A stretch of 64,000 nucleotides of DNA, taken from Pseudobutyrivibrio ruminis. GTDB taxonomy: Bacteria; Bacillota; Clostridia; Lachnospirales; Lachnospiraceae. Position numbers and translations under genes: made by a program. Position 1 is the first letter of the stretch; each line of letters starts with the position of its first letter. The DNA lies in NCBI GenBank assembly GCA_015057315.1, contig SVER01000002.1, forward strand, positions 1-64,000. Direction: 5' to 3'. The notes beneath the pieces were generated by a model that saw only the letters and a program-made list of their open reading frames with translations, did not search any database and was not told the origin of the DNA. Below, piece after piece: positions 1 through 64,000 of this stretch.

Positions 1-74
1 ACCGCCGTGTACGGAACCGTACGCACGGTGGTGTGAGAGGTCGGGGGATTATCCAAATCTCCCTCCTACTCGAT
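1..74 (+). mobile_element. 3' end of a group II intron (domains V and VI), cut by window edge
   Basis: Positions 3-33 fold as a group II domain V: CCGCCGTG pairs with CACGGTGG, with a GAAC tetraloop-like cap between TACG and CGTA and a two-base CG bulge. Then comes GTGTGAGAGG, and a second hairpin (GGGGGATT with AAATCTCCC) that resembles domain VI, followed by CTACTCGAT, a typical 3' terminus of bacterial group II introns. The triad reads CGC rather than AGC, which is described for group IIC introns; assignment to that class is an inference. The intron body and any reverse transcriptase would be to the left of the window. It ends about 130 bases before cas1, so it sits inside the CRISPR-cas locus. 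Confidence 0.65.
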
Positions 75-203
75 TTGCATGACTTTCTGCTGGCAGAATA
101 AGGGATTGCCAGCAGGAATCTGGCTTTGCCAGACAAGAAAATAGATGAATCTATTTTCTTGGTATTTACGATTTTATTGTATATTTGCAAAGAGGTAGTG
201 ACT
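75..203 (+). other. Hairpin-rich spacer between intron and cas1
   Basis: Three hairpins follow each other: CTGCTGGCA (89-97) with TGCCAGCAG (108-116), CTGGC with GCCAG around 120-133, and a perfect 13-bp stem with a 2-base loop at 134-161 (CAAGAAAATAGAT and its complement). The last stem is not followed by a T run, so it is not a classic terminator. The ribosome site of cas1 (AGAGGT) is at about 190-195. This could be the trailing part of an upstream transcript, such as the end of cas9 or of a tracrRNA, but no anti-repeat is visible. Confidence 0.5.
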
Positions 204-1112
204 ATGGCGTATAGAGTTGTTCTTATTGAAAGTGAATGTTCACTTCACTTAAAATTAAATAATCTCTTAATCGACAAGGGGGAAGGCGATATATGGATTC
301 CTCTTGAAGACATATCTATGATTGTTTTAGACAATCTCAAAATACAATTTACTGTGCGGCTCATGAGTACATTAGCAGAGCATAATATTGGTGTAATCAT
401 GTGTAATATAGACCATTTACCTATTGGTTTTTATAGTTCTTATGACAATCACAGCAGAATATCAAAATGTATTGGATTTCAAATTAATAAAAGTGAAGAG
501 TTTTATGATGCTTTTTGGAAGGAGATTGTCTTTCAAAAGATAAATAACCAAAAACAGGTCCTAGAAACACTTGGAAAAAATAATGTTACAGAAAAATTAG
601 AGGAGTTAGCAAATGATATAATTGATGGTGATAAAACTAACAGAGAAGCTCATGCAGCAAAAGTTTATTTTAATAATTTGATGAATGCGACTTATTCAAG
701 AGGAAATGAGGACATCCTTTTGAATTCGGGATTAGATTATGGGTATACGATAATAAGAGCCTTTATTGCTAGATTATGTGTAGGATATGGGTTGAATAGT
801 CAGTTGGGGATTCACCACAAAAATGAATATAATCGATTTAACCTTGTTGATGATTTAATGGAGCCTATAAGGCCATTTGTTGATTTGATAGCGTACCGAA
901 TATTAGAAGGTGAAGAATATTTTAAAGTTGAACATAGAAGAAAGCTAGTAAATATTTTAAACCATAAGGTTAAGTATGCTGACAAGAAGATGTATATAGC
1001 TAATATGATTGAGGAATATGTTTCACAATATGCGGCTTTTTTAGCTGAAAAAAGAGAGACTGTTGTATTTCCTATAATAAATGATTATTTGGGTGAAGAG
1101 GATGATAACTAA
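204..1112 (+). CDS. cas1: CRISPR-associated endonuclease Cas1, type II-A
   Basis: 302 residues. With Cas2 it forms the integrase that inserts new spacers at the leader end of the array. The protein aligns by eye with type II-A Cas1: the start MAYRVVLIES is family-like, and the metal ligands appear as E148 (in NREAHAAKVYF), H205 (in LGIHHKNEYN) and E220 (in NLVDDLMEPIRP). The frame is open further upstream to 126, but ATG 204 has an AGAGGT ribosome site and matches the family's N terminus, and the upstream part would translate a hairpin. It overlaps cas2 by a few bases, showing one operon. It looks intact. Confidence 0.95.
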   Translation: MAYRVVLIESECSLHLKLNNLLIDKGEGDIWIPLEDISMIVLDNLKIQFTVRLMSTLAEHNIGVIMCNIDHLPIGFYSSYDNHSRISKCIGFQINKSEEFYDAFWKEIVFQKINNQKQVLETLGKNNVTEKLEELANDIIDGDKTNREAHAAKVYFNNLMNATYSRGNEDILLNSGLDYGYTIIRAFIARLCVGYGLNSQLGIHHKNEYNRFNLVDDLMEPIRPFVDLIAYRILEGEEYFKVEHRRKLVNILNHKVKYADKKMYIANMIEEYVSQYAAFLAEKRETVVFPIINDYLGEEDDN

Positions 1113-1425
1113 GTATATGAAAATGTTATGCATGTTTGACTTGCCTGTTGATACTGCTGAACAGCAAAGGGCATATAGAAAATTTAGAAAAGATATTATG
1201 TCGGAAGGCTTTATAATGATTCAGTATTCTGTCTATGTGAGAACATGCCCTAATCGGCAGTTCTCTAACCAGCTAGAAAAAAGATTACAGAAAATTATGC
1301 CTAAAGAGGGGAATGTCAGGTTGCTAACAGTCACAGAAAAACAATATGATGACATGAAGATTATGGTTGGAAGTAGGCAACTTTCTGAAACTGCATTGGG
1401 AATTGAAAGGATGATTGTTATATGA
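1102..1425 (+). CDS. cas2: CRISPR-associated endoribonuclease-fold protein Cas2
   Basis: About 107 residues, the usual size for Cas2, which is the structural partner of Cas1 during spacer acquisition. The ferredoxin-like N-terminal strand MLCMFDLPVDT with its conserved aspartate is present, followed by AYRKFRKDIM and the SVYVR strand. The start is uncertain: ATG 1102 overlaps the cas1 stop but has GAAGAGG directly against it, while ATG 1117 is about 15 bases from the same site; both precede the conserved core. An in-frame ATG at 1081 is less likely. The stop overlaps the csn2 start as ATGA, so translation is probably coupled. Confidence 0.93.
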   Translation: MITKYMKMLCMFDLPVDTAEQQRAYRKFRKDIMSEGFIMIQYSVYVRTCPNRQFSNQLEKRLQKIMPKEGNVRLLTVTEKQYDDMKIMVGSRQLSETALGIERMIVI

Positions 1426-2420
1426 AATTATCTGTTGCTAATTATAACGACAATATCGAAATAAACTTTGATGTTATTACTCAATTATGTGGACAAAATT
1501 TACCGATAAAGAATACCATAGTGGATTCAATCTGCAAACATTTTTCTAATGATAAATATAAGGAATATGAAGAAAGGCTTATAGATAATATTCTTATCGA
1601 TGGAGAAGTTCCTGGTAGAAAACAGTGGGAATGTTGTCGTATAAGTAATAAAGATGATATTCTTGCAACTATTCAAATGAATAAAGGAAGTATACTTGGA
1701 AAATGTATAAAAGAGTCTATAAATGGATTTGATTGTCAAAATGATTTATTAGAAATAGATAATATCTTGCTTAGAATATTTGATAGATTTAATAAAGTCA
1801 TGTTTTCGCAACAACCAATAGAATTGCAGTACACGCAAGAAGATTTATTTTCCATGATTCAACAGACTTCTGTAAGAACCAAAGATGGCGAAGATATACA
1901 TGTTTTACCAGTGGAAGATGTATTAAAAGTTTTTATAGAGATTGTTACAATGCAGCAAAGAATGATTCCAGAAAAGCGTTTATATGTATTTGAAAATGTA
2001 GATCATTATATGAATGAGGCTTGCTATGTTAACTTTGTAAAAGAGTGCGAAAAGATTGCTAAATTATCAAATATATGGTTTATCTTTACCACAAGTTTAA
2101 AAGGATATATTTATATATCTTCTGATAATATTGAATCTATCAATGTTATAAACGACGTGGTGTATAGCATGCCAGCTATGGAGCACATAATCGATTTTGC
2201 TAATAAATATTATCCTATTAGTAGAATATGGAATCAGGATGATGTGATACAAATATTGAAAATAGCAATACATGATATTGGAAAAAGAGAAGCATTATTA
2301 CAGTCTGATGAGTTGGTGTTTTTAAAACTAATGAATGATACATTGGATTTGAAAACATATTGGGAAAAAAGGCCTAGTACCCCAGAAATACAATGCTTAT
2401 TAGATCCAAATATGCTATAA
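1422..2420 (+). CDS. csn2: CRISPR-associated protein Csn2, long (St-type) form
   Basis: 332 residues, so a member of the long Csn2 subfamily (like that of the Streptococcus thermophilus CRISPR1 locus) rather than the short form of about 220 residues. Csn2 forms a DNA-end-encircling ring needed for spacer acquisition in type II-A systems. The N terminus (MKLSVANYNDNIEINFDVIT, then CGQNLPIK in the place of the degenerate nucleotide-binding loop) and the KYKEYEE segment resemble that subfamily, as does the strand KRLYVFENVDHYM in the position of a degenerate Walker B. It starts in the cas2 stop (ATGA) and is the last cas gene before the leader. Its identity rests on recognition and context. Confidence 0.87.
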   Translation: MKLSVANYNDNIEINFDVITQLCGQNLPIKNTIVDSICKHFSNDKYKEYEERLIDNILIDGEVPGRKQWECCRISNKDDILATIQMNKGSILGKCIKESINGFDCQNDLLEIDNILLRIFDRFNKVMFSQQPIELQYTQEDLFSMIQQTSVRTKDGEDIHVLPVEDVLKVFIEIVTMQQRMIPEKRLYVFENVDHYMNEACYVNFVKECEKIAKLSNIWFIFTTSLKGYIYISSDNIESINVINDVVYSMPAMEHIIDFANKYYPISRIWNQDDVIQILKIAIHDIGKREALLQSDELVFLKLMNDTLDLKTYWEKRPSTPEIQCLLDPNML

Positions 2421-2515
2421 TATTAACGGGTGCGAGGGGCTAAAATGTTAACTAGTATGATGATACAATTTATAGGAGACGTTCTAGATATTGTATTTAT
2501 AAAACTAGATTTGAT
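2421..2515 (+). promoter_or_regulatory. CRISPR leader
   Basis: The 95 bases between the csn2 stop and the first repeat are AT-rich. They are the expected leader because the repeats next to them are uniform while the far end of the array is degenerate. The last bases before the first repeat are AGATTTGAT. A leader carries the array promoter and the integrase docking site; I cannot place a clear -35/-10 pair. No anti-repeat for a tracrRNA is visible here. Confidence 0.8.
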
Positions 2516-5176
2516 GTTTTAGTACCCGGAGAAATTAAGTGATTAGAAAACGAACATACGGATTTCCATTGACACAGACAGGTTTTAGTACCCGGAGAAA
2601 TTAAGTGATTAGAAAACTGCGTTAGCGAATCATGGAACTGGCCAGGTTTTAGTACCCGGAGAAATTAAGTGATTAGAAAACTGTTGCATTCTTCTCTATT
2701 GCTGATACTGGTTTTAGTACCCGGAGAAATTAAGTGATTAGAAAACTTGTTCTGTGCATCAGTAGACAGACCATTGGTTTTAGTACCCGGAGAAATTAAG
2801 TGATTAGAAAACAAAATGTTATTAATACAATCCTAGGCGGTAGTTTTAGTACCCGGAGAAATTAAGTGATTAGAAAACCTTTAACTGGGATAACAAAACA
2901 GTATCTATGTTTTAGTACCCGGAGAAATTAAGTGATTAGAAAACGGTGTCTTTCCCGTTCACTTTAACGCCCTGGTTTTAGTACCCGGAGAAATTAAGTG
3001 ATTAGAAAACAGAAACTTGTAACGTGTGATTTATACATCGGTTTTAGTACCCGGAGAAATTAAGTGATTAGAAAACGGGTCCTCTCCCACCCTGTGAAAA
3101 GGTTAAGTTTTAGTACCCGGAGAAATTAAGTGATTAGAAAACCTACTTGCTGTATAAGCCCTGCAACCCAAGTTTTAGTACCCGGAGAAATTAAGTGATT
3201 AGAAAACTCCTTGTGCTTGACAGACTGCCAAAGGAGAGTTTTAGTACCCGGAGAAATTAAGTGATTAGAAAACACGTTCGGACTCGCAGGAGGTATCTGA
3301 TTAGTTTTAGTACCCGGAGAAATTAAGTGATTAGAAAACAAGAGTTTCTAAATGTTGCCTGTGTACCATGTTTTAGTACCCGGAGAAATTAAGTGATTAG
3401 AAAACTGAAGAAGTCGGTGGTGAAGTTGAAGCACGTTTTAGTACCCGGAGAAATTAAGTGATTAGAAAACTTTCATTTTCCGTTCCCTTACTCTCCTGTG
3501 TTTTAGTACCCGGAGAAATTAAGTGATTAGAAAACTCATTGAAGGTTGTGGTGATGGTGTTTCAGGTTTTAGTACCCGGAGAAATTAAGTGATTAGAAAA
3601 CAAAGTTAAATGCCTACAATGAGAAATGTAGTTTTAGTACCCGGAGAAATTAAGTGATTAGAAAACAAAAACAGTTAGAAATGAAGTATGAGGATGGTTT
3701 TAGTACCCGGAGAAATTAAGTGATTAGAAAACAATGTGTCTTGAAAAATGCAACAAACCACTGTTTTAGTACCCGGAGAAATTAAGTGATTAGAAAACCA
3801 AAGGAAAGCAACGGGGGCAAGAAAGCAAGTTTTAGTACCCGGAGAAATTAAGTGATTAGAAAACAGTCATAAATTTATTCTTAGGGGATGAGAAGTTTTA
3901 GTACCCGGAGAAATTAAGTGATTAGAAAACTTAGGACCGCAGTAGAAGCTATCTATAATAGTTTTAGTACCCGGAGAAATTAAGTGATTAGAAAACTGTA
4001 GTCAGCTCTTATTCCTTCATTCTCTAGTTTTAGTACCCGGAGAAATTAAGTGATTAGAAAACCACCAACACATGATAATGGCGGTGGTACAGGTTTTAGT
4101 ACCCGGAGAAATTAAGTGATTAGAAAACTGGTGCAAATTGTAGACACCGCAGGCTCTGTTTTAGTACCCGGAGAAATTAAGTGATTAGAAAACTCACTAC
4201 CTCTCATGTCTGCACCACAGTTAGTTTTAGTACCCGGAGAAATTAAGTGATTAGAAAACAGAAGAAAGTGTCCAGGTCGCTCCAAGTGGTTTTAGTACCC
4301 GGAGAAATTAAGTGATTAGAAAACTGGTGATGTGCTTGATATCTTGAACAAGGCGTTTTAGTACCCGGAGAAATTAAGTGATTAGAAAACGGGGTCAAGC
4401 TTAGGAGTATTCAAAACTATGTTTTAGTACCCGGAGAAATTAAGTGATTAGAAAACACAAAGTTAATCAATGCTGCATACGAGGAGTTTTAGTACCCGGA
4501 GAAATTAAGTGATTAGAAAACTGGGCATGCGAGCATCGACGAGCGAAGAAGTTTTAGTACCCGGAGAAATTAAGTGATTAGAAAACCCTGACACTTTGTA
4601 TATTAGCATTATATATGTTTTAGTACCCGGAGAAATTAAGTGATTAGAAAACAGAGAGCAAATCAAGGAAAGAATGGCAATGTTTTAGTACCCGGAGAAA
4701 TTAAGTGATTAGAAAACCGCTTTGTGTTGTCTGCATTTATCGCAAGGTTTTAGTACCCGGAGAAATTAAGTGATTAGAAAACTCATAGCATACTATGTAA
4801 TGTTCTAGGTAGGTTTTAGTACCCGGAGAAATTAAGTGATTAGAAAACTGATTCACCCCTTAATTATTACCGATATAGTTTTAGTACCCAGAGAAATTAA
4901 GTGATTAGAAAACTAGTTATCGGTGTGGCTATTTCCTCAGCGTGTTTTAGTACCCGGAAAAATTAAGTGATTAGAAAACAAACAGGTATAGGTGAAAGCA
5001 AGATACTTAAGTTTTAGTACCCGGAAAAATTAAGTGATTAGAAAACAATGTTTCCTGTAAACTCAACACTGTATCGTTTTAGTATCCGGAGAAATTAAGT
5101 GATTAGAAAACAGTAGCGTCTGTGAGGGAACAGGCATAGTAGTTTTAGTACCCGAAGAATTAAGTGATTAGAAAAC
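2516..5176 (+). CRISPR. Type II-A CRISPR array: 41 repeats, 40 spacers
   Basis: The 36-bp repeat begins GTTTTAGTACCCGGAG and ends TGATTAGAAAAC, the GTTTT...AAAAC pattern typical of type II-A. Counting repeat starts from 2516 to 5142 gives 41 repeats with a period of 64-67 bp, so spacers are 28-31 nt, mostly 30. The first 36 repeats look identical. Repeats 37 (4878), 38 (4944), 39 (5011) and 40 (5076) each carry one substitution, and the last (5142-5176) is 35 nt with a deletion, which marks the old, leader-distal end. Transcription is most likely from the leader on the + strand. No spacer source can be named from the sequence alone. Confidence 0.98.
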
Positions 5177-5398
5177 CTATGAGTTGTAGCTTGTTAATAA
5201 ATGTAAAAGAGAGTGAGGAAAGCTATATAATTACAACTTTTTATTGAAGGCTGATTTTTAAACAAATGCATAATTCTATTAGCAAGAAGTTAGGGGTTTT
5301 TGATCTTTTAATGCGTTTCCCATACAGAAATTTATTCTTGCTTTAGAAAAATGTATGGGAATACAGAGTAAATGTATAGTGCCCATACATTACAATAA
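5177..5398. other. Non-coding spacer after the CRISPR array
   Basis: AT-rich sequence with no credible reading frame. The word CCCATACA recurs and is mirrored by TGTATGGG around 5318-5388, giving a weak imperfect stem. I see no tracrRNA anti-repeat and no further cas gene, so the CRISPR locus ends here. Confidence 0.6.
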
Positions 5399-5430
5399 AG
5401 TAATCGGGTGGCGTCAGCCACCCGATTACT
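5399..5430 (-). terminator. Intrinsic terminator of the aldo/keto reductase gene
   Basis: A perfect 14-bp stem (AGTAATCGGGTGGC with its complement) around a GTCA loop lies two bases beyond the stop of the minus-strand gene. Read on the minus strand it is followed by TTTATTG. It may also stop transcription coming from the CRISPR array. Confidence 0.85.
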
Positions 5431-5431
5431 A

Positions 5432-6466
5432 TTATACAGTCCTATTTCCTGCCAGTACTTCGTGGTAATCCTCAAGGTTCTTTCTTAGAAGGGCAGGGAT
5501 TTGAAGTTCGTATGGACAGTGGGTCATGCATTTGCCACAATCCACGCAGTCGTTGATTTTTTCCATTTCGGCCTGCCAGTAGTCGCTTAACCATGAAGCA
5601 CTAGGGGCGCGGCGGAGCATTAGGGACATACGGTTGCATTGATTGATTTGGATACCAACTGTACATGGCATGCAATATCCGCAGCCTCGACAGAATTCGC
5701 CCATAAGCTCTGAGCGTTCTTTATCGATGAATGCCTTTATTTCATCATCCATTTCTGGAGTGCTATCCATGAATTCTAACCACTCATCTAATTCAGATTC
5801 CCTCTGGATTCCCCAGATAGGAACCGCTCCATCAAATTGAGAAATGAATGCCATAGCAGCTGTAGAGTTAGTAATAAGACCTCCAGCTAAGCCCTTCATG
5901 CCGATAAATCCCATGTTATGCTCGTTACAAAGCTTTATAAGCTCTTTTTCCTTGTCGGTGGCAAGGTAGCTCATAGGATATTGCAATGTCTCGTATAAGC
6001 CAGATTCAATTATATCTCTAGCCACGCCCAGCTTGTGAGCGGTGCCGGCAATGTGGCGAATCTTGCCTTGAGCTTTGGCTTCTAGCATACATTCATAGAG
6101 GCCTGTGCCGTCACTAGGCTTGAAACATTCAGGCATCATGTGAAACTGGTAGATGTCGATGTAATCAGTCTTTAGATTGGTAAGAGAAGTATCAAGATCC
6201 TTCCAGAAATCTTCTGGAGTTTTTGCAGCAGTCTTTGTTGCGATAATGATATCTTCACGTTTAACATAGCCAGTGCCAAAAGCTTCTCCAAGCTTTATTT
6301 CACTGTCAGAATAAGCTCTTGCAGTGTCGAAAAATCGCATACCACCGTCGTATGCTTTTCTAAGAATCTTAACGGCCTCTTCTACAGAAACACGCTGTAT
6401 AGGAAGAGCGCCGAATCCGTTCTGTGGTACTTTTATGCCAGTACTTCCTAAAATGATTTCTTTCAT
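5432..6466 (-). CDS. Aldo/keto reductase with C-terminal iron-sulfur domain
   Basis: 344 residues. The N-terminal two thirds is an aldo/keto reductase barrel of the COG1453 type: the tetrad appears as D47, Y52 (FFDTARAYSDSE), K78 (IATKTA) and H109 (YQFHMM). The C-terminal part has ferredoxin-like clusters, CRGCGYCMPC (259-268) with C277, and CVDCGKCMTHCP (307-318), predicting [4Fe-4S] binding. Such proteins are predicted cytosolic oxidoreductases of unknown substrate in anaerobes. The start has a good GGAGG site (minus strand). It is monocistronic, convergent with the CRISPR array and divergent from the riboflavin operon. The family is clear; the substrate is not. Confidence 0.92.
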   Translation of the reverse strand: MKEIILGSTGIKVPQNGFGALPIQRVSVEEAVKILRKAYDGGMRFFDTARAYSDSEIKLGEAFGTGYVKREDIIIATKTAAKTPEDFWKDLDTSLTNLKTDYIDIYQFHMMPECFKPSDGTGLYECMLEAKAQGKIRHIAGTAHKLGVARDIIESGLYETLQYPMSYLATDKEKELIKLCNEHNMGFIGMKGLAGGLITNSTAAMAFISQFDGAVPIWGIQRESELDEWLEFMDSTPEMDDEIKAFIDKERSELMGEFCRGCGYCMPCTVGIQINQCNRMSLMLRRAPSASWLSDYWQAEMEKINDCVDCGKCMTHCPYELQIPALLRKNLEDYHEVLAGNRTV

Positions 6467-6539
6467 TTGAAATCCTCCTTTAGAAATATTATAAGTGAAA
6501 GAGAAAAATTCTCAATTAGAAAAATATCAAAATAAATAC

Positions 6540-6568
6540 TTGACACTATATAGCTGGTGTCGTAGAAT
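6540..6568 (+). promoter_or_regulatory. Sigma-A promoter of the riboflavin operon
   Basis: TTGACA (6540-6545), a 17-base spacer and TAGAAT (6563-6568) stand just upstream of the FMN riboswitch, so transcription should start at about 6575 and include the whole aptamer. Confidence 0.8.
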
Positions 6569-6586
6569 CAATGGCAATTAAATAGT

Positions 6587-6694
6587 ATCTTCAGGGCAGG
6601 GTGTGATTCCCTACCGGTGGTATAGCCCACGAGCCGCAAGGCATGATTCGGTGTGATTCCGAAGCCGACAGTATAGTCTGGATGAAAGAAGATA
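6587..6694 (+). ncRNA. FMN riboswitch (RFN element)
   Basis: The conserved RFN blocks are all present in order: ATCTTCAGGGCAGGGTG, then CCCTACCGGTGG with AGCCCACGAGCC, then GATTCGGTGTGATTCCG, AGCCGACAGT and GTCTGGATGAAAGAAGAT closing the P1 stem. This aptamer binds FMN and switches off riboflavin synthesis or transport genes. Here it precedes ribD, with terminator hairpins between the aptamer and the gene, so control is probably by transcription attenuation. Confidence 0.97.
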
Positions 6695-6717
6695 TGTGAT
6701 TTATCAATGGATTATTA

Positions 6718-6811
6718 CGCCCTGGGATTATTGTAATCTCAGGGCGTTCTTTGATTTATTGATGGATTCTATTTGTGTAAAAAGTCCTGGAGAAATCTGG
6801 GACTTTTTTTC
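6718..6811 (+). terminator. Tandem attenuator hairpins of the FMN riboswitch
   Basis: Two hairpins lie between the aptamer and ribD. The first pairs CGCCCTGGGATTA (6718-6730) with TAATCTCAGGGCG (6734-6746) and is followed by TTCTTTGATTT. The second pairs AAAAAGTCC (6779-6787) with GGGACTTTTTTT ending at 6810 and has a clean T run. The second is the better intrinsic terminator; the first may be an additional stop or part of the antiterminator. The ribosome site GGGAGG follows at 6814. Confidence 0.8.
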
Positions 6812-6824
6812 GTGGGAGGAAAAG

Positions 6825-7922
6825 ATGGAAGACAAAAATTATATGCAGCGAGCAATTGAGCTGGCAAAGAAAGGGGCAGGCTTTGTTAATCCAAATCCAA
6901 TGGTGGGGGCTTTAATAGTCAAGGATGGAAAGGTTATTGGAGAAGGATATCATGAAAAATATGGTGGGCTACATGCTGAAAGAAATGCCTTAAAAGACTG
7001 TAAGGCAAAAGGTAATTCGCCTTCGGGAGCCACCTTGTATGTGACGCTAGAGCCTTGCTGTCATTATGGCAAAACTCCACCATGCACAGAGGCCATTATC
7101 GAAAGTGGAATAAGTCGTGTGGTAATAGGCACCCTAGATGTAAATCCGGTGGTGGCAGGAAAGGGGGCAGAAATACTAAGGTCAAATGGCATAAGAGTTG
7201 AGGTGGGCCTTCTTGCAGAAGAGTGCAAAAAGCTAAACCGTGTGTTCAACAAATATGTAGTCACAGGCCAGCCCTACATCGTTATGAAATATGCCATGAC
7301 GGCTGATGGAAAGATAGCCACAGCTACTGGTGAATCGAAGTGGATAACAGGTGATGAGGCAAGAGAAAATGTGCATAGGCTTCGCAAGAATTTGTCGGGA
7401 ATTATGGTAGGTGTGAATACCGTAATTACGGATAACCCAATGCTTGACTGTCGCCTTGATGAAGCTGCAAAAAATCCTGTTCGTATTATATGTGATTCGT
7501 ATTTACGAACTCCCCTGGATTCTAATGTTGTAAAAACAGCAGATAAAATAGATACCATTATTGCCACCGCATGTGATGATGAAAAAAGGGTCGCTGAGTA
7601 TGAAAAAAGAGGTTGTAAGATATTGATTCTTCCAAAGGAAAAGACTGGGATTGATTTAAAAAGTCTGATGCTAGAGCTTGGAAAAATGGGGATTGATAGC
7701 GTCCTTATTGAAGGCGGTGGAACACTAAATTACAGCGCCTTAGAAAGCCAAATAGTTGACGAAATTCACATCCACATGGCTCCAAAGATTTTCGGTGGAA
7801 GCAGCAAATCCCCTGTGGAGGGACTTGGGATTGATGACATCACAAAGGCTATCAAGCTAAATCCTATCAGTACCACCTGGGCAGGGGAGGATTTGATTAT
7901 TGAAAACGAGGTGGTGTACTGA
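6825..7922 (+). CDS. ribD: Bifunctional riboflavin deaminase/reductase RibD
   Basis: 365 residues. Carries out the second and third steps of riboflavin synthesis: deamination of the pyrimidinone intermediate and NADPH-dependent reduction of its ribose. The N-terminal deaminase domain shows the zinc site H50 (GLHAERNAL), C78 and C87 (PCCHYGKTPPC). The C-terminal reductase domain starts near 150 (KYAMTADGKIA, then SKWITGDEAR) and ends with the ILIEGGG-like VLIEGGGTLN. The frame is open further upstream but runs through the riboswitch; ATG 6825 has GGGAGG eight bases before it. The stop overlaps the ribE start (TGATG), so translation is coupled. Confidence 0.97.
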   Translation: MEDKNYMQRAIELAKKGAGFVNPNPMVGALIVKDGKVIGEGYHEKYGGLHAERNALKDCKAKGNSPSGATLYVTLEPCCHYGKTPPCTEAIIESGISRVVIGTLDVNPVVAGKGAEILRSNGIRVEVGLLAEECKKLNRVFNKYVVTGQPYIVMKYAMTADGKIATATGESKWITGDEARENVHRLRKNLSGIMVGVNTVITDNPMLDCRLDEAAKNPVRIICDSYLRTPLDSNVVKTADKIDTIIATACDDEKRVAEYEKRGCKILILPKEKTGIDLKSLMLELGKMGIDSVLIEGGGTLNYSALESQIVDEIHIHMAPKIFGGSSKSPVEGLGIDDITKAIKLNPISTTWAGEDLIIENEVVY

Positions 7923-8554
7923 TGTTTACAGGAATTGTTGAGGAACTGGGAACAATTAAAAGAATCGTAAGGGGCAGTAGCCACCAGCAAATATCAATTA
8001 ACTGCAAAAAGATTATTGAGGACATCCATTTAGGAGACAGTATAGCGGTGAACGGCGTGTGCCTGACAGTGGTGGAATTCACAGACAATGGATTTTCAGC
8101 TGATGTGATGAATGAAACCTTTATGCGTTCAAGTCTTGGCACACTTAAGCCAGGGAGCTATGTGGATTTAGAGCGGGCCATGGCAGCGGATGGCAGATTT
8201 GGAGGTCATATAGTAAGTGGTCACATAGATGGAAATGGAGTGATAAAAAGCATTAGATTAGATGGAAATGCAGTTTGGTTTGAGATTAGAGCAGAGGAAA
8301 AAATCCTAGAGGGCATCGTAGAAAAGGGCTCAATCACAATAGATGGAATCAGCCTTACAGTGGCAGCTGTGGGACGAGACAGCTTTAATGTCAGCATCAT
8401 TCCACACACCCTGAAGGAAACTGTGTTAGGTCACAAGAAAAATGGTGACATAGTTAATATTGAAAATGACGTAGTTGGAAAATATATAAAGAAGTTTTTA
8501 GGAAGGGAAGAACAATGCAAAGAGAGTCGATTGAAAGAGCTATTGATGATTTGA
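7922..8554 (+). CDS. ribE: Riboflavin synthase, alpha subunit
   Basis: 210 residues, the expected size. It dismutates two 6,7-dimethyl-8-ribityllumazine molecules to riboflavin plus a pyrimidine. The two repeated lumazine-binding barrels are visible, each starting with a similar pattern: [12 protein letters not shown] at residue 1 and [15 protein letters not shown] at about 93. The motif [11 protein letters not shown] and its counterpart [11 protein letters not shown] show the internal duplication. It starts inside the ribD stop and its 3' end overlaps the ribBA start by 40 bases, so the three genes are tightly packed. It is named ribE here in the Bacillus/Clostridium sense (ribC in E. coli). 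Confidence 0.97.
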
Positions 8555-9711
8555 AAAATGGCAAGGTGATTATGGTGATGGATGATGAGGGGAGAGAAAA
8601 CGAAGGGGACTTTATCTGTGCAGCAGAATTTGCAACCACAGAAACAGTAAATCTGATGGCCACAGTGGGCAAAGGTTTAATCTGTATGCCTATGAGTGAA
8701 GAGCTGGCAGAAAAGCTGGCGTTAACTCCTATGGTTAAACATAACACAGACAACCATGAAACCGCATTTACGATATCAATAGATCATGTAGAAACTACCA
8801 CAGGCATATCGGCAGCGGAGCGTGCTCATACAGCCAGAAGCTGTGTAAGTGAGGCATCCACACCACTTGATTTCAGGCGCCCAGGCCACATGTTTCCGCT
8901 GGTGGCAAAGCCAAGAGGAGTGATAGAGCGCCCAGGCCATACAGAGGCCACAGTGGATTTAATGAAGCTGGCAGGGCTGAAGGAATGTGGACTTTGCTGT
9001 GAGATTATGGCAGAGGATGGCAATATGATGCGAGGCGAGGCTTTGCGCAAGCTGGCAGAGGATTTGGGGATAAGCTTTATCACAATCCCCGAGCTTGTGG
9101 AATACAGAAAGGTGTATGACAAGCTGGTGGAATGTGTATCCATCGCCAAAATGCCAACCCGCTATGGCGAGTTTATGGCCCACTGTTACATTAACAAGCT
9201 AAATGGAGAACACCATGTAGCACTTGTGATGGGAGATATTAGTGATGGGCAAAATGTGCTATGTCGTGTTCATTCCGAATGTCTGACTGGAGATGTATTT
9301 GGTTCTATGCGCTGTGACTGTGGCCAGCAGTTTGACGCAGCCATGAAGGCAATCGCAAGGGAAGGTCGAGGAGTGCTTTTATACATGCGCCAGGAGGGCC
9401 GAGGCATTGGACTTGTGAACAAGCTAAAGGCCTACAAGCTCCAGGATGAAGGCATGGACACATTAGATGCCAACATAGCATTAGGCTTCCCAGGAGACAT
9501 GCGAGAGTACTACACCGGTGCCCAGATTCTTAGAGACCTGGGAATCCATTCCCTGAATCTGCTGACAAACAATCCCGACAAGGTCTATCAGCTGAGTGAT
9601 TATGGCATGGAAATAGCCCGCCGCGTTCCTATAGAAATAGAAGCAAACAAATATGACGTGTTCTATCTAAAAACTAAAAAAGCAAGGATGGGACACATAT
9701 TAGAAGTCTAA
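8515..9711 (+). CDS. ribBA: Bifunctional DHBP synthase / GTP cyclohydrolase II
   Basis: 398 residues. The N-terminal half makes 3,4-dihydroxy-2-butanone 4-phosphate from ribulose 5-phosphate; its acidic active-site loop [11 protein letters not shown] is at 23-33 and [11 protein letters not shown] at about 139-149. The C-terminal half is GTP cyclohydrolase II, opening the pathway from GTP; the zinc cysteines are C256, C267 and C269 ([16 protein letters not shown]) and the loop [13 protein letters not shown] is intact. Both halves keep their key residues, so both activities are expected. The start lies within the last 40 bases of ribE and has a GGAAGGGAAG site. A copy of the 47-bp dispersed element follows. 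Confidence 0.97.
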
Positions 9712-9713
9712 AA

Positions 9714-9760
9714 GCCTTCTCCCTCTGGGAGAAGGTGTCTGCGCAGCAGACGGATGAGGG
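9714..9760. repeat. 47-bp dispersed palindromic element, copy 1
   Basis: Two adjacent hairpins, CCTTCTCCC-tct-GGGAGAAGG and GTCTGC-gca-GCAGAC, then GGATGAGGG. It lies inside the riboflavin operon between ribBA and ribH. Two more copies are at 11886 and 40591. There is no T run, so it should not terminate; it may affect mRNA processing or be a REP-like mobile palindrome. Confidence 0.85.
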
Positions 9761-9784
9761 CATATTTAAAAGGAGAAAATAATA

Positions 9785-10252
9785 ATGAAAGTTTACGAAG
9801 GAAAACTAGTATCAGAAGGTGTAAAGGTAGGCATCGTAGTAGCCCGCTTCAACGAATTCATCACATCAAAATTATTAGGCGGTGCAATAGACGGCCTTAA
9901 AAGAGAAAATGTAAAGGAAGAAAACATCGAAGTGGCCTGGGTGCCTGGGGCCTTTGAAATCCCACTTATTGCAAAGAAGATGGCAGATAGTAAAAAATAT
10001 GATGCAATAATTTGCCTTGGAGCAGTTATCCGTGGGGCAACATCTCACTACGATTATGTATGCGCAGAGGTTTCGAAGGGTGTGGCTCAGGTTAGCATGA
10101 ACGCAGGAATCCCAGTAATGTTTGGGGTGCTTACAACAGACACAATAGAGCAGGCTGTAGAGCGCGCCGGCACAAAGGCAGGCAACAAAGGCTTTGAGTG
10201 TGCCCAGGGGGCAATCGAGATGGTTAATCTCATCAATGAGCTGAATAAATAA
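9785..10252 (+). CDS. ribH: 6,7-dimethyl-8-ribityllumazine synthase
   Basis: 155 residues, the family size. Condenses the RibBA and RibD products to lumazine, usually as an icosahedral shell. Family motifs are clear: [39 protein letters not shown] (with the catalytic histidine in TSHYDY) and [15 protein letters not shown] with the phosphate-binding arginine in VERAG. It is last in the operon, separated from ribBA by 73 bases that hold a dispersed repeat, and preceded by an AAAAGGAG ribosome site. A terminator follows. Confidence 0.97.
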
Positions 10253-10288
10253 TAAAGACAAAAAATTGACATCACATAGTAAAGATTT

Positions 10289-10359
10289 AAAAGTCTCATA
10301 AATATTTTGTTTGATATTATGTCATTATCAAATAAAACGTTTATGAGGCTTTATTTTTT
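10289..10359 (+). terminator. Terminator of the riboflavin operon
   Basis: AAAGTCTCATAAA (10290-10302) pairs with TTTATGAGGCTTT (10340-10352) followed by ATTTTTT. The loop itself contains a second stem (TTGTTTGATA with TATCAAATAA). It ends 36 bases before the next gene. Confidence 0.8.
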
Positions 10360-10395
10360 GTAAAAGGAGCCGGTATTTTAAGGAGGGTAATTAAA

Positions 10396-11880
10396 ATGAC
10401 AAACATGCCAAATGTAAAAATTGGTGTAGTAGCAGTATCTCGTGACTGCTTTCCAGAAAGCTTATCAGTAAATAGAAGAAAGGCACTTATTGAGGCCTAT
10501 ACAAAGAAGTACGGTTCAGAGCACATCTATGAGTGCCCAGTATGTATCGTAGAGAGCGAAATCCACATGGTACAGGCTCTTGAGGATATTAAGAAAGCTG
10601 GATGTAACGCACTTTGCGTATACCTTGGAAACTTTGGTCCAGAAATTTCTGAGACACTTCTTGCTAAGCACTTTGATGGACCTAAGATGTTCTGTGCAGC
10701 AGCTGAGGAGTCAGGCAACAGCTTACTTGATGGTAGAGGAGATGCTTACTGCGGTATGCTTAACGCAAGCTACAACTTACAGCTTCGTAACATCAAGGCT
10801 TACATCCCAGAGTATCCAGTAGGAGATGCTGAGGATTGTGCAGATATGATTCATGATTTCGAGCCAATTGCTCGTGCTGTAATCGCACTTTCAGACCTTA
10901 AGATTATCAGCTTTGGACCACGTCCACTTAACTTCCTTGCTTGCAACGCACCAATCAAGCAGCTTTACAACCTTGGTGTTGAAATCGAGGAGAACTCAGA
11001 GCTTGATCTTTTCGAAGCATTCAACAAGCATGAAGGTGATAGCCGTATTCCAGAGGTTGTTGCAGACATGGAGAAGGAGCTTGGCGCTGGTAACAAGAAG
11101 CCAGAGGTTCTTGCTAAGCTTGCTCAGTACGAGCTTACACTTAAGGATTGGGTAAGAGATCACAAGGGATATCGTAAATACGTAGCAATCGCTGGCAAGT
11201 GCTGGCCTGCATTCCAGACACAGTTTGGTTTTGTTCCTTGCTATGTAAACTCTCGTCTTACAGGTGAAGGAATCCCTGTATCTTGCGAGGTTGATATCTA
11301 CGGATGTCTTTCAGAATTTATCGGTACAGTTGTATCAGAGGATGTTGTTACACTTCTTGATATCAATAACTCAGTACCAAAGGATATGTACAACGAGGAA
11401 ATCAAGGGTAAGACAAACTACACACTTGAGGATACATTCATGGGATTCCACTGCGGAAATACATGCTCTAAGAAGCTTGCATTCTGCGAGATGAGAAACC
11501 AGAAGATTATGGCTCGTTCACTTCCAGTAGAGGTTACAAACGGAACACTTGAAGGAGATATTGCTCCAGGCGAAATCACATTCTACAGACTTCAGTCTAC
11601 AGCTGATAACATCCTTCGTGCTTATATTGCACAGGGCGAGGTTCTTCCAGTTGCAACTAAGTCATTCGGTTCAATCGGTGTATTTGCTATTCCTGAAATG
11701 GGACGCTTCTATCGTCACTGGTTAATCGAGAAGGGATTCCCACATCACGGAGCTGTTGCATTCGGACATTTTGGAAAGGCTCTCTTTGAGGTATTCAAGT
11801 ACATTGGAGTAGAGGTTGATGAAATCGGATACAACCAGCCAGCAGGCGTACGTTACCCTACAGAGAATCCATGGAGATAA
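10396..11880 (+). CDS. L-fucose/L-arabinose isomerase family protein
   Basis: 494 residues of the COG2407 family, aldose-ketose isomerases that use Mn2+ for fucose, arabinose or related sugars. Visible family features are the N-terminal Rossmann-like start (VKIGVVAVSRDCFPESL), the metal-site strand GIPVSCEVDIYGCL (Glu and Asp), LLDINN, and the C-terminal HHGAVAFGHFGKALFE with histidines. The substrate cannot be read from the sequence; the downstream xylulokinase-like gene suggests that the ketose product is phosphorylated at once. The start has GGAGGGTAATTAAA. Codon use is rich in GCA/GTA/CTT, typical of a well-expressed gene here. A dispersed repeat separates it from the kinase. Confidence 0.9.
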   Translation: MTNMPNVKIGVVAVSRDCFPESLSVNRRKALIEAYTKKYGSEHIYECPVCIVESEIHMVQALEDIKKAGCNALCVYLGNFGPEISETLLAKHFDGPKMFCAAAEESGNSLLDGRGDAYCGMLNASYNLQLRNIKAYIPEYPVGDAEDCADMIHDFEPIARAVIALSDLKIISFGPRPLNFLACNAPIKQLYNLGVEIEENSELDLFEAFNKHEGDSRIPEVVADMEKELGAGNKKPEVLAKLAQYELTLKDWVRDHKGYRKYVAIAGKCWPAFQTQFGFVPCYVNSRLTGEGIPVSCEVDIYGCLSEFIGTVVSEDVVTLLDINNSVPKDMYNEEIKGKTNYTLEDTFMGFHCGNTCSKKLAFCEMRNQKIMARSLPVEVTNGTLEGDIAPGEITFYRLQSTADNILRAYIAQGEVLPVATKSFGSIGVFAIPEMGRFYRHWLIEKGFPHHGAVAFGHFGKALFEVFKYIGVEVDEIGYNQPAGVRYPTENPWR

Positions 11881-11885
11881 TTTAA

Positions 11886-11932
11886 GGCTTCCCCCTCTGG
11901 GGGAAGCTGTCAGCGTAGCTGACTGATGAGGG
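11886..11932. repeat. 47-bp dispersed palindromic element, copy 2
   Basis: GCTTCCCCC-tct-GGGGGAAGC followed by GTCAGC-gta-GCTGAC and TGATGAGGG. Compared with the other copies both arms of each stem differ in a paired way, so the base pairing is kept while the sequence changes. It lies between the isomerase and kinase genes of one operon, six bases after the isomerase stop. Confidence 0.85.
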
Positions 11933-11951
11933 TATAAAGGAGATTATAGTT

Positions 11952-13409
11952 ATGTATTATATTGGAGTTGATTTAGGAACTTCTGCAGTTAAGCTACTCC
12001 TGATGTCAGGGGATGGCACGATTGCAAAAATCGTTTCAAAAGAATACGCGCTAAGCTTCCCACATCCAGGTTGGTCTGAGCAGAAGCCAGAGGACTGGTG
12101 GACTCAGGTAGTAGCTGGTATCAAGGAGCTTACTTCAGAGGTTGATAAGACACAGGTTGCCGGTATTTCATTTGGTGGTCAGATGCATGGTCTTGTAACA
12201 CTTGATGCAGATGACAATGTTATCCGTCCAGCTATCCTTTGGAATGACGGACGTACAGGAAAAGAGACAGAGTACCTTAACACAGTCATCGGTAAGGATA
12301 AGTTATCAGAGTACACAGCAAATATCGCATTCGCTGGCTTCACAGCTCCTAAGATTCTTTGGATGCAGGAGAATGAGCCAGACCTTTGGTCGAAGGTAGC
12401 AAAGATTATGCTTCCTAAGGATTACATTGCTTACAAGCTTTCAGGAAGCTTCTGCACAGATTATTCTGATGCCAGCGGTATGCTTCTTTTAGATGTTAAG
12501 AACCGTTGCTGGAGCAAGGAAATGATGGACATCTGCCACGTTTCAGAGGCTCAGCTTCCAAAACTTTATGAAAGCTACGAAGTAGTAGGAATAATCAAGC
12601 CAGAAGTAGCTTCAGAGCTTGGCTTTACAAATGATGTTAAGATTATTGCAGGTGCTGGCGACAATGCTGCAGCAGCTGTTGGTACAGGTACAGTTGGAGA
12701 GGGCAAGTGCAACCTTTCAATTGGTACATCTGGTACAATCTTCATCTCTAGCAAGAACTTTACAGTAGACCCTGCAAACGCACTTCACTCATTTGACCAC
12801 GCTGATGGTGGCTATCACCTTATGGGATGTATGCTTTCAGCTGCATCTTGCAACAAGTGGTGGATGGATGAAATCCTTAAGACTAAGGATTACCCAGCAG
12901 AGCAGGCAGGCATCAAGAATCTTGGTGAGAACCGTGTATTCTACCTTCCATACCTTATGGGAGAGCGTAGCCCACACAATAATCCAGATGCACGTGCTAT
13001 GTTCATTGGTATGTCTATGGACACAACTCGTGAGGATATGACACAGGCTGTTCTTGAAGGTGTTGCTTTCGGTCTTCGTGATTCTCTTGAGGTTGCCAGA
13101 AGCCAGGGAATTAAGATTGAGCGTTCTAAGATTTGCGGCGGTGGTGCAAAGAGCCCATTATGGCAGCAGATTATTGCATCAGTAATGAATCTTAAGCTTG
13201 ATATCCTTGAGAACGAGGAAGGCCCAGGACTTGGTGGAGCTATTCTTGCAGCAGTAGGATGCGGAGAGTATGCATCAGTAGAAGAGGCTTGCGAAAAGCT
13301 TGTAAAGGTTAAGACTACAGTTGAGCCTGATCCAGAATTAATTCGTAAATACGAAGAGAGATATCAGGAATTTAAGAAGCTTTACCCAACAGTAAAAAGC
13401 TTATTCTAA
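11952..13409 (+). CDS. xylB: FGGY-family sugar kinase, xylulokinase type
   Basis: 485 residues, close to the XylB length. Phosphorylates a ketopentose (D-xylulose in the characterised family) with ATP for entry to the pentose phosphate pathway. The ATPase-fold phosphate loop MYYIGVDLGTSAVKLLL is at the N terminus, the substrate strand GISFGGQMHGLV near 75-86 is typical of xylulokinases, and GAGDNAAAAVGTG and KICGGGAKSPLWQQI mark the second domain. Downstream partner of the isomerase, with AAAGGAGATTATAGTT before ATG. With that neighbour the true substrate might be ribulose or another ketose rather than xylulose. A strong terminator follows. Confidence 0.92.
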   Translation: MYYIGVDLGTSAVKLLLMSGDGTIAKIVSKEYALSFPHPGWSEQKPEDWWTQVVAGIKELTSEVDKTQVAGISFGGQMHGLVTLDADDNVIRPAILWNDGRTGKETEYLNTVIGKDKLSEYTANIAFAGFTAPKILWMQENEPDLWSKVAKIMLPKDYIAYKLSGSFCTDYSDASGMLLLDVKNRCWSKEMMDICHVSEAQLPKLYESYEVVGIIKPEVASELGFTNDVKIIAGAGDNAAAAVGTGTVGEGKCNLSIGTSGTIFISSKNFTVDPANALHSFDHADGGYHLMGCMLSAASCNKWWMDEILKTKDYPAEQAGIKNLGENRVFYLPYLMGERSPHNNPDARAMFIGMSMDTTREDMTQAVLEGVAFGLRDSLEVARSQGIKIERSKICGGGAKSPLWQQIIASVMNLKLDILENEEGPGLGGAILAAVGCGEYASVEEACEKLVKVKTTVEPDPELIRKYEERYQEFKKLYPTVKSLF

Positions 13410-13420
13410 TTTTAGACATT

Positions 13421-13455
13421 AAAAAGCTAGTCCCATTTTTAGGACTAGCTTTTTT
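13421..13455. terminator. Bidirectional terminator
   Basis: AAAAAGCTAGTCC (13421-13433) pairs with GGACTAGCTTTTT (13442-13454). A-run on one side and T-run on the other let it serve both the kinase gene and the convergent minus-strand gene. Confidence 0.9.
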
Positions 13456-13459
13456 AGAC

Positions 13460-14143
13460 TTATTTCTGAGAGAAATAGCTATCAATTCCATTAGCAATTC
13501 CCTTTACTAAATCTTGATTAGTATCAGCATTTCCGTTATCAGAACCAATCTGTACCTTTGCAGTAGGAACTGCGCACCAGTTAATGATTGATTCTTCATC
13601 GGATTCTACAACCTTGCTTTTTTCGATTTTAGTATTCTGATTAACAGAGCCTAAAATTGCATCGGAAAGCAGGCGGCTGTTTTCGTAATTCCCATAGTTA
13701 TAAGGGTTATCTGATGTCTGGCAAACAATATTAAGACCAGCCTTTTCTTTTCCGGAAATGGCTACTAATATGTCAGCATTTGAAGTGTTAGCTATCATAG
13801 CGCGTCCGCTGTTGCTGATATCTACATCATTTGTATCTCTTGTGAGGATTACAGTATAGCCCTGTTCTGCAAGAATAACGCTTAACTTTTCGGCAATCTG
13901 TAGATTAGTATTGCAGTCAAATTCATCTGAAATCTCTGGGGTAGATTTAAAAGCACCAGGACCAACAGGCTCCTTCTTATTGTTTTTAGTCTCTTGACCA
14001 CAAGGATCGATGACAATTACCTTAGAAGTATTATCATTTTTCACTGATTGTTTAGCTTCTGCGGTGAGACTAGGAGCAATTATAGCAAACAGGAGTATTA
14101 CTACAATACTTTTTCTCAATTTGTGAACCATGTTGTTTTTCAT
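13460..14143 (-). CDS. Exported amidase_3-like protein, zinc ligands lost
   Basis: 227 residues. Residues about 11-29 form a signal peptide (IVVILLFAIIAPSLTAEAKQ). The rest follows the N-acetylmuramoyl-L-alanine amidase (Amidase_3) pattern: KVIVIDPCGQ (41-50), GPGAF, a glutamate-containing segment near 70-75, LAEQGYTVILTRDTND (91-106), RAMIANTSNADILVAIS (114-130). In active enzymes the first motif is DPGHQ/DPGHGG and the last ends SIHAN; here the two zinc histidines are replaced by G49 and S130. So it is probably not catalytic; it may bind peptidoglycan or another ligand. It is divergent from an NlpC/P60 gene with 141 bases between starts. The fold call is moderately sure. Confidence 0.75.
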   Translation of the reverse strand: MKNNMVHKLRKSIVVILLFAIIAPSLTAEAKQSVKNDNTSKVIVIDPCGQETKNNKKEPVGPGAFKSTPEISDEFDCNTNLQIAEKLSVILAEQGYTVILTRDTNDVDISNSGRAMIANTSNADILVAISGKEKAGLNIVCQTSDNPYNYGNYENSRLLSDAILGSVNQNTKIEKSKVVESDEESIINWCAVPTAKVQIGSDNGNADTNQDLVKGIANGIDSYFSQK

Positions 14144-14284
14144 ATATAAGTCACACTCCCCTCTCCATTATTTTGTGTAACTATATTATGGTCTATATAT
14201 GTGAAAAAATGATGATATTTGACCCCTTTTTGGCATAAAATGATATATTTTATGAAAAGAATATAGTTATTAACGGAGGAGATT

Positions 14285-15694
14285 ATGAAAAGAAAGCAAA
14301 TACTTGCTGCAGTCGCAGCATTTGTAGCCATCGTAGCTATGGAAGTAAATACCTTACCAGTGGAGGCGAAGGTTAATACTGAAAGCACAGTAACACAGGA
14401 GATGTGTACATCTACATATTGGAACAGCATGTCAGCAAATAATGGAAATGTACTGATGGATGCAGGCTTGATTGATGCCTATAATGCTAAGGCATTAAAG
14501 ACTAAAGAATGCAATATGTTTGATTTGACAGCCATGGATGGAAGCTTTAACGCCACTGAATTAAAGGGGACTGTAGCAAAGGCCATCTTATCTGAAATGC
14601 CCCAAAAGCCAATTTATGTAAATAGCGCACCGGTGGATACAGCACTTTTCTACAATGCAGTTTCTCAGTTAGTGCTTGCAACAGGATGGGATGGGGTAGT
14701 CAGCCCTAAATATGCATTAGCTGTAAGTCAGACTGAAATCAAATCCATCCCTGTTGTTGATTACGTAGGTTATAGCCAGACAGATTCTGATGATGAAATA
14801 ATTTTGTCTAGCTTAAAGGTGAATGAGCCTTTTGTAATTAAGCAATGTGCAAATGTTAATAACCATGTATTTTACTATGGTTATTCAAACAATGTAAGCG
14901 GATGGGTTCTTGCTGATGATTTAGCTATTTGTGATACTAAGGCCGAGTGGCTTAATATGTGGCAGACCAAAACAAATGGAAAGGATTTTATTGTTGTTAC
15001 AACAGATTATTTCACATTGTCAGAATCGCACTATGCTCCTGCAACATCTGGGGTAAAGCTTACTATGGGAACGACCCTAAAGCTGGTTCCTGATAATGAT
15101 ATTCCAAGGAATATTGCAATGCGTGGTACCTGGAACAATTATGTGGTATATCTACCTACCAGGGATGCAAATGGAAGATTTGTTAAGCAGATGGCACTTG
15201 TTGCTCAGAATAAGGATGTAAATGTTGGATATCTACCTTTAACATCAGCTAATGTTGTGGATTTATCCTTTAAATATCTGGGAGATACCTACGGCTGGGG
15301 TGGAATGCTTGATTCTGTTGATTGCTCTGCATTAGTGAGAAATGTATATAAATGCTTTGGTTTGGAAATGCCTAGAAATACAAGCTGGCAAAAGGAAGTT
15401 CCAGGAACCTGCTTTGATGTAGGAGAATACGACAATGCAAGCAAAACATCAATAATTGCAGCCTGTATCCCAGGCACAGCCCTATATCTACCAGGCCACA
15501 CAATGATTTATCTTGGTACAGTGAATGGCGTACCTTATGTAATCAGTGCCATGGGGTCAGCTTCTGATAGCACAGGGGCATTTGATGTGGTGTCGCAGAA
15601 TTCTGTAACAGTTACGCCACTTACGGTACGCCGCAGAAATGGGGCTACCTGGCTGGAAAGTATTAATGGAATAGTGATTCCTTGGAATAGGTAA
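14285..15694 (+). CDS. Exported NlpC/P60 cell-wall endopeptidase with SH3-like domains
   Basis: 469 residues. A signal peptide (KRKQILAAVAAFVAIVAMEVNTLPVEA) is followed by an N-terminal region of unknown fold, SH3-like segments at about 170-300 (EPFVIKQCANVNNHVFYYGYSNNVSGWV and a second one) and a C-terminal NlpC/P60 domain from about 325. The catalytic cysteine is C347 (YGWGGMLDSVDCSALV), the histidine H405 (PGHTMIYLG); the third polar residue lies in the following strand. Such enzymes cleave D-Glu-diamino acid bonds in peptidoglycan stems during wall remodelling. The start has GGAGGAGATT before ATG. It has its own terminator. Domain order resembles SH3-containing NlpC proteins of clostridia. 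Confidence 0.9.
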   Translation: MKRKQILAAVAAFVAIVAMEVNTLPVEAKVNTESTVTQEMCTSTYWNSMSANNGNVLMDAGLIDAYNAKALKTKECNMFDLTAMDGSFNATELKGTVAKAILSEMPQKPIYVNSAPVDTALFYNAVSQLVLATGWDGVVSPKYALAVSQTEIKSIPVVDYVGYSQTDSDDEIILSSLKVNEPFVIKQCANVNNHVFYYGYSNNVSGWVLADDLAICDTKAEWLNMWQTKTNGKDFIVVTTDYFTLSESHYAPATSGVKLTMGTTLKLVPDNDIPRNIAMRGTWNNYVVYLPTRDANGRFVKQMALVAQNKDVNVGYLPLTSANVVDLSFKYLGDTYGWGGMLDSVDCSALVRNVYKCFGLEMPRNTSWQKEVPGTCFDVGEYDNASKTSIIAACIPGTALYLPGHTMIYLGTVNGVPYVISAMGSASDSTGAFDVVSQNSVTVTPLTVRRRNGATWLESINGIVIPWNR

Positions 15695-15698
15695 TTTA

Positions 15699-15726
15699 GG
15701 CTTCCCCTCAAGGGGAAGCCTTTTTT
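15699..15726 (+). terminator. Intrinsic terminator of the NlpC/P60 gene
   Basis: GGCTTCCCC-tcaa-GGGGAAGCC followed by TTTTTT. The stem sequence resembles the first hairpin of the 47-bp dispersed element, which may have given rise to it. Confidence 0.92.
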
Positions 15727-15778
15727 ATGCCTTTTTATAATTAAAAAGGATTTTTCAGAAAATTTTTTATTTTAGGTA

Positions 15779-15847
15779 TTGACTTCCTACGTCTGTCGTA
15801 GTATATTTACTTCATCAGATGAAATACTTCATCTGTCGTAGTACGAC
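15779..15847 (+). promoter_or_regulatory. Promoter with nested operators of the PadR module
   Basis: TTGACT (15779-15784), 17 bases, TATATT (15802-15807). An inverted repeat CTACG-TCTGT-CGTAG fills the spacer between -35 and -10. Downstream are TTCATCAGATGAA and GTCGTAGTACGAC (15835-15847), and the word CATCTGTCGTAG-like recurs. PadR repressors usually bind such palindromes at their own promoter, so autoregulation is likely. Confidence 0.75.
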
Positions 15848-15874
15848 AAACAAAGTAAATTGTTAGGAGGGCAT

Positions 15875-16213
15875 ATGGTAGAAATCAGTAGTGATGTAAT
15901 CCGTGGCTACAATGACACCATGATTCTTAGCATTCTTTTACAGGAACCATCCTATGGATATGAGATTTCCAAGCAGATTAAGACAATCACCGATGGAAAA
16001 TACGTAATAAAGGAAACCACCCTTTATTCAGCCTTCACCAGGATGGAGAAGAATGGATACATAGAATCCTTCGTAGCCAGTCAGGATCTTGAGGGAAATG
16101 GTAAGAAGCGTACCTATTATCGCATAACCGATGCCGGAAGGGATTTTTACAAGGATAAATGCGAAGAATGGGAACTGACTAAGGACGTAGTTGAGAAATT
16201 TATTTCAAAGTAG
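15875..16213 (+). CDS. PadR-family transcriptional regulator
   Basis: 112 residues. A winged-helix DNA-binding protein of the PadR type: LSILLQEPSYGYEISKQIK (helix 1 to recognition region), TLYSAFTRMEKNGYIES and the wing GKKRTYYRITDAGRDF. It should repress its own operon and respond to membrane or phenolic stress, by analogy with PadR genes next to HAAS-domain genes. ATG 15875 has GGAGGG three bases before it; an upstream in-frame TTG is less likely. The gene is followed after 19 bases by a HAAS-domain membrane protein and a DUF4097 protein, the usual three-gene set in Firmicutes. Confidence 0.93.
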   Translation: MVEISSDVIRGYNDTMILSILLQEPSYGYEISKQIKTITDGKYVIKETTLYSAFTRMEKNGYIESFVASQDLEGNGKKRTYYRITDAGRDFYKDKCEEWELTKDVVEKFISK

Positions 16214-16232
16214 TTGGGAAGAGGAGAAAGAT

Positions 16233-17207
16233 ATGGAAACAATTAGAAATTATTTGGATGCAATGTTTGCTAATATGCCAAATACGCCAGAGGTTAAGAA
16301 AGCAAAGGCTGAGCTTCTTACCATGATGGAAGATAAGTATAACGAGCTTATTGAAGAGGGTGAAACAGAGAATAGCGCAGTAGGCACAGTTATTTCAGAG
16401 TTTGGTAATCTGGATGAGCTTGCTGAGGACCTTGGCCTTTCAAAGGAAGTAGAAGAGACAAAGGAGAGAGTTAGCGAGAAGCCACGTCGCTTCGTTAGCA
16501 TGGACGAGGTAAGAGCTTATCTTGATGAGGAAAGAAAAGACGGATTATTTATCGGAATCGGCGTAATGCTTTGCATTATGTGTGTAGTACCAATGATTTT
16601 GGCAGAAGGAATTCCAGGAATCTTTATCAGTAAATCAGCCGAAAACATTGGAATGGTTGGAATGTTTTTGATGATAGCAATAGCAGTTGCATTGTTTGTG
16701 TACAGAGGAATTAACAGCAATGATTGGAAATTCCTTAAGAAGGAACCATGCCAGATTGATATGGCTACAGCCCAGATGGTAAAGGAAAGAAAGAACAGCT
16801 ACAAACCAACCCACGCACTTCTTATGACTATTGGTGTAGTTTTGTGTGTACTTTGCTGGTTACCATGTGCCATCATCGAAATTGATTTTGTTGCAGCCTT
16901 CATTTTCCTTTTTGTTGGAATCGGTGTATTTCTATTTATATATAGCAGCTCAGTTATGGGCAGCTTTGATACAATCCTTAAACTTAACGATGAAAAGACC
17001 ATCAGCGGCAGCTATGGCAAGGAGGATGATATCGTGTATGTAAACAAAACAGCTACAATAATAATGGAAGTTTATTGGACAACAGTTACTTGCATTTACC
17101 TTATGATAAGCTTCATCACATTCGACTGGGGCAGAACATGGATTATATGGATTATAGGAGCTATTGTTCATCATATTCTTAAAATCGCACTTGCAAAGGA
17201 GGATTAG
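16233..17207 (+). CDS. HAAS-domain membrane protein
   Basis: 324 residues. Residues 1 to about 75 are a HAAS/DUF1700-like helical domain (ETIRNYLDAMFANMPNTPEVKKAKAELLTMMEDKYNELIEEG, written here only as a region; then FGNLDELAEDLGL). It is followed by several membrane segments: about 100-125, 140-160, 195-215, 222-245 and 275-320. These proteins accompany PadR regulators and DUF4097 proteins and are thought to act in envelope stress sensing; no reaction is known. ATG 16233 follows GAGGAG; the frame is open upstream but lacks a site. Four bases separate it from the DUF4097 start. Confidence 0.85.
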   Translation: METIRNYLDAMFANMPNTPEVKKAKAELLTMMEDKYNELIEEGETENSAVGTVISEFGNLDELAEDLGLSKEVEETKERVSEKPRRFVSMDEVRAYLDEERKDGLFIGIGVMLCIMCVVPMILAEGIPGIFISKSAENIGMVGMFLMIAIAVALFVYRGINSNDWKFLKKEPCQIDMATAQMVKERKNSYKPTHALLMTIGVVLCVLCWLPCAIIEIDFVAAFIFLFVGIGVFLFIYSSSVMGSFDTILKLNDEKTISGSYGKEDDIVYVNKTATIIMEVYWTTVTCIYLMISFITFDWGRTWIIWIIGAIVHHILKIALAKED

Positions 17208-17211
17208 AGCT

Positions 17212-18006
17212 ATGGAAAATAAAAACTGGGGAAAGAAATACATGCTGGTCCTTTGGTCAATCACTCTTGTGGTTATCCTATGTGGCCTGGCATATAATCT
17301 GGGTGGATTTGGTTTTCATTATCTATCTGCAACCAATGTAGGAGAATACGAGGATTTTGATTATTCTGGTGAAGAGTTTTCATCCATCGAAGTAAATATT
17401 GATGCAGCAGACCTGGATATTAGATATGGCGATACATATATGGTATCAACTAACATTCCTAAGAAGTATCAGCCTGTTATTAATGTAAAAGATGGTAAAT
17501 TGGAAATTCAGCAGAAGAAATTGAATCATTCAATTAATTCCTTCAAATCATTAAAAGAAGAATGTAGTATAGAAATTACCATTCCTACAGGAACCAAGCT
17601 TGAAGATGTTGACATAGTAGTTGATGCTGGTGATATTGATATCGAAACAGTTAAGGGCAATAGCATTTCTATTTCTGCAGATGCAGGCGATATTGATTTG
17701 AAAAATGTTGAGTTTGAATCAACAAATGTCGATGCAGATGCAGGTGATATTGAAGCTAAGGATAGCAAGCTGGGTAAGCTTAAAATCGAAGCAGATTTAG
17801 GTGATATCGATGCAGACAAAACTGATTTCGATTATGGAAAAATAACTGCTGATATGGGAGATATTTCTATTGATGGTGCTTTCAACAGATTGGAAGCATG
17901 CTGTGACCTTGGAAGTATCAATATCACAACCCCTAACCCAGATTATGACAACATGGACTTAGATGTATCCTTAGGCTCCATAACCGTTAATGGAAAAAAG
18001 TGGTAA
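17212..18006 (+). CDS. DUF4097 family surface protein
   Basis: 264 residues. One N-terminal membrane segment (about residues 8-28, LVLWSITLVVILCGLAYNL) is followed by an extracytoplasmic beta-repeat region. The repeats are obvious: VDAGDIDIE, ADAGDIDLK, ADAGDIEAK, ADLGDIDAD, ADMGDISID, CDLGSINI and VSLGSITV occur about every 20 residues, the pattern of the DUF4097 beta-helix. The function is unknown; with PadR and the HAAS protein it forms a likely envelope-stress module. AAAGGAGGATTAGAGCT precedes ATG 17212. A long hairpin (18022-18120) ends the operon. Confidence 0.9.
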   Translation: MENKNWGKKYMLVLWSITLVVILCGLAYNLGGFGFHYLSATNVGEYEDFDYSGEEFSSIEVNIDAADLDIRYGDTYMVSTNIPKKYQPVINVKDGKLEIQQKKLNHSINSFKSLKEECSIEITIPTGTKLEDVDIVVDAGDIDIETVKGNSISISADAGDIDLKNVEFESTNVDADAGDIEAKDSKLGKLKIEADLGDIDADKTDFDYGKITADMGDISIDGAFNRLEACCDLGSINITTPNPDYDNMDLDVSLGSITVNGKKW

Positions 18007-18021
18007 GGTTAACTCAAAGAA

Positions 18022-18120
18022 AAAAGACAAGTTGTAGTTATCAAGCTCTACATGTTGCTCAAGGAGACATTTGGTCGACGTAGCAATATGTAGGCTTGAG
18101 AACGTAACAGCTTGTCTTTT
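18022..18120. terminator. Long bulged hairpin (element C)
   Basis: AAAAGACAAG (18022-18031) pairs with CTTGTCTTTT (18111-18120); inside, CAAGC, CTACAT and TTGCT pair with AGCAA, ATGTAG and GCTTG. It lies between convergent genes and ends in T-rich sequence, so it can serve as a terminator. Its 3' half resembles 18952-18998, on the other side of the phosphoribosyltransferase gene (words CGTAGCAATAT and CGTAACA). Confidence 0.75.
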
Positions 18121-18138
18121 AGTTTATGCTTATATAGT

Positions 18139-18783
18139 TTATCTTAGTTCTGAATATCCGAAGGAATTTACAATGGCATCGATTGGGGTGCCAGCCTTAC
18201 ACAGTGGGCATTCGTGAAGTGGATATGACTGGTAATTAGGAATATCCTCTTCATGGAATACTGCTGTAATAGAAATTCCATCTATTTCTCTAACAGCTGA
18301 GAAGATTGCACAGGCACCGCTAATCTTGGCACCATAATATCTTACACATTCTGCAAGACTTTCAACTGTACGTCCTGTACTTAAAGAACCAAATAATAGA
18401 AGAACATTTTTGTCTCGAACTGTCAGCTGCATGTTGTCGCGGAAAATACTCTGGCCACTGGATGCAAGCTCTGGAGATGTTACGTAAATGGTTTTGTGCT
18501 GATTATAATTAGCAACACCTGCTTTTGTAAGTTCCTGAGCTAAAAATGTTCCCACAACCTCCATTCCATCTGCACATACAATTGTATCTACTGGTGTTTG
18601 CACAGAATAGTGCATAGCAAGTAGCTGTGCCACGCCTGCAGCTTCGTTACATCTGGTTTTCATTGTGCCTATTTCCATATAATTAGTGATATGGGAATGA
18701 TTAGTAGCAAAATGTCCAGGAATGATTTTTAAAGCCACATCTGAATTCAGCGGTGCAGGAATTTTAGTGTATTCTTTCAACAT
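18139..18783 (-). CDS. Orotate phosphoribosyltransferase-like protein
   Basis: 214 residues of the type I phosphoribosyltransferase fold. The segment KNVLLLFGSLSTGRTVESLAE (about 123-145) is in the position of the PRPP loop, but its acidic pair (normally DD/ED before TTGGT) is replaced by FGSLSTGRT. A C-terminal CPLC pair (HECPLCKAGTPID) is similar to that of some orotate phosphoribosyltransferases annotated in clostridia. No other pyrimidine genes are near, so the true substrate is open and regulation rather than catalysis is possible. The minus-strand start has AAAGGGG. It stands alone between two hairpins. Confidence 0.7.
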   Translation of the reverse strand: MLKEYTKIPAPLNSDVALKIIPGHFATNHSHITNYMEIGTMKTRCNEAAGVAQLLAMHYSVQTPVDTIVCADGMEVVGTFLAQELTKAGVANYNQHKTIYVTSPELASSGQSIFRDNMQLTVRDKNVLLLFGSLSTGRTVESLAECVRYYGAKISGACAIFSAVREIDGISITAVFHEEDIPNYQSYPLHECPLCKAGTPIDAIVNSFGYSELR

Positions 18784-19080
18784 AATAAACCCCTTTCTAG
18801 ATAACCATCTAAAAATGATTCGTTTTTTATATTCCTATTTTAGTAGATAATTCAGAAAAATAACACAAGAAATTTCAAATTTAATAAAAATATAGAGAAA
18901 ATTCACAAAATAGTCATGAAATAATGTTTATTATAGCAATCGCCATGTGAAGCGTAGCAATATCTAAGGCCCCCGAGCGTAACATACTAGTCTTTTTTAT
19001 TTTACATAGATTTTACGTACGTCATTTATTCTTTCTGTAAAGAGTAAATAATATAAAGACAAAGTCAGGTTGTCTTTGTT
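18784..19080. other. Non-coding region with hairpin elements
   Basis: It holds the promoter region of the minus-strand phosphoribosyltransferase gene and two structured parts. 18952-18998 (element D) repeats the 3' half of element C with several changes and ends in CTAGTCTTTTTT; its 5' half is recognisable only as ATAGTCATG around 18910. At 19055-19080, AAAGACAA pairs with TTGTCTTT, another terminator-like hairpin. No protein is evident. Confidence 0.55.
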
Positions 19081-19090
19081 AAAATTAAAT

Positions 19091-19178
19091 GCAATAAGGA
19101 GGGACCCGCGATAGCGGGAAGATTCCTTATTGCTACAGCACAGCCCCATAGCCAGAGGCAATTATAAATGGCTGTGCT
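19091..19178 (+). other. Structured leader before the response regulator
   Basis: Two hairpins: GCAATAAGGA (19091-19100) pairs with TCCTTATTGC (19124-19133) and encloses a small CCCGC-gata-GCGGG stem; then AGCACAGCC (19137-19145) pairs with GGCTGTGCT (19170-19178). The ribosome site AAGGAGG follows 13 bases later. I do not recognise it as a known riboswitch; an attenuator or 5' UTR stabiliser is possible. Confidence 0.6.
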
Positions 19179-19202
19179 TTCCCGAAAAAAAAGGAGGAAT
19201 AC

Positions 19203-19871
19203 ATGGCTTTAATTTATTTAATTGAGGATGATGCAAGTATCAGGGAAATAGAAGAGTATGCACTTAAAAATGCAGGCTATGAAGTGGCAACCTTTGAAAA
19301 GGCTGGCTCTTTTTTCAACGCCCTTGAAGATATAATGCCTGATTTAATCGTACTAGATGTTATGCTACCTGATGAAAACGGACTTGACATTGTAAAGCAG
19401 CTACGTGGAAGCTCCATAACAAAAGCACTCCCTGTAATCATGGTCACTGCCAAGACAAGCGAACTTGATTTAGTCAAGGGACTTGAAAATGGAGCAGACG
19501 ACTATATTAAGAAACCATTTTCTGTACTGGAATTTATCTCAAGAGTAAAAGCTATGCTTCGCCGCACCTTAGAAGATGATGTAAAAAAGCTGGAATTAGA
19601 TGAACTGCTCATAGACAAAGAACGCCACGAGGTAAAAATCTCAGACACCATAATCAATCTAACCTACAAGGAATACGAACTCTTATATTACCTAACCCTT
19701 AACAGAGGCATCGTCCTTAGGCGTGACCAAATAATGGAACGTATCTGGGGCATAGACTACGAAGGAGAATCCAGAACCCTGGACATGCACATCAAAACCC
19801 TCCGCCAAAAGCTTGGCACCTTCGGCTCCCGCATCCGCACCGTACGAAATGTAGGCTACGTGATTGAATAA
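19203..19871 (+). CDS. OmpR/PhoB-type response regulator
   Basis: 222 residues. The receiver domain (1-120) has the acidic pair EDD at 8-10, the phosphoacceptor in LIVLDVMLPDENG (about D52), T in MVTAKTS and K104-105 in DYIKKPFS. The C-terminal winged helix (130-222) has the OmpR signature LTYKEYELLYYLTLNRG and SRTLDMHIKTLRQKLG with TVRNVGYVIE at the end. It should bind DNA as a dimer when phosphorylated. Normally a histidine kinase follows such a gene; here none is found, and a 564-bp inverted repeat starts at the stop codon. The start has AAAAGGAGGAATAC. It is therefore an orphan in this window. Confidence 0.95.
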   Translation: MALIYLIEDDASIREIEEYALKNAGYEVATFEKAGSFFNALEDIMPDLIVLDVMLPDENGLDIVKQLRGSSITKALPVIMVTAKTSELDLVKGLENGADDYIKKPFSVLEFISRVKAMLRRTLEDDVKKLELDELLIDKERHEVKISDTIINLTYKEYELLYYLTLNRGIVLRRDQIMERIWGIDYEGESRTLDMHIKTLRQKLGTFGSRIRTVRNVGYVIE

Positions 19872-20434
19872 ATGTGCCCGCCAAATGCTCACCCTGTATG
19901 TCTTGCTAATGACACAGTCGAAGAATTACTGATTTTCTAAATGCCACACTCGCATCCCCTATTACACGTGTTCTTTCAAGGTTTGACAATTCTGTCGGCA
20001 CTGTATGTATCTCGCAGACACCCTAAGCCTAAAGAAATAGCAGTGGCGGCAATATTAGTATTAATTGCATGATTTTGTAATGAGCCTAGTAGAATCTTAA
20101 AGCAGTTTTTGAATGTTTTCATATGGGCTGCCACGGACGGCAGCCCAAGGCGGATAGCGAAATGGACTGAGCTTGAAGCCGGTAGGAAAACATACAAAAA
20201 CTGCTTTTAATTCTACTTGGCGAATGTAATATGAATGCAATTAATACTAATATTGCCGCCAATGCTATTAAGTAACCTAACAAGTGTCTGCGAGATACAT
20301 ACAGTGCCTTCGAATAGTCAAAGCCGTGAAAGGACACGTGATGTATGCTCGCTTGTGGCATTAAGAAAATCAGCAATTCTTCTCCAATGATGCCACTATC
20401 AAGACATACAGGGTGAGCATTTGGCGGGCACATT
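19871..20434. repeat. Giant imperfect inverted repeat (element A, 564 bp)
   Basis: The outer 33 bases (from TGTGCCCGCCAAATGC) are perfectly mirrored at the other end, and the arms continue as blocks of perfect complementarity broken by loops of nearly equal size on both sides, for about 250 bp per arm. The apex holds a hairpin GGGCTGCC-acgga-C-GGCAGCCC and a second branch closed by GGC/GCC. The inner part (about 20078-20232) is homologous to that of element B at 24077-24229. It starts in the stop codon of the response regulator. The arms can be translated outside-in to related peptides (MCPPNAHPVCL, ALYVSRRH), but only the minus-strand copy is open. There is no T run at the end. Confidence 0.9.
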
Positions 20435-20658
20435 GCACTGCTAGTAGAGGCTGGCCCTGTGCAGTATGTTGCGTAGATTCACTTCTAAATCCACGTACAT
20501 AATTTATGCAGGCCTGTGAATGGTGGTTTGGGGGCTTGCAAAATTTTGAGAAATATATTAGTATGCTTTTGGGTTTAGGTCATCGCTATCGTAGATAGTG
20601 GTGACCTTTTTATGTTTAGGTTTGACGCTCATTAATTTATGGAAATGAGGTCAGAGAT
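20435..20658 (+). other. Non-coding spacer with terminator before the GH31 gene
   Basis: ATTCAC near 20478 and GTGAAT near 20516 make a weak stem. At 20578-20606, GGTCATCGCTATC-gta-GATAGTGGTGACC is followed by TTTTTATG, a good intrinsic terminator or attenuator 46 bases before the GH31 start. No clear promoter is seen after it, so it may attenuate transcription into the GH31 gene. Confidence 0.65.
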
Positions 20659-22917
20659 ATGACAATAGGAAACAGATATCGAATTACAATTCTTACTAGC
20701 AGATTAATCAGAATGGAATATCAGAGGAACGGTATTTTTGTGGATGAAGCTACACAAGCCGTGGTCAACAGGAATTTCCCATCGGTAGAGTATTCAACAC
20801 TTCATGAAAAAGGCAGATTGATAATTGAGACAGATGATTTAATCTTTTCTTATGACGGGGAAGAATTTTCTCCGGAAGGGCTTTCAATTGAAGTGAAGGC
20901 TACAGGTAATGTATGGCATTACAGCGTGGTTTATGGTAACTCAGACAGAAATTTGTATGGCACAGCAAGAACCTTGGATGGAGCAGATGGTGGCATTATG
21001 CTTGAGCCTGGTATATTTGGTGAGAACGGATATGCAGTAATTGACGATAGTAACAGTGCAATACTAGATGAGGATGGAGAATATGTATCAAGAAGAGGTG
21101 AGGGAATAGATATCTATTTCTTTGGCTATGGTACAGATTTTGCAGGAGGCCTAAGGGACTTTTATCATTTGTGTGGTCAGGTTCCTATGATTCCAAGATA
21201 TGCTCTGGGCAACTGGTGGAGCAGATACTATAGATATTCGGAAAAAAGCTATAATGAAATGCTTGATAAGATGGCAAAGGAGAATATTCCTTTGTCCGTA
21301 GCTGTTATAGATATGGATTGGCACATTACTGATGTGGATCCAAAGTATGGTACAGGATGGACAGGCTATACTTGGGATAAAGAGCTATTCCCTGATTACA
21401 AGAGATTTTTGAAGAATCTAAAAGATAGAGGGCTTGCTACTACATTAAATTTGCATCCTGCCGATGGCATCAGGGCTTTTGAGGCGCAGTATGAAGCTAT
21501 GGCAAAGGAAATGGATTTTAATACCAGGGAAGAAAAGGCAATAGAGTTTGATTTTGCAGATAAAAAATTCAGGGATGCATATTTTAAATGTGTCATGAAT
21601 CCGTACGAGGATGATGGCGTGGATTTTTGGTGGATTGATTGGCAACAGGGCACTAAAAAGGGTGGCAGCAATATTGATCCATTATTCCTGCTTAACCATT
21701 ATCATTATGAGGATAGAAAAAGAAATAACAATCGCCCTATGATTTTCTCAAGATATGCAGGGGTGGGAAGCCATAGGTATCCTCTGGGATTTTCAGGAGA
21801 CACTGTAGCTACCTGGAAGAGCCTTGATTTTCAGCCATATTTTACGGCCACAGCCTCTAATATTGGCTATGGCTGGTGGAGCCATGATATTGGTGGACAC
21901 ATGATGGGTGATAAGAATGAGGAGCGACTTATAAGATGGATTCAGTATGGTGTGTTCTCGCCAATAATGCGTCTTCATTCTAGCTGTAGTGAATTCTTTA
22001 ATAAGGAACCATGGAATGTGGCAAGCCCATATAGGCAGATTATGGGAAGATATTTAAGACTTCGCCATCAGCTGATTCCATACACTTATACCATGAGCTA
22101 TGAGGCGCATATTAACGGTGAGCCATTGATTCAACCTATGTATTATAAGCTTTCTGATGATAAGCAAGCATATAAGCACAAGAATGAATATTTCTTTGGA
22201 GATAGCCTGCTGGTTGGCGCTATTACAAAGGAAACCAGCAAGTCCCTTAGAATGTCACACATTAATATGCTTATTCCAGAGGGCAGATGGTACGACATCT
22301 TTAATGGCCGTGTATACGGAAAGGGTGTTAAAAATCTATATCGCAGTGTGGATAATATTCCTGTTTTACTTAAGGCAGGTGGAATTGTGCCACTATCCCT
22401 AGAGGAAGGCAATGGCGTGGATAATCCAACAAAGCTTAGACTACTTGTTGGTGCTGGTGCAGATGGTGAGTTTAACATGTACGAGGATGATGGCAGGTCT
22501 TTGGATTATGAAATGGGAAAATTTGCTATCACTAAGCTTGAAACTAAGTTTGACCCGGATAGAAATGTAACTACAGTAATTATCAATGGCGCCACAGGTG
22601 ACCTTAATCAGATACCAAAGGACAGAGAGTACGAAATAGTTTTGTATGGTGTGAATGGTGGTAAAGTAACTGTTTCTACACCTGTAGTTTCAAGTAAGGA
22701 TGGCTATACAGTAGAGATTGAAGGTTCACTTACAGCGGAAAATGATTACAAACAGGCTGCCTTTGAAATACTAGAAAATGCTTGGATTGAGATTGTGCAA
22801 AAGGAAAGAATCTATGACCTTATAAAGGCTTCGGGCTCAAAGAAGGAGTGTGAAGAGCTGATTTTAGCAGAGGATATTGATGTGGAGCTTAAAGATGCGT
22901 TAATGGAACTATTTTAA
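20659..22917 (+). CDS. GH31 family alpha-glucosidase/alpha-xylosidase
   Basis: 752 residues, cytosolic (no signal peptide). GH31 enzymes are retaining alpha-glycosidases; here the GH31 barrel has the nucleophile D327 in FWWIDWQ and the acid/base D381 in GFSGDT, with conserved RYAGVGSHRYPLGFSGDT and WWSHDIGGH. The N-terminal beta-sandwich precedes, and the barrel starts near NWWSRYYRYSEKSY. With the neighbouring LacI regulator and maltodextrin transporter it should release glucose from alpha-linked oligosaccharides; isomaltose or sucrose-type linkages are possible. The C-terminal about 60 residues (ENAWIEIVQKERIYDL onward) form a helical tail that is not usual in the family. The site GAGGTCAGAGAT precedes ATG. 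Confidence 0.93.
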   Translation: MTIGNRYRITILTSRLIRMEYQRNGIFVDEATQAVVNRNFPSVEYSTLHEKGRLIIETDDLIFSYDGEEFSPEGLSIEVKATGNVWHYSVVYGNSDRNLYGTARTLDGADGGIMLEPGIFGENGYAVIDDSNSAILDEDGEYVSRRGEGIDIYFFGYGTDFAGGLRDFYHLCGQVPMIPRYALGNWWSRYYRYSEKSYNEMLDKMAKENIPLSVAVIDMDWHITDVDPKYGTGWTGYTWDKELFPDYKRFLKNLKDRGLATTLNLHPADGIRAFEAQYEAMAKEMDFNTREEKAIEFDFADKKFRDAYFKCVMNPYEDDGVDFWWIDWQQGTKKGGSNIDPLFLLNHYHYEDRKRNNNRPMIFSRYAGVGSHRYPLGFSGDTVATWKSLDFQPYFTATASNIGYGWWSHDIGGHMMGDKNEERLIRWIQYGVFSPIMRLHSSCSEFFNKEPWNVASPYRQIMGRYLRLRHQLIPYTYTMSYEAHINGEPLIQPMYYKLSDDKQAYKHKNEYFFGDSLLVGAITKETSKSLRMSHINMLIPEGRWYDIFNGRVYGKGVKNLYRSVDNIPVLLKAGGIVPLSLEEGNGVDNPTKLRLLVGAGADGEFNMYEDDGRSLDYEMGKFAITKLETKFDPDRNVTTVIINGATGDLNQIPKDREYEIVLYGVNGGKVTVSTPVVSSKDGYTVEIEGSLTAENDYKQAAFEILENAWIEIVQKERIYDLIKASGSKKECEELILAEDIDVELKDALMELF

Positions 22918-22970
22918 TTGACAGAAAAGTCTAAAATGCCTATAGTTATAAGTGGTTAAACGTTTTATCA
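22918..22970 (+). promoter_or_regulatory. Promoter and operator of the lacI-type gene
   Basis: TTGACA (22918-22923), 17 bases, TATAGT (22941-22946), then the near-palindrome GGTTAAACGTTTTATC (22955-22970) just after the expected start point. A central CG flanked by AT-rich mirrored halves is the usual form of LacI-family operators, so the gene is probably autoregulated. A similar palindrome lies in the malE promoter. Confidence 0.8.
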
Positions 22971-22992
22971 AATATTAACCTAGGAGAGCATA

Positions 22993-24000
22993 ATGAATTT
23001 AAAAGACATCGCAAAGCTTGCAGGGGTTAGCACAGCCACTGTATCTAATGTATTGAATGGAAATACAAGTAAGGTATCTGAGACCACTAAGGAACGCATA
23101 GAAAAAATCATAAAGGAAGTGGACTATAAGCCTAATGCTATGGCCCGCTCCCTTGCCAAGAAGGAAAGCAAAATGATAGGCCTGGTAGTGCCATACATAG
23201 GTCCTGACGAGGATTTCTTTATGAATCCATACTATGCAAGAATGGTTGCAGCATTAGAGCGCTTCGTAAGAAGTAAGGAATACTACCTAATGCTTAGGTG
23301 CGTACCTGATTGCAGGCAGGTAATTCCACAGCTGTCTTCATGGAATGTGGATGGTGTATTTTTCTTAGGAGTAGTGGAGCCTGATGTTAAGGAAATCATC
23401 AGTGCCCTTGATGCACCAGTGGTATTTTTGGATACCTACACCAAAGAAAAGGGCATAGTAAACGTAGGCCTTGATGACTATAAGGGTGGTTATCTTTCAG
23501 CCAGATATCTTATCGGAAAAGGCCACAGGAAAATAGCCTTAGCCTGCCCGGATTACAAAGGCCCAGGTGTTGTCCGTGAAAGATACCTAGGCTTTATGAA
23601 GGCCTGCGAAGAGGCCAATATAGAATTTACAGAAGACGATATCTACAGAACAGACACCGTGTACAATGGCGCCATCACTGTAGGTAACGACATAGCTTTA
23701 TCTGGCAAGGGCTATACAGCTGTTGCTACCATGTCAGATATCGTGGCCTTCGGAATCATCGAAGGCATGAAGCAGTGCGGACTTAGCGTCCCAGACGATA
23801 TATCCGTCATAGGCTTCGACAATCTGGCAGAAGGTGAGTACGTAAATCCAAAGCTTACCACGATCTCCCAGGACATCAACGAAAAAGCAAATGCCGCAGG
23901 CCGTGGCATGTTTGAAATCCTGGAGGGCAACAAGGATTACACTGCGGATATCCACCTCCCTGTTCAAATCATCGAACGCCAAACCGTGCGCCAGTTGTAA
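22993..24000 (+). CDS. LacI-family transcriptional regulator (MalR-like)
   Basis: 335 residues. The N-terminal helix-turn-helix and hinge are canonical: MNLKDIAKLAGVSTATVSNVLNG, then NAMARSLAKKES. The rest is a periplasmic-binding-like effector domain (GLVVPYIG, GVFFLGVVEPDV, VFLDTY, GHRKIALACPDY, SVIGFDNLAEGEYVNPKLTTISQ). By position between a GH31 gene and a malEFG-type transporter, it should sense a maltodextrin or related sugar and bind the palindromes at 22955 and 24402. Whether it represses or activates is not visible; an operator directly after the -10 favours repression. A giant inverted repeat (element B) starts four bases after the stop. Confidence 0.95.
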   Translation: MNLKDIAKLAGVSTATVSNVLNGNTSKVSETTKERIEKIIKEVDYKPNAMARSLAKKESKMIGLVVPYIGPDEDFFMNPYYARMVAALERFVRSKEYYLMLRCVPDCRQVIPQLSSWNVDGVFFLGVVEPDVKEIISALDAPVVFLDTYTKEKGIVNVGLDDYKGGYLSARYLIGKGHRKIALACPDYKGPGVVRERYLGFMKACEEANIEFTEDDIYRTDTVYNGAITVGNDIALSGKGYTAVATMSDIVAFGIIEGMKQCGLSVPDDISVIGFDNLAEGEYVNPKLTTISQDINEKANAAGRGMFEILEGNKDYTADIHLPVQIIERQTVRQL

Positions 24001-24004
24001 AACA

Positions 24005-24299
24005 GGTAGCAAGGGGACATACAAAAGTTTGGAAAGCATTTGTATTAGGGGAGATATATAGTTACCCCATTTGCTTTGGAATGAGCTTACAAAAATAAAA
24101 GCAGGTTTTGAAATATATAGGCATGGGCCGCTAGGATGGCGGCCCAAGTGCGTAAGCAACAGGACGTTGCATCGAGCACGGTGCCTATATATTCAAAACC
24201 TGCTTTTTAATTTTTGTTAGCGAATGTAATAGTAACTGGGGTAACTATATATCTCCCCTAATGCAAATGCGTTGAAGAATATCCAGTCCCCTTGCTGCC
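24005..24299. repeat. Giant imperfect inverted repeat (element B, 295 bp)
   Basis: GGTAGCAAGGGGAC at the left pairs with GTCCCCTTGCTGCC at the right, then an internal loop, a perfect 24-bp stem (starting AGGGGAGATATATAG on the left), another loop, and AAAGCAGGTTTTGA with its complement. The apex has the hairpin GGGCCGC-taggatg-GCGGCCC followed by a GTGC...GCAC branch with an inner GCAAC/GTTGC stem, i.e. a three-way junction. The inner 150 bases are clearly related to element A (shared ATTACATTCGC, AATTAAAA, GCAG, CTTGGGC words read on the minus strand). It starts four bases after the lacI-type gene stop. No T run follows. Confidence 0.9.
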
Positions 24300-24368
24300 C
24301 GTTGTTGTATAAATCTTCCAAAAAATTCCTCTGGCTTTTATTGATTACGGCGAAAAGAAAATTGGTGC

Positions 24369-24416
24369 TTGACGATTCAGGGAGTGAAAACTATACTTCT
24401 AGTTAAGCGATTAACC
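24369..24416 (+). promoter_or_regulatory. malE promoter with LacI-type operator
   Basis: TTGACG (24369-24374), 17 bases, TATACT (24392-24397), then the palindrome GTTAAGCGATTAACC (24402-24416). The operator sits at the start of transcription, so a bound repressor would block initiation. A weaker similar word, GTTAAACGCACAAC, is at 24461. The leader from there to malE is about 95 bases. Confidence 0.8.
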
Positions 24417-24500
24417 TAAATTAAACCCAAAAGAAAAACCTTGCTATGATTAACAAGGAAGTTAAACGCACAACTTTAAAGTAACGGAGGGAAAAGAAGG

Positions 24501-25763
24501 ATGAAGTTGAAGAAATTTACAGCATTGATGCTTGGGGCAATGATGCTGGCAGGCGCATTTGTAGGATGCGGTTCTGCAAAGGAGGAGAGTGCTGGTGCTA
24601 AGGACCAGGCAGCTACAGAAGAAACTCAGGATGTAACACTTAAGATTTGGGTGCCTGAGGAAGAGGTAGAAATCACAGATGCAATGGTAAAGAAGTTTGA
24701 TGAGCTTCATGATGAGTTTAACATCACATACGAAATTGCAGTTGTAGGTATTGATGAAGCTCCAGCTAATCTTGAGACAGATGCTGATACAGCAGCAGAT
24801 ATTTTCTATACACCATCAGGCGGTGTAGCAGATCTTGCTAATAAGGGATTGCTTCTTCCAATCGTAAAGGACTTCGAGACAATTAAGGATGAGCTCCCAG
24901 AGTCAGCTCTTAATGCTGTAACTGTTGATGATATTACTTATGCAGTTCCATTCTCACCTAATACATTCTTTATGTATTACAACAAGGACCTTTATACAGA
25001 GGATGAGGTAAAGAACCTTGATACTATGATGGCAAAGGACCTTGGAGAAGGAAAATATAACTTCGGTTCAAAGATGACAGATTCATGGTATACAGAAATG
25101 TATTTCCTTGGAAATGAGGGAACACTCTTTGGTGAAGATGGCCAGGACCCAACAGACTGCTCATTCAATGATGCAAACGGTCTTGCTGCTGGTGAGTACC
25201 TTATCGACCTTGCTCATAATCCTAAGTATATCGAGGATATTGATGGTGTTGCAGGTTCTGAATTTAAAAATGGTAACTGCGGTGCTGTAACATCAGGTGC
25301 ATGGTCAGCTCCAGAGTTTAGAGAGGCACTTGGCGATAGCCTTGGTGCTGTAGCACTTCCAACAGCTACTATCGGTGGCAAGGAAGTTCAGCTTTCTAAC
25401 TTTGTTGATTTCAAGACAATCACAGTTAAGTCAAATACACAGTATCCACTTGCTGCACAGCAGCTTGCAGTATACATGGGTAACGCAGAAAGCTGTCTTA
25501 CAAGATATCAAGAGCAGGGTGATATTCCAGTGCTTGAGTCACTTGCATCAAGTGAAGAAATCCAGGCAGATTTCGTTGCAGCAGCTCTTAATGCACAGGC
25601 AGCTAAGGCAACTAATCAGCCAAGTATTCCTAAGATGGGTGATTACTGGGATCCAATGAAAGCCCTTGGCGAAGGAATTTACTACGGTGATGTTACAAAG
25701 GCAAATCTTCAGGAGCAGCTTGATGCACTTGTAGACAGTATTACAGGTACATTAACAGAGTAA
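24501..25763 (+). CDS. Maltodextrin-type ABC transporter solute-binding lipoprotein
   Basis: 420 residues. A lipoprotein signal (KFTALMLGAMMLAGAFVGC) places the mature protein on the outer face of the membrane, anchored at the cysteine near residue 23. The rest is an SBP_bac_1 protein of the MalE type: VTLKIWVPEEEVE, ADIFYTPSGGVADLANKG, VPFSPNTFFMYYNKDLY, and KATNQPSIPKMGDYWDPM close to the C terminus, as in MalE. It should capture maltose or maltodextrins and deliver them to the two permeases that follow after six bases. GGAGGGAAAAGAAGG precedes ATG. The substrate is inferred from the family and the neighbouring amylases. Confidence 0.92.
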   Translation: MKLKKFTALMLGAMMLAGAFVGCGSAKEESAGAKDQAATEETQDVTLKIWVPEEEVEITDAMVKKFDELHDEFNITYEIAVVGIDEAPANLETDADTAADIFYTPSGGVADLANKGLLLPIVKDFETIKDELPESALNAVTVDDITYAVPFSPNTFFMYYNKDLYTEDEVKNLDTMMAKDLGEGKYNFGSKMTDSWYTEMYFLGNEGTLFGEDGQDPTDCSFNDANGLAAGEYLIDLAHNPKYIEDIDGVAGSEFKNGNCGAVTSGAWSAPEFREALGDSLGAVALPTATIGGKEVQLSNFVDFKTITVKSNTQYPLAAQQLAVYMGNAESCLTRYQEQGDIPVLESLASSEEIQADFVAAALNAQAAKATNQPSIPKMGDYWDPMKALGEGIYYGDVTKANLQEQLDALVDSITGTLTE

Positions 25764-25769
25764 TAAATT

Positions 25770-27089
25770 ATGAATAAAAATATTATTTCAAAACTATCTT
25801 ATGTTGTCTGCGGAGCGGCTAACGCCGCCTGCGGGCAAATTTTAAAGGGACTTATTTTTCTTGGTATAGAAATATCATATATCGTATTTATGATAGTTTC
25901 TGGTTTCGAAAGGCTAAAAGGCTTGGCCACCCTTGGTGATAATGTACAGGGTATGGCATTTAATGAAGAGCTTGGTATTTACGAAATGTCTGCCGGCGAC
26001 AACTCAATGCTTATATTGTTGTCAGGCGTAGTTACAGTAGTAATTACTATAGCATTTATTTTGTTTTGGTTGTTTTCTATTTCATCTGGAAAGGCAGCTA
26101 TGAGGCGTGCCAGTGAGGGCAAGCATAACAATAGCTTTATTGAAGATGTTAGAAGCTTGGCTAATAAGAATATCAGATTCTTGTTCTTAAGTGTTCCAGT
26201 AGTTGGACTTGGTGTGTTTACAGTAATGCCACTTATCTACATGATTCTCATGGCATTTACTAATTATGATTCCAACCATCAGCCACCAGGAAATCTTTTT
26301 GATTGGGTAGGTATTAAGAATTTTATCACTCTGCTTTCTACCAGCGATAGATTATCATCTACCTTCTGGCCAGTGCTTGGATGGACACTTATCTGGGGCT
26401 TTGCCGCTACATTTTCTTGCTATTTTGGTGGAATGTTCCTTGCCATGATTATCAATTCAAAGGGAATAGAATTTAAGAAGGTTTGGCGTACAATCTTTGT
26501 ACTTACAATGGCAATCCCTGCATTCATTTCTCTTAGAGTAGTGGCAACAATGCTTGGTGAAAAGGGAATCTTCAATGTACTGTTGCAGCAGTGGGGCTTT
26601 ACTAATTCGGCCTTGCCATTTTTATCAAATGCCACATGGGCAAGATTTTCAGTAATCATAGTAAACTTCTGGATTGGTGTTCCTGTGACAATGCTTATGG
26701 TTAGCGGAATTCTTATGAATATTCCAGGAGAGCTGTACGAATCAGCAAAGATTGATGGGGCAAGCCCATTTATGATGTTTAGAAAGATTACATTCCCATA
26801 TATGTGGTTTGTAACAACACCTTATTTGATTTCTAACCTTATTGGTAACTTTAATAACTTTAATACAATCTATTTCCTTACAGCAGGAGAGCCATTGACT
26901 CTTAATTACTACAAGGGTGCAGGTAAGACAGATTTGCTTGTTACATGGCTTTATAAGTTGACAAAGGATAGTAACGATTACAACCTTGCTGCTACCATCG
27001 GTATCATCATATTTGTAATCTCAGCTATATTTACATTAGTTTCATTCTCCAGATCTAATGCACTTAAAAACGAGGAGGGATTTAGCTAA
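25770..27089 (+). CDS. MalF-type ABC transporter permease
   Basis: 439 residues with a long N-terminal extension of two extra membrane segments (about 25-45 and 80-105), as in MalF proteins, followed by six core membrane helices. The EAA loop that docks the ATPase is ELYESAKIDGASPFMMFRKITFP, seen about two thirds along. It pairs with the next gene as heterodimer. The start lies six bases after the malE stop with no strong ribosome site, suggesting coupling; the stop overlaps the next ATG by one base. No ATP-binding subunit is encoded in this operon. Confidence 0.92.
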   Translation: MNKNIISKLSYVVCGAANAACGQILKGLIFLGIEISYIVFMIVSGFERLKGLATLGDNVQGMAFNEELGIYEMSAGDNSMLILLSGVVTVVITIAFILFWLFSISSGKAAMRRASEGKHNNSFIEDVRSLANKNIRFLFLSVPVVGLGVFTVMPLIYMILMAFTNYDSNHQPPGNLFDWVGIKNFITLLSTSDRLSSTFWPVLGWTLIWGFAATFSCYFGGMFLAMIINSKGIEFKKVWRTIFVLTMAIPAFISLRVVATMLGEKGIFNVLLQQWGFTNSALPFLSNATWARFSVIIVNFWIGVPVTMLMVSGILMNIPGELYESAKIDGASPFMMFRKITFPYMWFVTTPYLISNLIGNFNNFNTIYFLTAGEPLTLNYYKGAGKTDLLVTWLYKLTKDSNDYNLAATIGIIIFVISAIFTLVSFSRSNALKNEEGFS

Positions 27090-28351
27090 TGAACAGAACA
27101 GTAATAGGATTAAATCTTAAGTATTTTATCCATTCTATCGTAGGCTCAGTGCTTATGCTTTTAGGGTTGATTTTGCCTTATGCTAGTATTAATGATGGCA
27201 AGCTAAATCTTTTCGCAATAGCATCTAAGCTTGCAGGGGTTAATGAAAAATCTGGTTTAACATTATTTATGTATTTAACTATCGTATTTACGATATTATC
27301 ATTTGCATTTTGCGTTGCAAATATTATTAAGACAACAAAGCTTTTATTTAAAATTTGGCAGGTAGTGCAGGCTTTAGCCACAGCCTTCTGGACATTTCTT
27401 TTATTCACTTCAAAAATGATTCTTGAAGGTGGAAATCTTGCAAAGGGATTTTTGAATAAGGATTTATCCATTGGATTTTGGATTGGACTAATTTTCTCAT
27501 ATGTGGCCCTTGTTTTCATTATGAGAGTAACACAGACAAACAGAGGATATATCGTACTTACAATTATGAGTGTCATTTGGGTATTTCCAATTCTTTGGAT
27601 TGTGCTTACTGCTCTTCGTGCAGAGCCAGGTTATTATGTGGGATACTTCTTCCCAAAGCATTTAACACTTGATAATTTTGCAAAGCTTTTTGCCAAGGAT
27701 TCAGTTATTCCATTTGCAAAATGGTGGCTTAACACATTTATTGTTGCATTGTGTGCCTGTGTTATTAACACACTAATCATTCTTGCAACATCCTACATCC
27801 TAAGCCGTACCAGATTTGCAGGAAGAAAGATGTTTATGAATATCCTTATGATTATCGGTTTGTTCCCAGGCTTTATGTCACTTATTGCTGTGTATAACAT
27901 TCTTAAGGGGCTTGGAATCAATCAGTCGCTGATTGCTCTTATTGTAGTAGGAGCTGCAGGTGCTGCCATGGGATACCATGTAAGTAAGGGCTTCTTTGAT
28001 ACAATTCCAAGGGCTATTGATGAGGCTGCCATTATTGATGGAGCATCAAGACTACAGATATTTACACATATTACATTGCCGCTTTCTAAGTCAATCGTAG
28101 TGTATCAGGCACTTGGAGCTTTCCTTGGTGCATGGAGCGATTACATCTTCCCAAGTATGTTGTTTGGAGATAAGCAAAGCTCATACACAGTAGCAGTAGG
28201 TTTGTATTGGCTTACAGACTTTAGACGAATCGATGCCTACTACACACAGTTTGCTGCTGGTGCAGTAATAGTAGCTATTCCTATAGTTGTTCTTTTTGTA
28301 TGGTTACAGAGATTCTATGTAGAAGGATTATCTGGATCAGTAAAAGGCTAG
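27089..28351 (+). CDS. MalG-type ABC transporter permease
   Basis: 420 residues, about 140 longer than a standard MalG: the first part holds about four extra membrane segments (GSVLMLLGLILPYA, LFMYLTIVFTILSFAF, WQVVQALATAFWTFLLF and GFWIGLIFSYVALVF) before the core that starts near VLTIMSVIWVFPILWIVLTAL. The EAA loop DEAAIIDGASRLQIFTHITLP is present. It forms the maltodextrin channel with the MalF-type protein. Overlap with the previous gene is one base (TAATG). The extension may be a second domain involved in regulation; I do not recognise it. Confidence 0.9.
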   Translation: MNRTVIGLNLKYFIHSIVGSVLMLLGLILPYASINDGKLNLFAIASKLAGVNEKSGLTLFMYLTIVFTILSFAFCVANIIKTTKLLFKIWQVVQALATAFWTFLLFTSKMILEGGNLAKGFLNKDLSIGFWIGLIFSYVALVFIMRVTQTNRGYIVLTIMSVIWVFPILWIVLTALRAEPGYYVGYFFPKHLTLDNFAKLFAKDSVIPFAKWWLNTFIVALCACVINTLIILATSYILSRTRFAGRKMFMNILMIIGLFPGFMSLIAVYNILKGLGINQSLIALIVVGAAGAAMGYHVSKGFFDTIPRAIDEAAIIDGASRLQIFTHITLPLSKSIVVYQALGAFLGAWSDYIFPSMLFGDKQSSYTVAVGLYWLTDFRRIDAYYTQFAAGAVIVAIPIVVLFVWLQRFYVEGLSGSVKG

Positions 28352-28370
28352 TTTTTCAGGCAGGTATAAT

Positions 28371-30101
28371 ATGGATTTATTTACAAAGAGTATTTATTCA
28401 GATGGAACAAAAAACTATGTAGACAAGCCTATTCCAAAGATTAATGATAACGTCAACATAGGGCTATCAATGCTTGATGATGATGTTTCATCAGTGTTTC
28501 TTCTTAGGATAAGAAATGGTGCAGAGGAATATCATGAAATGAAGCCTATTGGTAATCGTGGCAAGCTTGCTTATTATCAGGTTTCTATAGACATTAACGA
28601 GCCTGTTCTTTCATATTATTTTGTAGTGGTAAGAAAGAATGTAATCTATTATTACACACAGGCTGGCGTTACCACCTATGTGCCTGATAATGCTGACAAT
28701 TTCGTGATTCTTGCTGATTTCATACAGCCTACATGGGTTGAGGGAGCAGTGTTTTATCAGATCTTCCCACATGCATGGGGCGATCTGTATAAGGTGATAG
28801 AGCATATCCCTTATTTGAAGGATTTAGGAATTACTGCCATTTATTTAAATCCTATTTTTAGCGCACCATCTAATCACAAATACGACTGTAGCGATTATTT
28901 TCACGTGGATGAAGGCTTCGGCGGTGACAAGGCTTTGGAGGAATTGTCTAAGGCACTCCACGAAAATGATATGAAGCTGATTCTTGATATCTCCATAAAC
29001 CACACAGGAAATACTCACTACTGGGTGAAGGAAAAAAGACATTTCTATTTTGAGAAGGAAGACCATACCCTTATGGGCTGGTGTGGTTATGATTCTCTTC
29101 CAGTACTGGATTACAGAAACGAGGAGCTAAAGGACCTTATTTACAGGAATCCTGATTCTGTTTTAAGAAAATGGTTAAAGCCACCTTATTCTATTGATGG
29201 CTGGCGCTTTGATGTGGCAGATGTTTTTGCTAAAAATGATGATGTGCAGCTAAGTGACGAGCTTTGGAAAGAAGTATGTAATGCTATTAGAGAAGAAAAG
29301 CCTGATGCATTTATTATAGGTGAGCACTGGGCTGATTGTACCAAATATCTCCAGGGCGATTTATGGAACACACCAATGAACTACTATGGATTTGGTAGAA
29401 TCCTAAGGCAGTTTACAGGATTGCCAGAGCTGTTTGTTTCAAGAAATGAAACACTTGCCAAGGTGCCTTACAAAATGACAGCAGAGGATGTTGTGGCAAG
29501 AACTAATGAGCATTACAGCAAGTTCCCACAGGTTATTGCAGATGCCCAGATGAATCTGGTGGACAGTCATGATGTTCCAAGAATTCATAATTACGAAGGA
29601 TACTCCTTTGAAAAAGTGAAGGCTGTGGTGATTTCACAGCTACTTTGGACAGGAATACCTTGTGTGTATTATGGTGATGAGCTTGGTATAGATGGCTACA
29701 CATATCATGATTCGGGCTTTAGGTATGAAATGCCTTGGAATCTTGTAACTGATGATAATCAGTATTTGAAGCTATATAAAAAGGCTATTTCTCTAAGAAG
29801 AAACAAGGCTTCTTTTTCAAAGGGCAGCAGGCTTGTTTTATATGCTAAGGATTATGTTTTTGCAGTGGCAAGGTTTTTTAAGGATGAGGTATATATAGGA
29901 GTTGTATCTATGGAAGAAAGTGCTAAGACGATAAAGCTTCCTATTTCACTTGTTGGAGCAATAGAATCTAGTGAAAATATAGATGTATTTGGCAGGTCCT
30001 TTGAGGGAAGCATGAATGCGTCTAATGAATATGAGCTTACCATAGAACCTGAAAGTGGGCTGTTAATCAAATTTAGTTGCGCACAGTTGCGCAGCAGATA
30101 A
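28371..30101 (+). CDS. Intracellular GH13 alpha-glucosidase/neopullulanase-type enzyme
   Basis: 576 residues with no signal peptide, so it acts on imported maltodextrins. An N-terminal CBM34-like beta domain (1 to about 115) precedes the GH13 barrel. The catalytic residues are D281 (GWRFDVADV), E318 (FIIGEHW) and D401 (LVDSHDVPRI). The strand FYQIFPHAWGD differs from the usual YQIFPDRF of neopullulanases. The arrangement matches cyclomaltodextrinase/neopullulanase-type enzymes. It is last in the transporter operon, 19 bases after the second permease, and a terminator follows. Two TTGCGCA words lie in its last codons. Confidence 0.9.
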   Translation: MDLFTKSIYSDGTKNYVDKPIPKINDNVNIGLSMLDDDVSSVFLLRIRNGAEEYHEMKPIGNRGKLAYYQVSIDINEPVLSYYFVVVRKNVIYYYTQAGVTTYVPDNADNFVILADFIQPTWVEGAVFYQIFPHAWGDLYKVIEHIPYLKDLGITAIYLNPIFSAPSNHKYDCSDYFHVDEGFGGDKALEELSKALHENDMKLILDISINHTGNTHYWVKEKRHFYFEKEDHTLMGWCGYDSLPVLDYRNEELKDLIYRNPDSVLRKWLKPPYSIDGWRFDVADVFAKNDDVQLSDELWKEVCNAIREEKPDAFIIGEHWADCTKYLQGDLWNTPMNYYGFGRILRQFTGLPELFVSRNETLAKVPYKMTAEDVVARTNEHYSKFPQVIADAQMNLVDSHDVPRIHNYEGYSFEKVKAVVISQLLWTGIPCVYYGDELGIDGYTYHDSGFRYEMPWNLVTDDNQYLKLYKKAISLRRNKASFSKGSRLVLYAKDYVFAVARFFKDEVYIGVVSMEESAKTIKLPISLVGAIESSENIDVFGRSFEGSMNASNEYELTIEPESGLLIKFSCAQLRSR

Positions 30102-30125
30102 ATAGCGGCTTTCATGAAGATGACA

Positions 30126-30165
30126 AAAAAATGCTAGAGTTTTTTGTTGACTCTGGTATTTTTTT
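30126..30165 (+). terminator. Terminator of the maltodextrin operon
   Basis: AAAAAATGCTAGAGT pairs with ACTCTGGTATTTTTTT (with one G-T pair) around a TTTTTGTTG loop. It has a clean T run. Confidence 0.9.
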
Positions 30166-30168
30166 GCC

Positions 30169-30277
30169 CTATATTTTAGATATTGATTGATAAATAATCA
30201 ATAAATAAAAGGTGCGCAACTAATTGCGCAAAGTTAATTTCAACCAGGCTTCTGTCCTGGTAAATGGGAGGTTAAAA
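30169..30277 (+). promoter_or_regulatory. Upstream region of the secreted amylase gene
   Basis: It contains TTGATTGATAAATAATCAA (30183 onward), a mirrored AT-rich block, then the palindrome TGCGCAA-CTAA-TTGCGCA (30213-30230), and a small CCAGG/CCTGG hairpin before the ribosome site GGGAGG (30266-30271). The TGCGCAA word also occurs twice about 130 bases upstream in the end of the GH13 gene. I cannot place a certain -35/-10 pair. Confidence 0.55.
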
Positions 30278-33200
30278 ATGAAGAAAATGAGAGAGTGGAC
30301 GAAGCGCGTAGCTTCGGTCGGACTTAGTCTCGCATTACTCTTAGGTTCAACCAACCTAGGATTGGCAGCGGCTAATGTCAAAGATTTAAACACAGTTCAT
30401 GCGGCTTCTGCAGTCAGCAGAGAGTCAATCCATGATGGAACAATCTTACATGCTTTTGCATGGAACTTTAACACAATTAAAGAAAATATCCCTGATATTG
30501 CAGCAGCAGGCTATACTGCAGTTCAAACATCACCTATTAATGAGTGCTTGTCTACAGAGCCAGGACTTACACTGTTTAGCGACACAGGAAAATGGTACTA
30601 TCACTATCAGCCTACAGACTGGGTGATTGGCAACTATCAGCTTGGTACAAGGGATGAGTTCAAGGCAATGTGCGACGAGGCTGACAAGTACGGCATCGGT
30701 ATTATCGTAGATATCGACCCTAACCACACAACACCTGTATTTGATCAGCTCGGTGATGGACTGCTTAATGCAGTTGGTGGCAAGGACAATCTTTATCACA
30801 TCAACGGTGCAGATACATCCAGAGATATGAATTACTCAGACCGTGTATCTACAACATACGACCCAATGGGAGGTCTTCCTGATGTTGATACAGAAAGTGA
30901 TGCTTTCCAGCAGTATTTCTACGAGTTCTTACAGGACTGTATAGCTTGTGGTGCTGATGGATTCAGAATCGATACTGCAAAGCATATAGCACTTCCTGAT
31001 GATGGAGTTCCAGCAGAGTATGCAGGACAGGAGGATAGAAATGATTTCTATCCAAATATGAAGAGCTACATAGATGAGTATGCATCTAAGGATTATGCAG
31101 ATTTATTTGTATACGGCGAGGTTCTTCAGGGAGATACAGCACGTATCGCAGCTTACCAGGATATGCTTGGTGGTACAACAGCCAGCGACTACGGCTCAGC
31201 TCTTAGAACTGCAATTTCAAGTGGTAACGTTGCAACAAAGAAGCTTGAAAGCTACAAGATTTCAGATGATGTAACAAATGGTGTTACATATACAGCAGAT
31301 GCTGACAAGCTTGTTACATGGGTAGAATCTCATGATAATTACATCAACGACAAGTCATACAATTCAGTAGATGATACAGATGTTATTCTTGCCTGGTCAA
31401 TCATCGCTGCAAGAAAGGATGGTACACCATTATTCTTCAGCAGACCAATGGGAAGCTCTAAGGACAACCCATGGGGTGAAAATGTTCTTGGCGCAGCAGG
31501 TAGCGATATATACAAGGATCCACAGGTAGCAGCTGTTAACAAGTTCAGAACAGCTATGGCTGGCGAAGATGAAAATCTTGTTAATCCAGCAGGTGACAAT
31601 TCAGTTCTTATGATTGAAAGAGGAACAAAGGGCGTTGTTATCGTAAATGCTTCAGATGCAGCATTTAACTTAGAGGAAAACACAAATCTTGCAGATGGCA
31701 ACTACCTCGATTCTGTAGAAGGTCACGATGGATTATTTATTGTAGCAGATGGTGTTATAACTGGTAAGGTGCCAGCTCAGTCAGTGGTTGTTTTGGACAA
31801 GCAGGCTGAGGGAGACTATTCCACGCTATTCTACTTCAACTCAAAAGAGTGGGACAGCGTCAGCGCAGATTGCAATGGCGTTAATTATCCTTGCGATAAT
31901 ACTGGCGATGGTTGGTGGAAGGTTACAATCCCAGAAGCTAGCTTCAAAATAACATTCACAGATGGAAATGAAACATCAAATGAATTTAGCATTACACCAA
32001 AAACAGGTAAGTATGTTACTGGCGAAAATGGAAAGATTTATCCTTCTAAGAAGGACGCAGAGGACGATTTAGGCGTAATCACAAAATCTGTTTACTTCTT
32101 CAACACAAAGGAATGGAAGACAGTATATGCATATGCATGGTACGAGGATGGCAAGCAGGTATTTGGCGGTTGGCCAGGACTTGCTACTAAAAACGAGGGT
32201 GGCTATTGGTACAGAGCTGATGTAAAGATGATGACTGACAAGTCATTTAGCATCATCTTCAACAATGGAAACGGCACTCAAACAGAGAATATCGATATGA
32301 GCGATATGTCTAAGAACTATATTGCTCTTAGTGAGGATCAGCCAGGTGGCAACCTTAAGGTGGAGAGATTTGCATCTAAGGATGAGGCATCAGAGGCACT
32401 TGGCATTTACGGTGACAAGACTACAGTTTATTTCTACAACACACGTGGTTGGGAAAAGGTAGGCGTGTACACATGGGGCGCAGCTAATCTTGGTGAGTGG
32501 CCAGGTAAAGAGGCTGAGAACATTGGCAACAACTGGTGGAAATTAACCATAGACAGCGCACCAGGTTCAGATTTCAATATCATCTTCAATGATTTTGGAG
32601 GTGGCGCACAGACAGGAAATCTTTTAGTAGATAGCATCTCAAAGGTTTATTTCTGGGGCAACAACAAATACTCATCTAAGGCAGAGGCTGAAAAGGCTGC
32701 ATACGATTTTGAGCACTCAGAGGGTGAGACTATTGAAGAAAAAGACGGAAACACATTAGTTTATTTCTATGATGAAAATGCATGGTCAGATGTGTATGTA
32801 TACGCATGGGGCGGCAATTATAACAACTGCATCGGCGATTGGCCTGGTACAAAAATGGCAAGACTTGGCGGTGGCTGGTATGCGGCAAACGTACCTAACG
32901 AAGCAATTGACAACACTGATTTACATTTAATCTTTAATGATGGTAACGGTACACAGCTTCCTGACAATGTTATGGAAGGAAGAAGCAAGCTTTACTTCAC
33001 ATCTGGCACAACAGATGGCTTTGATTCAAAGAGCGCTGTAGAGGAATATCTTGGAAAGGAAAAGCCTTCACAGCCAGAAGAACCAACAGAGCCAACAGAG
33101 CCAGAGGTAAAGCCTGTTGATGAAGAACCAGCAGTAGCTGACGGCTACACAAGACTTTATTCAAAGGTAGATACCTCTTGGACAGAGGATGTGTACATGT

Positions 33201-34192
33201 ATGCATGGCTTAAGAAGGATGATGGTACATCAGCTGGTGACCCATTTGGCTCATGGCCAGGTAAGAAGATGATGCACATCGGAAATGGCTGGCATGCAGT
33301 TGATATTGAAAACAAGTATCTTACAGGATATGTGGATGAAGAGGTAGAAGTAGAAGATCCTATAACTGAAGATGTCAAAACAGAGCCAGTAGAGGACAAA
33401 GAGGAATTAACAGAAGAATCAGTTGATACAAGGGTTGAGGAGACTGTAGAAGAGAATACAGAAGAATCAGATGCAATTTCAGTGCTTACAAATGTAATCG
33501 ATGTACTTACAAGTGCTTTCAAGCCAATGACAGCCAGCGCTAAGGAGACTGTAAAGATTCCAGTTGAGATTCAGTACATTGTTCATGGTAATGATGCACA
33601 CAAGAATGAACCAGCTGTGGTTACAACAGTTCGTCCTAGCGATGATGAGCTTGGAAAGACAACAGAGCCATCTGAACCTTCAGAGCCAGCTCAGCCTGAA
33701 AAGCCTTCACAGCCTGTTAAGCCAAGCCCTACTCCATCAGTTACACCATCACAGCCACAGGCAGGTGGACAGCAGAGTGCAGGTCAGGGATCGCAGCCAG
33801 TGGTTGCACCAAAGACTGAGGTAGCTTTAAACGAGGCACAGGTACCTATTGCAGGGGCTGTTAAATCGGCAGATGCAAATACTAAAAAGTCTACTAAAGC
33901 TACTAAAAAGGCTTTAGCCGAGGATAAAGAGGAGGCTACAGAAGAGACTACAGAAGAGACTACAGAAACTGCTGAGGATCAGGAAGTAGCTGCTGAAGAG
34001 GAGACTACAACAGAAGAGCAGACAACAGAGGAAGCTACTGAAGAGGAAGAGACTCCTGTGGAAATCGCCGATGAGAAAGCACCAAAGGCAGTTGAGAATT
34101 CAACATTCCCAGTAGTACCAGTTGCAGCAGGTGTTGTTGTGGTTGCTGCAGCAGCAGGAACAGGCTTATTCATAAAGCGTAAACATTTCTAA
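30278..34192 (+). CDS. Secreted, membrane-anchored alpha-amylase with five CBM26-like modules
   Basis: 1304 residues. A signal peptide (about 10-45, VASVGLSLALLLGSTNLGLAAA) is followed by a GH13 domain of the AmyE type (about 52-500): nucleophile D232 (DGFRIDTAKHI), acid/base E281 (VYGEVLQG), D353 (WVESHDNYIND). Then five starch-binding modules like CBM26, starting near 514, 603, 715, 825 and 958, with repeated FFNTKEW and WPG words. The fifth is split by an acidic insert (about 1019-1093). A Pro/Ser/Gln- and Glu/Thr-rich stalk leads to a C-terminal membrane anchor (about 1278-1298) ending KRKHF, without LPXTG. It should degrade starch at the cell surface. ATG 30278 has GGGAGG; upstream ATG in frame is less likely. 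Confidence 0.93.
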   Translation: MKKMREWTKRVASVGLSLALLLGSTNLGLAAANVKDLNTVHAASAVSRESIHDGTILHAFAWNFNTIKENIPDIAAAGYTAVQTSPINECLSTEPGLTLFSDTGKWYYHYQPTDWVIGNYQLGTRDEFKAMCDEADKYGIGIIVDIDPNHTTPVFDQLGDGLLNAVGGKDNLYHINGADTSRDMNYSDRVSTTYDPMGGLPDVDTESDAFQQYFYEFLQDCIACGADGFRIDTAKHIALPDDGVPAEYAGQEDRNDFYPNMKSYIDEYASKDYADLFVYGEVLQGDTARIAAYQDMLGGTTASDYGSALRTAISSGNVATKKLESYKISDDVTNGVTYTADADKLVTWVESHDNYINDKSYNSVDDTDVILAWSIIAARKDGTPLFFSRPMGSSKDNPWGENVLGAAGSDIYKDPQVAAVNKFRTAMAGEDENLVNPAGDNSVLMIERGTKGVVIVNASDAAFNLEENTNLADGNYLDSVEGHDGLFIVADGVITGKVPAQSVVVLDKQAEGDYSTLFYFNSKEWDSVSADCNGVNYPCDNTGDGWWKVTIPEASFKITFTDGNETSNEFSITPKTGKYVTGENGKIYPSKKDAEDDLGVITKSVYFFNTKEWKTVYAYAWYEDGKQVFGGWPGLATKNEGGYWYRADVKMMTDKSFSIIFNNGNGTQTENIDMSDMSKNYIALSEDQPGGNLKVERFASKDEASEALGIYGDKTTVYFYNTRGWEKVGVYTWGAANLGEWPGKEAENIGNNWWKLTIDSAPGSDFNIIFNDFGGGAQTGNLLVDSISKVYFWGNNKYSSKAEAEKAAYDFEHSEGETIEEKDGNTLVYFYDENAWSDVYVYAWGGNYNNCIGDWPGTKMARLGGGWYAANVPNEAIDNTDLHLIFNDGNGTQLPDNVMEGRSKLYFTSGTTDGFDSKSAVEEYLGKEKPSQPEEPTEPTEPEVKPVDEEPAVADGYTRLYSKVDTSWTEDVYMYAWLKKDDGTSAGDPFGSWPGKKMMHIGNGWHAVDIENKYLTGYVDEEVEVEDPITEDVKTEPVEDKEELTEESVDTRVEETVEENTEESDAISVLTNVIDVLTSAFKPMTASAKETVKIPVEIQYIVHGNDAHKNEPAVVTTVRPSDDELGKTTEPSEPSEPAQPEKPSQPVKPSPTPSVTPSQPQAGGQQSAGQGSQPVVAPKTEVALNEAQVPIAGAVKSADANTKKSTKATKKALAEDKEEATEETTEETTETAEDQEVAAEEETTTEEQTTEEATEEEETPVEIADEKAPKAVENSTFPVVPVAAGVVVVAAAAGTGLFIKRKHF

Positions 34193-34211
34193 CTTTAACT
34201 AGATTTAACCC

Positions 34212-34260
34212 AAAAAGATCACTTTCGTTATCTATATGAGGTAGCGCAAGTGGTCTTTTT
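34212..34260 (+). terminator. Terminator of the amylase gene
   Basis: AAAAAGATCACTT pairs with AAGTGGTCTTTTT, with a GTTATCTATATGAGGTAGC-containing loop that has its own short stem. Followed by TTTTT and ACTTG. Confidence 0.85.
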
Positions 34261-34323
34261 ACTTGTCTGTAGCAGTGGTAAATGATAAAGTCTTTAGGTA
34301 AGCATAAAGAGAGGATGATAAAT

Positions 34324-34980
34324 ATGGAAAAGAAAAACATCAAAGCAGTGCTATTTGATATGGATGGCACACTTACCGATACAGAAAAATTCTATCAGAA
34401 GGCCTGGCCAGAGGCTTTAGCACACTTTGGTTACGAAATGACACCTGAACAGCCCTTAGAGCTTCGTTCCCTAGGGCGTCCTTTTGCTGTTGAAAAGTTT
34501 AAGGAATGGTACGGAGAAGATTTTGATTATTGGGCAGTCAGAGAGTATCGAAAGACTCTGGTAGAGCAGATTCTTAAGGAAACAGGAATTCCTCTTAAGC
34601 CTGGTGCCAAGGAGACATTAAAATGGCTTAGGGACCATGATGTTTTCATTTCTCTTGTCACTGCCAACGATAGGGAGCGTGCCAACAGATATCTTAAAAA
34701 GATTGGTTTATTTGAATATTTTAACGCAGTAGTGTGTGCAGATATGGTTGAAAGAGGAAAGCCTGCACCTGATATCTATGCCTATGCCTGTAAGACACTT
34801 GGCATTGCACCTCAGGAGACCTATGCAGTGGAGGATTCACCTAATGGCTGCATTAGTGCATATCAGGCTGGATGCAATGTAATTATGATTCCTGATTTGA
34901 CTGAGCCAGATGAAGAGCTTAAGAAGGTATTATATGCAAGATTAGACTGCCTGCTTGATATAGGTGATTTATTTAAATAA
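34324..34980 (+). CDS. HAD-family hydrolase (beta-phosphoglucomutase-like)
   Basis: 218 residues. The HAD motifs are present: AVLFDMDGTLTDTE (motif I, two catalytic aspartates), VTAND (motif II), K in VERGKPAPDIY (motif III) and YAVEDSPNGC (motif IV). The cap between about 20 and 85 is helical, as in subfamily I proteins such as phosphoglycolate phosphatases and beta-phosphoglucomutases. Placement after the amylase suggests sugar-phosphate metabolism, but the substrate is not readable. ATG 34324 follows AGAGAGG; an upstream in-frame ATG at 34282 lacks a site. Downstream there is no T run before the FIST gene. Confidence 0.9.
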   Translation: MEKKNIKAVLFDMDGTLTDTEKFYQKAWPEALAHFGYEMTPEQPLELRSLGRPFAVEKFKEWYGEDFDYWAVREYRKTLVEQILKETGIPLKPGAKETLKWLRDHDVFISLVTANDRERANRYLKKIGLFEYFNAVVCADMVERGKPAPDIYAYACKTLGIAPQETYAVEDSPNGCISAYQAGCNVIMIPDLTEPDEELKKVLYARLDCLLDIGDLFK

Positions 34981-35157
34981 TATTAGTGCTTCCCCTCAAA
35001 ATCTGACAACTTAATGAAATATATGTGAAAAACCGTCATCTAGCAGTTAAATGTGGTAAATTTCAGTATATAGACTTCTTATTGGCAACTTTGTGTTTTG
35101 TCATCACGAAGGCCAGCAAGAAGTAAAAATGTCACGGATTTTGGGGAAGGAGTCAAC

Positions 35158-36252
35158 ATGCAAATTTCTATTGGAACATCTACAAAGGCTGATTGTAATG
35201 GGGCTGTTGCAGAGGCAACTGCTAAGGTTAGTAATCCTAATTTGTTAATATTACTCTGTTCTTACGAGCATTTAAAAGATGCATCTAAGATTATTTCGGA
35301 AAAATATAAGGGCGTACCGCTTATTGGTACAAGCACAACTTCATATTTTGAATCTGAATCATCGGACAAGAGAATGATAGTTCTTTGCTTCGGAAGTGAT
35401 GTTGCTGCTGAGGTTGGAATTATCAGAAAGCTTTCATCAGCTCCTATTGCAGACATTGCAGCTATGGAGGAGAAGGTGTCTAAGATTCAGGCTGGAGATA
35501 GCAATACAGTGTGCTTAGAATTCTGTACTAATGATGAAGAGCGTCTTGTTACCACTATGAATGTAGCGCTGGAAAGAAGCCGTATTCCTGTTGTAGGTGG
35601 TACAATATTTGGTTATCCAGCAGGAGCTAAAGGATATGCCATGCTTAATGGAAACTTATACGAAGATGCATGTTGCTACGCACTTATCAAGAATAAGTCT
35701 GGCAAGATTAGAACATATTCCGAAAACATCTTTGGACCTATGGAATGTGGCAAGACACATATTGCAACAAAGGTTAATCTTGCTAAGAAGGAGCTTATTT
35801 CATTGGATGGCCGTCCAGCAGCAGATGTTTACTGCGAGGATGCAGGCGTTAGCCGCTCAGAGCTTGTAGACAATGTGCTTGTAAGCCCACTTGGACGTGT
35901 TATTGGTGATGAAATATTTATCAGTAGCCCTTATGAGATTGGAAGCAATGGCTCATTGATAAACTACAAGAAGATTAATGAGAACGATACAATTCAGGTA
36001 CTTGAACTGAAGGATTACGAGGAAATAGGAAACGATACAAGAAGAACAATTAAAGATGAAAATAGTAAGATTTCGTTTATCTTCTCAGTGAATTGTATCT
36101 ATAGACACTTGCTATTTAATCAGCGCAATTATATGACGGATTTCCTAACAGCTATGAAATCGGTGGGACCACATGTAGGAATCGTTGGTGGTGGAGAGCA
36201 GTATAAGAAACAACATGTAAATCAGACAATGGTTTGCGCTGTATTTGAATAA
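35158..36252 (+). CDS. FIST-domain sensory protein
   Basis: 364 residues. N-terminal FIST_N part ([46 protein letters not shown]) and C-terminal FIST_C part ([40 protein letters not shown]) are both recognisable. FIST domains are thought to bind small ligands such as amino acids and occur in signalling proteins. This one has no output domain of its own. The gene 17 bases downstream encodes a soluble chemoreceptor-like output domain, so the two probably form one sensor. The open frame extends upstream to a TTG, but ATG 35158 has GGAAGGAG six bases before it. The long 177-base leader has no known element that I see. Confidence 0.88.
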
Positions 36253-36269
36253 GATTGCAGGAGGTCAGT

Positions 36270-37229
36270 ATGGGACTTTTTAGTAGAAAAAACAAAGTAG
36301 AGGCACCAGTAGAGGTGCAAAATATGTCTGAGAAAAAGGCTGATATCAAGGATAGAATGAAGGCTATCAAGGAAGTAGGCAGGTTTTCTATTGAGCAGAA
36401 GGATAAGCTACAGCAGGAGGAGGCTAATACCATTCAAGGTATTGAAACTATCAGAGATTCTTTTTCTGTGGTAGAGAACAAATACGGAAGTATCTCTGAA
36501 TCGGTAGCTAATTTCCAAAATGAGTTTAAGACAGTCGAAGAAATAACACAGGCATTTGATGAAATTGTTAAGAAGCTGGTTCAGACTGCTGATGATTCTC
36601 ACAATGGAATGGAGAACGTAGATAGAAGCTCTGGCGCAGTTTCAGATACCATTGCAGAGGTTGAAAAGGTGTTTGAAGCCTTCCAGGCAAGCTTTGATGA
36701 AATCAGAGAAAAGGTAGAGCTTATCGGTGGCTTTGCAAAGCAAACAAATCTGCTTGCTCTTAATGCATCTATTGAGGCTGCCCGTGCTGGTGAGGCAGGA
36801 CGAGGATTTGCCGTTGTTGCTGATGAGGTTACTAATCTATCTACAGAAATCCAAAGTGTAGTTACATCAATCTTCGAAAGTATGCAGGCTCTTGATGAAA
36901 ACAATAACCGCTTGGTTGAGTCAGTAGACCATACCAAAGAGGCAATCGAAAAATCTCATGATAAGGTTGTGGAGACCCAGGAGGTTGTAGGCCAGATAAA
37001 AACTGTTGCTGATGAGGTTACAGACCAAAGTATTCAAATGGCAGGAGTGTTTAAAAACTGCGAGAGCTCAATTAACAGTATTTCTGATAATATCGAGGAT
37101 TCCAGAAGTTATTTTGATACCGTTTCAAATGACATCGAGGATATTAAAGTTAAGATTACCAAAAAAGGCTTTATGTTTGAGGATATGAATAATGTCCTAG
37201 AGCAAATTGACCCATTAACAAATCTATGA
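36270..37229 (+). CDS. Cytoplasmic methyl-accepting chemotaxis-like protein
   Basis: 319 residues with no signal peptide or membrane segment. The core is the MCP signalling hairpin tip, [20 protein letters not shown] (about 160-180), with long coiled-coil-like helices before (from about 50) and after it. Normally this tip binds CheA/CheW. The N terminus ([19 protein letters not shown]) has no recognisable sensor domain. Together with the preceding FIST gene, which has no output, it may form a two-protein soluble chemoreceptor. AGGAGGTCAGT precedes ATG 36270. A complex hairpin region follows. Confidence 0.9.
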
Positions 37230-37232
37230 CTT

Positions 37233-37345
37233 CTTGTGGGCTACTTAAGGAAAAAGCCCACAAGAACTTGGCTTCGCCAAGCAATATTTTCTTTCAGAAA
37301 ATATTGGTCTATGTCCAGTTCTTGTTTTTCTGATGAAAAACAAAA
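37233..37345 (+). other. Multibranched 3' UTR structure (element F)
   Basis: CTTGTGGGCT (37233-37242) pairs with AGCCCACAAG (37255-37264); then AAGAAC pairs with GTTCTT about 55 bases on and encloses two hairpins, TTGGC-ttc-GCCAA and CAATATTTTC-tttca-GAAAATATTG; a GTTTTTC-tgat-GAAAAAC hairpin follows. Stacked structure in the 3' UTR of the chemoreceptor gene; function unknown. Confidence 0.7.
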
Positions 37346-37364
37346 ACCTATAAAAATAACGCTA

Positions 37365-37390
37365 CAGGTTTTGAGCCTGTAGCGCTTTTT
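37365..37390. terminator. Terminator of the PfoR-like gene
   Basis: GCTACAGG-ttttgag-CCTGTAGC (extended by GC pairs) followed by TTTTTTTA; it lies directly at the end of the minus-strand gene and also after the chemoreceptor gene, so it can act in both directions. Confidence 0.8.
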
Positions 37391-38473
37391 TTATTCTAAT
37401 CGCATATCACCATCCTTAACCCAGCCAAGCTTTACGGCCACCAGGTTAAATAAAGGACAAAGCACAGCAGGAAGTATGAAGCATATCAGGATTAGTCCAA
37501 TCCAGTCCATAGCAGTTATGGCTGTCTTGGTTCCAGCTGCAATATCATTTACCCAGCCAGTGTACACACCAATCTGCCCAACTAATCCGCAGGTTCCCAT
37601 GCCTGATGAAACAGCAGCGCCGTTCATTTCCATCTTAAATATGCAGGTGGCAATAGGACCAGTTATTGCTGAACATAGTATTGGTGAAATCCAAATACGA
37701 GGATTCTTGATAATGTTTGGCATTTGAAGCATTGAGGTTCCAATGCCCTGTGAAATCAAGCCGCCCCATTTGTTTTCCTTAAAGCTCATTACTGCAAAGC
37801 CCACCATCTGTGCACAACAGCCTGCTACAGCAGCACCTCCTGCAAGGCCTGTAAGGGAAAGGGCTGCGCATATTGCAGCAGAGGAAATAGGCAGTGTAAG
37901 TGCGATTCCTACAATCACTGAAACTAGGATTCCCATGATAAATGGCTGCTTTGTTGTAGCCCACATAATAAGTGTACCAACAGAGCTTGCGGCTTTGCCA
38001 AGGGCAGGAGCCCACCAGGCTGATAGTGCAATACCTACACCGATAGTTACAAGTGGTGTAATTAGAATATCAATCTTTGTTTCCTTGGAAACAGCCTTGC
38101 CTATTTCAGCAGAAATAATGGCTACAAAAAGTACTGCAAGTGGACCACCTGCGCCACCAAGAGCATTAGAGGCAAATCCCACTGTGATAAGTGAAAATAG
38201 CACAAGTGGTGGTGCCTGTAGCGCATATCCGATTGCAACAGCCATAGCAGGACCGCTCATTGCTGTGGCAAGACCGCCAACTGTGTAATCTACACCAGCC
38301 ACGGTGGCAACAGGTACTGTAAGAAATCCTATTCCAAACTGTGTACCAATTGTATTAATGATTGTGCCAATCAGCAGGGAACAAAAAAGTCCCTGTGCCA
38401 TAGCACCAAGAGCATCGATGAGATATCTCTTAACTGAAATCTCTATGTTTTTTCTTTTTAAAAACTCTTTCAT
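37391..38473 (-). CDS. PfoR-like membrane protein (PTS EIIC_2 family)
   Basis: 360 residues, very hydrophobic, with about ten membrane segments and glycine-rich loops (GGLATAMSGPAMAVAIGYAL, NALGGAGGPLAVLFVAI, SGMGTCGLVGQIG). This matches the COG3641 family, first met as the toxin regulator PfoR of Clostridium perfringens and now grouped in Pfam with PTS EIIC-like transporters. The transported compound is unknown and no PTS EIIA/B genes are adjacent. The minus-strand start has AAAGGAGAAGATTT. It is transcribed alone, divergent from a histidine phosphatase gene. Confidence 0.85.
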   Translation of the reverse strand: MKEFLKRKNIEISVKRYLIDALGAMAQGLFCSLLIGTIINTIGTQFGIGFLTVPVATVAGVDYTVGGLATAMSGPAMAVAIGYALQAPPLVLFSLITVGFASNALGGAGGPLAVLFVAIISAEIGKAVSKETKIDILITPLVTIGVGIALSAWWAPALGKAASSVGTLIMWATTKQPFIMGILVSVIVGIALTLPISSAAICAALSLTGLAGGAAVAGCCAQMVGFAVMSFKENKWGGLISQGIGTSMLQMPNIIKNPRIWISPILCSAITGPIATCIFKMEMNGAAVSSGMGTCGLVGQIGVYTGWVNDIAAGTKTAITAMDWIGLILICFILPAVLCPLFNLVAVKLGWVKDGDMRLE

Positions 38474-38562
38474 AAATCTTCTCCTTTAATAGTTAGTAAC
38501 AGTTGTATTATAATTGATTTAATCGCGGGTAAAAAGATATTTTATAAAAAGAGGTAATAGAT

Positions 38563-39234
38563 TTGAGAATATTACTAGTTCGTCACGGACAGACTGATTT
38601 GAATGTACAAAAAAGATTGCAGGGAAGCTCTGAGATTCCACTTAATGCAAGGGGCAGACAGCAGGCAAGCCTTACCCATGAATATGTGGTAGAAAATGGT
38701 CTGCTTCCTACTAAGGTGATATCAAGCCCACTTGGTAGGGCAATAGAAACAGGCTGCATTATTGCGGGTATTGATATTAGCGGATTTAAGGAGAAGGAAA
38801 TAACAAGAGATTATATGCCAGATTCCATCGAGATAGATAATGATTTAATTGAGATGTCTTTTGGAATCTACGAGAAAAGAAATATGGGGCAAGAGAATCC
38901 TAAGTTCTTACATGAGTGCTTTGACAGGCCAGACGGCTACAATCCACCAAAGGATGGGGAATGCTATGATGAAGTAGTTGCAAGAGCAGGCAATGTGGTG
39001 GAAAGACTTAGAAAAAGAATAAACGCAGGAGAGTTTTCTAAGGATGATATCATTATGCTGGTAAGCCATGGTGCCCTAAGTCACGGCATGTTTGAATATA
39101 TCAAAAAAACTCCACGTGAAAAGTATTGGAATGTGGATTTTAACAACTGCGCCATAGCAGAATTGTTTATATCTGCAGATGGAAATGGCGACGATTATAA
39201 ATTTATTTCAGATGGATTTGAGAAGAATTGGTAG
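38563..39234 (+). CDS. Histidine phosphatase family protein (TTG start)
   Basis: 223 residues. The family signature is at the N terminus: ILLVRHGQTDLN (catalytic His 8 or so) and NARGRQQA, with the second histidine in MLVSHGALSHGM. This is the phosphoglycerate-mutase-like fold shared by phosphatases and mutases; the substrate cannot be told. The start is a TTG at 38563, six bases after GAGGTAAT, and no in-frame ATG precedes the RHG motif, so TTG is probably used. The next gene (DUF4250) starts 35 bases on. Confidence 0.92.
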   Translation: MRILLVRHGQTDLNVQKRLQGSSEIPLNARGRQQASLTHEYVVENGLLPTKVISSPLGRAIETGCIIAGIDISGFKEKEITRDYMPDSIEIDNDLIEMSFGIYEKRNMGQENPKFLHECFDRPDGYNPPKDGECYDEVVARAGNVVERLRKRINAGEFSKDDIIMLVSHGALSHGMFEYIKKTPREKYWNVDFNNCAIAELFISADGNGDDYKFISDGFEKNW

Positions 39235-39269
39235 GATTCGTTCTGAAATAAACTAAAGCAGGAGGTTAT

Positions 39270-39446
39270 ATGAATTTTCCAAAGGATCCAGTGATGCTTT
39301 TATCTGTTGTAAACACTGCACTTCGTGATTACTACAGTAGCTTTGAGGCATTGGTTGAAGATAACGAGGTAGATGGTGATGAAATCATAGCTAAGCTCGC
39401 AATGATTGATTATCACTATGACCCCGAAAAAAACAAGTTTAGGTAG
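39270..39446 (+). CDS. DUF4250 small protein
   Basis: 58 residues, too short for most gene callers but with an excellent AGGAGG site and ATG at 39270. It begins MNFPKDPVMLLSVVNTALRD and ends DYHYDPEKNKFR, which fits the DUF4250 family of small acidic proteins common in clostridia. No function is known. It is in the same operon direction as the histidine phosphatase and the CapA-like gene, with nine bases to the next start. Confidence 0.88.
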   Translation: MNFPKDPVMLLSVVNTALRDYYSSFEALVEDNEVDGDEIIAKLAMIDYHYDPEKNKFR

Positions 39447-39455
39447 AGGAGGATT

Positions 39456-40586
39456 ATGAAGAAATTTTTTAAGGTATTGATTAATACTATGTTAATCGCA
39501 GTGTTAGTGTGCGCTGTGGGGTGGTACTTTGTAGGGGATGACCTTTTTGAAAAGGCTCTTGGTAATGAAAAGCAGGTGGCAGCTCAGACACAGGAGACTA
39601 TTGTAGAAAAGGAAGTTGTGGCAGAATCTGAGCCTGCGGTGGAACCAGCGCCAGCCCAGACTACTACAAATATCGTATTTACCGGTGACGTTGAAATCAG
39701 TGAATATGTCCAGTCTGCTTATAATGCAAAAGGAATTGACGGTGTGGCATCTGCAGATGTTCAGTCGCTACTTCGGGATTCTACATTTACAATGATAAAC
39801 AACGAATTCTGCTTTTCTGAAAGAGGGCAGAAGGCGCCTGACAAGCAGTATACATTTAGGGTGAATCCTGGATATGTAAGCATTTTGGGGGACCTTGGTG
39901 TGGATATCGCAGGTCTTGCCAACAACCACGTGCTGGATTTTGGTCACGATGCACTTACCGACACCTTCACCACATTAGAGGGTGCAGGCATTGATTATAC
40001 TGGTGCAGGAAATAGCTTAGAGGACGCCAGCAAGCTTATCATAAAGACTGATGATATGGGAAGAACCTACGGTTTTCTTGCAGCCAGCCACGTTATCCCA
40101 GTAGGAAGCTGGAACGTGCTTAATTCACAGCCAGGTGAGTTCTGCTTTTACGACGAGACAGATTTATTAAATGCCATTACAGCGGCCCGCCCACAGGTGG
40201 ATTACTTGTTCGTAATGGTTCACTGGGGCGTGGAGCACACCACAGAGCTTACAGACTACCAGGCCAATGACGGTCATAAAATGATAGATGCTGGTGCAGA
40301 CGCAGTTATCGGCATGCACAGCCACTGCCTACAGCCAGTGGAATATTACAATGGCAAGCCTATTTTTTACAGCCTTGGCAATTTCATTTTTAACCAGTCC
40401 ATCAAATCAGGCGGCGGTGGAGCAGTACAGTTTAGTGTTGATGAAAATGGCACCGTAACCTACCGCATCATTCCTATAACTGCAAGTAATGCATGCACTT
40501 CAGTAGACCCAAGCGGTTACAGCTATGTTGAAAGCATTTCGAGCAATGTAGCAGTGGGAGAAGATGGGGTGATTAGTGAGAGGTAA
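39456..40586 (+). CDS. CapA-family surface protein (poly-gamma-glutamate type)
   Basis: 376 residues. A membrane anchor or signal segment at about 8-28 (LINTMLIAVLVCAVGWYFV) is followed by a short linker and the CapA/PGA_cap metallophosphatase-like domain: IVFTGDVEIS, LANNHVLDFG, VMVHWGVEHT, IGMHSHCLQPVEYYNGKPI and SLGNFIFNQ carry the usual metal ligands. CapA proteins help make or release poly-gamma-glutamate; single CapA-like genes like this one, with no capBC, are of uncertain role. GAGGAGGATT precedes ATG. A copy of the dispersed element follows directly after the stop. Confidence 0.9.
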   Translation: MKKFFKVLINTMLIAVLVCAVGWYFVGDDLFEKALGNEKQVAAQTQETIVEKEVVAESEPAVEPAPAQTTTNIVFTGDVEISEYVQSAYNAKGIDGVASADVQSLLRDSTFTMINNEFCFSERGQKAPDKQYTFRVNPGYVSILGDLGVDIAGLANNHVLDFGHDALTDTFTTLEGAGIDYTGAGNSLEDASKLIIKTDDMGRTYGFLAASHVIPVGSWNVLNSQPGEFCFYDETDLLNAITAARPQVDYLFVMVHWGVEHTTELTDYQANDGHKMIDAGADAVIGMHSHCLQPVEYYNGKPIFYSLGNFIFNQSIKSGGGGAVQFSVDENGTVTYRIIPITASNACTSVDPSGYSYVESISSNVAVGEDGVISER

Positions 40587-40590
40587 AATA

Positions 40591-40637
40591 GCCTTCCCCC
40601 TCTGGGGGAAGGTGTCTGCGCAGCAGACGGATGAGGG
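40591..40637. repeat. 47-bp dispersed palindromic element, copy 3
   Basis: CCTTCCCCC-tct-GGGGGAAGG, then GTCTGC-gca-GCAGAC and GGATGAGGG, nearly the same as copy 1. It starts five bases after the CapA-like gene. There is no strong T run. Confidence 0.85.
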
Positions 40638-40698
40638 TAATACATAGCTACAACCTCATCAGCCACCTAATGTGCTAGCCTTTTATCAATGAGAAGTC

Positions 40699-41751
40699 TT
40701 ATAATTCACTCTCAAAATATTCTATCAGCCTATTCACATTCAAATCTGAGTGCTCCACCTCCCTAGAGTAAAGGTATATTGTTTCTGCAAGATTTGTTTT
40801 TGGAAGGGCTGAGTCTAACATCATCAGCCAGCGGGTGCTTTGAACTGCAATCATGGTCCGGGCGTAGATTTGACCATCGTAGACTGCACCACAGAAGTAG
40901 GTATAAAGCAGGCATTCTAGAAGCTTTTCAAATAGGAATTCTTTTTCAGCTGCTGGATACATGGTAGCCTTCCAAGTGGTGAAGCTTTCTTTATGGGCAA
41001 TCCAAAAAGCTTTGGCTTCTTTAATAGAATCTCGCCATGATTCCTCCAAAACTTCCATTTCGATTAGGGCATCAAAGCCCTTGATGCAATTATCTAAAGA
41101 TAGCATAGCGCTGGTGCCTGTAGTTTCAAAGGTGTCATCAGTAGTTACATCATCCATCTCAAAAATATCGCCCTCGTCATATAGCTCTTGTAGTTTTAGC
41201 GACATGCAGGCAATGATATTCATTCGCTCCTGAAGAGGAAGAGCTGTTTCCTTTGCTATAGCAAACATTTTATCTCTAGCGTACTCTAGCTTGTCGTAAA
41301 GCATGAAATCAAAATCTTCGAATTCCTCAGGATCATCGCAAGCTTCATCCTCAGTTTCAGTTATCCCAAATTCAAAGTCAGGCTCCAACATCATCCTGGT
41401 CACCTCAGGGCAGGACAATGACAGCGAATATTCCCTGATATCTAGGAACTCCTCAATGTGTCTTGGAAACATCCTGCAGGTATTGCAAAGATAATCCTCT
41501 CCAAGTGTAGACTGCAAATCACAAAGCCCATTATCGTTAAGCATTGCACATCTGCTGGCATTTTGCTTGAAACACTGCTCACTGTAATCTATGCCAGCCT
41601 TCAGCTTATCAGAAAAATTCCCGGAAGTATTCGTGTATTTATTAACGCTGTCCTCATCAATCACAATCTGCCACCCAATGCAGCAGCTCTTCGGACATTT
41701 ATCAGCTATGCACTTAAACTCATCGTAACCTGTTTGTTTCCTGTAAAGCAT
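40699..41751 (-). CDS. fliB: Flagellin lysine-N-methylase FliB
   Basis: 350 residues. The FliB pattern is clear: MLYRKQTGYDEFKCIADKCP with CC at about 22-23, followed by NASRCAMLNDNGLCDLQ and LGEDYLCNTCRMFPR, a cysteine-rich N-terminal half that binds an iron-sulfur cluster in the family. FliB methylates surface lysines of flagellin. No flagellar gene lies in this window, so the target is elsewhere. The gene is transcribed alone on the minus strand; AAGAGGTAGAC precedes its ATG. The cells are therefore likely motile, in line with the chemoreceptor-like gene nearby. Confidence 0.93.
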   Translation of the reverse strand: MLYRKQTGYDEFKCIADKCPKSCCIGWQIVIDEDSVNKYTNTSGNFSDKLKAGIDYSEQCFKQNASRCAMLNDNGLCDLQSTLGEDYLCNTCRMFPRHIEEFLDIREYSLSLSCPEVTRMMLEPDFEFGITETEDEACDDPEEFEDFDFMLYDKLEYARDKMFAIAKETALPLQERMNIIACMSLKLQELYDEGDIFEMDDVTTDDTFETTGTSAMLSLDNCIKGFDALIEMEVLEESWRDSIKEAKAFWIAHKESFTTWKATMYPAAEKEFLFEKLLECLLYTYFCGAVYDGQIYARTMIAVQSTRWLMMLDSALPKTNLAETIYLYSREVEHSDLNVNRLIEYFESEL

Positions 41752-42180
41752 GTCTACCTCTTAAATAAATTTCTAGAAGGCATTATAACATAGTTTTAGG
41801 CTTTGCTCTTAGGAAAACTAGGAATCTTTGCTGAACCCGCTGTGCTGCTTTCCGATGCTTTCCACTGCTCACCGCTGCTCACCGCTGTGCTGAAACCCAC
41901 TGCGCGTATAAAAACATGGAAATTACCTAGTTCTATATGCGTATCCCTCCCCTTTAACCAGAGGTCACGCGTATAAAAAGCAAAAAAATCGCTATTTTTA
42001 TCCGTGCAAAATGGGCGATTATGGCTGATTTAGGCTGATTTGCGCATATAAAAATAGAGAGAAAATCAAATTTTATACGCGCGGGTCTAAAAAACAGTGA
42101 AATACGCGTATAAAATCTCTAGAATTAATAAAAATTATAGCGCGGGGGAAAGAAAAGCGCTCCCACAAGGTGTGTAATAA
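41752..42180. other. Long intergenic region with repeated GCGTATAAAA words
   Basis: No protein is evident. The left third has small tandem repeats (CTGCTCACCG, CACTGCTCACC). The words GCGTATAAAA or a close variant occur at about 41904, 41969, 42042 (GCGCATATAAAA), 42071 (reverse) and 42106, with a partial one at 41939. The spacing is 30-75 bases. They lie 240-450 bases before pta and may be binding sites of a regulator. Nothing else is recognisable. Confidence 0.6.
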
Positions 42181-42352
42181 TTGACAAATAATTAACAAAA
42201 AAATACAAAAAAGTACAAAATAAGAAACATTTTAAAATACCACCCATTTTTCACAAAAAAGTAGTACACTAGCAATTGGTTTTGAAAAACTAACACCTTG
42301 GTTTTACTTAAGGTTAAAATATTTATTTAAAGAAAGAAAAGAGGAATTAAAA
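42181..42352 (+). promoter_or_regulatory. Promoter region of pta
   Basis: TTGACA (42181-42186), 17 bases, TACAAA (42204-42209) make a plausible sigma-A promoter, although the region is so A-rich that other start sites are possible. The leader of about 140 bases has an imperfect CCTT/AAGG stem around 42296-42314. The ribosome site GAGG precedes ATG 42353. Confidence 0.5.
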
Positions 42353-43336
42353 ATGGCAGGATTTGGAGCATTAATTGACATCCTTAAAAAGGATCCTAAG
42401 AAAATCGTATTTACAGAGGGTACAGACCACAGAATTATTGAGGCATCTAGCCGTCTTCTTGGTTCTGATTTCTTACAGCCAATTCTTATTGGTAAGGAAG
42501 AGGAAGTAAAGGCAGCAGCTGAGGATGCTGGTTTTAACATTCGTGGTGCAGTTATTATTGATCCAGATAACTACGATAGATTTGATGAGATGTGTGAGCT
42601 TTTCTGTGAGCTTAGAAAGTCAAAGGGCGTTACAATGGAGCAGGCTGCTGCTACATGTAAGCAGGCTAACTACTTCGGTACAATGCTTGTAAAGATGGGT
42701 GTTGCAGATGCACTTTTAGGTGGTGCTACATACTCAACAGCTGATACAGTTCGTCCAGCACTTCAGGTTATTAAGACAAAGCCAGGCAACAGCATCGTAT
42801 CTTCTTGCTTCATCATGGTACGTAACTCAGCTACAGGTGATAGAGAAGTGCTTGCAATGGGTGACTGCGCTATTAACATTAAGCCAAACGCTGATGAGCT
42901 TGCTGAAATCGCAGGCGAGACAGCAGAGTGCGCTAAGATTTTTGGTATTGATCCTAAGATTGCTATGCTTTCATACTCAACACTTGGTTCTGGAAAGGGC
43001 GAGGATGTTGATAAGATGCGTGAAGCTACAGCAAAGGCTAAGGAGAAGTATCCTACACTTGATATCGAAGGCGAGCTTCAGTTCGATGCAGCTGTTTCTC
43101 CACGTGTTGCAAAGACAAAGTGCCCAGATTCAACAGTAGCTGGACATGCTAACACATTCATCTTCCCAGATATCAATGCTGGTAACATCGGATATAAGAT
43201 TGCACAGCGTCTTGGTGGTTTTGATGCTTACGGCCCAATCCTTCTTGGACTTAATGCACCAATCAACGACTTGTCTCGTGGTTGCAATGCACAGGAAGTA
43301 TACTCAATGGCTATAATTACTGCCGCTCTTGCTTAA
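42353..43336 (+). CDS. pta: Phosphate acetyltransferase
   Basis: 327 residues, the length of the short single-domain Pta. Converts acetyl-CoA and phosphate to acetyl phosphate, normally followed by acetate kinase to yield ATP and acetate. Family motifs: EGTDHRIIEASSRL, ADALLGGATYSTADTVRPAL, SCFIMV, MLSYSTLGSGKGEDVDKM, GELQFDAAVSP and FPDINAGNIGYKIAQRLGG. Codon use is strongly biased to a few codons, as in highly expressed genes. AGAGGAATTAAAA precedes ATG. No ackA is next to it. A multibranched hairpin region follows. Confidence 0.96.
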   Translation: MAGFGALIDILKKDPKKIVFTEGTDHRIIEASSRLLGSDFLQPILIGKEEEVKAAAEDAGFNIRGAVIIDPDNYDRFDEMCELFCELRKSKGVTMEQAAATCKQANYFGTMLVKMGVADALLGGATYSTADTVRPALQVIKTKPGNSIVSSCFIMVRNSATGDREVLAMGDCAINIKPNADELAEIAGETAECAKIFGIDPKIAMLSYSTLGSGKGEDVDKMREATAKAKEKYPTLDIEGELQFDAAVSPRVAKTKCPDSTVAGHANTFIFPDINAGNIGYKIAQRLGGFDAYGPILLGLNAPINDLSRGCNAQEVYSMAIITAALA

Positions 43337-43344
43337 TCTAGGTT

Positions 43345-43497
43345 GAGAAGCAGAACAGCCAGCACACATATGTATCTCTGACACGCTTTCGCTCATGTCG
43401 CGCTCATTGCCCTACTTAGAAGCCTCTTCCAGAGCCTTCTAAGTAGGGATGGCGCTTTAAGGTCATGAGATACACATGAGTCCTGTCTGTTCTTTTT
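43345..43497 (+). terminator. Multibranched terminator-like structure (element E)
   Basis: AGAACAG (43353-43359) pairs with CTGTTCT before a run of seven T. Inside, GTATCTC pairs with GAGATAC, and two hairpins stand at the apex: GAC...GTC, and CCCTACTTAGAAG (43412-43424) pairing with CTTCTAAGTAGGG (43437-43449). The whole 150-base region is one branched structure closed by a T run, so termination of pta is likely, but it is far more elaborate than an ordinary terminator. Confidence 0.75.
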
Positions 43498-43557
43498 TTA
43501 TACTTTATAGAAGCAAGAGCTATTTTTATAAACGAATATAATCATTGGAGAATACAA

Positions 43558-45324
43558 ATGAGTAAATGGATATTACAACGCAAAGCCGCGGATTACGCTA
43601 CACTTAGCGCGAAGCTTAAGGTGGATCCGGTTATTGTGCGATTGATGGTGAATAGAGGGCTTAGAACATATGAGGAAATGGAAGAGTATCTTCATCCTAC
43701 CCTAAATAATCTACCAGACCCACATTTATTTGCAGATATGGATGAAGCTTGTGAGCTTTTGATGGAAGCCATTGATGAGGGCACAAAGATAAGGGTAGTA
43801 GGGGATTATGATGTGGATGGAATTATGTCCACATACATTCTTGCCACAGCCTTAAGGGAAGCCGGTGCAGATGTGGATTATGCAGTGCCACATAGAATGG
43901 TGGATGGCTACGGAATTAATCCAGAGATGGTTCAGACAGCTTTTGATGAGGGCATAAGATTTATTATTACCTGTGATAATGGTATTGCGGCAGCCCCTGC
44001 AATTGATCTTGCCAAGGAGCTTGGTATGACCTTTGTAGTAACCGACCATCATGAGGTCCCTTTTGAGCTGGCAGAAGATGGGGTAACCAAAATCCAGATT
44101 CTTCCAAATGCTGATGCGGTAGTTGATCCAAAAAGAGATGATTGTAATTATCCGTTCAAAGGCATCTGCGGTGCCCAGGTGGCATGGAAGCTTGTAGATG
44201 TTTTGTATGAGTTCCTAGGAATCGAAAAGGAAAAGGCAGATGCATTCTTACAATTTGCCAGCATTGCAACAGTGTGTGATGTTATGGAGCTTAAGGGTGA
44301 AAACAGATCCACAGTGTATCATGGCATCAAAGCTATTGAAAATACCGATAATATAGGACTTAATGCCCTGCTTGCAAGAAACGAGCTTAAGGGAAAGCCC
44401 CTTAGCTGTTATCACTTAGGATTTATTATTGGCCCATGTCTTAATGCCAGTGGAAGGCTTGATACAGCAAGTCGTGCCATCGAGCTTTTAATGGAGACAG
44501 ATGAGGCAAAGGCTCTTGCCATGGCAAATGAGCTGGTAGAACTTAACGGTCAGCGCAAGACAATGACTCAAACTGGTATCGACAGAGCCAAGGAGCAGAT
44601 AGAATCAAGTGACCTAAAAAATGACAGAGTGTTAGTAATATATATCCCAGAGTTGCACGAAAGCTTAGCTGGTATAGTGGCAGGCCGAATTAGAGAGACA
44701 TACAATAAGCCAGTGCTTGTTATAACAGATGCAGAAGAAGGTGCAAAGGGAAGTGGACGTTCAATTCCTGCATACAATATGTTTGAAGAGCTTACTGCTG
44801 TTAAGGATGTGTTCACTAAATTTGGCGGTCATCCTATGGCAGCAGGGGTTTCCCTGGAAAAAGAAAAGATAGATGAGCTTAGAAGAAGACTAAACGAAAA
44901 CTGCACCCTTACAGAAGACGACATGCAAGAGATTATTAAGATTGATTGCGATATGCCACTTTCATACATTACAGAAGGGCTAATAGACAGCATTGATTTG
45001 CTTGCTCCATTTGGAACAGGAAACAGTAAGCCGCTTTTTGCCCTTAAGAATATTCCAGTACAGAAAATGGCATATATGGGCAAAGAAGGCCAGTATCTGA
45101 GAATGTCATTGGAGACTGAAAAGGGTGAGACCATGACAGCCCTTATGTTTAGAGGTGTTGAGGATTTTGAAAGGTCTGTTGAAGAAAAATACGGTGAAGC
45201 ATCGTGGCAAGGATTGTTCTCGGGAAATAGCAATGGAGTAACCATGGATATAGTTTACGAACCATCTATAAACGAGTTTAGAGGCAATCGTAGTGTGCAA
45301 ATAATCATCGAAAATTTTAAGTAG
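43558..45324 (+). CDS. recJ: Single-stranded-DNA-specific exonuclease RecJ
   Basis: 588 residues, the usual RecJ size. Degrades single-stranded DNA 5' to 3' in recombination and mismatch repair. DHH-family motifs: VGDYDVDGIMS (from residue 82), TCDNGIAAA, VTDHHEVP (from about 161), SGRLDTA, and the DHHA1 part KFGGHPMAAGVSL near 420. The C-terminal OB-like domain is complete (MTALMFRGVEDFERS). Its own RBS is weak (ATTGGAGAATACAA). It is preceded by element E and followed by a lipase-like gene 83 bases on. Confidence 0.95.
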   Translation: MSKWILQRKAADYATLSAKLKVDPVIVRLMVNRGLRTYEEMEEYLHPTLNNLPDPHLFADMDEACELLMEAIDEGTKIRVVGDYDVDGIMSTYILATALREAGADVDYAVPHRMVDGYGINPEMVQTAFDEGIRFIITCDNGIAAAPAIDLAKELGMTFVVTDHHEVPFELAEDGVTKIQILPNADAVVDPKRDDCNYPFKGICGAQVAWKLVDVLYEFLGIEKEKADAFLQFASIATVCDVMELKGENRSTVYHGIKAIENTDNIGLNALLARNELKGKPLSCYHLGFIIGPCLNASGRLDTASRAIELLMETDEAKALAMANELVELNGQRKTMTQTGIDRAKEQIESSDLKNDRVLVIYIPELHESLAGIVAGRIRETYNKPVLVITDAEEGAKGSGRSIPAYNMFEELTAVKDVFTKFGGHPMAAGVSLEKEKIDELRRRLNENCTLTEDDMQEIIKIDCDMPLSYITEGLIDSIDLLAPFGTGNSKPLFALKNIPVQKMAYMGKEGQYLRMSLETEKGETMTALMFRGVEDFERSVEEKYGEASWQGLFSGNSNGVTMDIVYEPSINEFRGNRSVQIIIENFK

Positions 45325-45407
45325 TTAGGCCTAAGGATTTATTGAATAAAGGCCATAAATCATATAAAATAAACTTAAATTTTGTGGATTAGAGAGGGAG
45401 TAGCATA

Positions 45408-46352
45408 ATGGAAAATCAAGAGGTATACACATTTAATTCCTGTGATGGACATTCAGTTATTCATTGCAGAAAGTGGTTGCCAGAGGAGGCACCAGTTGCA
45501 GTAGTTCAGATTGTTCACGGGATGGTAGAATATATAGAAAGATACGACGAGTTCGCTAGATTCCTTACATCTAAGGGATATGTGGTAGTAGGTCATGACC
45601 ATATAGGTCACGGCCATTCTGTTTCCTCTAATGAGGAATTAGGTGTTATGACAGGCCAACATCCATCAGATGATATGGTAGAGGATATTTACACACATTA
45701 TGCTCTTACAAGGAAGGCTTATCCTGCACTTCCATATTTTATTTTAGGTCATTCAATGGGTTCTTATATGCTCAGAAAGTTTTTGGCAAATAAGACAGCC
45801 TACCTTGAGGATTTAACAGGTGCTGTAATAATGGGAACTGGTCAGGAATCAGCATTAACATGTAATGCTGGTCTTGCTGTTATTGGCCTATTATCACTTA
45901 TCAAAGGTAAGAACTACCGCAGCACCTTTGTAAGAGATATGACATACAGTGCACCTTATAAGAAATACGATTGCTATGGCAAGGACTATGGCAATTCATG
46001 GTTGTCTAAGAATACACGCAATGTTGAAAGCTATTATCATGACCCATATTGTACATTCTTATTTACATTGAATGCCTACAAGGGTCTTGTAGAAGCTACT
46101 AAATATGTTGGTACAAAAGCATGCGTCAACAAAATGAGAAAAGGATTACCTCTTTTTGTTGTTTCAGGTGATGCTGACCCGGTAGGAAATCTAGGTGCTG
46201 GTACAACAGCAGCCTATGAGGCATTTAAGGCAGCAGGCATAAAGGATGTTACTCTTAAGCTATATAAGGGTGACAGACATGAGATATTAAATGAGTTAGA
46301 TAGAGATAAGGTATTTGAGGATATCTATCAGTGGTTCGAAGCACACAAGTAA
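45408..46352 (+). CDS. Alpha/beta hydrolase, monoacylglycerol-lipase type
   Basis: 314 residues, cytosolic. The serine aminopeptidase S33/Hydrolase_4 pattern is clear: VQIVHGMVEYIERYDEFARFL, GHDHIGHGHSV, nucleophile elbow GHSMGS (FILGHSMGSYM), with the acid in SGDADPVGNLG and the histidine in GDRHEILNE. Such proteins cleave monoacylglycerols, lysophospholipids or other esters; the substrate is open. AGAGAGGGAGTAGCATA precedes ATG. The next gene starts 10 bases after the stop. Confidence 0.92.
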   Translation: MENQEVYTFNSCDGHSVIHCRKWLPEEAPVAVVQIVHGMVEYIERYDEFARFLTSKGYVVVGHDHIGHGHSVSSNEELGVMTGQHPSDDMVEDIYTHYALTRKAYPALPYFILGHSMGSYMLRKFLANKTAYLEDLTGAVIMGTGQESALTCNAGLAVIGLLSLIKGKNYRSTFVRDMTYSAPYKKYDCYGKDYGNSWLSKNTRNVESYYHDPYCTFLFTLNAYKGLVEATKYVGTKACVNKMRKGLPLFVVSGDADPVGNLGAGTTAAYEAFKAAGIKDVTLKLYKGDRHEILNELDRDKVFEDIYQWFEAHK

Positions 46353-46362
46353 TGGAGTAATT

Positions 46363-47406
46363 ATGGATTCATTGGAGCATTTAATCACAAGGTCAATAAA
46401 GACATATTATAAAAGTAAGCTGTTTGCTCCTATTATATTTCTAGTGTTTTTAGCTGTTATTGGTATTATATTTCCTGTAAGACATATGCTTTTTCCTACA
46501 ATGTATGAAGAGGAGCAGATTAGCTTATACGAAATGTACAATTCTAAGGAAAACTTCGCAAGGTTCAATCTAAACAATCTATACTTCACAGGATATACCA
46601 GCAAATGGCTCGATAGAACTAGGGGTTACTTTTATTACACTATGATTAATTCAGAATGTGTAGTTGTACTGCTTGATCCTGATACATGTGAGCAGGGAGC
46701 CCCTACAATCGATTCACTTTCCATTAAAGGAGAGATAGTTTACGATTCGGTTGCAACAAGAACTCTTCTTACAAACCTTGCAAGTGATTTGAATTGGAAC
46801 GAAAATGGAATACTTTCAACAGTATCATCATATTCAATCTCTGAGCCAGATGCTACAGGTGCAGCAGCCAGGTTATTTGAGTTTTTTTATGTTATTCTTG
46901 GGCTGTATAGCATTTTTCAGATAATAGTATATTGCATATATATTGCATTTCCTGTAATATCATCACCGGTACAAAAGACAAGGGCTTATGGTAAGCCTTC
47001 CGAGATATTGGCAGAGGCAGAGGAAGAGCTGGCAACACTTCCGCAGCTTGCTACAGAGGATATGTTCATTACAGAGCATTATTTTATCGAAACCAGTAGC
47101 TATGGTGTTGCTATTGTGCCAATTGATGCTATAATTTGGATTTACAAGTATTCCACCATGCACAAATTCCTATGGCATCATTTTTCTATTACATACACAC
47201 TTTATATTACAGCAGGCAAGCGCCATTACATCAAATGCCCTAAGAATATAAAGAGTGATATTGATGGTATTATGGACTACTTGTCTGAGGCTAATCATGA
47301 TATTTTGGTGGGCTTCTCCGAGGAGAATCGTCTTAAGGTGGAAGAGATTCAAAATGATTTTGAGATAGTTAGAAAGATAACGGGCTTTTTATCTAAGAGG
47401 GTATAA
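46363..47406 (+). CDS. Uncharacterised membrane protein, possible PH-like domain
   Basis: 347 residues; I do not recognise the family. One membrane segment lies at about 21-45 (FAPIIFLVFLAVIGIIFPV) and a second at about 173-197 (FFYVILGLYSIFQIIVYCIYIAF). Between them is an extracytoplasmic domain of about 130 residues with a CV pair; after the second segment comes a cytoplasmic domain of about 150 residues. That domain has alternating strands (MFITEHYFIETS, GVAIVPIDAIIWIYKY, YTLYITAGKRHYIKC) and a final helix, which could be a PH-like fold. It lies in an operon with a lipase-like hydrolase and a methyltransferase. Confidence 0.6.
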   Translation: MDSLEHLITRSIKTYYKSKLFAPIIFLVFLAVIGIIFPVRHMLFPTMYEEEQISLYEMYNSKENFARFNLNNLYFTGYTSKWLDRTRGYFYYTMINSECVVVLLDPDTCEQGAPTIDSLSIKGEIVYDSVATRTLLTNLASDLNWNENGILSTVSSYSISEPDATGAAARLFEFFYVILGLYSIFQIIVYCIYIAFPVISSPVQKTRAYGKPSEILAEAEEELATLPQLATEDMFITEHYFIETSSYGVAIVPIDAIIWIYKYSTMHKFLWHHFSITYTLYITAGKRHYIKCPKNIKSDIDGIMDYLSEANHDILVGFSEENRLKVEEIQNDFEIVRKITGFLSKRV

Positions 47407-48150
47407 ATGGAAGCTTACACAGGTTTTGCCCCGGTCTACGATATGTATATGGATAACATTCCATACGATGATTGGGCTAACAACATCAGTAGTATTTTTC
47501 AAAAATATAATATGCCAATGGAAATCGTTTGTGACTTAGGCTGTGGCACAGGTCAGATGACCAGGCGCCTTAAGGCTAAGGGCTACGATATGATTGGCAT
47601 AGATATATCATACGACATGCTCATGGAAGCAATGGAGGCTGAGGATTCCGATGGAATCCTTTATCTATGTCAGGACATGAGAGATTTTGAGCTTTATGGA
47701 ACTGTCGGGGCAGTGGTAAGTGTTTGCGATAGCATCAATTATCTTAAGGATACTGACGAGCTCCTTACGGTTTGCAAGCTTGTCAATAATTATCTTGACC
47801 CCAAGGGACTTTTCGTATTCGATATTAAGACAGAGCATTATTTTAAAAAGCTTGGCAGTAGCACAATTGCTGAGAATCGAGAAGAAGGCAGCTTCATTTG
47901 GGAAAATGATTATGATGAAGAAACCAGGGATAATTTTTATTATCTTACCATCTACGAAGAAAATGATGAAGGAACCTTCGATAGATATGAAGAGGAACAT
48001 CTTCAACATGCATTTACAATGGATGAGGTAAAAGAGGCTATTAAAGGAAGTGGGTTACAGCTTTTAGAGGTGTTAGATGTGTCAACAATGAAGACACCGA
48101 CAGAGGATAGTGATAGATTGTATTTTATAGCAAGAGAGGTAACAAAGTAA
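47407..48150 (+). CDS. Class I SAM-dependent methyltransferase
   Basis: 247 residues. SAM-binding motif I is VCDLGCGTGQMTRRL, followed by GIDISYDMLMEA and the post-II strand VSVCDSINYLKDTDEL. The N terminus (FAPVYDMYM) is typical of small-molecule methyltransferases of the Methyltransf_25/ubiE-like group. The substrate is unknown. It starts one base after the previous stop and its own stop overlaps the hslO ATG by one base, so it belongs to the same operon as Hsp33. Confidence 0.9.
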   Translation: MEAYTGFAPVYDMYMDNIPYDDWANNISSIFQKYNMPMEIVCDLGCGTGQMTRRLKAKGYDMIGIDISYDMLMEAMEAEDSDGILYLCQDMRDFELYGTVGAVVSVCDSINYLKDTDELLTVCKLVNNYLDPKGLFVFDIKTEHYFKKLGSSTIAENREEGSFIWENDYDEETRDNFYYLTIYEENDEGTFDRYEEEHLQHAFTMDEVKEAIKGSGLQLLEVLDVSTMKTPTEDSDRLYFIAREVTK

Positions 48151-49019
48151 TGAGCGATTATATAGTTAGAGGAACAGCGGCAAACGATTCGGTTCGTGCA
48201 TTTGCCATCACAAGTCATGATATGGTAGAGGAGGCTAGAAGCCGCCATAACACATCTCCAATAGTAACAGCAGCACTTGGTAGAATGCTTTCAGCAGGTT
48301 CTATGATGGGTGTTATGCTTAAGGGAGAAGATGATTTAGTTACACTTCAGATTCAGGGAAGTGGTCCTCTTAAAGGTGTTACAGTAACAGCAAACAGCAA
48401 GGGAGAGGTTAAGGGATTTCCTAATGTGGCTGTTGTTGATTTGCCACCTAAGAACGGAAAGCTTGATGTAGGCGGTGCTATTGACCTTGGTATTATGCGT
48501 GTAATAAAGGATATGGGATTAAAGGAGCCTTATGTTGGTACAGTAGAGCTTCAGACAGGTGAGATAGCAGAGGATTTAACATATTACTACGCAGTATCAG
48601 AGCAGATTCCATCTTCTGTAGGGCTTGGCGTACTTATGAATAAGGACAATACTGTTAATTGCGCTGGTGGATTTATTATCCAGCTTATGCCATTTACACC
48701 AGAGGAGGTTATTTCAAAGATTGAGGAGAACCTTAAGACTCTTCCATCTGTTACAGATATGCTTTCTAGTGGTAAGACACCTGAGCAGATGCTTGAGACA
48801 GTTCTTGCAGGCCTTGACCTTCAGTTTATGGAGACATATCAGGTTGGATATAAGTGCGATTGCTCTAGAGAAAGAGTAATAAAGAGCCTTGCATCCCTTG
48901 GCAAGGAAGACATGGATGAAATTATAGCTGATGGCAAGCCAGTAGAGGTTAAGTGTCAGTTTTGTAACGAAGCTTATGAGTTTACAATTGACGAGCTAAA
49001 GAGTTTTAGGCGGAATTAG
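48150..49019 (+). CDS. hslO: Redox-regulated chaperone Hsp33
   Basis: 289 residues. Hsp33 is a holdase activated by oxidative unfolding. The zinc-binding C-terminal cysteines are C236 and C238 (CDC) and C269 and C272 (CQFC), exactly the family arrangement. The N-terminal domain has MSDYIVRGTAANDSVRAFA and LKGVTVTANSKGEVKGF. It shares an overlapping start with the methyltransferase. The end has no clear terminator before the L,D-transpeptidase gene. Confidence 0.96.
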   Translation: MSDYIVRGTAANDSVRAFAITSHDMVEEARSRHNTSPIVTAALGRMLSAGSMMGVMLKGEDDLVTLQIQGSGPLKGVTVTANSKGEVKGFPNVAVVDLPPKNGKLDVGGAIDLGIMRVIKDMGLKEPYVGTVELQTGEIAEDLTYYYAVSEQIPSSVGLGVLMNKDNTVNCAGGFIIQLMPFTPEEVISKIEENLKTLPSVTDMLSSGKTPEQMLETVLAGLDLQFMETYQVGYKCDCSRERVIKSLASLGKEDMDEIIADGKPVEVKCQFCNEAYEFTIDELKSFRRN

Positions 49020-49130
49020 TCAAATAAAGTATATTAATAACGCAAAACTTTAGTTGTTTTTATTTTTATATTTCTTGTAAACTAGGAAACGGAGTTATTG
49101 TATATACTATTACGCATAGAAGGTAAACTA

Positions 49131-50828
49131 ATGAGTAAGCATAAGAAAAACAAGTTTAAATCAATCAGGTTTTATAGAGAAACAATATTACGTGGCGCAA
49201 TTACTTGCGCCGCTGTTTTGGCTATATATCTTTTAGGAAGCTTATTTTTCAGTAATCATTTTTATATTAGAAGTAAGGTTAACGGAGTTGGCGCTTCCTT
49301 TTTAGGTGCAGAAAAGACCTTTGAGAAGATTGTTAGTAATGCTGACAAGTACACTATATCCTTTAAGAATGCAGATGGGGATGTGGTAAATGAAGTCAGT
49401 GCCAGTGATTTAGGTGTTGATGTTAATTATGATGTTTCTCAGGTTCAAGATATCCTAGATAAGCAGACTGGATTTAACTGGATTGGTCGTCTTATTATTC
49501 CAGCAGAATACTACACAGCTACAGGTAATTCCTACGATGCTTCCAAGGTTAAGGCCATAGCTCAAAGCCTTGATTTCAGCAATCATAAATCTACCAAGGA
49601 ATCTGAAGATGCTTACATAACATTTGATGGTGATAAATGGGTAATTGTCGACGAGGTTTATGGAGATAGAATAGACCAAGAGGGCGTTGAGGAAGCTATC
49701 ATTTATGCTGTAGAAAATCTTGAAGAAGAGATTAACATTGCAGATGGTACATGCTACAACAAACCTGATGTTAAGGCAGATGATGCTAATATTAAGGCAG
49801 CTGTTGATAAGCTTAATAAATATATGGATGTTGATATTCATTACGACCTTGGGGAAGGTATCACTGAGGATATTCCTAAGGAGACCAAGGCTTCATTCTT
49901 TAATTGGGATGATAAGTTCGAGGTAGGCTTTGATAGAGATGCAATTGGTGAATATGTAAATGCCATGGGTGACAAATATAATACCTACGGCAAGAAAAAG
50001 GAATTCACCACAACAGATGGCGAGGAAATCACAGTACCTGCTGGCTCCTTTGGTTGGCGCATTGCCTACGAGGGTGAGATAGATGCAATAATTGCTGATT
50101 TTAATGGTGGCAAGGATGTTACCAGAGATTTCACATACTTATATTATGGTACCAGCCATGGTGAGCATGATTACGGCAATTCCTATGTAGAGGTTAATCT
50201 TTCTAAGCAGCATGTATATGTTTACAAGAATGGTGAGATGGTCTTTGACACACCTTGTGTTTCTGGTAAGATTGCCGGTAACCATGGTACACACACTGGT
50301 GTTTATCCAATAGCCTACAAGCAGACAGAGGCAACACTTAAGGGTGATAATTACGAATCACATGTACATTTCTGGATGCCATTTAACATGGGCGAAGGTT
50401 TACATGATGCCACCTGGCGTAACAAGTTTGGCGGTGACATTTATAAGAGAAGCGGTAGCCATGGATGTGTAAATTTACCATTGTCCGCTGCTGAAAAAAT
50501 TTACGATATCGTTGAGGCTGGATGGCCAGTAATAGTATTTTATACTGGTGATACTGAGGAGCAGAACTACATACTTCAGAATCCACAGCTCAAGGTTATA
50601 GATCAAATTACACAGATAGGACCTGTTACTAGTCTAGAACAGGAGCCAACTATTGCATCAGCAAGGGCTGCATACGAGGCACTTACTGAGGAGCAAAAGG
50701 CACTTGTTACAAACTATCAGGATCTTGTTAATGCAGAACTTACTCTTCAGGTACTTAAGGAACAGGCAGCAGCTGCTGCTGCAGCAGAGGGCCAGGTACC
50801 TGCAGATGGTACAGTAGTGACACCGTAA
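49131..50828 (+). CDS. L,D-transpeptidase with peptidoglycan-binding region
   Basis: 565 residues. Membrane anchor at about 20-38 (ITCAAVLAIYLLGSLFF), then an extracellular peptidoglycan-binding_4-type region (about 60-330) and a YkuD catalytic domain (about 340-475), with the active site SHGCVN, histidine 444 and cysteine 446. This cross-links wall peptides in the 3-3 way. The C terminus (VTSLEQEPTIASARAAYEAL, then ALV.NYQDLVNAE) is a short helical repeat often seen in clostridial wall proteins, ending in an Ala-rich tail. ATG 49131 follows AAGGTAAACTA; an upstream in-frame ATG is less likely. Confidence 0.92.
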   Translation: MSKHKKNKFKSIRFYRETILRGAITCAAVLAIYLLGSLFFSNHFYIRSKVNGVGASFLGAEKTFEKIVSNADKYTISFKNADGDVVNEVSASDLGVDVNYDVSQVQDILDKQTGFNWIGRLIIPAEYYTATGNSYDASKVKAIAQSLDFSNHKSTKESEDAYITFDGDKWVIVDEVYGDRIDQEGVEEAIIYAVENLEEEINIADGTCYNKPDVKADDANIKAAVDKLNKYMDVDIHYDLGEGITEDIPKETKASFFNWDDKFEVGFDRDAIGEYVNAMGDKYNTYGKKKEFTTTDGEEITVPAGSFGWRIAYEGEIDAIIADFNGGKDVTRDFTYLYYGTSHGEHDYGNSYVEVNLSKQHVYVYKNGEMVFDTPCVSGKIAGNHGTHTGVYPIAYKQTEATLKGDNYESHVHFWMPFNMGEGLHDATWRNKFGGDIYKRSGSHGCVNLPLSAAEKIYDIVEAGWPVIVFYTGDTEEQNYILQNPQLKVIDQITQIGPVTSLEQEPTIASARAAYEALTEEQKALVTNYQDLVNAELTLQVLKEQAAAAAAAEGQVPADGTVVTP

Positions 50829-50851
50829 ACATTCATTCAAGTGAGGCGATT

Positions 50852-51913
50852 ATGACTAGTTGGAAGAGTAATGTTAGAGAAGTAGTACCTTACACACCAG
50901 GCGAGCAGCCTAAAACAAAAGTTATTAAGTTAAACACAAATGAGAATCCATACCCACCAAGTCCTTTGGTGGGTAAAGCTATTTCTAATATACAATTAGA
51001 TAGCCTTAGAAAATATCCAGATCCTGGATGCAGCATTCTTATTTCAGCTTTGGCTAAATATCATGGTTTCGATGAAGAAAATGTTTTTGTGGGAGTGGGA
51101 AGTGATGATGTACTTGCAATGAGCTTCCTTACATTTTTCAATTCTAAGAAGCCTATATTTTTCCCGGATATTACATATTCATTTTATGATGTATGGGCAG
51201 ATTTATTTAGGATTCCTTATGAAACAAAGGCGCTTGATAAGGATTTTAAGATTGTAGCCAGTGATTACACAGGGGAGTGCGGTGGTATAGTAATACCTAA
51301 CCCTAATGCTCCAACGGGTGTGGCAGAGCCTGTGGAATTCTTTGAAAAGATTGTAGCTGCACATCCTGAATGTGTGGTGATTATTGATGAGGCTTATGTG
51401 GATTTTGGTTCTAAGTCATGTTTTGATTTAGTTCGTAAATACGATAATGTGTTGGTTGTTCGTACATTTTCTAAATCACGTGCTATGGCAGGTAACCGCA
51501 TAGGTTACGCCATTGGCTCTAAGGAGCTTATTAAATATCTATCTGATTGCAAGTTTTCATTTAATTCATACACAATGGATACTATTACTCTTGCAGCAGG
51601 TGTGGCATCAATAGAAGATGATGCATATTTCAAAGAAAAGGTAGATGCAGTTATCAAAACAAGAGAGTGGACTAAGGATGAGCTTACTAAGCTAGGGTTC
51701 ACATTCCCTGATTCTATGAGCAATTTCATTTTTGCCAAGCACGAATCAGTCAAGGCTACTTATATATTTGAGGAGCTTAAAAAGAGAGGAATCTATGTGC
51801 GCTATTTTTCAAAGCCTGAGCGCATTTCAGATTATCTTCGCATTTCTATTGGAACAGATGATGAAATGCAGGAATTTATAAATGAATTAAGTAATATAGT
51901 AAAAGGAGTTTAG
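50852..51913 (+). CDS. hisC: Histidinol-phosphate aminotransferase
   Basis: 353 residues. PLP enzyme of fold type I that makes histidinol phosphate from imidazole acetol phosphate. Motifs: KLNTNENPYPPSPLV, GVGSDDVLAMSF, IPNPNAPTGV, VIIDEAYVDF and the PLP lysine in RTFSKSRAMAGNRIGYAIG. It might instead be a related aromatic aminotransferase; hisC is the best name because no other his genes are nearby to test it. It follows the L,D-transpeptidase by 23 bases and its stop lies only a few bases before a membrane protein start. Confidence 0.88.
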   Translation: MTSWKSNVREVVPYTPGEQPKTKVIKLNTNENPYPPSPLVGKAISNIQLDSLRKYPDPGCSILISALAKYHGFDEENVFVGVGSDDVLAMSFLTFFNSKKPIFFPDITYSFYDVWADLFRIPYETKALDKDFKIVASDYTGECGGIVIPNPNAPTGVAEPVEFFEKIVAAHPECVVIIDEAYVDFGSKSCFDLVRKYDNVLVVRTFSKSRAMAGNRIGYAIGSKELIKYLSDCKFSFNSYTMDTITLAAGVASIEDDAYFKEKVDAVIKTREWTKDELTKLGFTFPDSMSNFIFAKHESVKATYIFEELKKRGIYVRYFSKPERISDYLRISIGTDDEMQEFINELSNIVKGV

Positions 51914-51918
51914 TGTTA

Positions 51919-52389
51919 ATGATTAATTATTTAATAGTTTTCTTGATTTCAATGGTACCTTTGATTGAGCTTAGAGGGGCAATTCCTTATGCGGTTGCAA
52001 ATAACATGCCACTTCTTCAAAGCTATATCATTGCAATCCTTGGTAATATGCTTCCTATGCCAATTATTTTCTTCTTTGCAAGACGAGTACTTGAGTGGGG
52101 AAAGGATAAGCCGGTAATCGGAGGCTTCTTTACATTCTGTCTTGAAAAGGGCCACAAGGGTGGAGAGAAGCTTAAGGAAAAGGCAGGAAATGGTCTGTAT
52201 GTAGCACTGTTTTTATTTGTAGGCATTCCTCTTCCAGGTACAGGTGCATGGACTGGAACACTTGCAGCATCTATTTTAGATATGGATTTTAAGAAGAGTG
52301 TTAAGGCTACAATGGCAGGCGTAGTTCTTGCTGGTGTTATCATGGGACTTGGTACAAAAATCATTATGATTATTGCAAGCTTATTCTAA
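51919..52389 (+). CDS. Small multi-drug export family membrane protein (COG2426)
   Basis: 156 residues with about four membrane segments; begins MINYLIVFLISMVPLIELRGAIPYAVAN, the characteristic ELRGAIP motif of the COG2426 family, once called putative small multidrug export proteins. Its real function is unknown. A GTG at 51913 in the same frame is nearer to the AAGGAG site and could be the true start; ATG 51919 is chosen because it begins at the conserved motif. It follows hisC directly. Confidence 0.85.
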   Translation: MINYLIVFLISMVPLIELRGAIPYAVANNMPLLQSYIIAILGNMLPMPIIFFFARRVLEWGKDKPVIGGFFTFCLEKGHKGGEKLKEKAGNGLYVALFLFVGIPLPGTGAWTGTLAASILDMDFKKSVKATMAGVVLAGVIMGLGTKIIMIIASLF

Positions 52390-52408
52390 TATCTAAAGAG
52401 GGATAATA

Positions 52409-52594
52409 ATGGATACAGTCAATATGATTATCAATGTAATAGCTATTCTTGTGGGGCTTGGTCTTTACATGGGAGTTATGAATTCCCAATGGGGCAAGAA
52501 GCATCAGGAATACATGTATGCCATAATGCTTGGAACCATTCTCCTTGCAGTTTTGGTAGGAGGTTTTATTAGATGGCTAGTAGTTCTAAGGTAA
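52409..52594 (+). CDS. Small membrane protein, uncharacterised
   Basis: 61 residues with two hydrophobic helices (MIINVIAILVGLGLYMGV and AIMLGTILLAVLVGGFI) joined by a short QWGKKHQEY loop. AGAGGGATAATA precedes ATG. Its end overlaps the next small gene by 22 bases in another frame. I do not recognise the family. Confidence 0.7.
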   Translation: MDTVNMIINVIAILVGLGLYMGVMNSQWGKKHQEYMYAIMLGTILLAVLVGGFIRWLVVLR

Positions 52595-52779
52595 AAAAAT
52601 CTAGCAGTAATGCTTGCGAATACTGCAACAATCTGGTTTGGGATGAAGAGGATGAGCAGTACTACTGCGATATGGATATGGATGAGGACGATTACGTAAG
52701 ACTTGTTACAGGTCATTACAGTGAGTGTCCATATTTTGTTAACGGGGATGAATATAAGGTGGTTAGACATCAGATGTAA
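52573..52779 (+). CDS. Small zinc-ribbon-like protein (DUF6472-like)
   Basis: 68 residues. The middle has CEYCNNLVWDEED, YYCDMDMDEDDYVR and ECPYFVNGDEYKVVRHQ, i.e. three cysteine spots and a very acidic stretch, as in the DUF6472 group of small lachnospiral proteins; that name is from memory. It probably binds zinc or iron. It starts inside the preceding small gene, whose 3' end holds an AGGAGG site at 52558, 9 bases before its ATG. Confidence 0.75.
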   Translation: MASSSKVKKSSSNACEYCNNLVWDEEDEQYYCDMDMDEDDYVRLVTGHYSECPYFVNGDEYKVVRHQM

Positions 52780-52854
52780 TTTTTTCAAAAATTTCTTTAA
52801 TTGAACTGATGTAAACCTTATAATGTAAGTAGTGAAAAACAGGAGGTAATGGTA

Positions 52855-54486
52855 GTGAAATTTTTTAAGACATCAAGGTTATTTAAGTCTGTTGCAGCAA
52901 TACTATTAGCTGTTTCAATGACTTTATCGGTACCTGTTACAGCAAATGCTGCTGGAGCTCAAGGTATCGATGTTTCTAAGTATCAGGGGGCTATTAACTG
53001 GGGAGCGGTTGCTCAGTCAGGTGTTTCATACGCCTTCATAAAGGTAGGAAGTACAAAAAGTGGTGTAGATCCATATTTTGCAGCAAACGTGCAGGGTGCA
53101 CAGGCTGCTGGTATTCGTACAGGTGTATATATTTATTCTTACGCAACTAGTGTTGAGGCAGCAATGCAGGAGGCTGCACTTGTTTTACAGTGGATTGAAC
53201 CATACAATATCAATTTCCCTGTAGCTTTTGATATAGAGGACAAGACACAAAAGGGATTGGATGCTAACACATGTACAGCTATGGCAAATGCATTTGCTTC
53301 TGTTATTTCACAGGCTGGTTACACACCAATTCTTTATACATATACTAACTTTTACAAATCTCATTTCACATCAGCACTTGCTTGTGATAAGTGGATTGCG
53401 CAGTACTCTGACCACAACGACATTGCAGGATGGACAATATGGCAGTATTCTTCTGGCGGTGCTGTAGCAGGTATTAACGGAAGAGTAGATATGAATATTG
53501 CAGCTAAGGATTATGCAGCATTCATCCCACAGGTTGGTTTACTTGACCTTGGCGCTGGCAATGTATTCTTCTTTAACAATTTCCGTAGACAGTTTGGTTG
53601 GATAGATATAGCAGGAACTAAGTATCATACAGACCCAGCTACAGGTATTGTTACATACGGTTGGTTTGCTGATCCAACAGGTACATATTATTTTGCTCCT
53701 AAGACAGCAAATGCTTTAGTAGGTCTTAACACTATCGACAAGGGTATTTACTATTTTAACGAGATTGGACAGATGCAGACCGGTTGGTTAGATTTAGGTG
53801 GAAACACATTCTTATTTAACCCAGCTGATAATGGTAAGCTTTTCACAGGCTGGTGGTCAGATCCAACAGGTACAAGATACTTAGATACAACAGATGGTCA
53901 CATGGTAAAGGGACTTGTTGTAATCGACAAGAATATGTATTTCTTTAATGAGCAGGGTATGTTACAGACAGGTTGGGTTGATATTAACGGCGTAACATAC
54001 TTATTCAATCCTACAGACAATGGTAAGATGTACAAAGGCTGGTGGACAGATGCCACAGGTACATATTACTTAGATGCTAAGGATGCTCACAGAACAACAG
54101 GTCTTGCAGCTATAGATGGTTCTGTATATTACTTCAACGAAGCTGGTCAGATGCAGGTTGGCGCTTATGTAGTAAACGGTAATACATATTACTTCGGACC
54201 AGACGGAAAGATGCAGACAGGCTTCCAACAGGTTGGTAACAATACATTCTACTTTGCAGAAAACGGTGCTATGGTAAAGGGTGTATTTGCTGATGGAAAC
54301 GGAATCTACTATGCTGATGATAAGACAGGAATCATTGTTAGAAATCAGGTAGTAAAGGTTGGTAATCAGCCATATCTATTTGGTGCAGATGGTAACGTAG
54401 TTAAGAATCAGCTAATCCAAATTGGAAATATGCTATATCAAACAAACGAAACAGGTGTTGTAACAGCACAGGCACCAGTTCAATAA
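52855..54486 (+). CDS. Secreted GH25 lysozyme with cell-wall-binding repeats (GTG start)
   Basis: About 543 residues. A signal peptide (SVAAILLAVSMTLSVPVTANA) precedes a GH25 muramidase domain (about 34-215): GIDVSKYQGAINWG, FPVAFDIEDKTQ and AGWTIWQYSSG carry the catalytic acids. The remaining 320 residues are about a dozen choline-binding-like cell-wall repeats with YYF, WxxxxGxxY and MQTGW words. It should hydrolyse peptidoglycan, probably for autolysis or competition. The AGGAGG at 52841 is only two bases from ATG 52849 but eight from GTG 52855, so I take the GTG. A TATAAT lies at 52820. Confidence 0.93.
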   Translation: MKFFKTSRLFKSVAAILLAVSMTLSVPVTANAAGAQGIDVSKYQGAINWGAVAQSGVSYAFIKVGSTKSGVDPYFAANVQGAQAAGIRTGVYIYSYATSVEAAMQEAALVLQWIEPYNINFPVAFDIEDKTQKGLDANTCTAMANAFASVISQAGYTPILYTYTNFYKSHFTSALACDKWIAQYSDHNDIAGWTIWQYSSGGAVAGINGRVDMNIAAKDYAAFIPQVGLLDLGAGNVFFFNNFRRQFGWIDIAGTKYHTDPATGIVTYGWFADPTGTYYFAPKTANALVGLNTIDKGIYYFNEIGQMQTGWLDLGGNTFLFNPADNGKLFTGWWSDPTGTRYLDTTDGHMVKGLVVIDKNMYFFNEQGMLQTGWVDINGVTYLFNPTDNGKMYKGWWTDATGTYYLDAKDAHRTTGLAAIDGSVYYFNEAGQMQVGAYVVNGNTYYFGPDGKMQTGFQQVGNNTFYFAENGAMVKGVFADGNGIYYADDKTGIIVRNQVVKVGNQPYLFGADGNVVKNQLIQIGNMLYQTNETGVVTAQAPVQ

Positions 54487-54494
54487 AGAAAATC

Positions 54495-54530
54495 ATGACC
54501 CTGGGTATTCAAGCCCAGGGTCATTTTTAT
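54495..54530. terminator. Bidirectional terminator
   Basis: ATGACCCTGGG-tattcaag-CCCAGGGTCAT followed by TTTTAT; it serves the lysozyme gene on the + strand and the convergent ECF component on the - strand. Confidence 0.93.
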
Positions 54531-55099
54531 TTGACTGTATTTAGTTTACTAAGAATGGGGTGTAGAGCAGTTGCAATGGCAACACCGAATATTCCCTGGA
54601 TAAGGTTAGGTACTATGCCGGCTAAGGAGGCTATGATGCCAGCAGAAATAGTGGTTTTATTAACAACTGATAGCATAAATATTTCAAAAATAAAATATCC
54701 AAATACCATAACTGCCTCACCAGCTATGCCGCTGATAATTAAATGTGGTATAGCTGTTTTAGTATTTAATAGCTTTGTTAGTAGCCTGTATGTGAAATAG
54801 GCTACTAAAGCGGTAAGAGCCTTAATAATGAATGTGGCTGGAACGTAAATGAAGTATCCACCAATTAAATCGGAAAGTGCCGAACCAAACCCAGCGGCCA
54901 AGGCTCCCCAGAAAGGCCCAAGTAAAAGACCTGATAATAATACGAATCCGTCACCAGGGTGTATATAACCAAGTGTAGGAGTGGGGATTTTTATAATCAT
55001 TGTGCCAACGCAGGTAAGTGCTGCAAATAAGGCTGCGATGATAGTTTTCTTGGTAGTGTCCGTCTTTAAATTGTTGGTATTTATTGTTGTATCACTCAT
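54527..55099 (-). CDS. ECF transporter substrate-binding (S) component
   Basis: 190 residues with about six membrane helices. Features of ECF S components: N-terminal TKKTIIAALFAALTCVGTMII (helix 1 with the AAxxA-like interaction motif) and HPGDGFVLLSGLLLGPFWGALAAGFGSALSDLI. It should bind a vitamin and join the shared ATPase/EcfT elsewhere. The divergent MocR-type regulator suggests the vitamin is a B6 vitamer (PdxU-like), because MocR regulators commonly control pyridoxal genes; thiamine precursors or others remain possible. The minus-strand start has AGGAGGATTTTGTT. Confidence 0.88.
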   Translation of the reverse strand: MSDTTINTNNLKTDTTKKTIIAALFAALTCVGTMIIKIPTPTLGYIHPGDGFVLLSGLLLGPFWGALAAGFGSALSDLIGGYFIYVPATFIIKALTALVAYFTYRLLTKLLNTKTAIPHLIISGIAGEAVMVFGYFIFEIFMLSVVNKTTISAGIIASLAGIVPNLIQGIFGVAIATALHPILSKLNTVK

Positions 55100-55223
55100 A
55101 ACAAAATCCTCCTAAAAATTGGTTTTGAAAAAAGCTCTTTTCATTTTTTTATGTTGGGGCTATAATATCACCAATCTGTAACTATAAAAATGCGCAAAAA
55201 TAGAAAAATAAAAGGGGACAGAT

Positions 55224-56507
55224 ATGAAAGTATACGAGCAGGTTTATGAATTCTATGTTAAACAGATTGAGGATAAGGCGCTTAAATCCGGTGATAAAAT
55301 GCCTTCCATTAGAGAATCGGAAAGAACTCTTAATGTAAGTAGAACCTCTATAGAGACAGCATACCTGCAGCTTGCAGCTGATGGATATATATATTCGGTG
55401 GAAAAGGTAGGGTATTTTGTCTCTGACATGGTTGAAAGAGCCTTGGAAAAGGAAAAGATTGAGGTAGGGCTTAAAGAAAAATCTGATATTAAAGGTTACA
55501 TCTACGATTTGGCCACAATAGGTGAGGATAAAGAGGTTTCCTGCCTGCAACTGTGGAGACGTTATATGAAATCTGCCTTAAGACAGGAGGAGAGGCTTCT
55601 TAACTATCCTAATAATCAAGGTGAAGAGGATTTGAGAGAAGAGATAGCCAGCTATGTGAGAAAGAATAGAAATATCATTTGCAGCCCAGAGGATATTGTA
55701 ATTGGAGCAGGCTTTCAAAATCTACTATCCCTTCTTATTCCATTAATCCCTGGGGAGAAGACCATATCATTTCCTACAAAGAACTTTGCAGATGGTGCAA
55801 CCATTTTTAAAAATGCAGGCTTTACTGTTAATTACAGAGATAAGGAAAGTCATGTAATTTATGTAACACCATCCTATATGACAAAGTGGGGAGAAGTCAT
55901 GACTATGAAAAGACGTCATGAGCTCATAGATCACGCTAGAAAAAACGGTCATCTGATTATAGAGGACGATTACCAAAACGAATTTGTATTTTCAAATAAG
56001 GCTACACCTAGCTTGTATGCAATGACTGGCGGGGAGAATATAGCATTTCTTGGATCCTTTTCAAGAGTACTGCTTCCTAGTGTGAGAATAAGTTATCTAA
56101 TTCTTCCGAAGGGCATTAGACAAGAGTATGAAAAAATAAAGCGTCTATATAACCAGACTGCATCCATGGCAGAGCAGATTGCTCTGGCTTCATTCCTGCG
56201 GGATGGTCATCTTAATAGACACATCAAAAAGATGCGCAGGCTTTATGAGGATAAGCGTAAGCTTATGTATAAGAGCCTAAAACAAGCATTTGGTAATGAC
56301 GGGGAAATAATGCTTGGGGAGAGTGGAATGGAGATGGGGGTTAAGCTGTCTAGAAATGCTATTAATACAAAGCTGACCAAATGTAATGTGAAAGTAAATG
56401 TTGTGGAGACCAGTGAAGGTACCGCAACTTTTCTGGTATCATGCAGCAAAATAAATATAGAAGAGATCGGTGAAGCAGTCCTAAAGTTAAATTGTGGTTT
56501 ACAATAA
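55224..56507 (+). CDS. MocR/GntR-type regulator lacking the PLP lysine
   Basis: 427 residues. N-terminal winged helix of the GntR family (about 1-75: VYEFYVKQIEDKALKSGDKMPS, SIRESERTLNVSRTSIETAYLQL) and a C-terminal aminotransferase-like domain, as in MocR/PdxR. Residual motifs are IIEDDYQNEFVF and LGSFSRVLLPSVRISYLIL. In MocR proteins the latter reads SK, with the lysine that forms the Schiff base with PLP; here it is R281. So classical PLP sensing is doubtful. It is divergent from the ECF component with 124 bases between, and probably controls it. GGGGACAGAT precedes ATG. Confidence 0.9.
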   Translation: MKVYEQVYEFYVKQIEDKALKSGDKMPSIRESERTLNVSRTSIETAYLQLAADGYIYSVEKVGYFVSDMVERALEKEKIEVGLKEKSDIKGYIYDLATIGEDKEVSCLQLWRRYMKSALRQEERLLNYPNNQGEEDLREEIASYVRKNRNIICSPEDIVIGAGFQNLLSLLIPLIPGEKTISFPTKNFADGATIFKNAGFTVNYRDKESHVIYVTPSYMTKWGEVMTMKRRHELIDHARKNGHLIIEDDYQNEFVFSNKATPSLYAMTGGENIAFLGSFSRVLLPSVRISYLILPKGIRQEYEKIKRLYNQTASMAEQIALASFLRDGHLNRHIKKMRRLYEDKRKLMYKSLKQAFGNDGEIMLGESGMEMGVKLSRNAINTKLTKCNVKVNVVETSEGTATFLVSCSKINIEEIGEAVLKLNCGLQ

Positions 56508-56509
56508 TG

Positions 56510-56571
56510 CTTTAGTATGCTAAAGTATATACATAACAGTTTAGCGCATTATCACGCTAAAGTGTTTTTTA
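56510..56571 (+). terminator. Terminator of the MocR gene
   Basis: First a palindrome CTTTAGTATGCTAAAG (56510-56525), then ACAGTTTAGCG (56536-56546) pairing with CGCTAAAGTGT (56555-56565) followed by TTTTT. The shared CTTTAG/CTAAAG words are notable. Confidence 0.8.
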
Positions 56572-56619
56572 AAAGAATTTTGGCTTTAACTGTAAACTAT
56601 ATTACGGAGGACATTTAGT

Positions 56620-57453
56620 ATGAAGAAGAGATTACTTTCAGGTATGCTGGCAGGACTTATGGCACTATCAATGGTTGCTTGTGGCTCTTCAGCAGATACA
56701 GCAGCTTCAGATAGCGCAGCTGCTGACACTACAGATACTGCTACAGAAAGTGATGTAGATTACATCAAGAACAAGGGCACACTTATTGTTGGCATCACTG
56801 ATTTTGCACCAATGGATTACAAGGATGATAACGGCGAGTGGATTGGCTATGATGCTGATTTAGCTAGAGCGGTAGCTGACAGCCTTGGTGTTGACGTGGA
56901 GTTTGTAGAGATTGATTGGGATAACAAAATCCTTGAGCTTCAGAACAAATCAATCGATGTGGTTTGGAATGGTATGACACTTACACCAGAGGTTACAAAT
57001 GCAATGGAGTGTACAAAGCCATATCTTAACAACGCTCAGGTTGTAGTTGTAAGCAATGATAAGGCTGCTGAAATAACAAGCGCTGAGGCAGCAGCTGATC
57101 TTAGCTTTGCAGTAGAATCTGGTTCTGCTGGTGAGGCAGCAGCTGAGGAAAACGGATTTAACTATGTAGCTGTTAAGACCCAGGCTGATGCTGTTATGGA
57201 GGTTTCAGCCGGCACATCAGATGCGTGTATCATCGACCTTCTTATGGCAGGTGCTATGGTAGGTGAAGGTACAAGCTACGAGAATCTTACACACACAGTA
57301 GAGCTTACTACAGAAGAATATGGTATCGGCTGCAGAAAGGGTTCTGACCTTGCTGCATATATAAATGATGAGCTTAAGGCTTTGTATGACGATGGCACAA
57401 TGGAAGAAATCGCAAATAAGTACGGCGTACAGGATGCAATCGTAACACTATAA
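56620..57453 (+). CDS. Polar amino-acid ABC transporter solute-binding lipoprotein
   Basis: 277 residues. Lipoprotein signal KRLLSGMLAGLMALSMVACG places the anchor cysteine at about 21. The SBP_bac_3 body is typical: GTLIVGITDFAPMDYKDDNG, IGYDADLARAVADSLGVDVEF, VWNGMTLTPE, YGIGCRKGSDLAAYINDELKAL. It captures a polar amino acid; which one cannot be read. AACTATATTACGGAGG gives a strong site. The permease follows after 18 bases. Confidence 0.93.
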   Translation: MKKRLLSGMLAGLMALSMVACGSSADTAASDSAAADTTDTATESDVDYIKNKGTLIVGITDFAPMDYKDDNGEWIGYDADLARAVADSLGVDVEFVEIDWDNKILELQNKSIDVVWNGMTLTPEVTNAMECTKPYLNNAQVVVVSNDKAAEITSAEAAADLSFAVESGSAGEAAAEENGFNYVAVKTQADAVMEVSAGTSDACIIDLLMAGAMVGEGTSYENLTHTVELTTEEYGIGCRKGSDLAAYINDELKALYDDGTMEEIANKYGVQDAIVTL

Positions 57454-57471
57454 AATAACAAAGGACACATT

Positions 57472-58128
57472 ATGTTTGTAAACGTAACATTATCACTTTT
57501 AGAGGGTTTCTTAGGAACCCTCAAATTGTTTTTATTAACATTAGTATTTTCATTGCCACTGGGGCTTATTATAAGCTTTGGCTCAATGCACAAAAGAATG
57601 ATAGTAAGGCTGCCAATCAGATTTATTATCTGGGTGGTACGTGGTACTCCACTGATGCTTCAGCTTCTTATTATCTTTTACGGACCAGGAATATTCCTTG
57701 GAATGAATGTGTGGGGCTCAGGAGATGGTGGCAGATTTACTGCGGCACTGGTTGCCTTTGTGATAAATTATGCTTGCTATTTCAGCGAGATATTCAGAGG
57801 CGGTATTCAGTCTATCCCAAAGGGACAGTATGAAGCTGCGGCTGTACTAGGCCTTTCTAAGAGCCAGACCTTCTTTAAGATTGTGCTTTTACAGGTAGTA
57901 AAGAAAATCGTGCCACCTATTTCAAACGAAGTAATCACTCTTGTTAAAGATACATCACTTGCTAGAGTTATTGCCTTCTACGAAATCATTTGGGAGGGTG
58001 AGCGCTTCATCAAGAGTGCTGGTATTATCTGGCCATTGTTTTACACAGGAGCATTCTACTTGGTATTTAGTGGATTGTTGACATTGTTGTTTGGCTATAT
58101 TGAAAAGAAGCTGGACTATTTTAAATAA
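57472..58128 (+). CDS. Polar amino-acid ABC transporter permease
   Basis: 218 residues with five membrane helices of the HisM/GlnP type; motifs LEGFLGTLKLFLLTLVFSLPLG, RGTPLMLQLLIIFYG and the EAA loop GQYEAAAVLGLSKSQTFFKIVLLQ. It makes a homodimeric channel with the solute-binding protein and ATPase of the neighbouring genes. Its start is 18 bases after the solute-binding gene (AAAGGACACATT). Confidence 0.93.
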   Translation: MFVNVTLSLLEGFLGTLKLFLLTLVFSLPLGLIISFGSMHKRMIVRLPIRFIIWVVRGTPLMLQLLIIFYGPGIFLGMNVWGSGDGGRFTAALVAFVINYACYFSEIFRGGIQSIPKGQYEAAAVLGLSKSQTFFKIVLLQVVKKIVPPISNEVITLVKDTSLARVIAFYEIIWEGERFIKSAGIIWPLFYTGAFYLVFSGLLTLLFGYIEKKLDYFK

Positions 58129-58154
58129 GAGAACGATTGATAAGTGAGAATACT

Positions 58155-58910
58155 ATGGCGATATTAGAAGTTAATGAGATAAGAAAAAAATTTGATAAAG
58201 AAGAAATTCTTAAGGGCATTTCTTTTAGCATGGAAATGGGGCAGACACTGTCGATAATTGGAAGCTCTGGCTCAGGTAAAACTACACTGCTTAGATGCCT
58301 TAATTTTCTTGAGCGACCAGATGAAGGGAGCATTACTGTAAATGGGGATGTACTTTTCTTTGCCAATTATTCTAAGCTCGATGACAAAGAGTTAAGACAG
58401 AAAAGACATCATTTTGGAATGGTGTTCCAGCAGTTTAACCTTTTTCCTCAGTATACAGCTTTGGAGAATGTCATCCTTGCACCAAAGCTTGCGGCTACTT
58501 CAAAGGAGGAAATAGAAGAAATTACCGAAAACGGCAAGGAACTTCTTAGGAAGATGGGGTTAGAGGATAGAATGAACAACTATCCACATCAGCTTTCAGG
58601 AGGACAGCAGCAGCGAGTAGCCATTGCAAGGGCTCTGGCACTTAAGCCTGATATCCTGTGCTTTGATGAGCCTACATCGGCTCTTGATCCAGAGCTTACA
58701 GGTGAAGTTCTTAAGGTTATTAAGGAATTGGCAATGCAGAAAACTACCATGATTATCGTAACTCATGAGATAGGCTTTGCCAGGGATGTTTCTGATGAAA
58801 TTATATTTATGGACGGAGGAGTGATTGCAGAGCAGGGTACACCTGAGCAGGTGATTGATAATCCTACTAATGAAAGGACTAAGCAGTTTCTTGCTAACTA
58901 TCTAAAGTAG
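58155..58910 (+). CDS. Polar amino-acid ABC transporter ATP-binding protein
   Basis: 251 residues. Walker A GSSGSGKTT, Q-loop MVFQQFNLFP, signature LSGGQQQRVAIARAL, Walker B ILCFDEPTSALDP, H-loop VTHE. Powers the transporter formed with the two preceding genes. An in-frame TTG start at 58137 precedes it; ATG 58155 begins the conserved VNEIRKKF segment, though its ribosome site is weak (GTGAGAATACT). Confidence 0.94.
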   Translation: MAILEVNEIRKKFDKEEILKGISFSMEMGQTLSIIGSSGSGKTTLLRCLNFLERPDEGSITVNGDVLFFANYSKLDDKELRQKRHHFGMVFQQFNLFPQYTALENVILAPKLAATSKEEIEEITENGKELLRKMGLEDRMNNYPHQLSGGQQQRVAIARALALKPDILCFDEPTSALDPELTGEVLKVIKELAMQKTTMIIVTHEIGFARDVSDEIIFMDGGVIAEQGTPEQVIDNPTNERTKQFLANYLK

Positions 58911-58931
58911 ACAAATGAAAGGGAGATTAAA

Positions 58932-60443
58932 ATGGCAACACTAGGAATTGTAATTGCAATCGTAGTATATCTGGCAGGACTTCTTGTTATGGGTGCTACA
59001 TTTGCTAAGGAGAACCATACTGTTGGAGATTATTATCTGGGTGGAAGAAAGTTAGGACCATTTGTAACAGCCATGAGTGCTGAGGCTTCGGATATGTCAT
59101 CGTGGTTACTTATGGGACTTCCAGGAATTGCCTATGCCAGTGGCATATGTGATGTGTTTTGGACAGCTCTTGGACTGGGAATTGGAACATATCTTAACTG
59201 GTTGTTTATAGCTAAAAGGCTAAGAAAATATTCTGAGAAGAACAATTCTGTTACTATTCCAGATTTTTTTGAGCATAGATTTAGAGATAAGAGCCACACA
59301 TTACTGCTTATTTCATCACTGATTATTGTGGTATTTTTTATTCCTTATGTAGGCTCTGGTTTTGCTGCCTGTGGTAAGCTGTTTTCTTCTTTGTTTGGCC
59401 TGGATTATACAGTGGCAATGATTGCATCAGCAGCAGTTATTATCGGCTACACAGCTACAGGTGGATTTATGGCAGCATCTGTTACTGATTTTGTTCAGTC
59501 TATCATAATGACTATAGCCCTTATTGCTGTAGTATGCTTTGGCTTATCTAGTGTTGGTGGAATAGATGTGGTTGCCAGCTTTTCAACATCCTTAGATGGA
59601 TATATTAGCCTTCTTGCAACCCATGATTTTAGTACAGGAAACAGAGTATCCTATGGTGGTCTTATTACAATCATTTCTACAATGGCATGGGGCCTGGGAT
59701 ATTTTGGAATGCCTCATATCCTACTTAGATTTATGGCCATTGAAGACCCTGAGAAGATTAAGCTTAGTAGACGAATTTCAACTGTTTGGGTGTTCATTGC
59801 CATGGGTGTTGCAATATTTATTGGTGTAATGGCTCATACAATGGTACATGTAGGCGTGTTAGATGAGCTTGTGGATTCGGAGAGAGCTATTGTAATTATT
59901 GCTCAGACACTTGCAGAGCATAGCTTTGAGGCGGCATTATTAGCTGGTGTTATTCTAGCTGGAATCCTAGCATGTACTATGTCTACCTGCGATTCACAGA
60001 TGCTTGCAGCTTCATCATCTGTATCTGAGAATATATTACATGAGACACTTGGCATAGAGCTTTCAGAGCACATGCAGATGGTAATGGCAAGAATAGTGCT
60101 TATCATTATTGCAGGAATCGGAGTGTTTATTGCAAGAGACCCTAACAGCTCAGTGTTTGGCATTGTATCATTTGCCTGGGCTGGCTTTGGAGCAGCATTT
60201 GGTCCAATCATGCTGCTGGCACTGTTTTGGAAGAGAGCTAATCGATACGGCGCAATAGTAGGTATGCTTGGTGGTGGCATCATGATTTTTGTATGGAAAT
60301 TCTTGGTTAAGCCACTTGGCGGAGTTTTTGGTATCTATGAGCTTCTTCCAGGATTTATAGTAGGATTATTGCTATGCGTAGTGGTAAGCCTTTTAACACC
60401 TGCTCCAGAGAAGGAGATAGTAGAGGAGTTCGAATCAATCTAA
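58932..60443 (+). CDS. putP: Sodium/proline symporter PutP-like
   Basis: 503 residues, SSS family with about 13 membrane helices. Motifs: YYLGGRKLGPFVTAMSAEASDMSSWLLMGLPG, matching PutP, and STCDSQMLAASSS in the Na+ site. It imports proline or a similar solute with Na+. It follows the amino-acid ABC genes by 21 bases and may be co-transcribed, which supports an amino-acid role. GGGAGATTAAA precedes ATG. An 18-bp perfect inverted repeat follows. Confidence 0.92.
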   Translation: MATLGIVIAIVVYLAGLLVMGATFAKENHTVGDYYLGGRKLGPFVTAMSAEASDMSSWLLMGLPGIAYASGICDVFWTALGLGIGTYLNWLFIAKRLRKYSEKNNSVTIPDFFEHRFRDKSHTLLLISSLIIVVFFIPYVGSGFAACGKLFSSLFGLDYTVAMIASAAVIIGYTATGGFMAASVTDFVQSIIMTIALIAVVCFGLSSVGGIDVVASFSTSLDGYISLLATHDFSTGNRVSYGGLITIISTMAWGLGYFGMPHILLRFMAIEDPEKIKLSRRISTVWVFIAMGVAIFIGVMAHTMVHVGVLDELVDSERAIVIIAQTLAEHSFEAALLAGVILAGILACTMSTCDSQMLAASSSVSENILHETLGIELSEHMQMVMARIVLIIIAGIGVFIARDPNSSVFGIVSFAWAGFGAAFGPIMLLALFWKRANRYGAIVGMLGGGIMIFVWKFLVKPLGGVFGIYELLPGFIVGLLLCVVVSLLTPAPEKEIVEEFESI

Positions 60444-60472
60444 CCAATTGAGAATAAATATCAACAAGACAT

Positions 60473-60519
60473 AATATCACCTATAACCTATTGACTAAGT
60501 AGGTTATAGGTGATATTTT
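60473..60519. promoter_or_regulatory. Inverted repeat overlapping the iscS promoter
   Basis: AATATCACCTATAACCTA (60473-60490) and its exact complement (60500-60517) flank TTGACTAAG. TTGACT (60491-60496) and TATTTT (60514-60519) are 17 bases apart, so a promoter for iscS is embedded in the palindrome. This is how Rrf2/IscR-type operators look; an intrinsic terminator of putP is the other reading, since TTTTCTTTT follows. Confidence 0.7.
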
Positions 60520-60578
60520 CTTTTACATAGTTATTCAATAGGTGAAATCTATTAAAAATGTGAAAGGAAGGAATAGTA

Positions 60579-61784
60579 ATGTTTGTATATGCAGATAATG
60601 CGGCAACAACAGCAGTTAGCAAAAAGGTAGTGGATGCAATGCTTCCATATTTTACAGAAGTATATGGTAATCCATCTAGTTTATATTCAGTTGGCCAGAA
60701 GGCAAAAGAAGATTTAGAAGAGGCTCGAGAAAGAGTTGCAAAGGTGTTAGGTGCAAAGCCTAGAGAAATATATTTCACATCAGGTGGTAGTGAGGCAGAT
60801 AATCAGGCCATCATCTCAGCTGCAAGAGCAGGTGCCAAGAAAGGCAAGAAACATATCATATCTTCTAAATTTGAGCATCATGCAGTGCTTCATACATTAG
60901 AAGCATTAGAGAAGGAAGGCTTTGAGATTACACTTGTGGATGTTCATTCTAATGGTGTGGTTGATCCTAAGGAAATTGAGGATGCCATTCGTGAGGATAC
61001 AGCACTTGTAACAATCATGTATGCCAACAACGAAATCGGAACTATCCAGCCTATAGCAGAAATTGGTAAGATTTGCCGCGAGAAGAAGGTATGGTTCCAT
61101 ACAGATGCAGTTCAGGCCATCAGCCATGTGCACATCAATGTGGAGGAGCAGAATATTGATATGCTTTCAATATCAGCTCACAAGTTCCATGGTCCTAAGG
61201 GTGTTGGTGTGCTCTATGCCAAGGGAGGTATCCCACTTACAAACATAATTAACGGTGGTGCCCAGGAAAGAGGCAAGCGTGCAGGTACAGAAAACCTTGC
61301 AGGTATCGTAGGCCTTACAGTAGCACTTGAGGATGCAGTAGCCCATATTGATGAGAACAACGAAAAGCTTTCCAAGCTTCAGGACAGATTAATCGAAGGG
61401 CTTTCAAAGATTCCATACTCAGAGCTTAACGGAGATAGACATGCAAGAGTTACTTCTAATGTAAACTTCTGCTTTGAGGGTATTGAGGGAGAATCCCTTC
61501 TTTTATTATTAGATGACAAGGGCGTGGCTGTGTCATCTGGTTCGGCATGTACATCAGGTTCGCTGGATCCAAGCCATGTACTTCTTGCAATTGGCAGACC
61601 TCACGAGGTAGCTCACGGCTCACTAAGAATATCCCTCGGAGAGGATGCTACAGAAGAGCAGGTAGATTATATCGTAAATGCGGTAACAGAGGTTGTTGAG
61701 TACCTTCGTGGATTTTCACCATTTTGGGGTGATTTGGTTAGTGGAAAGCGACCACACGTATTTGAGGAACATAGTGTAGCCTAA
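60579..61784 (+). CDS. iscS: Cysteine desulfurase (NifS/IscS)
   Basis: 401 residues. PLP enzyme that takes sulfur from cysteine for Fe-S clusters. Motifs: [32 protein letters not shown], the PLP lysine in [12 protein letters not shown] and the active cysteine loop [17 protein letters not shown]. The next gene encodes the scaffold IscU, so the pair supplies Fe-S clusters. AAAGGAAGGAATAGT precedes ATG. The operator/promoter palindrome upstream suggests Rrf2-type feedback. Confidence 0.96.
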
Positions 61785-61812
61785 TTAATGAGAGTAATTG
61801 GAGGAATAAAAA

Positions 61813-62247
61813 ATGGCATTATATAGTGAAAAGGTCATGGACCACTTTAGAAACCCTAGAAATGTAGGAGTTATAGAAGATGCAGATGGAGTGGGCGAAG
61901 TAGGTAACCCAGTCTGCGGCGACATCATGAAAATCTATCTTAAGATAAATGATGAGCAGGTAATTGATGATGTAAAATTTGAAACCTTCGGTTGCGGCAG
62001 TGCCATCGCATCATCTTCAATGGCAACAGAACTTATCAAGGGAAAGCCTTTAGATGAGGCACTTAAGCTTACAAACAAGGCTGTAACAGAGGCACTAGAT
62101 GGACTTCCACCACACAAGCTTCACTGTTCAGTGCTTGCAGAGGAGGCAATCAAATCCGCCGTAAAAAATTACTACGACAATAACGGAATCGAATACGACC
62201 CAGCGGATTTCCCTGAGGAGCATGACTGCGAAGCTTGTCACGTTTAA
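61813..62247 (+). CDS. iscU: Fe-S cluster scaffold protein IscU/NifU-like
   Basis: 144 residues. Scaffold on which [2Fe-2S] and [4Fe-4S] clusters are made. The three ligand cysteines are present: NPVCGD (about C36), FGCGSAIAS (about C62) and LHCSVLAEEAI (about C106). A C-terminal CEACHV adds two more cysteines, common in clostridial IscU proteins. It follows iscS by 28 bases and is followed by a strong terminator. Confidence 0.95.
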   Translation: MALYSEKVMDHFRNPRNVGVIEDADGVGEVGNPVCGDIMKIYLKINDEQVIDDVKFETFGCGSAIASSSMATELIKGKPLDEALKLTNKAVTEALDGLPPHKLHCSVLAEEAIKSAVKNYYDNNGIEYDPADFPEEHDCEACHV

Positions 62248-62252
62248 TATTA

Positions 62253-62330
62253 GCTGCGAGATTCACCTTGTGATTCTCGCAGCTTTTTTTAATTATTAAA
62301 GCTAGCTATAAATTCGATTTATAGCTAGCT
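62253..62330 (+). terminator. Two terminator-like hairpins after iscU
   Basis: GCTGCGAGATTCAC (62253-62266) pairs with TGATTCTCGCAGC (62271-62283), one mismatch, followed by TTTTTTT. A second, perfect AGCTAGCTATAAAT-tcg-ATTTATAGCTAGCT hairpin follows at 62300-62330. Confidence 0.9.
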
Positions 62331-62356
62331 CTAATTTTCTTTAGTAGCTAAGAGTA

Positions 62357-62385
62357 TTGAAATTGTGGCATATCTAGAATATAAT
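62357..62385 (+). promoter_or_regulatory. Promoter of the yezD-like gene
   Basis: TTGAAA (62357-62362), 17 bases, TATAAT (62380-62385). Just downstream, CTATC and GATAG make a spaced inverted repeat before the GGGAGG site. Confidence 0.75.
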
Positions 62386-62424
62386 TCCTATCAACCTAGC
62401 AGATAGATAGGGAGGTAAAAGGAG

Positions 62425-62568
62425 ATGGCTGATAATAAAAAAGTCTCTAGTGAAGAGCTGGCAAAGATAAAAGAATTCATTGACTCTATAAAATTTGGCT
62501 CAGTAAACATCATTATTCAAGATGGCAAGATAGTCCAAATTGATAAAAGTGAAAAGATAAGAATATAA
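62425..62568 (+). CDS. YezD family protein (DUF2292)
   Basis: 47 residues: MADNKKVSSEELAKIKEFID, then FGSVNIIIQDGKIVQIDKSEK. This matches the YezD/DUF2292 family, small proteins often found beside sulfur assimilation genes. No function is proven. It stands alone between terminators with its own promoter and a GGGAGGTAAAAGGAG site, next to iscSU and metK, both sulfur-linked. Confidence 0.88.
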   Translation: MADNKKVSSEELAKIKEFIDSIKFGSVNIIIQDGKIVQIDKSEKIRI

Positions 62569-62593
62569 ACTAAATACGAGGGACTGACTAGAC

Positions 62594-62655
62594 AACTAGA
62601 GGTTCAAAATCATGGTTTCATTTGCTGTGATTTTGGGCCTCTAGTTTGTTTATAA
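62594..62655 (+). terminator. Terminator before metK
   Basis: AACTAGAGG pairs with CCTCTAGTT, and inside CAAAATCA pairs with TGATTTTG; followed by TGTTTAT. A weaker stop between yezD and metK. Confidence 0.7.
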
Positions 62656-62683
62656 ATATTTTTATGAAAAGGAGATAAAAAAT

Positions 62684-63928
62684 ATGGGAAAGTTATTCAC
62701 ATCAGAATCAGTAACGGAAGGACATCCAGACAAAATCGCAGATCAAATCTCTGATGCAATCCTTGATGAGCTACTTGCTCAGGATCCATATTCAAGAGTA
62801 GCAGCTGAAACAACAGTTGCAACAGGACTGGCACTTGTAGTTGGAGAAATCACAACAAAAGCCTATGTGGATATTGCAAAGGTTGCAAAGGAAACAATTA
62901 GAGAAATTGGATATGTAAACAATGTAGATGGATACAATGCAGATTCAATTGCAGTTCTTACATCAATCGATGAGCAGTCAGCAGATATTGCACTTGGAGT
63001 TGATAAGGCATTTGAATCAAAGCAGGAAGGAGCAACAGAGGATTATGGAACAGGAGCTGGTGACCAGGGAATCATCTTTGGATATGCAACAGATGAGACA
63101 GAAGAATTTCTTCCACCTGCTATTTCATTTGCTCACAGACTTACACGCCAGCTTACAAAGGTTCGAAAGGATGGAACACTTCCATACCTTAGACCAGATG
63201 GTAAATCTCAGGTAACTGTAGAGTTCGGCGAGGATGGACAGACAGTTGAAAGAGTTCACACCATCGTAATATCCACTCAACACGCGGCAGATGTAACTTT
63301 GGAACAGATTAGAAAAGATATTATCGAATATGTAATTAAGCCAGTAATTCCTGAGGAGCTTCTTGACGAGGACACAATCTACTATGTAAATCCTACAGGC
63401 AGATTTGTAATCGGAGGCCCACAGGGTGATGCAGGACTTACAGGAAGAAAGATTATCGTTGATACCTACGGCGGTACAGGACGCCACGGTGGCGGAGCAT
63501 TCTCTGGTAAGGATCCAACAAAGGTGGACCGCTCAGCAGCATACGCAGCCAGATGGGTAGCAAAGAACTTAGTTGCAGCAGGTGTTGCAAAAAGGCTAGA
63601 GGTTGAGCTTGCCTATGCAATCGGTGTAGCAAAGCCAGTATCAATTGCAGTAGATACTTTTGGAACGGGAGTAATTGAGGATGAAAAAATTGTTGAAATT
63701 ATTGAAAAAGTATTTGACCTTAGACCAGCAGCAATCATCGATGCCCTTAATCTTCGTAGGCCAATCTACAAACAGACTGCTGCTTATGGACATTTCGGCA
63801 GGACCGACGTGGACTTACCTTGGGAGCATTTAGATAGGGTGGATGAGATTAAGAAATATTTTGAAGATATTAAAGTGGACATTGCAGTTCAATTTATTTC
63901 GGAAGCTAAGGAAACTACCACAGCATAA
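62684..63928 (+). CDS. metK: S-adenosylmethionine synthetase
   Basis: 414 residues. Makes SAM from methionine and ATP. Motifs: [22 protein letters not shown] with the ATP-site histidine, [40 protein letters not shown] and [19 protein letters not shown], all intact. AAAGGAGATAAAAAAT precedes ATG. No SAM riboswitch is visible upstream. Downstream another gene starts 32 bases later. Confidence 0.97.
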
Positions 63929-63959
63929 GAATATTTAGAAATAATGGAGGATTTTAATA

Positions 63960-64000
63960 ATGAGTGGAAGAGTGAAACGGATTTTAGCGTTAGGACTTGT
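63960..64000 (+). CDS. Start of a further gene, cut by the window edge
   Basis: ATG 63960 follows ATGGAGGATTTTAATA, a good ribosome site, and opens MSGRVKRILALGLV before the window ends. Only 13 residues are visible, so its identity is unknown. Confidence 0.5.
   Translation, partial: MSGRVKRILALGL

Follow-up and report, generated by a model that had tools for sequence, protein, structure and literature searches.

The palindrome at 19871–20526 of the window (the whole stretch of 64,000 nt of Pseudobutyrivibrio ruminis DNA that was analysed) probably belongs to a family of dispersed, non-autonomous palindromes, MITE-like in kind, that occur in Pseudobutyrivibrio-type Lachnospiraceae; the arms of these elements would be homogenised and their core flipped. 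The element is demonstrably multi-copy, is present at some and absent from other orthologous sites, and has a conserved apex and, in the inner arms, conserved asymmetric loop positions; at several orthologous sites the assemblies have the apex inverted with respect to the flanking DNA. What has been found is a known RNA motif, TwoAYGGAY, in a setting that none of the literature consulted describes, namely a giant MITE-like palindrome that exceeds the usual MITE in size and structure, its arms changing in concert and its head able to invert. In what follows, G000 is the window's own genome (3.42 Mb, 97 contigs), other G numbers are relatives and L numbers are loci. The features concerned are these:

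19203–19871, plus strand: response regulator with winged-helix output (PF00072, 1.5e-24; PF00486, 1.7e-23); the host gene upstream, outside the element.
19871–20526, no strand: copy 1 of the palindromic element in its present state, 656 bp, without the left outer arm; right end set by comparison with G006.
19871–20073, no strand: surviving left arm of copy 1, pairing with 20232–20434 (203 nt on each side).
20074–20231, plus strand: apex of copy 1, RF01731 TwoAYGGAY, loops ACGGAC and AUGGAC; 61.7 bits, gathering score 43, E 8e-08.
20232–20434, no strand: right arm of copy 1, pairing with the left arm.
20435–20526, no strand: right outer arm of copy 1, ending in CCTGTGAATGGTGG, partnerless here; the partner lies in G006 between the response-regulator stop codon and the inverted repeat.
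24001–24303, no strand: copy 2, a short-armed element downstream of a LacI gene, with inverted repeats 24001–24018/24286–24303 and 24033–24100/24206–24273.
24075–24232, plus strand: apex of copy 2, RF01731; 60.1 bits.

The sequence-only reading had described 19871–20434 as a palindrome with ends perfectly complementary for about 33 bases and arms of about 250 bp pairing in blocks between loops of similar size, folding as a rod of some 560 nt with a branched apex, far larger than a terminator and without a T run, and starting in the stop codon of the response regulator. As geometry all of this is borne out. The predicted fold is a single 564-nt rod with a minimum free energy (MFE) of -311.1 kcal/mol, compared with a mean of -140.6 (sd 6.4) for 100 dinucleotide shuffles, none of which did as well (z -26.5), and its base consists of 35 uninterrupted pairs. 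An inverted-repeat search returned five pairs; the end arms (19871–19925/20380–20434, 55 nt) match at 85%, and the arms also hold a perfect 25-nt block (19997–20021/20284–20308). The final base of the stop codon that closes the ORF at 19203–19871 is also the first base of the left arm, and the apex carries two hairpins on one stem, the same arrangement as in RF01731. The palindrome is genuine, but it is neither unique nor a new RNA.

The sequence-only reading had proposed a comparison with Rfam, in which a match to a known RNA family was to count as refutation, and such a match was obtained. A cmscan search of the whole window matched RF01731 twice, at 20074–20231 (61.7 bits) and 24075–24232 (60.1 bits), both matches spanning the full 168-position model and exceeding the gathering score of 43; since the apex thus belongs to a known family, the palindrome cannot be regarded as a new RNA. 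In copy 2 both of the AYGGAY-type loops read AGGA, so that GGA is kept but not Y. In the table of Weinberg et al. 2010 (PMC2864571), TwoAYGGAY is classed as a probable RNA without a cis-regulatory role, from human gut, gamma-Proteobacteria and Clostridiales. The Rfam model covers the tip alone, whereas the element adds arms that, in 29 of 39 genus loci, reach at least 200 nt on each side; its copies are dispersed, with empty sites and inversions. Within the literature consulted on TwoAYGGAY there is no mention of mobility or of such long arms, nor any description of the motif in a mobile giant palindrome. An orphan Rfam family without known function thereby gains a physical context: it crowns a large, apparently mobile palindrome whose arms vary freely while remaining paired, whose unpaired positions are conserved and whose centre has flipped between sister species. 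Concrete tests become possible of what moves the element, what reads the tip, and whether it is read as RNA or as DNA.

As to numbers, the window's own genome has 13 RF01731 matches, every one of them over the cut-off, while 12 relatives re-counted with all candidates scored gave 49, 20, 14, 10, 10, 8, 7, 4, 4, 1, 1 and 0. Taking the own genome together with 60 relatives, the motif is present in 29 of 61; in an even sample of the phylum, where just six candidates were scored per genome, it was found at E 0.001 in 50 of 398 genomes, 34 of these over the cut-off. Thirteen named genomes reached through relatives of the response regulator comprised four with the motif (Lachnospiraceae AC2012 with 25 matches, Pseudobutyrivibrio sp. 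YE44 with 11, Pseudobutyrivibrio MAG22 with three and NC2004 with one) and nine lacking it. All element copies examined are intergenic. Their spacing may be close: at L015/L265 (G036:C47:139778-140356) two TwoAYGGAY elements lie back to back in opposite orientation, and AC2012 (G460) has several close pairs inside single intergenic regions. In two AC2012 loci (L321 and L323) the short ORFs between paired elements repeatedly read MVE.../HHVLWWR..., which, from the translations alone, suggests repeated TGGTGG-like DNA units. A phage or plasmid origin was also considered, but a 601-nt query had no match in phage and plasmid collections; a 17-mer did occur in 15 viral contigs, but the 122 kb of these that were examined gave no Rfam match over the gathering score, and the 17-mer matches were therefore taken as chance.

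Nor does the element form a unit with the response regulator. Orthologues without it were sought for three sites (that of the window, L002 and L005) and exist for each; it is a dispersed repeat and not tied to that gene. At the window site in G024, the response-regulator orthologue is separated by about 32 nt from the conserved leader of a GH31 gene, the element being absent; in G008 and G016 other sequence follows the regulator, again with no element within the stretches examined, and in G015, G018 and G028 the regulator itself is also absent. The L002 site is filled in G000 and G019, and empty in G006, G008, G015 and G024. Its empty form in G006 reads TTATAAAATAAATGGTTAT, while in the filled form a TTGTTACTATTCACGG end is flanked by ATAA on either side; judged against G006, the empty site is nearly precise, with a possible 4-bp ATAA target duplication. 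At the window site and L005 no target-site duplication is recognisable. L005 lacks the element in G008, G015 and G024, although in G015 there are some 25 extra nt, including a CTATTCA resembling the element end that may be a remnant, and in G006 the outer arms are kept and the core is gone. Arms without a called core, the apex having been deleted, were also seen at L228 (G000:C60:26338-26830), in G006:C280, and at L330, L333 and L335 of G022.

Comparison with the sister genome G006 also accounts for the contact with the stop codon. There the inverted repeat lies further from the stop codon, by 97 nt according to the BLAST gap and by 99 nt on a direct count, and the extra sequence is the partner of window 20435–20526, which places the right limit of copy 1 at about 20526, beyond the 564-nt repeat. 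The window copy is accordingly best read as one from whose left outer arm about 98 nt have gone, a loss that it shares with G019 and because of which it touches the stop codon. All this bears on a reading in which the palindrome is a cis-acting 3' element of the response-regulator mRNA (a giant terminator, a stabiliser or an RNase III site). Such a reading would draw on the start at the stop codon, and on the many copies that lie near gene 3' ends, where, however, a distance of 0 can mean that an ORF has been cut at the element boundary. Against it, there is no element after the regulator orthologue in G024, G008 or G016 within the stretches examined, the stop-codon contact arose through the loss just described, there is no T run, and convergent flanks are just mildly enriched: 51 copies have 10 convergent, 34 tandem and 7 divergent pairs of flanking genes, as compared with 49, 325 and 46 for 420 control spacers. 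As the main reading, a terminator or regulator-specific 3' element is ruled out by the empty orthologous sites, and a cis-acting role at this one gene seems very improbable indeed.

To return to the mobile palindrome, full copies in the own genome have terminal inverted repeats of about CTATTCACGGACAT; the motif CTATTMACRGNCAT stands at both ends of four G000 copies, which measure 731–744 bp between these motifs, and at one end of a core-less copy, while the window copy has kept the right end alone, as CCTGTGAATGGTGG. These repeats, together with insertion polymorphism at orthologous sites, are what one would look for in a MITE. Like MITEs and other palindromic repeats (Correia, ERIC, RUP, BOX; as treated in PMC10969869), the element is non-coding, intergenic and multi-copy, with terminal inverted repeats, stable stem-loops and decay in size. 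On the other hand, MITEs typically total less than 500 bp according to the same source, a limit that the 731–744 bp of the element exceed, and the element further differs in being palindromic from end to end, with arms private to each copy and a conserved, branched, RNA-like apex.

A mover was sought through these ends. In G000 the exact end motif has nine matches, all of them ends of palindromic elements and none pointing to an autonomous partner. In G022 it has 29, of which 19 are within 300 nt of a core; the other ten comprise four positions in arms without a called core, three positions inside long ORFs and three intergenic positions without a match to seven query copies, and the Pfam matches of ten neighbouring proteins include no transposase. 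No transposase partner with exactly these ends came to light in either G000 or G022. A gene carried between paired copies was likewise considered for AC2012, but no common ORF was apparent by eye, nor was an ORF common to element neighbourhoods apparent by eye in other genomes.

With 30 nt of the core stem as anchor, the arms paired better than all five of their mononucleotide shuffles did at 70 of 71 loci, the sole exception (L159) being at a contig edge. Nine of the 13 own copies, like the 29 of 39 genus loci mentioned above, pair over at least 200 nt per side; beyond the genus, pairing covers 101 nt per side or less in 30 of 32 loci. For the inner arms (70–140 nt from the core, in G000) the median local score was 58.5 between copies and 32 within a copy; for the outer arms (170–260 nt from the core) it was 60 within a copy, compared with 9 between copies and 7 for shuffled sequence. 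For the outer arms, a copy's own other arm outscored the corresponding arm of every other copy in all nine long-armed G000 copies, and in 30 of 47 copies in G022 (17 otherwise). The inner arms are common to the whole family; the outer ones hardly recur from copy to copy, yet within a copy they complement each other. In an alignment of 15 genomes, one copy each, 40 variable columns were paired in at least 80% of copies, where 200 partner shuffles gave a mean of 0.09 and a maximum of 3; a further 35 columns were conserved and complementary, and seven conserved but non-complementary. It follows that the helices vary yet stay paired, while certain unpaired positions are kept. Differences between left and right arms recur, for instance TTTTCTAAATG as against TTTTCTTAATG, although some genomes lack them.

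Inversion of the apex was assessed in 11 locus pairs from six orthologous sites in G000, G019 and G006. Relative to the flanks, the apex is inverted at three of the six (L007, L008 and L013; six pairs, four of which have both flanks in a single contig) and not inverted at L001, L002 and L012 (five pairs). Several orthologous contigs in G006 and G019 end within the palindrome, and L003, L004, L005, L006 and L010, where contigs break in the core, were left out of the count; outside it, L010 looks inverted in G019 and not in G006, and L004 looks not inverted in G019. At the window site, too, the apex seems to be inverted in G019 and not in G006, as read from contigs that end in the core. For L009 and L011 no orthologous element was among the loci retrieved. 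At the L006 site in G019 (L240/L243) a left-type arm is present at both junctions with the flank contigs, as would be expected if the sequenced population had both orientations. A practical warning follows from all this, in that such palindromes break assemblies and can mimic new regulatory RNAs beside any gene.

As for mechanism, movement would depend on a trans-acting transposase or recombinase, with either the ends or the folded element as its substrate, and template switching or recombination between the arms would keep them complementary and flip the centre. Template switching from one arm of an inverted repeat to the other is reported to make the arms alike and to invert spacers (PMC8604942), which fits both the arm homogenisation and the core inversion seen here. 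Plain template switching would also erase conserved mismatches, however, so that selection must be added; this would preserve the apex and the unpaired positions, presumably because they are recognised as a folded strand, whether RNA or single-stranded DNA. For the window copy itself, minus one outer arm, no host function need be assumed.

Whether recognition would be of RNA or of DNA may be approached through mismatches, as selection for RNA pairing should favour G:U. Requiring two Watson-Crick pairs on each side, the 85 genus copies gave 15 G:U and 9 A:C in the core stem P1, 118 and 79 in the inner arms, and 71 and 99 in the outer arms; the 32 distant loci gave 11 and 5 in P1, and 16 and 23 in the inner arms. 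A count with three flanking pairs, over all groups and with two loci misoriented, came to 135 G:U against 122 A:C (p 0.45), and a terminator control, itself weak, to 22 and 14 in 52 hairpins. Since the outer arms have no excess of G:U over A:C, they look like the product of copying at the DNA level. The modest excess in the inner arms leaves room for selection on RNA, and the idea that arm pairing is wholly without an RNA signal was dropped on account of it.

These counts weigh in different ways on two readings. In one, it is as a folded single strand of DNA that the element would be processed, much as integron attC sites and IS200/IS605 ends are, the conserved mismatches marking the strand and the helices being free to vary so long as they remain Watson-Crick. 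Integron attC sites are several times shorter than the palindromic element, which differs from them also in having terminal inverted repeats, and IS200/IS605 elements are not known to have terminal inverted repeats or target duplication. The likeness to attC lies in variable self-complementary arms, a conserved structure and unpaired bases that mark the strand (PMC2727003). This reading would account for covarying helices alongside seven conserved mismatched columns, for outer arms with no G:U preference, and for a left/right asymmetry that keeps step with the apex throughout the 15 genomes aligned, one copy from each. It sits poorly with full copies that have terminal inverted repeats and with the one site suggesting a target duplication, features unlike IS200/IS605, while the inner-arm excess (118:79) and better folding of the plus-strand apex point to RNA; on balance we regard it as unlikely.

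In the other, the element is a structured RNA serving the host: TwoAYGGAY rods, amplified in number, would titrate CsrA through their GGA loops, following the proposal in PMC4333381 that TwoAYGGAY binds CsrA. Two of the properties that one would want in a CsrA-binding sRNA were found, namely hairpin loops that carry GGA and a host that encodes CsrA. Among 31 distant cores, 29 have GGA in at least two apex hairpin loops and two have it in one; among 85 genus cores the figures are 41 and 44, and no core is without; the single loop of about half of the genus cores counts against titration. CsrA is encoded in the own genome, and within the sample of 398 it occurs in 48 of 50 RF01731-positive genomes (the exceptions being G225 and G427) as against 244 of 348 negative ones, a co-occurrence that is suggestive but for which the statistics (Fisher p 2.3e-5) ignore kinship and only six candidates were scored per genome. 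Of the distinct cores, 71 of 82 from the genus and 27 of 31 distant ones have an apex that folds better as plus-strand RNA, although RF01731 matches are picked by a plus-strand model, so that such folding is favoured in the sample. RNAalifold consensus energies prefer the plus strand in just two of four groups (G000, -58.5 vs -52.3; other genus copies, -55.8 vs -49.6), and not in G022 (-58.7 vs -59.0) or the distant group (-24.7 vs -26.2, with L042 reversed). The plus-strand core structures do contain more G:U than A:C (20:4, 48:11, 15:3 and 26:19, one group with L042 reversed), but they were chosen with G:U allowed, and the strand-neutral counts are 15:9 in P1 and 71:99 in the outer arms. Nor is there any bias in orientation with respect to tandem flanking genes (sense to antisense 5:5 in G000 and 12:12 in G022), and copy number runs from 0 to 49 within one genus. 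Titration as the main explanation is therefore improbable, even though plus-strand folding of the apex and the inner-arm G:U excess (118:79) give hints of an RNA function beyond that of a mobile palindrome.

A bolder version of the mobile-palindrome reading, which we consider distinctly unlikely as it stands, would make TwoAYGGAY the recognition head of a hairpin that moves via a folded single strand, and not primarily a regulatory RNA. Every hop would then carry or rebuild a self-complementary outer arm, and the head, by inverting reversibly, would switch which of the neighbouring transcripts displays the GGA loops, as putative CsrA-binding sites.

Some other features of the window may be recorded briefly. 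In the GH31 leader, at 20571–20620, there is a hairpin GGTCATCGCTATC...GATAGTGGTGACC followed by TTTTT, which has no Rfam match in the cmscan of the window but is also found, with small changes, in G024, G015, G018 and G028; it looks like a conserved attenuator or leader terminator. Positions 1–74 match the end of a group II intron (RF00029) at 40.9 bits, the match being clipped by the window edge, and an FMN riboswitch (RF00050, 116.7 bits) lies at 6583–6697.
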